Made by a program: the position numbers and the translations under genes
DNA from: Candidatus Desulfobia pelagia
GTDB lineage: Bacteria > Desulfobacterota > Desulfobulbia > Desulfobulbales > SURF-16
DNA: 42,716 nucleotides
Assembly: GCA_014382295.1 (NCBI GenBank)
Contig: JACNJZ010000138.1
Location: 1 to 42,716, forward strand
Direction: 5' to 3'
Shown: piece after piece, positions 1-42,716 of the stretch
How the letters are laid out: each line of letters starts with the position of its first letter
How positions within the stretch are numbered: the stretch's first letter is position 1
The notes under the pieces: model-generated
What the model was told of the DNA's origin: nothing
Database searches by the model: none
What the model saw: the letters and a program-made list of their open reading frames with translations, nothing else

Positions 1-81
1 CGCACAAGCAGGCCGCCGAACTATATAACCATATGTGAGAAGGCCTGATCGTGTGTAGATGGGGTGCTGCTGAATAGTTAC
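1..81. mobile_element. right-hand part of an IS66-like miniature element (MITE), cut by the window edge
   Basis: These 81 bases repeat 26576-26656 with one difference (base 70 C against base 26645 T). The end reads CTGCTGAATAGTTAC, which is the exact reverse complement of the inner left end of the other copy at 26550-26564. No coding capacity is seen. The left half lies outside the window, so the target duplication of this copy cannot be checked. The window beginning inside a repeat suggests an assembly break at this element. Confidence 0.75.
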
Positions 82-209
82 CAATCCTTTTGATAATTGT
101 TGACACTCATGTCCAAGGTGTTACCTTATCCGCTTACTGCATCTCTCCTGAATCTCAATGTCATTCCGGAGAGATCTTCTATATTATATATTCTTTAAAT
201 GAGGCAGTC

Positions 210-641
210 ATGTATACCCGTATTTACGTTCTCCGCTTTCCTAAAGAAACGAGCGATAAACCCATTATCTGCGAGCTCGTCAAACAATTTGACGTAGAGT
301 TTAACATCTTGAAAGCGACCATACTACCGCAACATGAAGGCTTGATGGTTATAGAACTGCTCGGCCATAAGGAAAACGTCCGAAAAGCCCTGGGTTTTCT
401 TAAAAGTTATGGCGTTACAACAGAATCCCTCGCTACTATTATACACCGTGATGACGATAAATGTTTTCAGTGTGGAGCCTGCACCGGAATATGCCCTACA
501 GGAGCATTAAATCTTCACCGTCCTGATATGGCTGTCCTTTTCGACCCTGAAAAATGTACCGGTTGCGGTCTTTGTGTCATGGTCTGTCCCGTTCGCGCCA
601 TGGAGGTTTCATTGACCCAGACTATCAGTTCTGTCGATTAA
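210..641 (+). CDS. NIL domain and 4Fe-4S ferredoxin-like protein
   Basis: A 143-residue protein with an N-terminal NIL domain (about residues 1-75, the small alpha-beta domain also found at the end of methionine importer ATPases) followed by two ferredoxin motifs, CFQCGACTGICP and CTGCGLCVMVCP, each of the CxxCxxCxxxCP type. It should bind two 4Fe-4S clusters in the cytoplasm. NIL-ferredoxin proteins are common in sulfate reducers and methanogens, and some have been linked to sulfur or methionine metabolism; the exact partner cannot be read here. I chose ATG 210 because GAGG at 201-204 precedes it and the NIL domain begins there; the frame stays open upstream to 90, next to the repeat, but that extension looks non-coding. 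It is followed 17 bases later by the M20 peptidase gene. Confidence 0.85.
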   Translation: MYTRIYVLRFPKETSDKPIICELVKQFDVEFNILKATILPQHEGLMVIELLGHKENVRKALGFLKSYGVTTESLATIIHRDDDKCFQCGACTGICPTGALNLHRPDMAVLFDPEKCTGCGLCVMVCPVRAMEVSLTQTISSVD

Positions 642-658
642 TTTAAATTCATCTTTCT

Positions 659-1807
659 ATGGGATCTCTTCTCAATACAAAAAGACTCTCCCGAATTTTC
701 ATTTCCCTCTGTGAAATTGACAGCCCCGCTCGATCTGAACAAAAACTTGCGCAGCATATTCTTTCTTTCTTCCAGCAAACCAAGTCCGTTGAATTTTATG
801 AGGATGATTCCGCATCCGTTACCGGCTCTGACACCGGCAATATCATCATACGGTTCCCTGGTAATAATCCCCACCGTGATCCAATTTTCTTCAACTGTCA
901 CCTCGATGTTATTTCTCCCTGCATTGGAGTCAAAGTCGGGTGGGATGGCAAAGACACCTTTTTCAGTAACGGAGAAACGGTTTTAGGGGCTGACGACAAA
1001 GCCGGAATAGCCATTCTCCTTGAAGTCCTGCTTACAACTCTTGAAAACAATCTGCAATATGCTCCTGTTGAGCTCCTGTTTACCACCTGTGAAGAAATTG
1101 GACTTCTTGGCGCTAAAGCCTTTTCCCCTTCCAGCCTTCGGGGCTATTATGGATACGCCCTTGACTCGACAGGCGTTGACAATGTCATCACAGGGGCCCC
1201 TGCAGCCAACTATATTATAGCTGAAATCCAGGGAAAAGCCTCTCACGCCGGCTTGCATCCCAATAACGGGATCAATGCCATCCAGTTGGCCAGTAAAGCC
1301 ATCACCAAACTCCCCCTTGGTCAACTCGACGATCAGTCAACAGCCAATATAGGAATTATTTCCGGCGGCACAGCGACTAATATTATTCCAGATTTCGTCC
1401 AAATAAAAGGAGAAATCCGAAGTCATTCCCTCACCAGGCTCCACCGCTACCTCGATCAATTTAAATCTGTTTTTTTTGACACTGTCACCTCGTGGCAGGA
1501 CCCCCATTACCTTCTTGACAGTCGCCCCACCATGTCCTTTCAATCCCCAGAGCAATACCCCCTTATGTCTCTCCCTGAAAATTCAGAAGTCATTCAGCTC
1601 GCCAAAACTGCCGGAATAACATTATCCCGGCCATTGCACTTCGGCAGGGCCGGCGGTGGCAGTGATGCCAATTTTTTGAATCACAAAGGGATCCCCACCG
1701 CAATTCTCGGAATTGGCATGGATCACGTTCACTCAACATCTGAACAAATTCGCCTTTCCGACATGTCACGCACAGCAGAACTTGTCCTTTCCATCCTAAC
1801 CTCCTGA
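659..1807 (+). CDS. M20 family metallopeptidase, peptidase T-like
   Basis: A 382-residue cytosolic zinc exopeptidase of the M20 family, closest in layout to the PepT-like (tripeptide aminopeptidase-like) subgroup. Visible motifs are the first metal site NCHLDV, the bridging region GADDKAG, the catalytic and ligand glutamates TTCEEIG, the dimerisation-lid motif SHAGLHP and a C-terminal metal histidine in DHVHSTSE. All expected metal ligands are present, so it should be active. The start at 659 gives the usual family N-terminus, although no strong Shine-Dalgarno sequence is seen. It probably recycles small peptides. The gene ends 21 bases before the parS site and is the last gene before the par locus. 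The exact substrate cannot be told from sequence; di- or tripeptides are the likely class. Confidence 0.88.
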   Translation: MGSLLNTKRLSRIFISLCEIDSPARSEQKLAQHILSFFQQTKSVEFYEDDSASVTGSDTGNIIIRFPGNNPHRDPIFFNCHLDVISPCIGVKVGWDGKDTFFSNGETVLGADDKAGIAILLEVLLTTLENNLQYAPVELLFTTCEEIGLLGAKAFSPSSLRGYYGYALDSTGVDNVITGAPAANYIIAEIQGKASHAGLHPNNGINAIQLASKAITKLPLGQLDDQSTANIGIISGGTATNIIPDFVQIKGEIRSHSLTRLHRYLDQFKSVFFDTVTSWQDPHYLLDSRPTMSFQSPEQYPLMSLPENSEVIQLAKTAGITLSRPLHFGRAGGGSDANFLNHKGIPTAILGIGMDHVHSTSEQIRLSDMSRTAELVLSILTS

Positions 1808-1828
1808 TTTAACAGGTTTTTCCTGAGA

Positions 1829-1844
1829 TGTTTCACGTGAAACA
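1829..1844. promoter_or_regulatory. parS: parS centromere site
   Basis: The 16-base perfect palindrome TGTTTCACGTGAAACA matches the canonical bacterial parS consensus. It lies in the 179-base gap upstream of parA-parB. ParB binds this site, loads as a CTP-dependent clamp and spreads along flanking DNA. Its presence suggests that the window is near the replication origin, as parS sites usually are; that is inference. Confidence 0.95.
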
Positions 1845-1900
1845 TTGAGATGGCGGCCTTAAAAAAAAACCGACCGTATCGTGTTGGGTATAAAAAAAGC

Positions 1901-1929
1901 TTGTCATATGCTCACACATCGATTTTAAA
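1901..1929 (+). promoter_or_regulatory. candidate sigma-70 promoter for parAB
   Basis: TTGTCA (1901-1906, five of six consensus bases) and TTTAAA (1924-1929, four of six) are separated by 17 bases. The pair lies 58 bases upstream of the parA start in otherwise empty AT-rich DNA. It is a pattern match only. Confidence 0.35.
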
Positions 1930-1986
1930 AACTGTAACGAAAAACATCTGCGTGCCTCTCTCAACATTTCAGAAAACAATAGAACT

Positions 1987-2766
1987 ATGAGCAATGCAAA
2001 AATTATTGCCCTGGCAAATCAAAAAGGTGGCGTGGGGAAAACGACCACAACGGTGAACCTGGCAGCCTCCCTGGCAAAACTTGGACGAAAGGTACTGGTG
2101 GTTGACTCAGACCCCCAGGGAAATGCATCCAGTGGGCTTGGCGTCAGCGTGAAAGACATGGAACGACATCTATACCATTGCTACCTTGACAAAGAGCAGG
2201 TGGTAAAGACAATTCGCAAGGCAGCCTACGTGAGCAACCTGGATGTATTACCGACACATGTTGACCTGATTGGCGTGGAGGTGGAATTGATGTCCGCTAT
2301 GAAGAGAGAGAAATACCTGCTTGAACTGCTGGAACCTCTTCGCGGCAGCTATGAGTTTATATTTGTCGACTGCCCCCCCTCTCTCGGCCTTCTTACCATC
2401 AACGCCCTTACTGCTGCAGACGCAGTTATCATACCCCTGCAATGCGAATATTTTGCTCTCGAGGGCTTAAGCCAGCTCATAAGAACAATACGCCTGGTGA
2501 AACATTCTTACAACAGAAGCCTCAAAATAGAAGGCCTGGTACTCACAATGTTCGACAGAAGAAACAGGCTGACATATCAAGTCGCAAAAGAAGTAAAAAA
2601 CCACTTCAAAGAGAAAGTCTACAACACTGTCATCCCTAGAAACGTCAGGCTAAGCGAGTGCCCGAGTTACGGCAAGCCGGCCATCGAATATGACAAGCGC
2701 TCCAGTGGAGCCCTTGCCTATATGAACCTTGGCAAAGAATTTTTAAAAAAACAAAAAAGCGAATAG
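1987..2766 (+). CDS. parA: chromosome-partitioning ATPase ParA (Soj)
   Basis: A 259-residue ParA/MinD-type ATPase. The deviant Walker A box KGGVGKTTT is at residues 13-21, followed by the conserved VDSDPQGNAS switch (about 40-50) and the Walker B VDCPPSLG (about 126-133). It has no N-terminal helix-turn-helix, so it is the chromosomal (Soj/type Ib) kind. ParA binds non-specific DNA as an ATP dimer and is released by ParB, which moves replicated origins apart. It sits 142 bases after parS and 16 bases before parB in the standard order. The ATG at 1987 gives the usual MxxxKIIAxANQKGG start. Confidence 0.96.
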   Translation: MSNAKIIALANQKGGVGKTTTTVNLAASLAKLGRKVLVVDSDPQGNASSGLGVSVKDMERHLYHCYLDKEQVVKTIRKAAYVSNLDVLPTHVDLIGVEVELMSAMKREKYLLELLEPLRGSYEFIFVDCPPSLGLLTINALTAADAVIIPLQCEYFALEGLSQLIRTIRLVKHSYNRSLKIEGLVLTMFDRRNRLTYQVAKEVKNHFKEKVYNTVIPRNVRLSECPSYGKPAIEYDKRSSGALAYMNLGKEFLKKQKSE

Positions 2767-2782
2767 TACCGGTGAACAAAAA

Positions 2783-3697
2783 ATGAAAAACAACAACGAC
2801 AGATTAGGGCGGGGACTGAGGTCTTTGCTCCCTGACTCCCTGGACCTTGACGACAAGGATCTCTTTGAAGCACAGGAGACTTATTTCCTGTGTGACATAG
2901 AAAAAATCCAACCGAACCCTTACCAGCCAAGAAAGGAAATGAGCGAGAATGGCCTGAAGGAGCTCGCCAGTTCTATACGGGAAAAGGGAATCCTGCAGCC
3001 CCTCGTTATTAATGAAAGAACAGATGATGGCTATGAGCTGATTGCTGGCGAACGAAGACTCAGGGCTGCTGGTATGGCAGGACTGCAAAAGGTCCCGGTA
3101 ATCATTCGGAAAGCCTCCCAGGAGGAAAGATTGGAATTGGCCCTGATCGAAAACATCCAGCGCCAGAACCTTAATCCCCTGGAAGAGGCCATGGCGTATA
3201 ACAAACTGGCCAATGAGTTTTCAATGACCCAGGAGGAAATATCCCAGAAAGTGGGAAAAGAGAGATCCACCGTTACCAACACGCTCCGACTTCTCCAGCT
3301 TCCTGACTATGTTAAGGAAGACATACAAACCGGTCGATTAAGCAGCGGACATGCAAGAGTCCTGTTAAGCATGGACAACGCCGAGGCAATCAAAATCCTG
3401 CGGGACAAAATTGTCTCCCGGGGGCTTTCGGTGCGCCAGGCAGAAAAATTAGCCAGGGAATTAAAGGGTACAAAAACAGCCCCACCCAGAAGGGTCCCCA
3501 AGAAGACTATCCCTGAATCCTATTGCAACACCCTTGCAAACGAGGTAACACGACACCTTGGCTCCAAAAGCAAAATCACCCAGAATGGCCAACGAGGCAA
3601 GCTTGAAATCGAATACTACTCTCTTGAAGATCTGGAGAGAATCCATAAATTACTGCTGAGTGTCCCTGCAGCAAACAGTGCTACAGCAGCACAATAA
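2783..3697 (+). CDS. parB: chromosome-partitioning protein ParB (Spo0J)
   Basis: A 304-residue ParB. The N-terminal KxxxLGRGLxSLLP-like segment (ParA contact) is seen at residues 8-18. The CTP-binding domain carries PNPYQPR (45-51), GERRLRA (89-95) and ENIQRQNLNP (123-132). A helix-turn-helix follows at about 149-171 and a C-terminal dimerisation segment ends the protein. It binds the parS palindrome at 1829 and spreads as a CTP clamp. The gene shares an operon with parA and ends 6 bases before pyrK, so the pyrimidine genes downstream may be co-transcribed with it. Confidence 0.96.
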   Translation: MKNNNDRLGRGLRSLLPDSLDLDDKDLFEAQETYFLCDIEKIQPNPYQPRKEMSENGLKELASSIREKGILQPLVINERTDDGYELIAGERRLRAAGMAGLQKVPVIIRKASQEERLELALIENIQRQNLNPLEEAMAYNKLANEFSMTQEEISQKVGKERSTVTNTLRLLQLPDYVKEDIQTGRLSSGHARVLLSMDNAEAIKILRDKIVSRGLSVRQAEKLARELKGTKTAPPRRVPKKTIPESYCNTLANEVTRHLGSKSKITQNGQRGKLEIEYYSLEDLERIHKLLLSVPAANSATAAQ

Positions 3698-3703
3698 AAA
3701 GAC

Positions 3704-4504
3704 ATGCCTACACCCCGAGATATCACTTCGATTATTGTTGAAAACAGGGAAGTCAATCCGAAGATCTTTCTTCTTTCCCTGAACACTTCCGACTTAGACA
3801 TCTGGTCAGAAGCAGAACCAGGGCAGTTTGCAATGCTGAAAATTGCGGATATGTCCTGCGACGATCCCCTGTTAAGGCGGCCTCTTTCAATTCATAATGT
3901 CAGAGACGGGAAGATACAGTTTCTCTACAAAGTCCTGGGAAGGGGAACACTCCTCCTTTCACAGGCCAAACCGGGAACAGCCTTGAGAATTCTCGCGCCA
4001 TTGGGAAACGGCTTTTCCATATCAAATAGCAAGACTCATTGCCTTGTTGGCGGCGGTATGGGGATTGCGCCGCTTTTATACTTTGCCCGGAAAATGAAGG
4101 AACAACAGCCGTCCAACACCATCAAGGTACTCCTTGGCGCACGAACCAAGAATGAACTGATAGCCGTGCAGGATTTCACAGAACCCGGTCTTTATGATGT
4201 GAAAATAGCAACCGACGATGGATCAGAGGGGCACCATGGCCTTGTGACCGACCTGCTGGATGGAATAAACGCATCGCCTGGGGACATGACTGTATATTGT
4301 TGTGGGCCACACCCTATGATGAAGGCCGTTTCCAACATCTGCAGGAAGAAGGAATGGAAATGCCAGATTTCTCTTGAGGCTCTCATGGCCTGCGGGATGG
4401 GGGCATGCCTCGGATGTGCTGTGCCTAAAAAAGGAATTGGTATTCAGGAGTATCTTCATGTCTGCTCTGACGGACCTGTTTTTAAAGCTGAGGAGATATG
4501 GTGA
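3704..4504 (+). CDS. pyrK: dihydroorotate dehydrogenase electron-transfer subunit
   Basis: A 266-residue ferredoxin-reductase-like flavoprotein. FAD-binding RRPLSI is at residues 58-63, the NAD-binding glycine motif GGGMGIAPL is at about 116-124, and the C-terminal 2Fe-2S cluster ligands are C231, C236, C239 and C255. In class 1B enzymes PyrK passes electrons from PyrD's FMN to NAD+, allowing pyrimidine synthesis without oxygen or quinone. The stop codon overlaps the pyrD start by one base (TGATG), so the two subunits are translationally coupled. This supports a strict or facultative anaerobe. Confidence 0.95.
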   Translation: MPTPRDITSIIVENREVNPKIFLLSLNTSDLDIWSEAEPGQFAMLKIADMSCDDPLLRRPLSIHNVRDGKIQFLYKVLGRGTLLLSQAKPGTALRILAPLGNGFSISNSKTHCLVGGGMGIAPLLYFARKMKEQQPSNTIKVLLGARTKNELIAVQDFTEPGLYDVKIATDDGSEGHHGLVTDLLDGINASPGDMTVYCCGPHPMMKAVSNICRKKEWKCQISLEALMACGMGACLGCAVPKKGIGIQEYLHVCSDGPVFKAEEIW

Positions 4505-5421
4505 TGACTGGACCGGATTTAAAGATAAAGATAGGCGGTTGGACATTAAAAAATCCGATTATGACCGCCTCGGGTACTTTTGGATACGGCGAGGAATTTA
4601 CGCCCTATCTTAACCTGGAAGATCTTGGAGCAGTGGTTGTTAAAGGTATTTCTCTTGAGCCGCGATCAGGAAACCCACCACCCAGAATAGTTGAGACACC
4701 CTGCGGGATGCTGAATGCAATCGGCCTTGAAAACGTCGGTTTAGAGAAATTTATCAGTACAAAAATGCAAATATTCAGAAAATACAATACAGATTTCGTT
4801 GTCAATATCCTGGGAGATTCCGTTGAAGAATACAGTACACTTGCGGCAAGACTCAATGATACTGATATAGCCGCAATTGAAGTGAACATCTCATGCCCCA
4901 ATGTTAAAAAAGGTGGAGTCGCATTCGGCGTTGATCCACAAATGGCCTATGAGGTAACACAGGCTGTCCGGAGAAGAACAGACAAACCTCTTATCATCAA
5001 GCTGTCCCCGAATGTAACTGATATCACAGTAATGGCAAAGGCGGCAGAGGATGGCGGAGCAGATGCCGTTTCCCTTATAAATACATTACTGGGCATGGCA
5101 ATCGATCCTGCTACACGAAAACCAAAACTTGCCAATATCGTTGGCGGTCTTTCCGGCCCGGCAATCAAACCAGTTGCCCTGCGCATGGTCTGGCAGGCAT
5201 CAAAGCGGGTGCGCATTCCTGTTATCGGCATTGGCGGAATTAGAACAACAGAGGACGTTATTGAATTTATGCTGGCAGGTGCCAGCGCCGTCCAAATTGG
5301 CACCGCAAACTTAATTGATCCAGGGGTCAGTGGTAATATTGTCAAAGGCCTTCTTGGCTATCTGAAACAACACAAAATCTCATCTGTTCGAGAGCTTATC
5401 GGTGGATTAAAAACACCATAA
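4504..5421 (+). CDS. pyrD: dihydroorotate dehydrogenase, class 1B catalytic subunit
   Basis: A 305-residue FMN-binding TIM barrel that oxidises dihydroorotate to orotate in pyrimidine synthesis. The active-site base is a cysteine in VNISCPN (about residue 131), as in class 1 enzymes; class 2 enzymes use serine. ASGTFGYG near the N-terminus and the glycine-rich IGIGGI and GASAVQIGTA phosphate-binding stretches are present. I chose ATG 4504 because AGGAG (4491-4495) lies 8 bases upstream and the codon overlaps the pyrK stop; an in-frame ATG at 4498 is only 2 bases after that ribosome-binding site. The pairing with PyrK fixes the 1B class. Confidence 0.95.
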   Translation: MTGPDLKIKIGGWTLKNPIMTASGTFGYGEEFTPYLNLEDLGAVVVKGISLEPRSGNPPPRIVETPCGMLNAIGLENVGLEKFISTKMQIFRKYNTDFVVNILGDSVEEYSTLAARLNDTDIAAIEVNISCPNVKKGGVAFGVDPQMAYEVTQAVRRRTDKPLIIKLSPNVTDITVMAKAAEDGGADAVSLINTLLGMAIDPATRKPKLANIVGGLSGPAIKPVALRMVWQASKRVRIPVIGIGGIRTTEDVIEFMLAGASAVQIGTANLIDPGVSGNIVKGLLGYLKQHKISSVRELIGGLKTP

Positions 5422-5666
5422 TGTCTTTCCTCCGCAAAATCCGTTTCTATGCATCAATACTGTTCGACCGCCAAACGCCATGGTATGTCAAGCTATTGAT
5501 AACCGGCGGCTTTTTTTACCTAATTGTCCCCATTGATTTCATACCTGACACCATCCCGTTTATAGGCCTTCTGGACGATGTAACCATTGGCACTGCTCTT
5601 ATCGCACTGGCGCTTCACCTTGTTCCTGATAAAGTAATAAAAAGACATGAGATAAAAAACATATGA
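5421..5666 (+). CDS. small YkvA/DUF1232 membrane protein
   Basis: An 81-residue protein with the DUF1232 core: PWYVKLLI, then a hydrophobic stretch and the signature YLIVPIDFIPDTIPFIGLLDD (given as positions about 34-54), ending in a second hydrophobic segment. It probably has one or two membrane passes. The family is widespread and has no settled function. Its ATG overlaps the pyrD stop (TAATG) and its end overlaps the next gene by four bases, so it belongs to the pyrKD operon. Confidence 0.85.
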   Translation: MSFLRKIRFYASILFDRQTPWYVKLLITGGFFYLIVPIDFIPDTIPFIGLLDDVTIGTALIALALHLVPDKVIKRHEIKNI

Positions 5667-6397
5667 GTCACGACAGGAAAGAAATACTGGAAGGCATTCT
5701 GGAAGTATACGAGACCTGGGCAGAGGACCAGACGTTTGCCTGCGAAAAAGGATGCGCATCGTGCTGTACCCAGAATGTTACTATGACCGCAGTTGAAGGT
5801 GAGTTTCTTTTAAATTACATTATAGAAATCGGAAAGCAGAAGTGGTTTGCTGAAAAGCTGCAGCTCTGGAACGGAAAGGAAGGGAACATTCCTTCCGTTA
5901 CCCACAATACGTTTGCCGGGAATTGCCTTCAAGGCATTGAAACAGAGACTCCAGAACACGAATCTCAAGAGGAACCCTGCCCATTCCTCGAAAAAAACAT
6001 ATGTACAATCTATCAGGCGAGACCCTTCGGCTGCCGATGTTTCGCCTCCCGCACAGATTGCAGGAAAACAGGTTCTGCTGAGCAGTCTGACGAATTGGTG
6101 GCTATAAATACCGTAACCATGCAGGTCATTGAACATCTGGGCCAGAAAGAGTTTTGGGGCAACATATATGATGTCCTGCTGGCCCTGTGTGCGTTACCGG
6201 AAAACAGGGACATTGGACAATTCCTTACAGACACAGATACCCTTTCCAGAGCACAGCGAAGAGTGCTCACAGCCAAACCGGTCCCGGGCTTTCTCATCAT
6301 GCCGGAAGAGCAGGAACGTGTAGGCAGATTCCTGAATCTCCTCTTCAATAAAGAGATTCAAGGAAAAACAATTGAGAACATTTTAAACAACAAATAA
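5663..6397 (+). CDS. YkgJ-family cysteine-cluster protein
   Basis: A 244-residue cytosolic protein of the YkgJ / putative zinc- or iron-chelating family. It has an N-terminal cluster CEKGCASCC (about residues 27-35) and a second set in CPFLEKNICTIYQARPFGCR (about 106-125), the typical CxxCC plus C-x-Y-x-xRPxxCR layout. The family is thought to bind a metal or Fe-S cluster; no enzyme role is established. The start ATG overlaps the preceding stop (ATGA), which places it last in the pyrK-pyrD operon. The C-terminal 80 residues carry no motif I recognise. Confidence 0.82.
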   Translation: MSHDRKEILEGILEVYETWAEDQTFACEKGCASCCTQNVTMTAVEGEFLLNYIIEIGKQKWFAEKLQLWNGKEGNIPSVTHNTFAGNCLQGIETETPEHESQEEPCPFLEKNICTIYQARPFGCRCFASRTDCRKTGSAEQSDELVAINTVTMQVIEHLGQKEFWGNIYDVLLALCALPENRDIGQFLTDTDTLSRAQRRVLTAKPVPGFLIMPEEQERVGRFLNLLFNKEIQGKTIENILNNK

Positions 6398-6429
6398 AAG
6401 GTATCTTGAAAAATTAGGATTTTTGTTTG

Positions 6430-6535
6430 CTAACAAGGAATGCCGAAATTAAAAAGCACCCACATGGGCATAAACTCCGCATACCGAGGTATGTGAGCGC
6501 TTTTCATTTTGGCAATGACACCGCTAGCGAGCAAA
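6430..6535. repeat. imperfect intergenic inverted repeat
   Basis: The arm from about 6428 (TTTGCTAAC... to AAAAAGC...CACAT) pairs imperfectly with the arm ending at about 6536 (ATGTGAGCGCTTTTCATTTTGGCA...GCAAA), and the centre holds the smaller palindrome ATACCGAGGTAT. The transcript could form one long hairpin. It fills the gap between the YkgJ gene and the HAD gene and may be a dispersed palindromic repeat; only one copy is visible here. Confidence 0.4.
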
Positions 6536-6577
6536 AAGTCAATTTTTCAAGATTGCCTAAAGGTTTGGAATATACCC

Positions 6578-7258
6578 ATGAAAAACAAGAAAATACCTGT
6601 TCCTTCTCTTGACTGGAATACCATTGAAACAGTCATGCTTGACATGGATGGAACCCTGCTCGATAAACATTTTGATGACTATTTCTGGGAGGAGCATGTC
6701 CCTGAAGTGTATGCGAAAGAAAACAATATAAATTTCTGGAAAGCCCACGAGGTCTTGATGGAAAAATACCGGAGCAGAGAGGGGACCCTGGATTGGACGG
6801 ATATTAACTATTGGTCAAAAGAACTGCATCTGGATCTGGCAGGGATGAAAGAAAAGATGAATCACCTGATACAGGTACACCCCTATGTCATAGATTTTCT
6901 AGATTTTTGTCGCAAAAAAGGAAAACAGATTCACCTGGTGACCAATGCCCATAGTAAAACATTGTCAATTAAGATGGCCAAAACAGAAATTGAGTCGCAT
7001 TTTGACCAGATAATCTGTTCAGAAGAGATAGGACTTCCAAAAGAAGACCCCATTTTCTGGCAGAGGCTCGCCGAGAAAACAGGGTTCAAAAAAGAAACGT
7101 CCATCCTGGCCGATGATAATGAAGCAGTACTGGCCAGCGCAGCAACCTATGGCATAGAAAATCTCATCTTTGTTGCAAAATCAAGCAGCATGAAGCCTGT
7201 TGTCTATTCGGCAGAGTTTCCGTCCATCATCTTTTTTAAAGAACTGATGGAAGGATAA
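6578..7258 (+). CDS. yrfG: HAD-family phosphatase, YrfG-like (GMP/IMP nucleotidase)
   Basis: A 226-residue HAD hydrolase. The nucleophile motif LDMDGTLLD is at residues 21-29, motif II is near LVTNA (about 138-142), and the lysine and acidic motifs appear in GLPKED and LADDNEA. The segment after motif I (HFDDYFWEEHVPEVYA) and the WxxxDYW-like NYW region resemble E. coli YrfG, a purine nucleotide 5-prime nucleotidase. I chose ATG 6578 rather than the upstream in-frame ATG at 6509, because the added 23 residues lie in the hairpin-rich intergenic DNA and do not fit the family. Substrate preference for GMP or IMP is known for YrfG and inferred here. Confidence 0.8.
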   Translation: MKNKKIPVPSLDWNTIETVMLDMDGTLLDKHFDDYFWEEHVPEVYAKENNINFWKAHEVLMEKYRSREGTLDWTDINYWSKELHLDLAGMKEKMNHLIQVHPYVIDFLDFCRKKGKQIHLVTNAHSKTLSIKMAKTEIESHFDQIICSEEIGLPKEDPIFWQRLAEKTGFKKETSILADDNEAVLASAATYGIENLIFVAKSSSMKPVVYSAEFPSIIFFKELMEG

Positions 7259-7293
7259 CCGACTATCGCCTGAATTCGATAGCATGAGGAGCA

Positions 7294-7427
7294 GAGGCAC
7301 AAAGGCACAAAGGCACAAAGTAAAAAAACAAACGCCGACCAGACAAACAATTATTTTCAGTCGTTATGTCTCCATCTCGCCTGTCTTCGTCATTAACCTT
7401 AGTGCCTTTCTGCCTTTGTGCCTGTCT
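7294..7427. repeat. inverted repeat built from a short tandem motif
   Basis: 7295-7320 holds three copies of the 9-base unit AGGCACAAA. The sequence at 7401-7424 is its inverted counterpart (AGTGCCTTTCTGCCTTTGTG...); about 21 of 22 bases pair. The arms are separated by about 80 bases with no credible gene. It lies between the convergent YrfG-like and UPF0280 genes. It looks like the intergenic repeats at 17625-17712 and the arms around the GxxExxY gene. Confidence 0.7.
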
Positions 7428-7436
7428 TTTACAAGC

Positions 7437-8192
7437 TCAAAGCCTCTCAAGCTCAACCTGACCCCAGGCGCCGAGTTGGGAATCCAGGATAATAACAACG
7501 CCTAAAATGCCGGAAATTGTTTTGGCGACCTCCAGTGCGTGGTCTATATCCTCAGCCTTTTTAATTTCATTGCCAAGACGGGTGGCAACAGCATCGGCAA
7601 GAGAAACCGAGGCCGAAAGGACCGTAACAGAATCTGCCTTCCCCAGACTCAAAGAATGGCCCACAGTTCCGGAAGACGTACAAATACCAACAGGCATCAT
7701 TGATTTCGGAATCTTGATGCCGAGTCGATGGGAGAGAGGAGAGGCGCCTGCAAAAATTGCGATCATGCTATCGCGGGATCTCTGCATAAAAATATCGCCG
7801 CCATTTTCAACAGTTACCTCACTGATTCCCTGTAAAACAAGATCCCGCCCGACACAACCGGCAATTGCCCCGGCTACTGCGGCCATAGGTCCGACGCCTG
7901 CGGCAGAACCGGCAGAAATCATTTCTTTGATAATGGGGGGGGCCAGAGAATCAGACGGGAAAGGCAGCAGGCTGCCATGAAAAGAGGATTTGGAAACAAT
8001 ATAGTTTTCAAGCTGAGTACGGTAACGTATAACAGAATGAGTTGCCAATTCTGTTACATCAACTTCGGCAAGAATATGAAGATCTGTTTCTCCAACTCTT
8101 ACTTCTGAAGCGATGAGACCTCCGGTGTCAAGCTGATATCGGTACTGCCTTTCCCTGTAGGAAAGCGGTGATCTTTTTCGCTGTTCAATCAT
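7437..8192 (-). CDS. UPF0280 family protein (ApbE-like fold)
   Basis: A 251-residue protein matching the UPF0280 family. The hallmark GVGPMAAVAGAIA is at residues 99-111 and ENGGD at 129-133; both recall the flavin-transferase ApbE, but the family's reaction is unknown. It is common in methanogens and sulfate reducers. No signal peptide is seen. Its start codon is only 2 bases from the start of the divergent TIGR04282 transferase, so no ordinary promoter fits between them; one or both genes may start elsewhere or be leaderless. Confidence 0.88.
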   Translation of the reverse strand: MIEQRKRSPLSYRERQYRYQLDTGGLIASEVRVGETDLHILAEVDVTELATHSVIRYRTQLENYIVSKSSFHGSLLPFPSDSLAPPIIKEMISAGSAAGVGPMAAVAGAIAGCVGRDLVLQGISEVTVENGGDIFMQRSRDSMIAIFAGASPLSHRLGIKIPKSMMPVGICTSSGTVGHSLSLGKADSVTVLSASVSLADAVATRLGNEIKKAEDIDHALEVAKTISGILGVVIILDSQLGAWGQVELERL

Positions 8193-8194
8193 AG

Positions 8195-8908
8195 ATGAAA
8201 AATCAGGAAATCCCCTGTGTATTTAAAGATTGCCTTAAGAGGGTACTGGACACTTTGAAACCAGACGAAATAAAAGAAGCTATAATCATCTTTACCCGCT
8301 TTCCCCTGCCGGGGCAAGCCAAGACAAGGCTGGTTCCATACCTTGGAGCGAAAAAGGCTGCGGAACTGCAGCGTTCCATGACAGAACACACCCTGGCGCA
8401 GGCCCGTGATATGCAACAAATGCGAGACGTCTGCATTGAAGTCCATTATGACGGCGGAACCCGAGAACTGATCCAAAAATGGCTGGGGAAAGTTTCCCTG
8501 CACAAGCAGCAGAATGGAGACCTCGGGACACGGTTAGCAGCCGCGCTCTCTACAGGTTTTCAATCGGGATATACAAAGATACTTATTACCGGGACCGATT
8601 GCCCCTCGCTTACGTCCTCACTGATGATACAAAGCCTTGACGACCTGAACCAGAGAGACCTAATAATAGGACCGGCAACAGATGGGGGCTTTTATTTGCT
8701 TGGTCTGAAAAAATCAGCCCCGCAATTGTTTGTCGATGTGCCCTGGGGGACCAGCAAAGTCTACGAAAAAACAGTTTCCAATGCCCAGAAACTAAACCTT
8801 TCCCTATACAATCTCCCAACTCTTTCAGATATTGACCGGCCAGAAGATCTTATTCATCTCCACCCGGCAGGGCGGGACCTCATCACCCTGAACAAACAAG
8901 AGCGTTAA
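8195..8908 (+). CDS. TIGR04282 family transferase (rSAM/selenodomain-associated transferase 1)
   Basis: A 237-residue nucleotidyl/glycosyl-transferase-like protein (DUF2064, GT-A-like fold). FTRFPLPGQAKTRLVP (about residues 33-48) is the nucleotide-binding start, TGTDCPSL is the metal-binding acidic motif and GPATDGGFYLLGL follows. NCBI names the family an arsenosugar-biosynthesis glycosyltransferase; earlier it was defined by co-occurrence with radical-SAM selenodomain proteins. It is paired with TIGR04283 next door, as usual. The ATG at 8195 gives about 30 extra residues before the conserved core and has no clear ribosome-binding site; a non-ATG start near 8250, closer to the core, is possible. 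Confidence 0.85.
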   Translation: MKNQEIPCVFKDCLKRVLDTLKPDEIKEAIIIFTRFPLPGQAKTRLVPYLGAKKAAELQRSMTEHTLAQARDMQQMRDVCIEVHYDGGTRELIQKWLGKVSLHKQQNGDLGTRLAAALSTGFQSGYTKILITGTDCPSLTSSLMIQSLDDLNQRDLIIGPATDGGFYLLGLKKSAPQLFVDVPWGTSKVYEKTVSNAQKLNLSLYNLPTLSDIDRPEDLIHLHPAGRDLITLNKQER

Positions 8909-8918
8909 CAGGCTGTTC

Positions 8919-9611
8919 ATGCAGAAAAAACAGAGAATATCCGTCATCATCCCTTCTCTCAATGAGCAGGAGGTTCTTGCTGCTACGCTGAACACACTGA
9001 AGAACACAACTGTGGAGGCAATTCTCTCTGATGGAGGAAGCAGTGACAAGACTCTCACGATTGCCAGGGATATGGGTCTCAAGCTGCTCTCCTCCCCCCC
9101 TGGACGAGCCAGCCAGCTCAATCATGGTGCACATGCTGCCACTGGGGATATTTTTCTTTTTCTCCACGCTGACACACTGCTGCCGGAAGGATTTGAGGAT
9201 CTGGTCCAAAAAGCTCTGGAAGTTCCTGGTGTAACAGCAGGCGCTTTCCGCTTATCCATCAACTCCGACAGGGGTATTTATCGACTCATAGAAGCAGGGG
9301 TTCATTTCCGGTCAACCACCCTGCAGATGCCTTATGGGGACCAGGCTCTTTTTATGAAAAGGGCTGTTTTTAGAAAGGCGGGAGGGTTCCCGCCCCTGCA
9401 GATAATGGAAGATTACAGTCTGGTGCGGACATTACGCAAACAGGGACGGATACACATCCTTCAGGAACACGTTACAACGTCTGCCCGCCGCTGGCGCCAG
9501 CAGGGCGCCATTGCAACGACAATAAAAAATCAATGTATGATTGCAGGGTTTTTACTCGGAATTTCGCCCGGGCGCCTTGCCCGGTTTTACAGTGCTGGAA
9601 AAAAATTCTGA
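8919..9611 (+). CDS. TIGR04283 family glycosyltransferase (rSAM/selenodomain-associated transferase 2)
   Basis: A 230-residue GT2-family glycosyltransferase. The N-terminus reads RISVIIPSLNE (residues 6-16), then SDGGSSDKT and the DxD-type metal motif in FLFLHADTLLP (about 75-85); a MEDYSLV acidic motif lies near residue 165. This family nearly always sits beside TIGR04282 and is annotated with arsenosugar biosynthesis; no radical-SAM partner is in the window. It begins 10 bases after the preceding gene. Its last 60 bases overlap the end of the convergent cvpA-like gene. Confidence 0.88.
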   Translation: MQKKQRISVIIPSLNEQEVLAATLNTLKNTTVEAILSDGGSSDKTLTIARDMGLKLLSSPPGRASQLNHGAHAATGDIFLFLHADTLLPEGFEDLVQKALEVPGVTAGAFRLSINSDRGIYRLIEAGVHFRSTTLQMPYGDQALFMKRAVFRKAGGFPPLQIMEDYSLVRTLRKQGRIHILQEHVTTSARRWRQQGAIATTIKNQCMIAGFLLGISPGRLARFYSAGKKF

Positions 9612-10115
9612 TATCGCCGGCGGCTGCGGCAGCAGATCTGTACGCAGTTCCTTTTCTTTAACAAAACTTACAAGAAGCTGGGATGCCTGATCAAGATAGG
9701 GATAAAAAAGTGAACGTGTAAAAAAAGGACTGGAGCCGGAAATAAAAGTAGCCGCCCCCATAAACACAAGACATGAGATACACACCCCTTTTCCAACACC
9801 AAAGAGGGCGCCGACGGACTTATCAAACCAGCCAAGAAGGGAGAGGTTCATAACTTTCTTTAAAACCAGACCACTTATTATAACCGCACAGAAAACAAGG
9901 ATGAAAATAAGCAGATAGGAAACCAGAAAACCAACCTGCTTATTCTGAATGTATGGGGACATAAGATGCGCATATTCCCCGTAATAACGTCCGGCAACAA
10001 TAAAGCCCAAAACGAGCGAGAGTATAGAGGCTATCTGTCGGATAAAACCAACCCAGATTCCACGAATAAAAAAGATTGCTAAAATGATTACAACAAGACC
10101 GTCCAGAGTTGACAT
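9552..10115 (-). CDS. cvpA: CvpA family membrane protein
   Basis: A 187-residue inner-membrane protein with four predicted hydrophobic segments in the first 130 residues and the CvpA signature beginning LDGLVVIILAIFFIRGIWVG (residues 4-23). A glycine-rich loop, SVGALFGVGKG, follows at about 101-111. CvpA was named for colicin V production and is linked to envelope stress in enterobacteria; its molecular role is not settled. The hydrophilic C-terminal 40 residues are encoded antisense to the end of the TIGR04283 gene (overlap 9552-9611), an unusually long convergent overlap. Confidence 0.85.
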   Translation of the reverse strand: MSTLDGLVVIILAIFFIRGIWVGFIRQIASILSLVLGFIVAGRYYGEYAHLMSPYIQNKQVGFLVSYLLIFILVFCAVIISGLVLKKVMNLSLLGWFDKSVGALFGVGKGVCISCLVFMGAATFISGSSPFFTRSLFYPYLDQASQLLVSFVKEKELRTDLLPQPPAISEFFSSTVKPGKAPGRNSE

Positions 10116-10167
10116 GTTCCATCAGATACCATAAACAGGAGCCTGGTACAAAGAAAAAGTCCACCAT

Positions 10168-10944
10168 ATGATTTCTGATATAACCCCACTCATAGCCGCT
10201 TCTTTTCGTGAAGAGAAAAATCTTGTCGGCAAATACGCCCTGGCCCGGGTGGATATCAGTCTCCTTCAAGAGCACATCGAGAAGCAAAACGCTCTGCTCG
10301 ATATCTATCTCAGCAGGGAGGAAAAGGAGGTCTTCTGTCGTTTTTCCTACCCGAAGAGAAAATTCGAATGGCTGGGCGGCCGAATTGCTGCAAAATATGC
10401 TGCCATTCTCTATACATCCCAAATCCTCTGCGAAAACGTAACAAAGACACAATGGCACAGCATAGAGGTCTCCCAGGATACTCACAGAAAACCTTTTCTA
10501 AAATCCAGCTCTGACCTGCTGCTGACTCTTCCCCACATCTCCATCTCCCACAGTCATGGTTTAGCCCTGGGCCTTGCATCCTGTCATCCCTGCGGTGTTG
10601 ATGTCCAGGAAATAACCCGGGCCATAGAAAGGGTGGAGAGCCGTTTTGTAACCCCGGAAGAAAAAAAACTCCTGCGAAACTACTTCCCGGATGAAGAACA
10701 TACAAGAAAGGGACTTAGCCTGATCTGGTCAGCGAAAGAGGCAATAAAAAAGGCATCGACCCTCCAGCCTCTTCCCGGTTTTCTGGAAATCTCTCTCAAA
10801 AATGCTGTAAAAAAAGATGGTTATCAGCTTGAAATGTTCTTCAGCAGAAACAAAAACCAGCAATCATCATTCCACAGAGTGTTTACTATCCTGTATGACG
10901 AATACACTCTTGCCCTTACCCTTAACGAGACAAAACCATGCTGA
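10168..10944 (+). CDS. 4-prime-phosphopantetheinyl transferase, Sfp type
   Basis: A 258-residue enzyme that moves phosphopantetheine from CoA to a serine of an acyl or peptidyl carrier protein. The Sfp-type motifs are all there: FEWLGGRIAAK (residues 66-76), ISISHSHG (124-131), GVDVQ with the Mg-binding acid (143-147) and WSAKEA (187-192). No polyketide or peptide synthetase is nearby, so it may serve the fatty-acid carrier protein or a distant cluster. Its end overlaps the Crp/Fnr gene by seven bases, suggesting co-transcription. Confidence 0.88.
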   Translation: MISDITPLIAASFREEKNLVGKYALARVDISLLQEHIEKQNALLDIYLSREEKEVFCRFSYPKRKFEWLGGRIAAKYAAILYTSQILCENVTKTQWHSIEVSQDTHRKPFLKSSSDLLLTLPHISISHSHGLALGLASCHPCGVDVQEITRAIERVESRFVTPEEKKLLRNYFPDEEHTRKGLSLIWSAKEAIKKASTLQPLPGFLEISLKNAVKKDGYQLEMFFSRNKNQQSSFHRVFTILYDEYTLALTLNETKPC

Positions 10945-11624
10945 ATATTGACCCTCTTGCCAACAATTCCCTTTTCAGGGGATTGAACGAAAACGACCAT
11001 AATGAGCTTTCACGAATTAGTGTTTCCCAGGAGTATTCCCGGGGGCAGACTATCTTTCTGGAAGGGCAGGATGGGGCCGGATTTTACCTGGTAACCTCGG
11101 GATTGGTGAAAATTTATAAACTTTCCCTCGATGGAAAAGAGCAGATTTTACATATTCTTGGGCCCGGGGAACCGTTTGCAGAAGTCGCGCTTTTCGCCGG
11201 ATCCACCTACCCGGCCAATGCCATGGCCATCGAAAAAAGTTCTGTTGTTTTTTTCCCCCGCAAGGCCTTCAGCGACCTCATAAGCAAAAGACCTTCTCTT
11301 GCCCTGAATATGCTTGCCACCCTTTCCCTTCGTCTCCGGCAATTTGCCAACATGGTGGAAGCACTCTCCCTGAAAGAGGTTCCAGGCCGGCTTGCTGCCT
11401 ATATTCTTCTTGAAAATGAAGAGCGGGGAAAAAACGGCGACATAAAGCTTCCCATTGCCAAATCTCAGCTTGCCAGCCTTCTGGGGACCATTCCGGAAAC
11501 ACTCTCACGCATTCTTGCCAAAATGACCAAACAGGGAATTGTTACGGCAACAGGATCATCAATCTCTATTCTGGATATGGAAAAGCTGCAGGAACTTGCT
11601 GACGGCGAGACACGTTTGAGTTGA
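10938..11624 (+). CDS. Crp/Fnr family transcription regulator
   Basis: A 228-residue regulator with an N-terminal cyclic-nucleotide-binding-like beta-barrel (about residues 10-125), the long dimer helix, and a C-terminal winged helix (about 150-215). The recognition helix includes PETLSRILAKM, typical of Crp/Fnr proteins. No N-terminal cysteine cluster for an Fe-S centre is visible, so it is not a classical FNR. The effector is unknown; such proteins in sulfate reducers often answer to nitrosative stress or redox state. It overlaps the phosphopantetheinyl transferase gene and converges on the RSH gene, 35 bases away. Confidence 0.9.
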   Translation: MLNIDPLANNSLFRGLNENDHNELSRISVSQEYSRGQTIFLEGQDGAGFYLVTSGLVKIYKLSLDGKEQILHILGPGEPFAEVALFAGSTYPANAMAIEKSSVVFFPRKAFSDLISKRPSLALNMLATLSLRLRQFANMVEALSLKEVPGRLAAYILLENEERGKNGDIKLPIAKSQLASLLGTIPETLSRILAKMTKQGIVTATGSSISILDMEKLQELADGETRLS

Positions 11625-11659
11625 GGCGTCTTGAACAAATACGCCGTAAACGCCCATGA

Positions 11660-13771
11660 CTACTGCTCCAGGACAAACTCGAAGTCCAATTTGCTTTTTC
11701 TGAAATGCTGAAGGATATTTTTTAACCCCTGCAGATTTTCAACATCAAAAGAAATATCCCATGCTGTTATGTTTGAAGGAACACTGGACAGGGCAACAAC
11801 ATCAACTACCTTCATGTCCTCCGGCGCTACACTGAGAAGCATAAAGACCCTGTTCCGGGAATACTTCTCATTGATAAACACATCCTGCAGTTTCTCGATG
11901 CTGGTATTTTTCAGATTCCAGCGAACCTCAACAACATCTTCCCTCTGAATTTTTAATTGTTTCAAACGATTGCAATCCTGATGATGCACAGAGAGCCCGC
12001 GGTCACTGAGAAGAGCAAGCAGTCCCTTGTCGGAAGGAATAGGGTGGCAGCAGCGAGAGAGCTTGATACAGGCTTGATCCAGCGTATCCAGATAAATACG
12101 ATTTAAAAATTCGGGTTTTGGCCACAGCGGTGGTTTATTGGCAAACAGAAATTTCTTAATTGCACCCAGAAACTCTTTGAGTCGAATTTCTCCTTGCCCT
12201 ACAGCAAGATAGAGGTCGTCAATATCCTCTCTGCCAAAAAAAGTCACCACATTCATAAATTCTTTCTGGTCAACAATACTGAAAGAAACCCCATATTGTC
12301 TCAGTTCCTGCCTTATCAGCGACTGACCGACCCTCCTGGCCAGATTATGGCGGCGCATACGAAAAAGACGGGAGAGTTCTGAGCGGGCCCGGGGAGACCT
12401 ACAGCTTTTTTGAATTTCAGGATCAAACCGCACCGGGCGCTCCTGGGTAATAATAACAACCCTGTCTCCATCCTTCAGAACATGGTCCATTCCGACCTTC
12501 TCCTGCCCAACCGTGGCCGCGATGCAGTGGAGTCCTATTTCCGTGTGCACCTTAAAGGCAAAATCAAGGACAATACTCTTAGCAGGCAGAGAAATAAGGT
12601 CTCCCCTCGGGGTGTATGTATAAATATCCCGCGCCCCGCTTGCCGCAATCATTTCGCGATACGAAAGCTCATCATCGGAGCCGAGTATTCCAAGCATCTC
12701 CTTGATTTCATTGGCAAAAACGGAAGGGATCGTCCGAAGAGTCAACCATTGCTGGATGATCCCGTTTTTTGCCGAATCCATCATCTCCTGGGTTCTGATC
12801 TTAAAAAGGAAATTCTGGCCTTTTATATTGGCCTTAGCGTGCAGACTCTGGTAACCAGTCGGTTTTGGATTGGCAATGAAATCCCTGATCGTCCGGGGAA
12901 TGGGCGGGAAGAGATTATTAATAACCCCAAGCACCCTGTAACAGCTCTGGACATCATCAACGATAACGATAATATCAAGCGGGTCCTCTATGTTTTTTGA
13001 TAGGACCTTTAATACCGTGTCATAATAGGCGCCAAGACCCTTGGCCCGGATCCTGATTCTTGCGGTAATCCACACATCTTCAAAGGCCTCCTGCAGCTGC
13101 TGCCGAATTCCAACAACAAGATCCTGCTCTTCAAGCTGACGAATTGAAGCCGCAACTTTCAAGCTTTGACGGGGAAACTTGTTCATGAGAGCCAGGCCAT
13201 AAAGCTCTCTTTTGAGACCATAAAGCCCCATCACTTCCGCCAGCGGCGCATAGACATCAAGAGTCTCATCGGCAACCTTCTGGCGCTTGTGCTTCGGCAT
13301 TGCCGCCATAGTGCGCATATTATGCAGACGATCAGCAAGCTTTACCAGCATCACTTCAACCCGGGATGCGGCTTTGGTAAATATTTTCCTGTGAATAACC
13401 TTGTAAAGACTCTGCCTGTCTCCTGAAAAATCATCAATCTTTGTACAGCCATCAACGATTGCGGCTACATGCTTGCCGAACATCTCCCCGATAAGGCTTG
13501 GGGTTACTTCCTTAACATCTTCCACTGTGTCATGAAGAATTGCTGCTGCCAGCATTGCCGGATCCGTAACACCGAGCTCCTCCACAAGAATAAGGACAAC
13601 ATGGCAGGGATGACTGACGTAGACTTCGCCCGACTTTCTTTTCTGATCCTGATGGGCATCCACGGCAAAAGAAAAGGCTTTCCAGAATAAAGCTGCCGGC
13701 CCTTCCTGACCGCCAATCAAGCCTTCCATTCGTTTGCAATAAGCAGATATGTCAAAAGTGTTTGACGTCAT
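11660..13771 (-). CDS. RelA/SpoT homologue, probably (p)ppGpp hydrolase with degenerate synthetase domain
   Basis: A 703-residue long RSH protein. The HD hydrolase domain (about 30-190) keeps the SHP histidine (54), HDTVED (80-85), the DGCTK stretch and LADRLHNMRT (145-154). The synthetase domain (about 225-345) keeps IRDFIANPK and GYQSLH, but the catalytic glutamate of the usual ExQIRT motif is Leu322 (LFKIRT), the next conserved glutamate is replaced in SAKNG, and the basic substrate motif near 240-250 does not fit. TGS (about 383-445), a zinc-finger-like CCHPIP region and a C-terminal ACT-like domain follow. I infer that it breaks down (p)ppGpp but makes little. It is transcribed divergently from rnr. 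Confidence 0.88.
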   Translation of the reverse strand: MTSNTFDISAYCKRMEGLIGGQEGPAALFWKAFSFAVDAHQDQKRKSGEVYVSHPCHVVLILVEELGVTDPAMLAAAILHDTVEDVKEVTPSLIGEMFGKHVAAIVDGCTKIDDFSGDRQSLYKVIHRKIFTKAASRVEVMLVKLADRLHNMRTMAAMPKHKRQKVADETLDVYAPLAEVMGLYGLKRELYGLALMNKFPRQSLKVAASIRQLEEQDLVVGIRQQLQEAFEDVWITARIRIRAKGLGAYYDTVLKVLSKNIEDPLDIIVIVDDVQSCYRVLGVINNLFPPIPRTIRDFIANPKPTGYQSLHAKANIKGQNFLFKIRTQEMMDSAKNGIIQQWLTLRTIPSVFANEIKEMLGILGSDDELSYREMIAASGARDIYTYTPRGDLISLPAKSIVLDFAFKVHTEIGLHCIAATVGQEKVGMDHVLKDGDRVVIITQERPVRFDPEIQKSCRSPRARSELSRLFRMRRHNLARRVGQSLIRQELRQYGVSFSIVDQKEFMNVVTFFGREDIDDLYLAVGQGEIRLKEFLGAIKKFLFANKPPLWPKPEFLNRIYLDTLDQACIKLSRCCHPIPSDKGLLALLSDRGLSVHHQDCNRLKQLKIQREDVVEVRWNLKNTSIEKLQDVFINEKYSRNRVFMLLSVAPEDMKVVDVVALSSVPSNITAWDISFDVENLQGLKNILQHFRKSKLDFEFVLEQ

Positions 13772-14003
13772 CAGGGATAAATTAAGTTGAAAGGAAAAGG
13801 GTTAAGGGATACTAATGTGATTATCTGTTTTCCTGAAAAATATGTCTCTCGAAATCAGTTCATGTTTGTTTGGAAAGTCTTCACTTTCCATAAGGGAAAA
13901 AGCTCAGCGCATTGTACTCATGTTACACTTTGTTGTATCTTTCTCAAATGATAACAAAGTTTATATCGAAAATAAATCCGAAAACAACAAATAAAAATTA
14001 CCC

Positions 14004-16265
14004 ATGGCCTATAAAAAAAGAGAAAAGAGAGGTTTTTCTGCCAGAAGAAAATCCGGACGCGCCTCCCGCCACACCAGAAGAGACACATCTCCTGAGGTAC
14101 ACAATCTGCCGACAATGACCTGCGGAGAGGATGTTACCATGGAGTCTCTCCTGACAGCTCTTTTTCAGTACAAGAGTCCGGCAGACGTCAAAGAAATTGC
14201 CCAGGCCATAGGTTTGCCACCCCACTGCCTTCAGGACCTCGACACGGCTCTCCGCTCACTCCGTCATCGTCATCTTCTTGCAGCCCACGGAAAAAAGAAA
14301 TACCTCCTTAACGGTGAAATTGTAAAAGAAGGGACCTTGAGCGTTCACCCCCGCGGTTTTGGTTTTGCCGCTCTTGCCGCAGATGAAACCACGGGTAAAA
14401 AGCAGGATGATATTTTTATTCCGGAAAGGAATATGGCCGGAGCTCTTCATGGAGACAGGATTCTTCTTGGCCTCCAGCGGTTAAGCAGCCGTCGTAATCG
14501 CCTTGAAGGTGCTGTTCTTGCAATTCTAGAGAGAACAGCCGAGCAGATAGTTGGTTTTTATGCGGAAGGAAGCAAGAGGGGAATTGTCACCCCGGAGGAT
14601 GCAAGATTTCCCTTTCAGATCATAATCCCCCTTGAATTTTCAGGCGGAGCGCAAAACGGAGCAGCAGTTGTCGTCCAACTGGACCCTGCCGGGAAAGAAA
14701 AAAAACCTCCTGAGCCGTTTCAAAAGCCGGCTCTTGTCGGCAAGATTATCGAAGTACTGGGCAATCCGGAAGAACTGGCAGTTCAAATGGAAATGGTCAT
14801 AAGAAAACATGGGCTCCCAAGAACATTTACCCCTGTAGCCATTCATGAAGCAGAGGCCCTGACAATCCCGACCACAGTCTCTGCAGATCGAACAGATCTC
14901 CGGGATATCCTCCATGTCACAATTGATGGAGAAACTGCCCGCGATTTTGATGATGCCGTCTCGATTGTAAAAACCAAAAACGGTTACAAACTCTATGTCT
15001 CCATCGCTGACGTCAGCCACTATGTAAAGCCGGGATCCCCTCTGGACCAGGAAGCATATCTCCGGGGAACAAGCGTCTACTTCCCCACAGGAGTCGTGCC
15101 CATGCTCCCCGAGCAGTTATCAAATGAGATATGCAGCCTCAAGCCTGATGAAAACAGGTACTCTTTTACCTGCATCCTCGATTTTGACCGCAACGGCAAG
15201 CGGCAGAAAACAGAATTCTGCAAAAGTATTATCAAGAGCCAATATCGCCTCACCTATACTTTGGTAAGTCAGATTCTCGTCGACAAAGACACTGCAGTTC
15301 GCAGCCAATACAAACCCCTCCTCACTCCTCTGAAGTGGATGGGCGAACTGGCTGCTCAACTGGAACAGCTGCGACTCAAAAGAGGAAGTATAGGCCTTGA
15401 GATTCCCGAAGCAATAATAGACCTGAACACAGAGGAAAACACCATCCTCTCCATTCGCAGGTCTGACCGCAACCAGGCCCATAAAATTGTTGAAGAATTC
15501 ATGCTGGCCGCAAATGAAGCCGTTGCTGCCACTTTTGTCAAACATCGCCATCCGGCAATTTTCCGCATCCACGAAAATCCTGATACCATGAAAGCTATGG
15601 AATTAAGCCGTCTTCTGCACTCTCTCGGCTTTCACTCCAGAGAAGATGCCGGATCTATACAATGGTTCGATCAGGTCCTGAAAACAGCCCGCGGCACCCC
15701 CCAGGAATATATTGTCAACAACCTTATCCTGAGGGTAATGCAACAGGCCCGCTACTCAACTGACAATATAGGCCATTTCGGCCTTGCTGCCGACAGTTAT
15801 ACCCATTTCACCTCCCCGATCAGGCGCTACCCGGACCTTCTCGTTCACCGCGCCCTTGCCCGATTGCTGCATCTTGACAAAGAAAAAGTACAGACCCAGG
15901 AGGCCTCATCACTTTCCGAGGCCGCTGATTTTCTTTCCGACCGGGAACGCATCGCCGTTAAAGCCGAACGGGACATGCTGGACCGTCTCAAGGTTTTTTA
16001 CATGGAAGACAAGGTGGGAGAGGTTTTTGAAGGTATCATTTCCGGAGTCAGCGCCTTTGGCCTGTTCATAGAACTGCGTGAAAGCCTTATCAGTGGTGCC
16101 GTCTCCCTGACCGACATGTCAGGCGACTCCTTTTTTGTGGATGAAGAAAATCATCGGATTCTGGGCAGAAGTTCACGAACTTCATATCAGCTGGGAGACC
16201 TGGTACAGGTCCGTCTCCTGAGTGCAGATAAACAACGCTGGAGGCTCAACTTCACACTTGAGTAA
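14004..16265 (+). CDS. rnr: ribonuclease R
   Basis: A 753-residue processive 3-prime to 5-prime exoribonuclease of the RNB family. A very basic tail (residues 1-30) leads to a winged-helix domain, cold-shock RNA-binding domains, the RNB catalytic domain with the metal-binding ARDFDDAV (about 311-318) and YTHFTSPIRRYPDL (about 598-611), and a C-terminal S1 domain (about 667-750). It degrades structured RNA and helps in rRNA and tmRNA quality control. The ATG at 14004 includes the basic tail, which is normal for RNase R, though no strong ribosome-binding site is seen. The 232-base region upstream, shared with the divergent RSH gene, is AT-rich with no other feature I can name. Confidence 0.95.
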   Translation: MAYKKREKRGFSARRKSGRASRHTRRDTSPEVHNLPTMTCGEDVTMESLLTALFQYKSPADVKEIAQAIGLPPHCLQDLDTALRSLRHRHLLAAHGKKKYLLNGEIVKEGTLSVHPRGFGFAALAADETTGKKQDDIFIPERNMAGALHGDRILLGLQRLSSRRNRLEGAVLAILERTAEQIVGFYAEGSKRGIVTPEDARFPFQIIIPLEFSGGAQNGAAVVVQLDPAGKEKKPPEPFQKPALVGKIIEVLGNPEELAVQMEMVIRKHGLPRTFTPVAIHEAEALTIPTTVSADRTDLRDILHVTIDGETARDFDDAVSIVKTKNGYKLYVSIADVSHYVKPGSPLDQEAYLRGTSVYFPTGVVPMLPEQLSNEICSLKPDENRYSFTCILDFDRNGKRQKTEFCKSIIKSQYRLTYTLVSQILVDKDTAVRSQYKPLLTPLKWMGELAAQLEQLRLKRGSIGLEIPEAIIDLNTEENTILSIRRSDRNQAHKIVEEFMLAANEAVAATFVKHRHPAIFRIHENPDTMKAMELSRLLHSLGFHSREDAGSIQWFDQVLKTARGTPQEYIVNNLILRVMQQARYSTDNIGHFGLAADSYTHFTSPIRRYPDLLVHRALARLLHLDKEKVQTQEASSLSEAADFLSDRERIAVKAERDMLDRLKVFYMEDKVGEVFEGIISGVSAFGLFIELRESLISGAVSLTDMSGDSFFVDEENHRILGRSSRTSYQLGDLVQVRLLSADKQRWRLNFTLE

Positions 16266-16280
16266 TATAAAACACCAGAC

Positions 16281-17039
16281 ATGAACCAACTTCTTGATCA
16301 GGCTGCCGTTGTTCTGGTTCGCCCCAAATATTCTGAAAATATCGGCGCAGCTGCCCGGATTGCTGCCAATATGGGTGTCACTAGAATCATTGTTGTCCAT
16401 GATACAGAACCGGACCTGCAGACAATGCTTAAAATGGCAACCCATCACGCCGCTCACCTCATCCATGCCATAGAGCGATTTTCATGCCTGCAGGAGGCCG
16501 TAGCACCCTTCAACTGGATTGTCGGGACCAGTGCTCGAAAAGGAAGACAGCGCCGGACAATGAAACACATCAAAACGGCCATGCAGACCACGCTTCCCCA
16601 CCTGAAAAACAACCCCACAGCCTTTCTGTTTGGCCCAGAAAACAGTGGCCTCTCTAATGACGACCTGAAACTGTGCAACATCATTGCCACTATTCCCACG
16701 GCAGATTTCTCGTCTCTGAATTTAGCCCAGTCTGTTGGAATCGTTCTGTATGAATTGTTCAGCGGCGTTCAGGAACTCACCACCGACAGCACCCCCCCCA
16801 CTCTGCCGAAGCTGGCATCTTCACAGGAAATGGAAGAGGTATACAGTCTCTTTGAAAAAACACTCCAGAAAATCGATTATTTAAAAGAAACAGACTATAA
16901 TTACATGATCTACAATATCCGCCACTTTCTTGGCAGAATCGGCCTGCGTGCCAGGGAGGTCAAAGTGATAAATGGCTTCTGCCGTCACGTCCTCTGGCTT
17001 GCAGAAAAAACAGATCAGGGAGGATACCGTGGCCATTGA
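16281..17039 (+). CDS. trmJ: TrmJ-like tRNA 2-prime-O-methyltransferase
   Basis: A 252-residue SPOUT-class RNA methyltransferase. Motif 1 NIGAAAR is at residues 20-26, motif 2 GPENSGLS at 118-125 and motif 3 SLNLAQSV at 145-152; these build the knotted AdoMet site. TrmJ modifies position 32 in the anticodon loop of tRNAs; close relatives can act on other tRNA or rRNA positions, so the exact target is inferred. The C-terminal extension (about 170-250) is helical, as in TrmJ. It starts 15 bases after rnr and overlaps the folate ligase gene by 11 bases, so rnr, trmJ and the ligase likely form an operon. Confidence 0.87.
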   Translation: MNQLLDQAAVVLVRPKYSENIGAAARIAANMGVTRIIVVHDTEPDLQTMLKMATHHAAHLIHAIERFSCLQEAVAPFNWIVGTSARKGRQRRTMKHIKTAMQTTLPHLKNNPTAFLFGPENSGLSNDDLKLCNIIATIPTADFSSLNLAQSVGIVLYELFSGVQELTTDSTPPTLPKLASSQEMEEVYSLFEKTLQKIDYLKETDYNYMIYNIRHFLGRIGLRAREVKVINGFCRHVLWLAEKTDQGGYRGH

Positions 17040-17619
17040 AACCCGGCAGGAATTACGCCGAAGAATACTAGAGCGAAGAGATTCTATTCCCGCCGAAGAA
17101 AGGCAGAGAAATAGTACTGTCATTGTCAATAATCTCTGGCAAATAGACGGTTTTTCTTCTGCTCAGAATATCATGCTCTATATTAATTTCCGCAGTGAAG
17201 TGGAAACCCTGCCGTTAATAGAAGAATGCACCAAGAGAAACATACAGGTAACAGCACCCCTCACTATTACCAAACCGCCCCGCCTTGTTCCCTTTCCAGT
17301 AACAGACCCGGAAAAAGACCTGAGGCCCGGTTACTGTAATATCCCTGAACCAGACCAGGATCGCCTCACGCCATGGGATCCCTCCAAAATTGATGTGGTG
17401 CTGCTGCCTGGAAGTGTCTTTGACCGGCAGGGAGGCAGGCTCGGATATGGCGGCGGCTATTATGACCGCTTTCTCTCCCAAGAGGCACCTCAGGCTCTGC
17501 GAATAGCCCTTGCTTTTGAGATACAGATTGTCGACAAGGTCCCGGTTCAGGCTCATGACATTCCAATGCACTACCTGGTCTCTGAAAAAAAGATTACACA
17601 CATAGAAACAACACCGTAA
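17029..17619 (+). CDS. 5-formyltetrahydrofolate cyclo-ligase
   Basis: A 196-residue enzyme that uses ATP to turn 5-formyl-THF into 5,10-methenyl-THF. The family signature is clear in LPGSVFDRQGGRLGYGGGYYDR (positions about 129-150) with the nucleotide-binding glycines, and the N-terminal RQELRRRILERRDSIP matches the family start. I chose GTG 17029 because GGAGG at 17020-17024 sits 4 bases before it; the upstream in-frame ATG at 16972 is inside trmJ and would add residues without similarity to the family. Gene names in other bacteria include ygfA and fau. Confidence 0.9.
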   Translation: MAIETRQELRRRILERRDSIPAEERQRNSTVIVNNLWQIDGFSSAQNIMLYINFRSEVETLPLIEECTKRNIQVTAPLTITKPPRLVPFPVTDPEKDLRPGYCNIPEPDQDRLTPWDPSKIDVVLLPGSVFDRQGGRLGYGGGYYDRFLSQEAPQALRIALAFEIQIVDKVPVQAHDIPMHYLVSEKKITHIETTP

Positions 17620-17624
17620 AAAAT

Positions 17625-17712
17625 ACACCTCGAAGGACACAGAGAACTCGAAGAAAAGATATAAACATTTTTTAAAAACTTCGTGTCCTTCGTGGTCTTA
17701 GTGGTTAAAAAA
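17625..17712. repeat. intergenic inverted repeat with CGAAGGACAC arms
   Basis: CGAAGGACAC at 17631-17640 is matched by its reverse complement GTGTCCTTCG at 17683-17692, with further imperfect pairing on both sides (CTTCGTGTCC... and GTGGTCTTAGTGG). The loop is about 40 bases and AT-rich. The sequence style (short CGTG/CCACGAA units) resembles the 28-base arms around the GxxExxY gene at 38269-38696. No gene lies inside. Confidence 0.65.
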
Positions 17713-17781
17713 TACTTTTGCAGCCTGGAACGTAATGCCTGAAAAGGGCTGCAATATCCACCCATCAAGAGGAGAAAGAAA

Positions 17782-18825
17782 ATGGCACGAACAGCAATCT
17801 TCAAAGATGCCCTCTACATGGAACATGACCCGGGCTACAGCCATGTTGAATCGCCGGACAGGCTCCGGGTCATATATGAAGAGTTAGAACAGAGAGAAGA
17901 CACTAGAGATTTTCTCTTCCCGAATGCCGATCCGGCGAGCCGGGATATTTTGCTGATGAACCATTCTGAAAACCTCGTGGCCAGAATCGAACAGACAGCA
18001 GGGCGAACATTTGATGCCCTTGACCCGGACACATCCACATCACCACTTTCGTATGATGCTGCCTGCCTCGCTGCCGGGGCTGCGGTAGAAGGAGTAAAAC
18101 TGCTGTCTGCGGGGGAAGTTGATAATTGCTTTGCCCTGGTACGGCCGCCGGGCCACCATGCTGAATATGACAGGGCCATGGGCTTCTGCCTGTTCAATAA
18201 TGTTGCAATTGCCGCCCGATACGCCCTGGAGCACGAACAGTTGGAGCGAGTGCTAATAATGGACTGGGATCTCCACCATGGCAACGGAACCCAGCACTCG
18301 TTTTATGACACGGACCAGGTCCTTTATTTTTCTACCCACCAATACCCCTATTATCCCGGAAGCGGTGCAGCATCAGAGATCGGCACAGGCAAAGGGCAGG
18401 GATACACAGTGAACGTCCCTCTTTCCGGCGGCCAGGGCGACATGGCCTTTGCCCGCATATTCAACGAACTGCTGGCCCCTATCACCAGGCAGTATAAACC
18501 GCAAATGATTCTGGTGTCTGCCGGCTTTGACACATACCAGGGAGACCCCCTTGGCGGCATGAATGTCACCCCTGCCGGGTTTGCGTACATGGCCAGGGTC
18601 CTCAAGGAACTGGCGGAAGAAGTCTGTGACGGACGCCTCCTGCTCACTCTCGAGGGTGGATACAGCCTCACCGGCCTGCGAGACGGCACAATGGCTGTCC
18701 TAGATGAATTAAACGACTCCGGCTATCTGAGTGAAGAGGATCTCTCTCGTTTCAGAAACAGCTCTGATTCTCTGCCGCTCCTGAATAGCGCACAAACAAT
18801 TGCAAAAAATTTCTGGAAATTGTAG
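17782..18825 (+). CDS. histone deacetylase family protein
   Basis: A 347-residue zinc amidohydrolase of the arginase/deacetylase superfamily (class II HDAC-like, acetoin-utilisation or acetylpolyamine-type). The paired active-site histidines are in RPPGHHAE (H125, H126), zinc ligands are D163 and H165 in DWDLHHGNGT and D250 in SAGFD, and the catalytic tyrosine is Y294 in LEGGY. The active site is therefore complete. Bacterial members remove acetyl groups from polyamines, other small amines or proteins; which one is acted on here cannot be told. GAGGAG at 17770-17775 is a good ribosome-binding site for ATG 17782. Confidence 0.92.
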   Translation: MARTAIFKDALYMEHDPGYSHVESPDRLRVIYEELEQREDTRDFLFPNADPASRDILLMNHSENLVARIEQTAGRTFDALDPDTSTSPLSYDAACLAAGAAVEGVKLLSAGEVDNCFALVRPPGHHAEYDRAMGFCLFNNVAIAARYALEHEQLERVLIMDWDLHHGNGTQHSFYDTDQVLYFSTHQYPYYPGSGAASEIGTGKGQGYTVNVPLSGGQGDMAFARIFNELLAPITRQYKPQMILVSAGFDTYQGDPLGGMNVTPAGFAYMARVLKELAEEVCDGRLLLTLEGGYSLTGLRDGTMAVLDELNDSGYLSEEDLSRFRNSSDSLPLLNSAQTIAKNFWKL

Positions 18826-18895
18826 ACTTTTACTAGTTTCTTGCTGTTAAATACAGAAACAACCATGGCATACTGCCACAATAACCACTGAAAAT

Positions 18896-18960
18896 ATTTC
18901 ACAAGGACGCATAGTTCACAGAATTTTTTCAATTTTCTCTGTGCCTCTGAGATCTCTGTG
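18896..18960. repeat. weak intergenic inverted repeat (CACAGA / TCTGTG)
   Basis: CACAGA at 18917-18922 pairs with TCTGTG at 18937-18942 around an AT-rich loop, followed by CTCTGAGATCTCTGTGAGAAACC. A similar phrase, CTCCGTGAGAAAC, recurs at about 24312-24324. It resembles the other housekeeping-gap repeats in this window and may be a decayed member. The gap 18826-18987 holds no gene. Confidence 0.35.
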
Positions 18961-18987
18961 AGAAACCTTCAATTAAATAACCATACT

Positions 18988-20031
18988 ATGCCATACCCCA
19001 AAATTCTTATAGCCGATGATGATGCCCTGGTCAGGGATGCTGTTGTTAAAATCCTTGAACTTTTCGGCTACCAGATTACGGCCGTCCCCGGCGGCAGAGA
19101 AGCCCTTGAAATCCTTTCCGATGAATACGATGCCATTATACTTGACATCAATATGCCGGGAATGAATGGATTTGAAACGATCCAGGCAATTACCAAGAGA
19201 GGCCTGGATATTCCCGTTCTTTTTCTCACAGGAGCGGGAACAATGGAATACGCAGTTAAGGCGATCAGTCTCGGCGCCTATGATTTCATTGCCAAACCCA
19301 TTGATGATATCGATCTGTTTGAAGTCAAAATAAAACGCGCCATTGAAAAGAGGATGTTCCTCATCAAGGAAAAATCCTACAAGAAAAACCTGGAAAAAGA
19401 AGTCAAACTCAAAACCAAGGAACTTGCCGAAAAAAATATTCTGCTTGAGCAGTACAGTCACCACCTTGAGGTCTCAACTGTTAACACCATTATTACCCTG
19501 AATACGGCCCTGGAGGAAAAGGACCAGTATACTGCCGGTCATACAAGGCGGGTAACCGAATATTCCCAGATGATTTGTCGAGCAATGGACCTCTCCCAGG
19601 CGGAAATCAGTGTTGTCACCCGGGCCTGCCAGCTGCATGATATCGGCAAGCTTGTCATTGATGTCAGCTGTATTCAGAAGCCCGGGCCTCTCACTGATGA
19701 AGAATGGACCCTGGTCAAAAAACATCCCGAAGTTGGAGAAAATATTATCCGGCCATTGAGCTTTCTCAGCAGAGAGGGTACTATAGTCCGCCATCACCAC
19801 GAACGCCTGGACGGCAAAGGATACCCCGATGGCATCTACGGTGATGATATCGATCTCCTCACCAAAATAGTTACGGTTGCAGACAGCTATGACGCAATGA
19901 CCTCAAAGCGTGCTTACAAGGTCAACATGGCCAAGGAAGATGCCATAGAGGAAATGCGAAAACACTGCAATACACAATTCGACCCCAGGGTTGTCGAAAC
20001 CTTTATAGATATCCTGGCAACACGTGCCTAA
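18988..20031 (+). CDS. response regulator with HD-GYP domain (c-di-GMP phosphodiesterase)
   Basis: A 347-residue two-domain regulator. The receiver domain (about 4-120) has the acidic pocket DDD (10-12), phosphoacceptor D53 in ILDINMPG, T81 and K103. A short coiled coil (about 125-165) leads to an HD-GYP domain with HDIG (217-220) and the full HHERLDGKGYPDG signature (270-282). It should hydrolyse c-di-GMP when phosphorylated. No histidine kinase is adjacent. I chose ATG 18988 because the receiver fold begins just after it; the upstream GTG at 18958 lies in repeat-like DNA. It ends 9 bases before gatC. Confidence 0.9.
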   Translation: MPYPKILIADDDALVRDAVVKILELFGYQITAVPGGREALEILSDEYDAIILDINMPGMNGFETIQAITKRGLDIPVLFLTGAGTMEYAVKAISLGAYDFIAKPIDDIDLFEVKIKRAIEKRMFLIKEKSYKKNLEKEVKLKTKELAEKNILLEQYSHHLEVSTVNTIITLNTALEEKDQYTAGHTRRVTEYSQMICRAMDLSQAEISVVTRACQLHDIGKLVIDVSCIQKPGPLTDEEWTLVKKHPEVGENIIRPLSFLSREGTIVRHHHERLDGKGYPDGIYGDDIDLLTKIVTVADSYDAMTSKRAYKVNMAKEDAIEEMRKHCNTQFDPRVVETFIDILATRA

Positions 20032-20040
20032 TCGAAGCAT

Positions 20041-20325
20041 ATGAATATTACAGAAAAAGAAGTTCTTGCAGTTGCAAATCTCGCCAGGCTCAAACTCGAT
20101 CCGGCCGAAGTCTCTTCAATGACCGAACAGCTTGACCGTATTCTTGGCTATGTTGCCAAGCTCAATGAAATAAACACTGATGGTGTAGAGGCAACGAGCC
20201 ACGCCCAGGCAGTCACCAACGCCTTCCGGGAAGACGAGCTGAAAGAGTCACTGCCTCGCAGCGAAGCCCTGGCAAATGCTCCAAAGCGAAATGAAGAAGC
20301 ATTTATAGTTCCCCGGGTAATATAA
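20041..20325 (+). CDS. gatC: Asp-tRNA(Asn)/Glu-tRNA(Gln) amidotransferase subunit C
   Basis: A 94-residue subunit that wraps around GatA and GatB and stabilises the complex. It begins MNITEKEVLAVANLARLKL, the usual GatC start, and carries the conserved LDRILGYVAKL helix and TDGVEATSHA turn. It is 121 bases upstream of gatA; the gap shows no promoter or gene I can support. GatCAB turns Glu-tRNA(Gln) and Asp-tRNA(Asn) into the amide forms. Confidence 0.95.
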   Translation: MNITEKEVLAVANLARLKLDPAEVSSMTEQLDRILGYVAKLNEINTDGVEATSHAQAVTNAFREDELKESLPRSEALANAPKRNEEAFIVPRVI

Positions 20326-20446
20326 GTCCTACTACTTCTTTTCCTGCATCGACTCTGACTCCACACTCATATACAGGCAGTTACAGCCATTGAACCAATT
20401 GTGTTCATTGCGGAAAGCGACCTTTTGACCAACACTGAGGACCCCC

Positions 20447-21904
20447 ATGAATCTGAGTGCCCTATCAATACATGAACTAAACAGTCTGCTGGCACAAAAA
20501 AAGACCAGCTCCATTGAAATAACAAAAGCTGTTTTTGACCGTATCTCTTCAAAAGAAGAAAAAGTAAATGCTTACATAACGCTCGACCAGGAGGCCGCCC
20601 TGCTCCAGGCTGAAAAAGCCGACAAAAGGCTTGGGGAAAAAGATGCCGGCAGCCTCTGCGGAATTCCCTTCTCCATAAAAGATGTCCTCTGCACACGCGG
20701 GCTCAGAACAACGGCAGGATCAAAAATTCTCGAGCCGTTTATCCCCCCTTATAATGCCACCGTCATTGAAAAACTGAAAAATGCCGGGGCCGTTATTCTC
20801 GGCAAAGTGAGCATGGACGAATTTGCCATGGGTTCGGCAAATGAGAACTGCGCATACGGAACACCCAAAAACCCCTGGAATACGGACTACATATGCGGCG
20901 GCTCCAGCGGCGGATCTGCCGCTTCCGTTGCCGCCGATGAATGTATAGCATCCCTGGGCTCTGACACCGGCGGTTCCATCCGGCAGCCGGCCTCCCATTG
21001 CAGTGTTGTCGGTTTAAAACCAACCTATGGCCGGGTATCACGATTTGGCCTTATTGCCTTTGCCTCATCCCTTGATCAAATCGGCCCGATGACGAAAGAT
21101 GTAGAAGACTGTGCTCTGGTTTTGAATGCTATCAGCGGCTATGACCCGAAAGATTCCACCTCTGTCAAAAAAGATATCCCTGATTTTCGTTCATCCCTGA
21201 CCGATGGACTGCAGGGCATGATGGTCGGCATCCCCAGGGAATATTTTGGAGAAGGGCTCGATCCTGAAGTAAAACAGGCAGTAATGGCGTCTATTGACAA
21301 ACTCAAGGACGCTGGTGCTCAAACCTGCGAAGTCTCTCTTCCTCATACGGAATATGGAGTTGCCGCCTACTACATAATTGCTCCGGCTGAGGCCAGCTCG
21401 AACCTGGCCCGTTTTGACGGAGTCAGATACGGAAAACGTGAAATGGATGCCGAATCTCTCATCGACATGTATAAGGAAAGCCGTTCAGCCGGCTTTGGTG
21501 ACGAAGTCAAGCGCCGTATCATCATAGGAACCTATGCCCTGTCCTCGGGTTACTATGACGCCTATTACAAAAAGGCATCCCAGGTCCGCACACTCATCAT
21601 GGACGATTACAAAAAAGCCTTCAGCCAATGCGACATTCTTGTTTCTCCTGTGACCCCGACACCGGCGTGGAAAATTGGTGAAAAATCCCATGACCCTTTG
21701 AGCATATACCTTTCAGACATGTTGACAATTCCCGCCAACCTGGCCGGAATCCCTGCTATGTCTGTTCCCTGTGCAATCAGCAAATTAGGCCTACCCATAG
21801 GCTTCCAGATCCAGGCAAGCCACTTTAACGAGGAAGCCCTCATTAAAGCAGCACACAATCTTGAACAACGCCTTGATATGGTTAACAAAAAACCAAACAT
21901 ATAA
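20447..21904 (+). CDS. gatA: Asp-tRNA(Asn)/Glu-tRNA(Gln) amidotransferase subunit A
   Basis: A 485-residue amidase-signature enzyme. The Ser-cisSer-Lys triad is visible: K78 in SIKDVL, S153 in GGSSGGS and nucleophile S177 in GSDTGGSIRQ. GatA releases ammonia from glutamine and sends it through a tunnel to GatB. The length is that of the family. ATG 20447 follows GAGGA at 20436-20440. gatB is not next door: it lies on the other strand at 38705-40138. Confidence 0.97.
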   Translation: MNLSALSIHELNSLLAQKKTSSIEITKAVFDRISSKEEKVNAYITLDQEAALLQAEKADKRLGEKDAGSLCGIPFSIKDVLCTRGLRTTAGSKILEPFIPPYNATVIEKLKNAGAVILGKVSMDEFAMGSANENCAYGTPKNPWNTDYICGGSSGGSAASVAADECIASLGSDTGGSIRQPASHCSVVGLKPTYGRVSRFGLIAFASSLDQIGPMTKDVEDCALVLNAISGYDPKDSTSVKKDIPDFRSSLTDGLQGMMVGIPREYFGEGLDPEVKQAVMASIDKLKDAGAQTCEVSLPHTEYGVAAYYIIAPAEASSNLARFDGVRYGKREMDAESLIDMYKESRSAGFGDEVKRRIIIGTYALSSGYYDAYYKKASQVRTLIMDDYKKAFSQCDILVSPVTPTPAWKIGEKSHDPLSIYLSDMLTIPANLAGIPAMSVPCAISKLGLPIGFQIQASHFNEEALIKAAHNLEQRLDMVNKKPNI

Positions 21905-21915
21905 AGATTGACAAT

Positions 21916-23028
21916 ATGACGCCCATGAAACTTACTGTCAGCAAAAACATTGAAACTCTTATTCCATATCCGCCCGGAAAACCCCTCAAAGAACTTGAAA
22001 GGGAATATGGAATAAGCGATTCCATCAAAATGGCCTCCAATGAAAACTCGCTGGGACCTTCATCCAAAGCTGTTGAAGCCATAAAAAATGCCCTTGGCAG
22101 CCTTCATCGCTATCCTGACGGCAGCTGTTATTATCTGGCCCAGGCTCTTGCCGCTAAAATTGGCGTCAAGCCCGAAGAACTTGTGTTCGGAAACGGCTCC
22201 AATGAAATCATAGAACTTCTGGTGGGAGCCTTTGTTGCCCCGGGCGATGAAGTTATAAGCAGTCAACCCTCTTTTCTTGTTTACCAGACAATGGTTCAGG
22301 CCCGTGATGGTGTGAACCGCGTTGTTCCACTGAAAGAAATGTGCCATGACCTTGAAGGCATCAGCGCTGAAATCACTTCGAAAACAAAACTGATTTTTCT
22401 TGATAATCCAAATAACCCTACCGGTACGGTTTTCAATAAACAAACCTTTGAAGCGTTCCTGTCCAAAGTCCCGGAGTCTGTTATCGTTGTCCTGGATGAA
22501 GCCTATGTCGATTTCGTTGAAGACTCGCAGCGGCTTGACATGACATCCTATCTGGGAGGAAAACATCCGGTTGTCGGCCTGCGCACCTTTTCCAAAGCAT
22601 ACGGCCTGGCAGGCCTTCGTGTCGGATATGGCATTATGCCACAGGAAATCGCCTCCTACCTCCATCGAGTCCGCCAGCCTTTCAACGTAAATGAACTGGC
22701 ACAGGTAGGAGCCCTGGCTTGCCTGGAAGATGAAGACCACTACACCAGGACCCTTGCCATGACCAGGGAAGGCTTTAACTGGCTCTCCAAAGAAATTAAC
22801 AAACTTGGCTGCCGAACCTTCCCGACCCAGACAAATTTCTTCCTGGTGGACATTCAGTCAGACTGCAAACAACTGTATGACGCTATGCTCCACAAAGGGG
22901 TCATTATCCGTCCAATGAGCGCCTATGGTTTCCCCTCCTATATCAGGATCACCGTGGGTACCCGGGCTGAAAACGAACGACTGCTGAAGGCCCTGGCTGC
23001 CAGTCTTGCGGAGATAAAGAATGGCTGA
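21916..23028 (+). CDS. hisC: histidinol-phosphate aminotransferase
   Basis: A 370-residue fold-type I PLP aminotransferase. NPNNPTGT, LDEAYVDF and the PLP-lysine motif TFSKAYGLAGLRVGYG are all present in the order of HisC. The enzyme makes L-histidinol phosphate from imidazole acetol phosphate; relatives can also transaminate aromatic keto acids. It starts 11 bases after gatA and overlaps cmk by eight bases. A second in-frame ATG at 21925 could be the start; neither has a strong ribosome-binding site. No other his genes are nearby. Confidence 0.92.
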   Translation: MTPMKLTVSKNIETLIPYPPGKPLKELEREYGISDSIKMASNENSLGPSSKAVEAIKNALGSLHRYPDGSCYYLAQALAAKIGVKPEELVFGNGSNEIIELLVGAFVAPGDEVISSQPSFLVYQTMVQARDGVNRVVPLKEMCHDLEGISAEITSKTKLIFLDNPNNPTGTVFNKQTFEAFLSKVPESVIVVLDEAYVDFVEDSQRLDMTSYLGGKHPVVGLRTFSKAYGLAGLRVGYGIMPQEIASYLHRVRQPFNVNELAQVGALACLEDEDHYTRTLAMTREGFNWLSKEINKLGCRTFPTQTNFFLVDIQSDCKQLYDAMLHKGVIIRPMSAYGFPSYIRITVGTRAENERLLKALAASLAEIKNG

Positions 23029-23713
23029 AAACCAAAAGGATATTGTCACCATTGATGGTCCATCAGGAAGCGGCAAAAGCACTATCTGTCGAATTGTCGC
23101 CTCCCGGCTCAATTACACATACCTTGACACCGGTGCCATGTACAGAGCGGTCGGCTATAAAGCAAGACAGCAGAACATTGATCTGGAAGATGGTCCGTCT
23201 CTCGGCCTCCTCCTGGACTCACTTGACCTGACCCTTCTTCCGGGTGATGGCGACACAAGAGTTCTTCTGGACAAAAAAGACATAAGCGCCGCCATCAGGA
23301 CAGCAGAAATGGGGCTTGTTGCCTCAAAGGTTTCTGCCCAGCCCGTTGTCCGCCAAAAACTCACCCAAATGCAGCAGAAAATGGGTGAGAAAGGCAGAAT
23401 AGTGGCTGAGGGCAGAGACACTGGAACCGTAGTCTTTCCCGGTGCCCGCTATAAATTTTATCTTGACGCATCGCCTGAAGAAAGGGCCCGAAGGCGCTAC
23501 CTGCAGCTTCTGGAAAAAGGTGAGAAGGCCGACCAGCAGGATATCCTTGCCCAGATCCTCAAGCGTGACGCCAATGACAGCTCCCGCTCCCTTGCCCCCC
23601 TCAAAGCCGCAGATGATGCCGTCATTATCGACTCATCACAGCTCTCCATTGATGATGTCGTTCATTTCATCCTTGAAAAAGTTTCAGCTTCCCTTGCAAA
23701 TTCCACAAAATAA
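23021..23713 (+). CDS. cmk: cytidylate kinase
   Basis: A 230-residue P-loop kinase. The Walker A GPSGSGKST is at about residues 11-19, LDTGAMYR follows and the CMP-binding EGRDTGTVVFP lies at about 128-138. It phosphorylates CMP and dCMP in the cytoplasm. The start ATG overlaps the end of hisC (ATGGCTGA), so the two are translated together. In many Desulfobacterota cmk lies near aro/his genes, sometimes with rpsA after it; rpsA is not found here. Confidence 0.95.
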   Translation: MAENQKDIVTIDGPSGSGKSTICRIVASRLNYTYLDTGAMYRAVGYKARQQNIDLEDGPSLGLLLDSLDLTLLPGDGDTRVLLDKKDISAAIRTAEMGLVASKVSAQPVVRQKLTQMQQKMGEKGRIVAEGRDTGTVVFPGARYKFYLDASPEERARRRYLQLLEKGEKADQQDILAQILKRDANDSSRSLAPLKAADDAVIIDSSQLSIDDVVHFILEKVSASLANSTK

Positions 23714-23817
23714 GTCCACAATAAAAAATATGTAGCTAATCTGGTGCTGCATCCCACCTTCAGAAATGAGGGTTTTTAATCATCACGGACCCACCAATAC
23801 AAATCAGGTAAGCAAAT

Positions 23818-24162
23818 ATGCAAAAAGCAAGAACGATGAAACGCCATCATCTCTTTTATTATTTGGAAGTATATGATGTGGTGTCAGGTGCTCTTCTAGG
23901 AAATATTGTCGACATAACAACACGAGGCATCAAGCTTGTCAGCAAGGAGCCCATTCCCATTGATAAAACGTATGTTTTACGCATGCGTCTGCCTGAAGGT
24001 TATTTTCCTGAACAGGAAATTCATTTTGAAGGCAAAAGTGTCTGGTCCGGAAATGATGTCAACCCGGATTTTTTTGACACAGGTTTTGAAGTGGCCAACC
24101 TTGACAAGGATGAAAGAAAAATCATTCGGGAGCTTATCGAAGAGATCGGCTTCAATGACTAG
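23818..24162 (+). CDS. PilZ-like domain protein
   Basis: A 114-residue single-domain protein. RHHLFYYLEVYD and the later VDITTRGIKL resemble the RxxxR and DxSxxG c-di-GMP-binding motifs of PilZ domains, although the first arginine pair is only partly kept (MKRHH). GFEVANLDKDERKIIRELIEE at the end is the typical closing strand and helix of small PilZ proteins. It probably senses or is a relic sensor of c-di-GMP. ATG 23836 (MKRHH) is an alternative start. No operon partner is evident. Confidence 0.7.
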   Translation: MQKARTMKRHHLFYYLEVYDVVSGALLGNIVDITTRGIKLVSKEPIPIDKTYVLRMRLPEGYFPEQEIHFEGKSVWSGNDVNPDFFDTGFEVANLDKDERKIIRELIEEIGFND

Positions 24163-24210
24163 CTAGAAATTGCCCTGCTACTGATAACCAGCAAAAACAG
24201 ATGAACGTTA

Positions 24211-24266
24211 ATTTCAGATTTCGGATTTCGGATTTCGGATTTCGGATTTCGGATTTCGGATTTCGG
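24211..24266. repeat. heptanucleotide tandem repeat (ATTTCGG, 8 units)
   Basis: Eight head-to-tail 7-base units run from 24211 to 24266; the first is ATTTCAG and the other seven are ATTTCGG. They lie between the PilZ-like gene and the lysR start, about 90 bases upstream of the latter. Unit length is not a multiple of three, but no ORF crosses it. Such arrays can change copy number by slippage and so alter promoter spacing. Confidence 0.95.
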
Positions 24267-24357
24267 AATATGGTTCTTCGATGGTTCTTCCGCAATAAAA
24301 AATCAACTCTATGACTCCGTGAGAAACTTTCAGCTAAAAAGATCAGGGGAATAATCA

Positions 24358-25242
24358 TTGGACATTCACCAGCTGCGTATATTCGCCTCTGTCTACCACT
24401 TCAGAAGCTTTTCAAAAGCCTCCGGCCATCTCCACATCAGCCAGCCAACAATAAGCGAACACATCAAGAACCTGGAAGAAGAGCTGGAATGCTCCCTTTT
24501 TGACAGACTTGGCCGTTCAATTATGCCCACCAGGGAAGCCAAACGTATCTACCCAAAGGCAGTTAAGCTTATTGAAGACCTGGAAGCTATCAAGGAAACC
24601 ATCAGGACCGGCCTGACAGATATAAAAGGTTCTCTTAAAATAGGTGCAAGCACCATTCCCGGCAATTATATGCTTCCTTTTCTGGCTGCCAAATTCAAAA
24701 AGAAGCATCCGGATATCTCTTTTGAAATCATTATTGCCGACACACGAAAGACCACCGACAGCATCCTCCAGCATGAAATCCTGCTCGGCATTGTCGGTGC
24801 CAGTATGGAGCCGCGATCTCTGTCGTATGAAGCCGTTTTCTGCGATGAACTGGTATTTGCCGGGACACCCGACCTGCTGGACTCAAATGCCGGGACATGG
24901 GATATTTATTCCCTTCCTTTTCTTATCCGCGAAGAAGGTTCCGGCACACGGAAAACAATGGAGGACTGGCTGGAAAAAATGGAAATTAACGCCCGGAAAC
25001 TGAACGTGGTCGCAATCCTTGGCTCGACCGATGCGGTAAAGCAGGCTTTAAAGGCAGGCCTTGGCACCTCTATTATTTCCAGGCGTGCCATTGAAGAAGA
25101 GCTGGACAATGGCTCCCTGATACAAAAGAAAATTGGCCCGGAAATGAAGCGGTCTTTTTATCTCGCCCATCACAAAAAGCGATCACTGCCGGCTCATTAC
25201 CAGGCCTTCTGCGACTTCCTCAAACAGACTGAAAACGAGTAG
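24358..25242 (+). CDS. LysR-type regulator, selenium-metabolism-associated type
   Basis: A 294-residue LysR regulator. The winged helix-turn-helix is in residues 1-62 (MDIHQLRIFASVYHFRSFSK, then HISQPTISEHIKNLEEEL) and the periplasmic-binding-protein-like effector domain in about 90-290. The N-terminus closely resembles the group named selenium metabolism-associated LysR regulators, known from Desulfobacterota and clostridia; this call is from memory. The start is TTG 24358, with AGGGG 8 bases upstream. Its last 23 bases overlap a small ORF on the other strand that is controlled by a cobalamin riboswitch, so convergent transcription may affect it. Confidence 0.85.
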   Translation: MDIHQLRIFASVYHFRSFSKASGHLHISQPTISEHIKNLEEELECSLFDRLGRSIMPTREAKRIYPKAVKLIEDLEAIKETIRTGLTDIKGSLKIGASTIPGNYMLPFLAAKFKKKHPDISFEIIIADTRKTTDSILQHEILLGIVGASMEPRSLSYEAVFCDELVFAGTPDLLDSNAGTWDIYSLPFLIREEGSGTRKTMEDWLEKMEINARKLNVVAILGSTDAVKQALKAGLGTSIISRRAIEEELDNGSLIQKKIGPEMKRSFYLAHHKKRSLPAHYQAFCDFLKQTENE

Positions 25243-25360
25243 ACTTGTCACAAAGCGCCGGAGCAGGCTTTAACACCTTGCGGATAACCGTCTGAAAGAT
25301 ATCCCAGCTCTGTGTTGCCAAAGCGCTCTGTTTGGCATAAGCAAGTTCCCTTTTGTCCAT
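25220..25360 (-). CDS. 46-residue ORF downstream of a cobalamin riboswitch
   Basis: A 46-codon ORF starting MDKRELAYAKQSALATQ and ending KSTRFQSV. GGAGG lies 6 bases before its ATG. It is the only reading frame that follows the riboswitch and terminator at 25398-25695. It is hydrophilic, with no signal peptide, membrane span or metal motif. Its 3-prime end runs antisense into lysR by 23 bases. It may be a true small protein, the N-terminal stump of a lost cobalamin-related gene, or just a leader for an antisense RNA. I do not recognise a family. Confidence 0.5.
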   Translation of the reverse strand: MDKRELAYAKQSALATQSWDIFQTVIRKVLKPAPALCDKSTRFQSV

Positions 25361-25397
25361 TTCATTCCTCCCTTAAAAAAAGATGTGAGGTTTGGGC

Positions 25398-25432
25398 AAA
25401 AAAAAACCCAAACCGTATTGAAACGGCTTGGG
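25398..25432 (-). terminator. rho-independent terminator in the riboswitch expression platform
   Basis: On the minus strand CCCAAGCCGT (25432-25423) pairs with ACGGTTTGGG (25416-25407), with a short TTCAAT loop, then nine Ts. A second sequence, GCCCAAACC just after the T tract (25397-25389), could instead pair with GGTTTGGG, so an alternative fold exists. This is the expected transcription-off switch for the upstream cobalamin element. Confidence 0.88.
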
Positions 25433-25495
25433 ATATCCCTGATTATCCACAAGACCTGGACACTGTCTTCCCATTTCCCGAGGACGACAATGTTT

Positions 25496-25695
25496 CTACT
25501 AGGCAGGTCTTCTGACTTTCCTCTCCTGACGGCAGCCTTCCCATCCTTCATCAAGGACAGTGGCATATCTGCGGTCAGATTCCCTTGTATTGATCAAACG
25601 TAACAGCCTGGTAAACAAGGGGTAAGGATTACAGCGGCGGGTCCGTTCCCGATTTTCACGAGATTCCCTTTTTAAGTCCAACTGGACACCTAAAT
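25496..25695 (-). promoter_or_regulatory. cobalamin riboswitch
   Basis: Read on the minus strand, the conserved cobalamin-aptamer blocks appear in order: AAAAGGGAAT with CGTGAAAATC, then GGACCCGCCGCTGTAA (about 25645-25630), GCCACTGTCC (about 25564-25555), the B12-box-like GGATGGGAAGGC, and finally CAGAAGACCTGCC closing to the P1 stem (TAGGTGTC with GACCTGCCTA). This is a textbook AdoCbl/cobalamin class element. It lies 3-prime of rdgB and drives transcription toward the end of lysR through the terminator at 25398-25432. Confidence 0.95.
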
Positions 25696-25759
25696 CAAGT
25701 TTCTTTTTAACAGAAGATCCGAACCGGTCAAGTCATTTAAACAAAAAAGGCTAAAACAA

Positions 25760-26452
25760 CTACACCATTTTCGGCTTGGACCAGTCATTATGCTCAAATT
25801 CAGAGTGATCCGGCTTGGGAGGCTTGATTTCTTCCATCCTCTGCCGCAGCCAGACCAGTACCTTATCAAACTCTTTCGCCATATCTGCCAGAGCTCTGCC
25901 ACGATGGCTCACCTTGTTCTTTTCCTCTGCCCCAGCCTCGGCAAAGGTCTTGCCAAAATCCGGATAGAAAAAAACCGGATCATACCCGAATCCCGACTCT
26001 CCCCGGGGCGCATCAAGTATTTCACCCTCACAGCGCCCATCATAGGTAAGAGCCAGTCCGGAAGGAACAGCAATAGAAATAACGCATTCAAAGGCCGCCT
26101 TTCGATTCTTCTGGCCTTTCATCTCGCCAAGAAGCTTGTCAAGGTTCTCCCGATCAGTCGCGTTTTCGCCGGCATAACGGGCGGAAATAACGCCAGGCGC
26201 ACCGTCAAGGGCCTCAACCAGCAACCCGGAGTCATCTGAAATAGCCGGAATCCCGAGAGCTCTTGAAGTAAATATCGCCTTTTTATAGGCATTGTCATCA
26301 AAGGTAGCCCCATCCTCAACAACTTCAGGTATGGGTCCAAAATCATTAAGACTTCTCAAGTCCACAGGAAAATCTTTAAGAAGTTCCGTAAGCTCTGCCA
26401 TTTTGCCTTTGTTACGGGTAGCCAGCACAACGAGCATTTTCTTTTCTGCCAT
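25760..26452 (-). CDS. rdgB: XTP/dITP pyrophosphatase
   Basis: A 230-residue Ham1/RdgB nucleotide pyrophosphatase. The substrate loop ATRNKGK is at residues 11-17, SDDSGLLVEAL with the Mg-binding acids at about 77-87, and SGFGYDPVF and KVSHRGRA complete the site. It removes non-canonical purine nucleotides such as dITP and XTP before they enter DNA. The C-terminal 20 residues are a longer tail than usual. The start is 51 bases from the MITE at 26504, so that element occupies the promoter region. Confidence 0.95.
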   Translation of the reverse strand: MAEKKMLVVLATRNKGKMAELTELLKDFPVDLRSLNDFGPIPEVVEDGATFDDNAYKKAIFTSRALGIPAISDDSGLLVEALDGAPGVISARYAGENATDRENLDKLLGEMKGQKNRKAAFECVISIAVPSGLALTYDGRCEGEILDAPRGESGFGYDPVFFYPDFGKTFAEAGAEEKNKVSHRGRALADMAKEFDKVLVWLRQRMEEIKPPKPDHSEFEHNDWSKPKMV

Positions 26453-26503
26453 ATCTTTGTCTCCAGATGAGAGAGTGAATATTGTGATTATCGTACATAA
26501 ATT

Positions 26504-26656
26504 GTAACTATTCAGCGAAAAAACCTATAGCTTCGAAAACCACCTAACTGTAACTATTCAGCAGTGCTGCAGGTACGCACAAGCAGGCCGCCGAACTATA
26601 TAACCATATGTGAGAAGGCCTGATCGTGTGTAGATGGGGTGCTGTTGAATAGTTAC
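26504..26656. mobile_element. IS66-like miniature element (MITE), 153 bp
   Basis: The element starts GTAACTATTCAGC and ends with the inverted form GAATAGTTAC, and it is flanked by an exact 8-base duplication CATAAATT (26496-26503 and 26657-26664). A second left end, GTAACTATTCAGCAG, occurs inside it at 26550. Eight-base target duplications and ends starting GTAA are features of the IS66 family, so an IS66 transposase probably moved it in trans. It has no coding capacity. It lies between the divergent rdgB and aroK genes. Bases 26576-26656 recur at 1-81. Confidence 0.88.
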
Positions 26657-26772
26657 CATAAATTATTTTTGTTTTGTAACGCAAACTGAACTGAAGGCAA
26701 AGCCAAAAAAGAAAAACTTTCTGAACTATTGAAATACCGACAAAAAAGTAACAAAAAAAACCATCTTCGTTT

Positions 26773-27324
26773 ATGATGCTGGTAATGGAAAATAAAATAA
26801 AAAAAATTATTTTAACAGGCTACAGGGCCACTGGGAAAACAATTGTCGGCAAACTTCTTGCCGGTCAGCTGGGCTTTACTTTCCTTGATACCGATCATGA
26901 AATAGAATCGCGTTATGGTGCTCCAATCAGCCAGATAGTCGCTTCCCACGGGTGGGACTACTTCAGAAAGCTGGAAAATAACCTTCTTGAAACACTGGTG
27001 GACCATGAAAACATGGTCATATCCACCGGTGGTGGCGCAATTATGCATCAGGCGGCATGGCACCAACTCAGAAAAAATTCTTTTGTTATCTGGCTGACGG
27101 CTGATATTGCAACCATTTGCCGTCGATTGGCTTCCCATTCTGCGACAGCAAGCCAGCGCCCATCTCTTACGGGAAGAGATATCTTCACCGAGGTTGAGTC
27201 TGTTCTCCTTGAGCGTCAGCCACTGTATGAGAAGGGGTCAGATATTACAATCCAGAGCGAACAACCTCTTCCTGACGTGCTAGAAGAGATAAAAAAAGCC
27301 TGGCAACAGAATCAGAACACATAA
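26773..27324 (+). CDS. aroK: shikimate kinase
   Basis: A 183-residue P-loop kinase that phosphorylates shikimate in the aromatic pathway. Walker A is GYRATGKT (about 16-23), D-T-D of LDTDHEIE contacts shikimate, and STGGGAI and the lid arginine region RPSLTGRD follow. It could equally be called aroL. The first ATG at 26773 has no clear ribosome-binding site; in-frame ATGs at 26776 and 26785 would also give a complete enzyme. The MITE lies about 115 bases upstream. It precedes aroC by 48 bases. Confidence 0.92.
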   Translation: MMLVMENKIKKIILTGYRATGKTIVGKLLAGQLGFTFLDTDHEIESRYGAPISQIVASHGWDYFRKLENNLLETLVDHENMVISTGGGAIMHQAAWHQLRKNSFVIWLTADIATICRRLASHSATASQRPSLTGRDIFTEVESVLLERQPLYEKGSDITIQSEQPLPDVLEEIKKAWQQNQNT

Positions 27325-27372
27325 GCAGCCCATAAAAAGACAGGAAACGGCTACTCACACGAAGGAAGAATT

Positions 27373-28491
27373 ATGGCAGGAAACACTTTTGGGCAGGTAT
27401 TCAGAGTCACGACATGGGGAGAATCCCACGGGACTGCCATCGGCGCCACCATTGACGGGTGTCCTCCAGGCATCCCCATCACCCCCGAAGACATTCAAAC
27501 CGATCTTGACAGGCGCCGCCCCGGCACAGGAGGTCCTGCCAGTCCGAGAAAAGAACCCGATAAAGTTGAAATTCTATCCGGTATTTTTGAGGGGGTGACA
27601 ACCGGTACACCTATTTCGCTCATTATCTTCAACAAAGACGCCCACAGCAAATCCTATGACAATCTGAAAAATATTTTTCGCCCCGGTCATGGTGATTTTT
27701 CCTACCTGTGCAAATATGGCATTCGAGATCACCGCGGCGGCGGCCGAGCTTCGGCCCGCGAGACAGCCGGCCGGGTTGCGGCTGGTGCTGTAGCCAGAAA
27801 GCTCCTTGCTGCCCATGCCATAGATGTACTAGCCTATACAATCGCCCTGGGCGCTATCTCTGTCGAATCCCTTGATTTCGCGGACGTTGCCTCAATAAAA
27901 AAAGCGGCGGCCGAAAACCGGCTCTGCTGTCCGGACAGCAGCACTGCCGAAAAAATGGAAGAACGTATCAAAGAAGTGCGGTCACAAGGCGACAGCCTTG
28001 GGGGAATCGTTGAAGTTCTTGCCCTGGGATGTCCTGCCGGCCTTGGAGAGCCTGTTTTCAACAAGCTGGACGGAGACATTGCCGGTGCTCTCATGTCAAT
28101 AGGTGCGGTAAAAGGTGTTGAAATAGGCGTTGGATTTGCCGCAGCATCAATGACAGGGTCAGAAAACAACGACCCTATTACTCCTGAAGGGTTTGCCTCA
28201 AATAATGCCGGAGGCATACTTGCCGGCATCTCCAACGGAGAACCGATTCTTGCCCGGATCGGGGTCAAACCCATTCCGTCCATCGCCAAGCCCCAGCAGA
28301 CTGTAAACCTCGACAATGAACCCATTGAGATTAAAATCGGCGGCCGGCACGACATCTCAGCCATTCCCAGAATTCTCCCTGTATGTGAGGCCATGATGTG
28401 CCTGGTTCTGGCGGATCACCTGCTGCGCTGTAAAACAACCGAGTGGATATCCCTGCCTTCTGCCCTGGAGAGCGAAGAAAACGGATTATGA
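27373..28491 (+). CDS. aroC: chorismate synthase
   Basis: A 372-residue FMN-dependent enzyme converting 5-enolpyruvylshikimate 3-phosphate to chorismate. The N-terminus FRVTTWGESHG, the RHGD-equivalent RPGHGDFSY and the RGGGRASARET signature are present, as is the closing RHDISAIPR segment. The enzyme needs reduced FMN; no flavin reductase domain is fused. GAAGGAAG at 27361-27368 precedes ATG 27373. The stop overlaps the ATG of the glycogen-synthase-like gene. Confidence 0.97.
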   Translation: MAGNTFGQVFRVTTWGESHGTAIGATIDGCPPGIPITPEDIQTDLDRRRPGTGGPASPRKEPDKVEILSGIFEGVTTGTPISLIIFNKDAHSKSYDNLKNIFRPGHGDFSYLCKYGIRDHRGGGRASARETAGRVAAGAVARKLLAAHAIDVLAYTIALGAISVESLDFADVASIKKAAAENRLCCPDSSTAEKMEERIKEVRSQGDSLGGIVEVLALGCPAGLGEPVFNKLDGDIAGALMSIGAVKGVEIGVGFAAASMTGSENNDPITPEGFASNNAGGILAGISNGEPILARIGVKPIPSIAKPQQTVNLDNEPIEIKIGGRHDISAIPRILPVCEAMMCLVLADHLLRCKTTEWISLPSALESEENGL

Positions 28492-30089
28492 AAAAGACTG
28501 CTACTCCCATTACCAGTATCTGGCTCATTACGAGAGAATATGACGGCCTGGCCGGTGCCGGCGGTGTCAAGGACGTGTGTCGCCAACTCGCCCAGGCTCT
28601 CTCCCGAACAGCCAGGGTTTCTGTCTGCCTTCCCCTGTACGGGTTCATGAATCCCCAGACCCTTGGCTTTCACCTCTCAGATCAGTTCCAGGTGGATATG
28701 AACTATGTCGGAGAAGAGCGGCGTGAGGATGTTCGCATCTGGAGCAAGCAAACCACAACCGAGACACACAGCCTGACTCTCTACCTGGTGGATTCTCCCC
28801 GCTATCAGGAAAAAAAATCTGTCTACACATACACCCTTGAGGAAGAAGCTGAAGACCCAACCCACGTTCAAGGCAGCGGCCATTATGATTATTTTGCCAT
28901 GAACATTCTTCTGCAGAAATCTGCAGTCAACCTTATGCTCTCCCTCAATGAAAGCCCTGATGTCATCCATTGCCATGACGGCCACACAGCCCTCCTGCCC
29001 GCAATGGTGAGAGAAAATGAAGGGTATCGCCACTTCTTCTGCAAAACAGGTCTGGTTGTTACCATTCATAACGCCGGAAAAGGTTACCACCAGGAAATTG
29101 CCGACCTTCCCTTTGCCAAAAGCATTACCGGACTACCGGGAAACATTATTGCCAAAAACCTGCTTGACGGCCGTTTTGATCCCTTTATGGCCGCAGCCCC
29201 GTATGCAATACTTAATACCGTAAGTGAGAATTATGCCAGGGAACTGAGAGAAACCGATGACGATGAGCTTACGGACTGGCTTGGCCACCTGCTCGCCAGC
29301 CGCGGCGTATTGCTTTCCGGCATCACAAACGGCATAAATCCGGATGACTTCAATCCATCCCGCCCTGAAAAAATGGGTATTGCGGCAGGCTACTCCCCTG
29401 AAAAAGGCGACCTTAAAGGCAAAGAGGCCTGCAAACGTGATCTTATCCGGGCAATCTCAAGAAAAGAGCTGAGCAATGTCCTTATCCATGGCTCCCTCTC
29501 TTCAAACACAGACCTGCCGCTTTTTACACTCATAGGCCGTTTTGATCCCCAGAAAGGCGTCGACAAGCTGGTGGGAGCCTTGGAGACCCTATTACCCATG
29601 GATTCCGGCTTTCAGGTTCTCATCCTGGGAACCGGAAGCAAAGAGATTGAAGAAGGACTGATACGACTCTCAGGGCTGAAGGCAAACAAGGGGCGAATCT
29701 GTGTCCTTCTTGGATACGACCCTATCCTGGCCAACCGAATATACGCCGGCGGGGATTTCTTTCTCATTCCCTCTCGTTACGAGCCTTGCGGCCTGACAGA
29801 TTACATGGCCCAGCTCTTTGGCTCTATTCCGATTGTCCATTATATCGGCGGCCTGGTGAAAGTTATCGACTCCCAAACCGGATTCATCTATCACGACCAC
29901 AGTTCTGCTGCCCTTATGGGAACCATGCAGCGTGCCTTGAAAGTATACAGACAGAAACCTTCCCAGATAAAGCAAATGCAGAGGACAGCCATCAAAACAA
30001 TTAAAGAACAGTACACATGGGATAAAATCGTACAGAGATATCTGGATCTCTATGCTGCAGCGATTAAACAGAGTAAAATAAAAATATAA
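28488..30089 (+). CDS. glycogen/starch synthase-like glycosyltransferase (GT5)
   Basis: A 533-residue GT-B enzyme of the GT5 type. The N-terminal ADP-glucose loop reads GAGGVKDVCRQL, somewhat different from the usual GGLGDV; HCHDGHTALLP, GINPDDFNPS, IGRFDPQKGVD and the donor-site IPSRYEPCGLTDYMAQLFG with the catalytic glutamate follow. It should transfer glucose from a nucleotide sugar to an alpha-glucan. I chose ATG 28488 because it overlaps the aroC stop (ATGA) and the family fold starts soon after; an in-frame ATG at 28443 is within aroC. It is followed by gap, suggesting a carbohydrate-storage or glycolytic context. Confidence 0.87.
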   Translation: MKKTATPITSIWLITREYDGLAGAGGVKDVCRQLAQALSRTARVSVCLPLYGFMNPQTLGFHLSDQFQVDMNYVGEERREDVRIWSKQTTTETHSLTLYLVDSPRYQEKKSVYTYTLEEEAEDPTHVQGSGHYDYFAMNILLQKSAVNLMLSLNESPDVIHCHDGHTALLPAMVRENEGYRHFFCKTGLVVTIHNAGKGYHQEIADLPFAKSITGLPGNIIAKNLLDGRFDPFMAAAPYAILNTVSENYARELRETDDDELTDWLGHLLASRGVLLSGITNGINPDDFNPSRPEKMGIAAGYSPEKGDLKGKEACKRDLIRAISRKELSNVLIHGSLSSNTDLPLFTLIGRFDPQKGVDKLVGALETLLPMDSGFQVLILGTGSKEIEEGLIRLSGLKANKGRICVLLGYDPILANRIYAGGDFFLIPSRYEPCGLTDYMAQLFGSIPIVHYIGGLVKVIDSQTGFIYHDHSSAALMGTMQRALKVYRQKPSQIKQMQRTAIKTIKEQYTWDKIVQRYLDLYAAAIKQSKIKI

Positions 30090-30106
30090 CTACACAGGAG
30101 AATATT

Positions 30107-31114
30107 ATGACAATAAAAGTCGGGATAAATGGCTTTGGACGAATCGGCAGGAGTATCTTCAGGGCTCTCAGCAAAGATGCCGCCTTTGCGGATATTGAAG
30201 TACAGGCCATCAACGACCTTACAAACAATGAAACCCTGGCTCATCTCCTGAAATACGACTCGGTTATGGGTATATATGAGAAGACGGTCTCTGCCGACGA
30301 ACAGGGAATCATCGTTGACGGCCGGCATATTACCATCTTCAACCACCGAAACCCGGCCGATATTCCCTGGGCCGATATGGGTGTTGACTATGTTATTGAA
30401 TCTACAGGTCTCTTTACAGACAGTGAAAAAGCTCGGGCCCACATAGAGGCGGGGGCTAAAAAAGTTATCATCTCCGCTCCGGCAAAAGGGAAGGTCAAGA
30501 CCATTGTCATGGGCGTCAACGAACATGAATATGATCCGAGCCAGGACCATATCGTCTCAAATGCCTCCTGCACGACAAACTGCCTCGCACCCTTTGCCAA
30601 GATCATCCTGGATCGCTTCGGCCTGGTTAAAGGTCTGATGACCACTGTCCACGCCTATACCAATGACCAGAGGATTCTCGACTTTCCCCACAGCGACCTG
30701 AGGAGAGCGAGGGCGGCGGCTGTTTCAATGATCCCAACAAAAACAGGAGCCGCAGCGGCGGTTGCCCTCGTCATCCCGGAACTCAAGGGTAAGTTTGACG
30801 GCCTGGCAGTAAGGGTCCCCACACCAAACGTTTCCCTTGTTGATGCCGTCATTGAAGTGGAGCAGGAAACCACGATTTCCGAGGTCAACCAGGCTCTCAA
30901 GGATGGAACAAACAGATTTCTCGGCTTCTCTGACGAACCGCTTGTTTCCATTGATTACCAGGGAAACCCCTACTCTTCGGTAATTGATGGTATGTCGACA
31001 AAGGTCATTGGCGGAACCATGGTCAAAATTCTAAGCTGGTATGACAACGAATGGGGATATTCCAACCGGGTACTTGACCTGATCCTGCTCATGGAAAGCC
31101 AGAAACCATTATAA
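30107..31114 (+). CDS. gap: glyceraldehyde-3-phosphate dehydrogenase, type I
   Basis: A 335-residue GAPDH. The Rossmann start GINGFGRIGRSIFR is at about residues 7-20, D37 in INDL favours NAD over NADP, and the catalytic cysteine is C155 in SNASCTTNCLAP. It interconverts glyceraldehyde 3-phosphate and 1,3-bisphosphoglycerate. AGGAG at 30096-30100 serves ATG 30107. It starts 17 bases after the glycogen-synthase-like gene. It ends before a 258-base gap holding an inverted repeat. Confidence 0.96.
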   Translation: MTIKVGINGFGRIGRSIFRALSKDAAFADIEVQAINDLTNNETLAHLLKYDSVMGIYEKTVSADEQGIIVDGRHITIFNHRNPADIPWADMGVDYVIESTGLFTDSEKARAHIEAGAKKVIISAPAKGKVKTIVMGVNEHEYDPSQDHIVSNASCTTNCLAPFAKIILDRFGLVKGLMTTVHAYTNDQRILDFPHSDLRRARAAAVSMIPTKTGAAAAVALVIPELKGKFDGLAVRVPTPNVSLVDAVIEVEQETTISEVNQALKDGTNRFLGFSDEPLVSIDYQGNPYSSVIDGMSTKVIGGTMVKILSWYDNEWGYSNRVLDLILLMESQKPL

Positions 31115-31214
31115 CAACAGACCTTATCAAAAGCCAAGTGGACATTCGGCGCAATCCCTTTATCCACAGAAAACTCGACAGAAACTGGCCACATACCGGT
31201 CTTGGATTTAAATA

Positions 31215-31290
31215 GTTAAGTGTTAAGATTTAAGTAAAACCTATTAGTAATTTCCTTACTTAAATCTTAATTACTTAAAACTTAACACTA
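31215..31290. repeat. AT-rich inverted repeat with TTAAG units
   Basis: TTAAGTGTTAAGATTTAAGTAA (31216-31237 region) is mirrored by TTACTTAAATCTTAA and AACTTAACACT at 31257-31289, with a loop of about 20 bases. It can form a long AU-rich hairpin and may act as a weak terminator for gap or as mobile repeat remains. The rest of the 31115-31372 gap shows no gene. Confidence 0.65.
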
Positions 31291-31372
31291 CGCCTCCAGA
31301 TAAAATTCGAGGTCAATTATCCACAATTCAGCACCGACTTGACGACACATTTACGAGCTCTGTACTAAAAGC

Positions 31373-34300
31373 ATGAATACCACCTTCGATTCAGATGCCT
31401 TGAAGGCAAACCTGGAAGAAACCGCGGTTGATGAGGTTATCATTGCCCCTTCCATGATGCTGCTTCTCAAGGAAGCAGGCAAATACAAAGGTATCCACAA
31501 TACCCTGTATGAACTGCTGCATGAAATTTATCATCCATATCACAACTGGAACCTCATCCTGCCAAGGCTGCGTACTTTCGTCCTGAAAAACGCACCGCTA
31601 TACGGTCGCTCTTCACGAAAAACAGAGACTTTTTCCCGGTTCACCGAGCTCTTCTTCCTGGCCATGGAAGACACCCGTAAAAATGAAATCCTGCTGGCTC
31701 TGGCAGTGGAATCTCTCCTGGCCTACGTGGAAAAAACCATTACCACTGCCGGTCCGGATCTCCAGGACTATGATCAGGCCCTGGGAGAGCTTTTCAACCG
31801 GCTCTATGACCTTGACAACGAGATCATAATGTTCATGGTGCAGGGCCACCATCCAATGAAAAAAATTGCCGGTTCTCTCCTTGAATTTAATGAGAGTTCT
31901 TCAGAAAAAAAACTCGACCTGCAGCCGACAGGACGGCTGATGAAAAAAGTCCTTACGTTGAATTATCAATACTGGCTGGGAGAAGAAGACCCTCAACCCT
32001 GGTTTCTTTCCCAGTGCCATGATATGTGTGATGACTGGCAGGCAGGAAAACTCTTCAATGCCATATCGCATGAGCAGATCCGCGCCCGGGCCCAGGATCT
32101 GGAAAAAATTGATATAGAACTCTCTCCTGAAAAACTTGGCGACATGCTGAAACTCCCGTCCCACATGGACCTGGTTCGGCTGTACAAAGAAATTCCCTCC
32201 AAACTGGCAACCAATAAAAATGGTACGGACAGCCAGCATCCCGACCGCTTCGCTGAAAACCGCAGACTTATCTTCCTTTTCAGAGTAATGCGATTATCAG
32301 GCCTTTATCTTATCCATGAGGAAAGTCTTCGGGAAATCAACCGTAGCCTGATACAGCTGATACAAAAACAGACGTTCGAGGAAATTGAATCCTTCCTGCT
32401 GACAACCACCCAGCTCCTGAAAGAAAATGTCAGCCGTTACCCACACACGGCCCTTCAATGTATTCAAGTCCTGGGAGCTGAAGTCTTCAACAGGGAAAAC
32501 AGCAGACTGGTCGAAACCTTCCTCTGGGAGGCTGTTCGTTTTGGTTTCCAGTATGCTAATGTCACCGGCGTTGATGCCGACTGGCAGCCGATCACCAATC
32601 CGGCACATCTGGCCAATATCAGGGTCTGGCTTAACCTTATCATGCAGGAGCCAAAATGGTGCGCAACTCTGTTTTCCGCCCTTATCATCAACCTGAAGCT
32701 TTCAGGCACCTGCGTCAAGGATACCGATCTTTTCCAACGGGACATTACGTATCTTCTCAACAATCCCATTGAACCGGTCTATAACCTGGTAAAACAATTT
32801 ACCAAGCTGATGCCGGTCTTTTTCAATGAGATCGGCGCCGAAGGACACCTGCGGGATGTTTCAACTGAAATCGATGAAATTCATAAGCGAAAAGATATCC
32901 TCATCCATTTCCTGCGCAAACAGAGTCATGTGGAAAGCTCCAACCTCATTGTTGATTTCATTAAATCCATTATCAACTTCTGGCGGACCAGGGACAAAAA
33001 GGTCTTGTCGGAATTTCTTCCTGAAGAAGTGCTGTACCAGATCTCTGCTGTGGGTCCTTTTGTAGATGATCTTCATACACTGACCGCCAGGGTCTTTGAA
33101 CTGCCGGGGATCAAGAATGAAACCGATCTTCTGAACTGGGACAAGCAGGAAATGGAACGCTTTCTGGCCTGGCAGAGCGATATTGAGTCCCGGGAAGTGA
33201 GGCGCTTCCGCCTCCTTGTCCAGATGTACCAACTGTTAAACCAGAAATACAATCTTGGCTTCCAGGAACTGCGCCTTCAGTTGCAGCAGGCAATCAATAC
33301 AGGTTTTCCAGAAATGGAAAAACTGCTGTCAGATCTGGAAACCTGCGATACAGTCCAATGTCTGTCCTCGCTTCTTGATCAGCTGGAGCAATTGAAAAAA
33401 ATCATTCTGAGTGAAGAAACTTTTGAAGCAAAAGAAGATATTTACCACAAGCGCCATATTGCCGTTGATATTCCTTCGGTGTACGGCCGCTACAATGAAA
33501 GAAAATTTGATGCCCTGGGGCTCACTTTCCGGCTGGAAAACCTCGCCAATATTTACCTTGAAAAACTGCCGTTAACTGTCAACCTGGAAATTATTACCAG
33601 GGCCACCTTCATCCGCATCCTCAAATGCCTGCGCCTCTACCTGAGAGCCCTTGAAATTGATGGAATCACAAGCAGAAGGCTTGAGACCTATGTTTCCCTG
33701 CTTTCCAATTCACTGGGAATCAAACGATTCTCCTACACACAGTATCTTGACATCTTCAAAGGGCTGTCAGAGGGCGTTAAAGACGTTATTTACGCCTATT
33801 ACACCAACATTCACCAGAACAACCTGACAATCATCATTCCCCAGATAGGGTCAGCCAAGCTGCTTGCCAAGTACCGCAACCTGTGGAAGGAAGAACAAAA
33901 GGAAGAGGGAGAACCGCAAGCCGCCGGTGTAAACCAGGAGACCATACACCGCCTGTCTGAGTCCTTCATGCGTGACCTGATAGCCGAAACATTCGGCCTC
34001 CAGCACCTCGACAACTTCATCACCAGAATCTATCACGTCCTGGAGCGCCAGAAAGAGCTCCTGGACGAAGAAATGGTCGACTTGCTGATGACCTATAATC
34101 CGGAAAAAGTTATCCACCATATAGACCAACAAAGCCCCCACGCCCGCAATATCATTCTTCTCGGCAACAAAGGTTATAACCTGAGCCTGCTGGCAATAGA
34201 TAAAAAGCCCGTTCCCCCGGGCTTTGTCATTACCACTGAGATTTTTCGCTGCTGGCCCGTGGTAAAAAATTATCGAATGGCCAGGGATGAGTTCATGCGG

Positions 34301-35641
34301 CAGGTCCGGCAGGCCCTGAACGAAGTTGAGACAAAAACGGGCCAGATCTATGGAAACCAGAGTAATCCTCTTTTGATTTCTGTCCGCAGTGGAGCGTCCA
34401 TTTCCATGCCAGGAATGATGGCTACCATTCACAACGTCGGCCTCAACGTCGAAATAGTCGAAGGTATTGCTGAAGTTACCGGGAAAAAATATCTGGCCTG
34501 GGACAACTTCAGACGCTTCCTGCAGTCCTGGGCCATGACCCTGGATATAGAAAGGGAAGTCTTTCAGACTCTGATGAATGAAGCCAAAGCCCGTCATGGC
34601 GTCAGTGTCAAAAGACTGTTCACTCCGGATCAGATGAAGGAACTGGCCCTGAGCTATCAGCAAAAAATCCTGGAGCTCGGTATCACCATTCCGGAAGATC
34701 CCTGGTTGCAGCTTACCGGGGCCATTGAACTGGTGCTTACATCCTGGGATGCCGAAAAAACAAAAGGCTACCGTGAACTGATGGGTGTTTCGGACATGTG
34801 GGGAACAGCAGTTATTATTCAGGCAATGGTCTTTGGTAACCTGGACAGAACATCCGGAAGCGGAGTGGTTTTCACCGCCCACCCCTATAGAAAGGTCCGT
34901 CGAGTTGCCTTGTGGGGTGACTATGCCGCAGGGGACCAGGGAGAAGATATTGTCGGCGGCCTTGTCACCACCTATCCCATTTCAATAGAACAGGCAGAGA
35001 TCGACGGCAGACCGGTAAAACATGCCCTGGAAAACAGATCCCCGGAAATCTACCAAGGGCTTCTGGATATTGCCAGGGACCTGGTCTATGAAAAGCGCTG
35101 GAACCCCCAGGAGATTGAATTCACCTTCGAAGGTCCAAATGCTTCAGATCTTTACATTCTCCAGACAAGAGACATGATTACCATCAAGAAAAAAGAACGG
35201 TTTCATGTTTTCACGGACAACAATAACGTTCAGAAGGATTTTCTTGGGAAAGGAATAGGGGTCAGCGGCAGTGCCCTGTCCGGTCTGGCAGTCTTTAATA
35301 AAGAAAATATCAGTGCGTTGCGCCAGAAGAATCCCGGAACACCTCTTATCTTAATCCGCCAGGATACGGTTCCTGAGGATATCTCTGAAATTTCAAAGGC
35401 CGATGGTCTTCTTACCGCCCGCGGCGGCCAGACCTCCCATGCTGCCGTGGTCACTTTGAGACTGGAAAAAACCTGCGTTGTCGGCTGTCGCGACCTTCAG
35501 GTATTTGAAACAGAGGAACGATGTGTTCTCGGCAACCACACCATACATTTCGGAGACCCTATAAGCATTGACGGCCGCCAGGGCCTCTTTCTTAAGGGAC
35601 GCCACGATGTGAAAGAAGAGGTCCACATTCTACCGATGTAA
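31373..35641 (+). CDS. large PEP/pyruvate-binding-domain (PPDK-like) protein of unknown function
   Basis: A 1422-residue protein. Residues from about 925 to 1270 match the ATP-grasp domain of pyruvate phosphate dikinase (PPDK): KGYNLSLLA, PPGFVITTE, SMPGMMATIHNVGLN, the WGTAVIIQAMVFGN segment and the GDQGEDIVGG motif. A swivelling phosphohistidine domain follows with the active His1356 in GGQTSHAAVV. The C-terminal TIM barrel that binds PEP or pyruvate in PPDK is missing. The first 900 residues are mostly helical with no family I recognise. It probably carries a phosphate through His1356, but the acceptor is unknown. The downstream neighbour converges and gives no clue. Confidence 0.87.
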   Translation: MNTTFDSDALKANLEETAVDEVIIAPSMMLLLKEAGKYKGIHNTLYELLHEIYHPYHNWNLILPRLRTFVLKNAPLYGRSSRKTETFSRFTELFFLAMEDTRKNEILLALAVESLLAYVEKTITTAGPDLQDYDQALGELFNRLYDLDNEIIMFMVQGHHPMKKIAGSLLEFNESSSEKKLDLQPTGRLMKKVLTLNYQYWLGEEDPQPWFLSQCHDMCDDWQAGKLFNAISHEQIRARAQDLEKIDIELSPEKLGDMLKLPSHMDLVRLYKEIPSKLATNKNGTDSQHPDRFAENRRLIFLFRVMRLSGLYLIHEESLREINRSLIQLIQKQTFEEIESFLLTTTQLLKENVSRYPHTALQCIQVLGAEVFNRENSRLVETFLWEAVRFGFQYANVTGVDADWQPITNPAHLANIRVWLNLIMQEPKWCATLFSALIINLKLSGTCVKDTDLFQRDITYLLNNPIEPVYNLVKQFTKLMPVFFNEIGAEGHLRDVSTEIDEIHKRKDILIHFLRKQSHVESSNLIVDFIKSIINFWRTRDKKVLSEFLPEEVLYQISAVGPFVDDLHTLTARVFELPGIKNETDLLNWDKQEMERFLAWQSDIESREVRRFRLLVQMYQLLNQKYNLGFQELRLQLQQAINTGFPEMEKLLSDLETCDTVQCLSSLLDQLEQLKKIILSEETFEAKEDIYHKRHIAVDIPSVYGRYNERKFDALGLTFRLENLANIYLEKLPLTVNLEIITRATFIRILKCLRLYLRALEIDGITSRRLETYVSLLSNSLGIKRFSYTQYLDIFKGLSEGVKDVIYAYYTNIHQNNLTIIIPQIGSAKLLAKYRNLWKEEQKEEGEPQAAGVNQETIHRLSESFMRDLIAETFGLQHLDNFITRIYHVLERQKELLDEEMVDLLMTYNPEKVIHHIDQQSPHARNIILLGNKGYNLSLLAIDKKPVPPGFVITTEIFRCWPVVKNYRMARDEFMRQVRQALNEVETKTGQIYGNQSNPLLISVRSGASISMPGMMATIHNVGLNVEIVEGIAEVTGKKYLAWDNFRRFLQSWAMTLDIEREVFQTLMNEAKARHGVSVKRLFTPDQMKELALSYQQKILELGITIPEDPWLQLTGAIELVLTSWDAEKTKGYRELMGVSDMWGTAVIIQAMVFGNLDRTSGSGVVFTAHPYRKVRRVALWGDYAAGDQGEDIVGGLVTTYPISIEQAEIDGRPVKHALENRSPEIYQGLLDIARDLVYEKRWNPQEIEFTFEGPNASDLYILQTRDMITIKKKERFHVFTDNNNVQKDFLGKGIGVSGSALSGLAVFNKENISALRQKNPGTPLILIRQDTVPEDISEISKADGLLTARGGQTSHAAVVTLRLEKTCVVGCRDLQVFETEERCVLGNHTIHFGDPISIDGRQGLFLKGRHDVKEEVHILPM

Positions 35642-35663
35642 CACCGGCCTGTAACGTTTACTC

Positions 35664-36059
35664 TTACCAGATTGATTTCACATGCTCATAACGCTGAATT
35701 TTCTCGTCCTTCGTAACAATTGGCAACCCGAGGGAAAGCGCTGTTGCTACAATAATGCGATCGGCAGGATCCTGATGAAACAAACCCGGTAAATTAACAG
35801 AACGCAGGGCAATGGTATTGTCTACAGGAACAAAACTAACAAATGGAAGGGCTTCTGTTTTTCGTATCCAGTCCCGCACATCGATTGAAAATTCAAGTCT
35901 GCCTTTCTGAACCAGCATTGCAATTTCCCATGTACTCATGGAAGAAATGACGACACCCTGTTCAGCTGATGCCCCCTGAATAGCCTGCCTTGCCTTTTTT
36001 GACAAGGTTTCAGGTTCACTAACCCACCAAAGCCAGATATGTGTATCAAGCACTATCAT
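35664..36059 (-). CDS. VapC-type PIN-domain toxin
   Basis: A 131-residue PIN-domain ribonuclease. The acidic residues are D4 in MIVLDTHIW, E of SMSTWEIA, and the pair in HQDPADRIIVATA, the typical four-acid layout. It resembles the Sll0205-like VapC group that pairs with Phd-type antitoxins. I chose ATG 36059 because it overlaps the antitoxin stop (ATGA); the upstream ATG at 36074 would run into the antitoxin gene. The toxin probably cuts a tRNA or rRNA when the antitoxin is degraded. It converges on the PPDK-like gene 22 bases away. Confidence 0.9.
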   Translation of the reverse strand: MIVLDTHIWLWWVSEPETLSKKARQAIQGASAEQGVVISSMSTWEIAMLVQKGRLEFSIDVRDWIRKTEALPFVSFVPVDNTIALRSVNLPGLFHQDPADRIIVATALSLGLPIVTKDEKIQRYEHVKSIW

Positions 36060-36289
36060 TTCAACATGTCCCAATCATTTTCGGCAACAGGTTCCATGGG
36101 GTCCTCATAACGCAGTATAGAGTTCCGCAATTCCTTAACAGCGTCCATGGGATCTTCGCGGTAAGGAATAATTTTAAGTACCGGCTTGGTGTGATCGGTT
36201 ATGATCAAGGGCTGACCCGTTTGCTGTACTTGGCGGAAATACTTGAGAGCCTGAGGTTTAAATTTAGATTTTGAAATGCTCTTTTCCAT
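36056..36289 (-). CDS. Phd/YefM-type antitoxin
   Basis: A 77-residue antitoxin. KFKPQALKYFRQVQQTGQPLIITDHTKPV (spanning about 10-38) fits the Phd/YefM DNA-binding fold, followed by an acidic C-terminus (LRYEDPMEP, ENDWDML) that would embrace the toxin. It starts the two-gene operon with the PIN toxin. A dyad at 36325-36346 lies 36 bases upstream and is a candidate operator for autoregulation. Confidence 0.88.
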   Translation of the reverse strand: MEKSISKSKFKPQALKYFRQVQQTGQPLIITDHTKPVLKIIPYREDPMDAVKELRNSILRYEDPMEPVAENDWDMLK

Positions 36290-36324
36290 AAGTCTCTCCT
36301 GTAATTATCACAAAAACACAACAT

Positions 36325-36346
36325 GTGACCATGGTATCATGACCAC
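36325..36346. promoter_or_regulatory. candidate operator of the toxin-antitoxin operon
   Basis: The 22-base dyad has the form GTG-NN-CATG-N-TA-N-CATG-NN-CAC, matching its own reverse complement at all bases except the N positions. It lies between the antitoxin start (36289) and the end of hemW (36406), where the promoter should be. Phd-type antitoxins bind such palindromes. Confidence 0.5.
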
Positions 36347-36405
36347 AGGATCACGTCAAGGGAGTTTCCGGCCTTCCTGCCCCAAAGCCTATCAACGATG
36401 ACGGC

Positions 36406-37548
36406 TCAGACAAGCTGGGCAAGTACCTGATTGGCAACTGGCAGTGCAACCGGGGTAAGACGCAGAAAACCATTCTGCGTTTCCAGAAGATTACGATTTT
36501 CCAATTCTGTCAATTTTTCTCCGTAATACTCATCTGGAGTCAGGCCGAAACGTTCTTTCATCTCCGCAATTCGAACTCCGCACAACATGCGAAGGCCCAT
36601 AATGATAGTTTCCCGGAAACGGGACGAACGGCTCAAAAATTCAACCGATAAAATGGGCTGTTCATTCTTTTTTAACATCTTTGAAAAACGCAAGGGATCA
36701 TTCTCATTACATACCCTCAAACCATGTAGGCCGCTGACAGAACCCGCTCCCAGTCCGAGATACGACCTGTTTCTCCAATAGTGAATATTATGCCTGCATT
36801 CAAATCCTTTTCTGGCAAAATTGGAAATTTCGTATTGCTGAAAATCAGGTGAAATCATTTCAGCAGTCATCACTTCCATATCTGCCAATTCATCTTCCGT
36901 TGGCAGAACCGCTTTTTTCTCAGCAACCTGTATGGCAAGAGGTGTCTTCTCCTCAACCATCAGCTCATAGAGTGACACATGCTGTATCCCCATTGAAACA
37001 GCAGCAGCCAAAGACTGACGCCAATGCTCCGTCGTCTGTCCAGGCAAACCATATATCAGATCAATATTGATGTTTGAAAAACCTGCCTGTCCGGCCTTCT
37101 CTATGGCCCGCTGTGCCTCTAAAGCAGAATGACTTCGGCCTATCGTCTGCAAAAGAGCATCATCAAAAGACTGGACACCGATACTCAGCCTGTTGACCCC
37201 AGCCTGACGGAGCGCGAGCAAGGTCTGGCTGTCTGCTGTATTGGGGTTGGATTCCACGGTAATCTCCGGCCTGGAAATAAACCGATACCTGTGCAGAGCT
37301 TCTCCAATGAGGGCAACAAGGGTTTCAGCTCCCAGAACCGTTGGCGTTCCGCCGCCAATGTACAGAGAGTGGAAGGTCTGATCACGGCACCAGGGGTGTT
37401 CAGCCATGACGACCAGCTGCCGGAGAAGAGCTTCAACATAGGAATCAACATCCTGTCCCATCAGGGGATAGGAATTAAAGGAGCAGTAACTGCATTTACT
37501 GAGGCAAAAGGGGATGTGAATATAGAGGCCGGCGCCGGAGGAACTCAT
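36406..37548 (-). CDS. hemW: HemW-type radical SAM heme chaperone
   Basis: A 380-residue radical SAM protein. The cluster motif is CLSKCSYCSF (C15, C19, C22 from the chosen start) and the GGGTPT motif follows at about residue 63. The CSYCSF form and the length fit HemW, the heme chaperone once annotated as an oxygen-independent coproporphyrinogen oxidase; true HemN usually has an extra cysteine. I chose ATG 37548 because it overlaps the radC stop (ATGA); an in-frame ATG at 37569 adds seven residues. It is the last gene of the gatB-radC-hemW run. Confidence 0.9.
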   Translation of the reverse strand: MSSSGAGLYIHIPFCLSKCSYCSFNSYPLMGQDVDSYVEALLRQLVVMAEHPWCRDQTFHSLYIGGGTPTVLGAETLVALIGEALHRYRFISRPEITVESNPNTADSQTLLALRQAGVNRLSIGVQSFDDALLQTIGRSHSALEAQRAIEKAGQAGFSNINIDLIYGLPGQTTEHWRQSLAAAVSMGIQHVSLYELMVEEKTPLAIQVAEKKAVLPTEDELADMEVMTAEMISPDFQQYEISNFARKGFECRHNIHYWRNRSYLGLGAGSVSGLHGLRVCNENDPLRFSKMLKKNEQPILSVEFLSRSSRFRETIIMGLRMLCGVRIAEMKERFGLTPDEYYGEKLTELENRNLLETQNGFLRLTPVALPVANQVLAQLV

Positions 37549-38282
37549 TGCTTCAAAAGATTCCGGCATTCCTGTTTAATCTCTTCCATGAGGCCGTGGT
37601 CGGCAAAGCTGAAAGGTTTCTCCTGGTGGCCAATGATCAGGTGATCAAGGAGCTGGATATCCATTACCGAACAGGCCAGAAACAGATTTTTTGTCAATGT
37701 CCGGTCAGCGGCAGAAGGGACCTGGGAGCCGGTTGGATGATTATGGGCGATAACAAGTGCTGCTGCATTATTTTCCAAAACCATCTTGATAAGTTCCCGG
37801 GGGTAAATAGTATTACTCGACAGTGTTCCTTCAAAAACCGTCAGGGCATCTATGATGGCAAGACCGGCATCAAGAAGAATGACCTTGAAAACTTCTTTTT
37901 TTAGGTGGCGCATGGAGTGATTGAGATACTCGGAAACTTCACTGGACGACCGGAGATAGTCTTTATGCTGAAGACGCTGGTTCAAGTAACGGCGGGCTAC
38001 ACTCTGGATAAAAGAGACAACAAATCCGTTCTGGGCTCCGATTCCCTTGACCTCCTGAAGTGCCTCGGGCGAGGCTTCAAGAACAGCACCAAAAGAGCCA
38101 AATTGCTTAAGCAGAGCCCGGGCTTCCTGCTTACAGTCCTTCCGGGGGGTTCCCAGAGTAAGAAGAAGCTCCAGCACCTCATCATCATTAAGAGCCTCCA
38201 GCCCGCGAGCCAGAAACTTCTCCCGCAGCCGCTGCCGGTGCCCTTTGGTCTTATCTTCAAGTATTTTAGCCACTAAACCCAC
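37545..38282 (-). CDS. radC: RadC family JAB-domain protein
   Basis: A 245-residue protein with an N-terminal helix-hairpin-helix-like region (about 30-95) and a JAB/MPN metalloprotease-like domain with E151, the H180-N-H182-P motif and D193 in PSAADRT. RadC was named for DNA repair but its activity is not established. The start is GTG 38282, which lies inside the left 28-base arm of the GxxExxY element (38269-38296). The first few residues are therefore encoded by the repeat, and the original start of radC may have been lost or replaced. A GTG at 38273 is an alternative. Confidence 0.88.
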   Translation of the reverse strand: MGLVAKILEDKTKGHRQRLREKFLARGLEALNDDEVLELLLTLGTPRKDCKQEARALLKQFGSFGAVLEASPEALQEVKGIGAQNGFVVSFIQSVARRYLNQRLQHKDYLRSSSEVSEYLNHSMRHLKKEVFKVILLDAGLAIIDALTVFEGTLSSNTIYPRELIKMVLENNAAALVIAHNHPTGSQVPSAADRTLTKNLFLACSVMDIQLLDHLIIGHQEKPFSFADHGLMEEIKQECRNLLKQ

Positions 38283-38696
38283 AAAAAAACACGAAATTAT
38301 AAAACATATCTTTTAATTGTCGCCTTCGGATAAGCGAAGTTCACAAGCAATCCAACTTCTATGCCTGTAGCCTTGAGATAATTTATGATCTGAGTTTCAT
38401 GAGCTTTATGTAGATTGCTTTGTGCCTTCAACTCAATAATTATTTTGTTAGTTACAACAATATCAGCAAGGTAGTCCCCGACAACCTCTCCTTTATACAT
38501 AACTTGGATTGGTTTCTGAACCTCAACAGTAAAACCTTGTCTCTCTAATTCTATTCGCAAGGCCTTCTCATAAACCTTTTCCAGAAAGCCATGCCCCAGC
38601 TCTTTATAGACGGCAAAAACACACCCGCTTATTTGATAAACAAGTTCTTTTTCAACAAGTATTTTCACTTTCGTGTTTTTTCGTGGGTTTCGTGGC
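38269..38696. mobile_element. GxxExxY gene element with 28-bp terminal inverted repeats
   Basis: The arms at 38269-38296 and 38669-38696 are inverted copies with 26 of 28 bases alike; they are built of CGTG/CCACGAA units such as AACCCACGAAAAAACACG. They enclose exactly the GxxExxY gene, whose GTG start directly follows one arm. The 428-base unit lies between gatB and radC. No obvious target duplication is seen. No transposase is present. Calling it mobile is inference from structure. Confidence 0.7.
38297..38668 (-). CDS. GxxExxY protein
   Basis: A 123-residue protein of the GxxExxY family. The naming motif is GFLEKVYEKAL (G28 to Y34 region), and the later DYLADIVVTNKIIIELKA and YLKATGIEVGLLVNFA have the D-x(n)-ExK look of PD-(D/E)XK nucleases. 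The biological role is unknown; the family occurs in multiple copies in some environmental bacteria. The start is GTG 38668, directly after the inverted-repeat arm. Its stop region touches the other arm. Confidence 0.9.
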   Translation of the reverse strand: MKILVEKELVYQISGCVFAVYKELGHGFLEKVYEKALRIELERQGFTVEVQKPIQVMYKGEVVGDYLADIVVTNKIIIELKAQSNLHKAHETQIINYLKATGIEVGLLVNFAYPKATIKRYVL

Positions 38697-38704
38697 CGGA
38701 TAAT

Positions 38705-40138
38705 CTATTTATTCAATTCCTTTATAAACAGCTCATTGGCCATTTTGGGATTAGCCTTGCCCTTGGTTTTCTGCATAAGCTGACCAACGAAAAAACCCAT
38801 CACTTTGGTTTTGCCAGCCCTGAACTGCTCCACCTGATCTGCGTTGTCAGCCAGGATTTCCTGAACAATTTTAAGGAGATCCCCTTCATCGCTCATCTGA
38901 ACCAGGTTTTTCTCTTTAACAATCGTCTCCGGATCCTTACCACTGCCCATCATCTCTTCAAACACGGTCTTGGCAATTTTACCGCTGATCGTGCCCTTAT
39001 CTATCATTCCAAGCAGGCCCCCCAGATTTTCAGGTGAAACAGGGAAGGCACTGACATCTATGCCGTCTTCCCCCTTCAACTCCCGGAGCATCTCGGTCTT
39101 TATCCAGTTTCCAAGCTTTGTTGCGTTGGCATAACCGGCCAGGGCCGCCTCAAAATAATCAGCCAGCTCCCGGGATGTCGTCAGGATTGAAGCATCCTCT
39201 TCTCCAAGGCCCAGCTCGGAGATAAAGCGCCCTTTCTTGTCATCAGGTAATTCCGGCATGCTTTCTTTAATGCTGGACACCCACTCTTCATCAATGACAA
39301 CCGGCACCAGATCAGGATCCGGGAAATAACGATAATCATGGGCCTCTTCCTTGCCGCGCATGGAAGAGGAAACATTGCGATCCGGGTCCCAGAGCAAGGT
39401 CTCCTGCACGACTTTTCCACCGTCGAGCAAAATATCTCTCTGCCGCCGTTCTTCATATTCCAGGGCCCGCTGCACATTGCGGAAAGAATTCATATTCTTC
39501 AGCTCCGTGCGGGTCCCTAGCTTTTCCTGTCCTACAGGCCTCAGGGAAATATTGGCATCGCAACGGAAACTTCCCTCCTGCATATTGCCGTCGCAGATGT
39601 CCAGATAACGAAGAATAGCATGAAGTTTTTTCAGGTATGCTGCTGCCTCTGCTGCAGAGCGAATATCCGGTTCGCTGACGATTTCTATCAGCGGCACCCC
39701 TGTTCTATTCAGGTCCACATAGCTCAGGGGCTGCGTTTCATCATGGACCAGCTTGCCGGCATCTTCTTCCATATGTATTCGAGTCAAACCAATACGCCTG
39801 ACACTCCCGTCAACCTCAACATCAACGAAGCCATGCTCAGCGATCGGCAGCTCAAACTGGGATATCTGATACCCTTTGGGAAGATCAGGATAGAAATAAT
39901 TCTTGCGGGCAAACTGATTGAGTTCACCAATTTCACAATGGGTGGCAAGGGCCATTTTAATGGCATACTCAACCACTTTTTTATTCAGCACCGGCAAAAC
40001 ACCTGGCATCCCAAGGCATACCGGACAGGTATTTGAGTTTGGGGGGTTGCCGAATGTCGTGGTGCAGCCGCAGAATATCTTGGTGGTGGTTTTCATCTGG
40101 GCATGGATTTCCAGCCCGATCACAGTTTCAAAATCCAT
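38705..40138 (-). CDS. gatB: Asp-tRNA(Asn)/Glu-tRNA(Gln) amidotransferase subunit B
   Basis: A 477-residue subunit that binds the mischarged tRNA, activates its side chain with ATP and receives ammonia from GatA. The start [20 protein letters not shown], the zinc-binding CxxC pair (FCGC and CPVC), and the [10 protein letters not shown] region are typical. The C-terminal YqeY/tail domain (about 330-477) is present. It is 17 kb away from gatCA and on the other strand. It heads the gatB-GxxExxY-radC-hemW run. Confidence 0.97.
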
Positions 40139-40167
40139 CTGTTACTCCATATAAAAATAAATCCCTA

Positions 40168-40704
40168 TCACTTACTCTTTTGAACCCACGCGCTGACCTT
40201 TGCGAGCTCGTCCTGCCAGTCAGAACTGACCCTGATTTCAAGAAACAGGCGAAACAATTCATCCACAGTACGTGTTGCTGTTTCCAGCAGACCGATACGA
40301 TCAAGAAGACGACCTTCAACCGCATGGGGATCATCACTTTCCTCTGTTCCTGTCATGGTTTTCGGAAGCTTGACATTACGAAACTGGAGCATGCTCCCCT
40401 TCAGGGTCAGAAACCATTGATACTCCCCCAGAACAAGGTGAATTCGTGTCTGCTCAAGCTTTTTACCCATGCGCAAACCGGTTCGCGCTTCGCGAAGCTC
40501 CGCCTGAAGACCCTGGCAGACAATCTTTTCAAAGGAATCGCCCTCTCCATATTCGAGGAGCATGTGCTTTTCAAATACAAGCTGGATATCCCCTGTTCCA
40601 GGCAGAAAAACGGTACCACCCCGTTCATCACTTTTATACCAGAGCCAGGTAAGAAAATCCTGGCCAAGAAATCGTTTTTCAGAAATAAGATCGACTAAGT
40701 CCAT
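40168..40704 (-). CDS. RdgC C-terminal-like protein (second half of a split RdgC)
   Basis: A 178-residue protein with no named family that I am sure of. FLTWLWYKSDERGG and HLVLGEYQWFLTLKGSMLQFRNVKLP (about 92-117) line up with the second half of E. coli RdgC (ELTEWVRSG and the LDWQQRIQFVM region). Its partner upstream matches the first half. RdgC forms a ring around duplex DNA and limits RecA action. The two genes are 88 bases apart; a small GTGGC/GCCAC hairpin lies in the gap (40740-40753). Confidence 0.6.
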   Translation of the reverse strand: MDLVDLISEKRFLGQDFLTWLWYKSDERGGTVFLPGTGDIQLVFEKHMLLEYGEGDSFEKIVCQGLQAELREARTGLRMGKKLEQTRIHLVLGEYQWFLTLKGSMLQFRNVKLPKTMTGTEESDDPHAVEGRLLDRIGLLETATRTVDELFRLFLEIRVSSDWQDELAKVSAWVQKSK

Positions 40705-40792
40705 TGAGAACGCTTTTGTGTTTGTGTGAAAGTTTAAAGGTGGCGAATGCCACTTATTCTTCTTTTTGTTTAATCATCAATATGAAACAGCG

Positions 40793-41398
40793 TTATATGA
40801 AAATTGCCGGTGTAATCTCCGAGAGAGCCTCATGCTTTGCAGGCCCGACAAGATGCTCGGCTGTAAGATACGGAATCTGCTGCATCAGTGACAACCCGAA
40901 GGTCTCCTTGAAAAAATCTTCCAGTTCCACCTGGGCCTTTTCACTTGTGGAAAAAAAGAGCAGGGTGGATTCAGCCAGGTTCCAGCAGAGATCATACGTT
41001 GATGGCACAGGCACCGCTTTTTTGAGCAGCATGAGGTTGACGTTTTCTTTAATGTCCAGCTTCTGAACCCGGCTTAATTTCGGGATCTGCTTTGCTTTCT
41101 TGAAACGCTCTTCCTCTTTCAGGCAGAATTTCTTCAGGACCCTTGGAGCAACTTTTCTTTCATCAATGCGAAGCGTCAGGACGATATAGTCACCTGCCGC
41201 GAAAGAAGCATATTCAAAAGAAGCATCAAACATATTAACAACTGACACCCAGCCAACGGAACGCTCTTCATAATTTTCATCAATATCCCGAAAGGCATGC
41301 TGGGCTATTTTTTCAGCGGCAAAATCCCAGAAATTCTCGGGCAATTCGTCAATCACTTTATATCGAACAAAACTGGCAGAGCCAGAAAACAGTCCCAT
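40793..41398 (-). CDS. RdgC N-terminal-like recombination-associated protein
   Basis: A 201-residue protein similar to the first part of RdgC: GWVSVVNMFD matches the conserved GWVPP-type turn, VLTLRIDERKVAPRVLKK matches the RKEEKILPSPVIKQ region, and LLFFSTSEKAQVELEDFFKETFGL matches the later strand and helix. Full RdgC is about 300 residues, so this gene and the next look like RdgC in two pieces. It is first in its operon. The window does not show nearby rec genes. Confidence 0.75.
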   Translation of the reverse strand: MGLFSGSASFVRYKVIDELPENFWDFAAEKIAQHAFRDIDENYEERSVGWVSVVNMFDASFEYASFAAGDYIVLTLRIDERKVAPRVLKKFCLKEEERFKKAKQIPKLSRVQKLDIKENVNLMLLKKAVPVPSTYDLCWNLAESTLLFFSTSEKAQVELEDFFKETFGLSLMQQIPYLTAEHLVGPAKHEALSEITPAIFI

Positions 41399-41431
41399 AA
41401 TACTCTTCCTTCTTCTTTTTCAAAAAGTTAT

Positions 41432-41460
41432 ATAATATAAGGTAGCCTTGAATAATACAA
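41432..41460 (-). promoter_or_regulatory. candidate promoter of the split rdgC operon
   Basis: On the minus strand TTGTAT (41460-41455) and TATTAT (41437-41432) are 17 bases apart, 34 bases before the ATG at 41398. The -10 box is five of six consensus. The -35 box is poor. Pattern only. Confidence 0.35.
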
Positions 41461-41581
41461 ACGGCCAACAGCTCATACATAGCAGACATAGTGCCGCTGT
41501 ACAAGTGATTTAAAGACAGAAGGACAAACACTTGGCCCCGAAGAAAAAGAGTGAAAATAGTGAAAAAAAAGAGTAGAAACC

Positions 41582-41610
41582 TTGACAAAGCATTCTGACT
41601 CAGTTAAATA
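41582..41610 (+). promoter_or_regulatory. tRNA promoter
   Basis: TTGACA (41582-41587, full consensus) and TAAATA (41605-41610) are separated by 17 bases and lie 16 bases before tRNA-Lys, where a tRNA operon promoter should be. Confidence 0.7.
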
Positions 41611-41626
41611 ACCCTTTTTCGTGTAT

Positions 41627-41702
41627 GGGTCGTTAACTCAGTCGGTAGAGTATCTGCCTTTTAAGTAGAGAGTCGTTGGTTCGAGTCCAACACGACCCAC
41701 CA
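41627..41702 (+). tRNA. tRNA-Lys (TTT)
   Basis: A 76-base cloverleaf. Acceptor GGGTCGT pairs with ACGACCC, the anticodon loop CTTTTAA carries TTT (41660-41662), the T arm is GTTGG/CCAAC with TTCGAGT, and the CCA end is encoded. It is followed 6 bases later by tRNA-Glu. Confidence 0.98.
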
Positions 41703-41708
41703 ATAGAT

Positions 41709-41786
41709 GTCCCCATCGTCTAGTCAGGTCCAGGACACCGGCCTTTCACGCCGGCAACAGGGGTTCGAATCCCCTTGGGGACGCCA
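41709..41786 (+). tRNA. tRNA-Glu (TTC)
   Basis: A 78-base tRNA. GTCCCCA pairs with TGGGGAC, the anticodon stem CCGGC/GCCGG holds loop CTTTCAC with anticodon TTC, and GCCA ends the gene. It shares a transcript with tRNA-Lys. Its 3-prime end abuts an integrase remnant, so it may have served as an attachment site. Confidence 0.98.
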
Positions 41787-41795
41787 AGCAAATTC

Positions 41796-41831
41796 AAGGA
41801 GTTAGCCTAGATTAGGTTGACTCCTTTTTTT
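41796..41831 (+). terminator. terminator of the tRNA operon
   Basis: GGAGTTAGCCTA (41798-41809) pairs with TAGGTTGACTCC (41813-41824), allowing two G-U pairs, then seven Ts (41825-41831). It lies 10 bases after tRNA-Glu. It overlaps the end of the dead integrase on the other strand. Confidence 0.85.
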
Positions 41832-41999
41832 GTTTTGACGGCTCCTCTGACGGCTTTTTCTTTTTGAGCCTCACTCTTCTTGCTAAATAGTTCTTCCATC
41901 GCCCCTCTGACATGTTCCAGTCCAAGAGTTTTTAAAGACCGCTCTGTTGTATTAGGGCTTTGATGTCTCAATATAGCTTGTATAATTGCAACATTGTTT
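41807..41999 (-). pseudogene. C-terminal remnant of a tyrosine recombinase
   Basis: Reading the minus strand from about 41999 gives NNVAIIQAILRHQSPNTTERSLKTL... (positions only from here) ending at TAG 41807-41809. ILRHQSPNTTER is the C-terminal hallmark of integrases, but the expected catalytic tyrosine after TTER is serine. A TGA stop precedes the fragment in frame and the rest of the integrase is gone. It abuts tRNA-Glu, the usual insertion place of such elements. I infer a decayed integrated element. Confidence 0.7.
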
Positions 42000-42090
42000 C
42001 AAGCAATATACCTTGAGACATCTTCAACCCTGGGCAAGTTTTTTCGATAAACCAATGGGACAATCGATGTGAAGATATTCACTTAAAACT

Positions 42091-42129
42091 GGCGTGCTCG
42101 CGCGTCGTCCTTGGGCGAATTGTTAGTGC
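42091..42129 (-). other. attC-like half site (integron recombination site fragment)
   Basis: Just after the MazF stop the minus strand reads CACTAACAATTCGCCCAAGG, then ACGACGCGCGAGCACGCC. This is very like the first half (R-double-prime and L-double-prime boxes) of integron attC sites, whose classic form is TAACAATTCGTTCAAGCCGA. The matching second half with GTTRRRY was not found within about 100 bases. The rest of 42000-42141 shows no gene. Confidence 0.4.
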
Positions 42130-42141
42130 TTTTTTGCTGTT

Positions 42142-42486
42142 TTATAGTTTGAGAACCAGCTTCAAGCCCTCGTCGACTTGGTCTATGATATTGTTGGGTA
42201 GATGGTGAACTTTTTCAGTTAATAATGCTTTGTCGATGGTGATAACTTGAGAAATGTTGATAACACTTTCTTTGGACAACTTGGAACTTTTGCTGGATAA
42301 AAGTATATTTCCTGGGGCTGCCGCTAAGCGTAAATTTGAGGTAATTACAACGGCAATAATGGTGTTTATTTTGCTTTTGTTGAATTCGTTTGATTGAATT
42401 ATGAGTAGTGGCCTTTTGTAGCCCGGCTCTGAACCTACAGGCTCGGGTAACTCGACCCACCAAATGTCTCCGCGTTTTATTACCAT
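42142..42486 (-). CDS. MazF/PemK-type toxin
   Basis: A 114-residue endoribonuclease of the MazF (PemK) family. KRGDIWWVELPEPVGSEPGYKRP (from residue 4) is the usual start with the RGDIWWV strand and the E/G-loop to KRP; NTIIAVVITSNL and SVINISQVITID are the two other conserved strands. MazF cuts mRNA at short sequences. It overlaps its antitoxin by seven bases, with the antitoxin first. Confidence 0.92.
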   Translation of the reverse strand: MVIKRGDIWWVELPEPVGSEPGYKRPLLIIQSNEFNKSKINTIIAVVITSNLRLAAAPGNILLSSKSSKLSKESVINISQVITIDKALLTEKVHHLPNNIIDQVDEGLKLVLKL

Positions 42487-42716
42487 TCTTCTTTTTCTAT
42501 TGAACTGAACTGCATAGTTGAAATGGTACTATTTAATTTTGCAGGCTCGGAAGAGTAGATTTCATTTAGCTGTTTAGTGATGAGACCAGGAGGGTGTTGT
42601 TCAAGAAATTTTGCAACAGCTTCGGCGTATAGCTTGCTTCGCGAAACCCCATGGTTTTTTGCGTACTGGTCAGCTGCACGAAATAGTTTGTCTGGTATTG
42701 AGATTGCAGTTTTCAT
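42480..42716 (-). CDS. MazE-like ribbon-helix-helix antitoxin
   Basis: A 78-residue antitoxin. MKTAISIPDKLFRAADQYAK is a ribbon-helix-helix start, with GVSRSKLYAEAVAKFL as its helices; the C-terminal half is a likely toxin-binding tail. The ATG is at the last base of the window (42716), so its promoter is outside, and the gene could extend further upstream although the start looks natural. It pairs with the MazF gene. Confidence 0.85.
   Translation of the reverse strand: MKTAISIPDKLFRAADQYAKNHGVSRSKLYAEAVAKFLEQHPPGLITKQLNEIYSSEPAKLNSTISTMQFSSIEKEEW

Follow-up and report, generated by a model that had tools for sequence, protein, structure and literature searches.

Among described systems, the best analogy to the locus presented here is REPIN-RAYT, in which a conserved, distinct single-copy gene is flanked by repeats, gene-less inverted doublets are found, and the type of repeat is tied to the enzyme (PMC3116915, PMC8049555). 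A second point of reference is the intervening sequence (IVS) of Coxiella 23S rRNA, which encodes a four-helix-bundle family and in which tandem heptamers precede the open reading frame (PMC4990558). Many bacteria also have "multicopy" repeats dispersed between their genes for which there is no explanation (e.g. PMC2996986). For the GxxExxY family (TIGR04256/PF13366), our searches of open-licence PMC papers returned no functional paper on these profiles or on the arm sequences considered below, and no description of flanking arms or gene-less units.

We analysed a stretch of 42,716 nucleotides from Candidatus Desulfobia pelagia (the window). Between the host genes gatB and radC it carries a unit, 38269-38696, that consists of a GxxExxY gene bracketed by inverted arms. 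The features are as follows, with G001 denoting the sister species.

38705..40138, minus strand: gatB, host gene, upstream neighbour; 91% identical in G001 and conserved across the order
38669..38696, no strand: gatB-side inverted arm; matches the class-A pattern exactly
38297..38668, minus strand: GxxExxY gene, 123 aa; TIGR04256 and PF13366 profile matches, conserved nuclease motif
38269..38296, no strand: radC-side inverted arm; inverted match to the gatB-side arm at 26/28 bases, with two cores slightly decayed
38271..38273, minus strand: likely radC start GTG, within the radC-side arm; from the in-frame start scan
37545..38282, minus strand: radC, host gene, downstream neighbour; NF000642 and PF04002 matches

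All three genes run in the same direction on the minus strand. The arms match at 26 of 28 bases, a longer alignment extends over 35 nt at 86%, and shuffled window sequence gave no such match. Each arm is built of three cores at 9-10 nt spacing; read on the minus strand, the gatB-side arm is GCCACGAAA CCCACGAAAA AACACGAAA, that is, three CACGAAA cores, and it has homologues in G001 and in f4 genomes. The GTG start of the GxxExxY gene follows directly after this arm. At the other end, the only usable radC starts are the GTG codons at 38271-38273 and 38280-38282 (minus strand), both inside the radC-side arm, and no in-frame start upstream of the conserved domain lies outside that arm. The arm's outer end, GTGGC, supplies the likely radC GTG start and is kept in the genome of Candidatus Desulfobia pelagia itself (G000) as well as in G001, G011 and G015. 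The preliminary description had placed the gene within inverted arms, starting directly at one of them and leaving the radC start inside the other, and the arm alignment, profile matches and start scan bear it out on each point. Ordinary terminators, which it had raised as another identity for the arms, were rejected: a scan of the locus found no terminator-like site there, and the T runs before the stem and the A runs after it lie outside the arms, on the wrong side for intrinsic termination. A known structured RNA was likewise set aside, as the unit has no Rfam match. Two apparent toxin-antitoxin pairs lie elsewhere in the window, one at 35664-36289 (a Phd-family antitoxin and a small PIN-like open reading frame without an NCBIfam match) and one at 42142-42716 (a MazF/ChpB-like toxin with an antitoxin-like open reading frame upstream).

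The encoded protein is a full-length family member, scoring 144.4 bits against TIGR04256 (cut-off 35) and 141.8 bits against PF13366 (PDDEXK_3; cut-off 22). A weak Cas4 match aside, it matches these profiles only, and it has no Y1 HUH transposase match. The signature G27xxE30xxY33 is present and is conserved in 62 aligned relatives. D69 occurs in 110/111, E79 in 106/111 and K81 in 111/111; together, D69, E79-x-K81 and Q93-x-x-x-Y97 form a nearly invariant motif of the RecB/Cas4 type, from which an active DNA nuclease would be expected. The best solved structures retrieved by Foldseek with the AlphaFold model (mean pLDDT 95.1) were Cas4 SSO0001 (4.1e-5), LHK-Exo, MGME1 and lambda exonuclease; a sequence search of the PDB gave nothing useful. 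We are confident in the predicted assignment of this protein as a minimal PD-(D/E)XK nuclease akin in type to Cas4 and lambda exonuclease, and the earlier reading of its ExK motif as nuclease-like agrees with the intact D..ExK..QxxxY motif and the predicted fold. Fold and motif are shared with Cas4, lambda exonuclease and MGME1, but the GxxExxY protein has only 123 residues; it also differs from Cas4 in its single cysteine, and thus in being without the four-cysteine iron-sulphur site, and in having gatB and radC rather than cas genes as neighbours. We rejected a role as a defence-system gene, for which there were only weak Cas4 profile matches.

The gene appears to be long retained. Its pairwise dN/dS of 0.06-0.12 within genus g35 denotes strong purifying selection. 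Genomes carry one distinct GxxExxY copy per lineage, and copies within one genome are 33-58% identical, never higher. The protein has no PHROG match, and on mobile replicons the family was found in one phage (two records) and in 8 of 72,556 plasmid records, a near absence that led us to reject phage or plasmid cargo. Overall, the distribution of the family is patchy and pseudogenes are numerous.

Arms like those of the window accompany the family widely. We took 126 distinct GxxExxY loci, some of them in the order and others in named genomes from many phyla (Bacteroidota, Desulfobacterota, Pseudomonadota, Ignavibacteriota, Patescibacteria, Planctomycetota, Armatimonadota and others). Inverted flanking arms with a score of at least 28 were present at 86 of them (68%), versus 2 of 333 control positions within the same loci (0.6%), and shuffled flanks gave none. 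Across these loci an arm comprises two to four short cores with a period of 9-10 nt. The core types include CACGAAA, CACGGAA, CACAGAG, CGCAAAG, CACAGAT, CACAGAC and CACGAAT, and the cores within a single element mostly agree.

The type of arm follows the protein. When 69 loci were labelled by the last core letter, from arm sequence alone, and the four states were placed on a maximum-likelihood protein tree, 3 changes sufficed, which is the possible minimum; shuffled labels required a mean of 31.0 changes, and none of 200 shuffles was as low as the observed value. The nearest labelled protein from another genome had the same last letter in 67/69 cases. Several arm types coexist in single genomes, among them G000, G005 (AGAT/AGAA/GGAA), G011 (GAAA/AAAT), G107 (GAAA/GAAG) and G048 (GAAA/AGAG), so host background is not the explanation for the match. 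Units have also become separated from their original flanks, the elements of L060/L075 and L142/L148 sitting in unrelated surroundings. Judged from these comparisons, arms and protein are one co-inherited unit, and a shift in protein lineage is accompanied by a shift in the core. Linkage alone could also give this agreement; that the protein recognizes its arms is nevertheless probable, since the six cores, although separated, change jointly. A candidate specificity residue is residue 10, which is T in 29/35 proteins with core G at the second variable letter and in 0/21 with A; with about four independent contrasts, significance is out of reach and the residue is a lead only.

The adjacency of gatB and radC is conserved throughout the order, and the interval between them displays a range of states. 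The sister species G001 has lost most of the GxxExxY gene, of which the two ends remain together with both arms; G003 retains a 5' gene fragment, and in G011 and G015 only the radC-side arm remains, its GTGGC reading into radC. In g35, which belongs to another family of the order, the interval is empty (17-18 bp) in G134 and G082, holds an intact unit in G067, G104, G128, G077 and G107, and is occupied by stubs with one or both arms in G073, G110, G102 and G125; in G107 the intact unit lies in tandem with one that has an internal deletion. G087, of genus g33, has an intact unit, and the unit of G054 is frameshifted. This range of site states in two families suggests that the unit is old or was inserted more than once, and the remnants in G001 and G107 indicate that it decays to a gene-less form by internal deletion. 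In G073, G110 and G102 (L360, L362 and L364), a membrane-protein-like open reading frame of ~100 aa lies in the decayed unit, beside the remaining arm.

The genome of Candidatus Desulfobia pelagia (3.0 Mb, 97% complete) contains only two GxxExxY genes, the window copy and a copy on contig C141 with AAAG-type arms and 33% protein identity to it. The 28-nt arm, allowing up to 3 mismatches, occurs nine times, versus zero for the reversed control: two arms at gatB-radC, an inverted pair on C56, one on C134, and singles on C126, C21, C157 and C162. The C56 pair forms a 208-bp unit without a gene, and C134 has a ~126-bp gene-less unit, one arm of which is counted among the nine matches. Arrays of the CACAGAG type number 32, and inverted pairs of this type, about 60-110 bp, are carried by C97 and C98. 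The window itself holds a gene-less unit of ~85 bp between two genes at 17627-17711, with GAAG-type GxxExxY arms (CCTCGAAGGACACAGAGAACTCGAAG / CTTCGTGTCCTTCGTGGTCTTAGTGG). At the site in G006 (L325, C35) homologous to the C56 unit there is an iterated inverted repeat of 10-nt period and GACCAATAAGACC type.

Other genomes show the same pattern. Exact arrays of three CACGAAA cores were found in 25/146 genomes. Those of three CACAGAG cores were found in 22/146 and reach 108 in a single genome; the reversed-pattern control gave about 0. In the hit list, class-A arm pairs less than 500 bp apart are inverted in the same sense, the exceptions being the junction of two adjacent G107 units and one overlapping array in G073. 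The gene-less units measure about 55-280 bp and their interiors differ; among orthologous units the cores are conserved, whereas the linkers and interiors have drifted. Species of one genus differ in which of dozens of dispersed units they have. G116 and G061 precisely lack a gene-less unit found in G104; since the outgroup G054 also carries one at this site, the difference could be a gain or a loss. Over 41 flank pairs, direct matches of k = 2-9 showed no excess over shuffles that would indicate a target-site duplication. Exact class-A arms at other sites are missing from the g35 genomes that show no trace of the unit at gatB-radC, and number 0-13 in those with a unit or stubs (Mann-Whitney p 0.016, 15 genomes, post hoc grouping). 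G020 (108 arms), G061 and G073 are arm-rich without an intact gene of that class; units could outlast a lost gene, or the assemblies could be incomplete. By these genome comparisons, gene-less arm pairs are dispersed in lineages that have the gene or once had it, and internal deletion of a gene-bearing unit is one way in which such pairs can form.

The preliminary description had suggested that the unit is a selfish and possibly mobile element inserted next to radC. What stands of this is the discrete unit: it is absent from many relatives, down to the 17-18 bp empty sites, and gene-less arm copies lie elsewhere in the genome. The converse picture, in which relatives would always carry the gene here free of repeats, does not hold, since the gene is often absent and its carriers have arms too. 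Recent insertion is the part that finds no support. At gatB-radC we saw neither a target duplication nor a recent jump, and because the unit occupies this site in another family too and the gene is under purifying selection, it is better regarded as an old resident.

A comparable arrangement surrounds a second kind of gene. Like the S23p genes, whose products are four-helix bundles, the GxxExxY gene is a small one (~120 aa) inside inverted arms of short iterated repeats. The protein there is a non-nuclease, however, and the IVS lies in rRNA (Coxiella, Leptospira), whereas the GxxExxY unit lies between gatB and radC. At TIGR02436 four-helix-bundle genes of the same order, of which G000 has 7, inverted arms scoring at least 28 flank 21 of 30, with none after shuffling, and the arm period is exactly 7 nt versus 9-10 nt for GxxExxY arms. 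This suggests that at least two families of genes with iterated arms exist, GxxExxY and four-helix-bundle. The 7-nt-period inverted arms at TIGR02436 loci (L103-L132) are of AGGAGTC, AGTTTCA and GTGAGGA types. Gene-less arrays of the 7-nt type also occupy gatB-radC in relatives without GxxExxY (L018, L019, L022 and L039), so this interval collects several repeat families. In the window, a gene-less inverted pair of 8-nt period at 7295-7430 (GGCACAAAGGCACAAAGGCACAAAG / CTTAGTGCCTTTCTGCCTTTGTGCC) is like some four-helix-bundle gene arms, and eight tandem ATTTCGG 7-mers after a gene at 24211-24267, with no inverted partner seen, resemble the arrays of those arms.

GxxExxY units would work like REPIN-RAYT without being a member of that system. 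Both have a small gene flanked by repeats, many gene-less inverted doublets in intergenic space and a match between repeat type and protein type, and in both the gene persists as distinct single copies, here 33-58% identical and found at the same site in two families. The enzyme differs, being a PD-(D/E)XK nuclease here and a Y1 HUH transposase (TnpA-REP) there, as do the repeats, which are iterated 9-10 nt cores rather than a single REP palindrome; processing of the arms and replication of the units by the GxxExxY protein are putative. With MITEs and insertion sequences the units share terminal inverted repeats, and with MITEs gene-less derivatives by internal deletion (G001, G107), but they lack both a DDE or HUH transposase and near-identical gene copies, and the search for target-site duplications found none. 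Variation in presence is seen, and mobilization in trans by the GxxExxY enzyme, as for MITEs, is putative.

We give about even chances to the proposal that small repeat elements of this kind form a family and that this unit, a nuclease gene between iterated inverted arms, is the member that carries the gene. The GxxExxY protein would bind its own core array, probably with several protomers per arm, and would cut at the arm ends or at a hairpin that the arms may form during replication. Short gene-less units would occasionally be copied or moved by it in trans. The gene itself would rarely move, the host keeping one copy per type, as with RAYT genes for REPINs, and the gatB-radC unit would be of long standing at its site, with the outer end of an arm now supplying the radC start codon. 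As GxxExxY is the best candidate for the enzyme acting on the arms, the preliminary description's statement that the element has no transposase of its own may not hold.

Purifying selection on the gene, its retention at gatB-radC in two families, its rarity on mobile replicons and the keeping of cores in orthologous gene-less units despite drifting linkers and interiors would all fit a stable, non-mobile nuclease gene whose arms are operator arrays for GxxExxY or a host factor, with the gene-less pairs as further binding sites, for example structural or replication-linked. We consider this unlikely, as dozens of dispersed units differ in presence between congeneric species, elements are found in unrelated surroundings, and the family has a patchy distribution and many pseudogenes. 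At the other extreme, GxxExxY could be the transposase of a new class of autonomous insertion sequence, its arms the terminal inverted repeats and the whole unit still moving. One gene within terminal inverted repeats is textbook anatomy for such an element, and the patchy distribution and horizontal spread accord with it, but no genome examined has near-identical copies (at most 58%), no target-site duplication was found, and the unit has long resided at one and the same site in two families, so that we regard this as quite improbable.

Two further readings would assign the arms to other machinery. RAYT/Y1 transposases, present as Y1_Tnp genes in 14/15 unit-bearing genomes, might mobilize the arms as they do REP sequences, with GxxExxY as a passenger. 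Yet arm sequence tracks the GxxExxY tree, the arms flank GxxExxY genes specifically, and G104 (95% complete) has units without a Y1 match; we find this scarcely credible. The enclosure of one small open reading frame by inverted arms also recalls the S23p IVS, and the unit could be a similar intervening element acting in RNA, which RNase III would excise once the arms had paired in a transcript of gatB-radC. The strand fold of the unit is far stronger than that of shuffled sequence (z -5.3), and the Coxiella IVS, with its heptamers ahead of the open reading frame, is likewise 428 nt long (PMC4990558). Such an origin is nonetheless very improbable in our judgement: the unit is intergenic and outside rRNA, where excision brings no obvious benefit, Rfam offers no counterpart, and solo arms and dispersed gene-less DNA units call for a DNA-level explanation.

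A broader proposal, which we advance tentatively as possible rather than probable, is that intragenomic DNA elements of a separate class exist, with GxxExxY proteins as their founding enzymes. A minimal nuclease of the Cas4/lambda-exonuclease type would read an iterated arm code of 9-10 nt that co-evolves with it, and short gene-less units would thereby be copied or moved without a classical transposase. The link to its own repeat code would give a widely annotated family without assigned function a testable one, and would give the repeats a source. If this proposal is true, GxxExxY units would be a second kind of such system, built on an unrelated enzyme, and the four-helix-bundle genes with their 7-nt arms may be a third.
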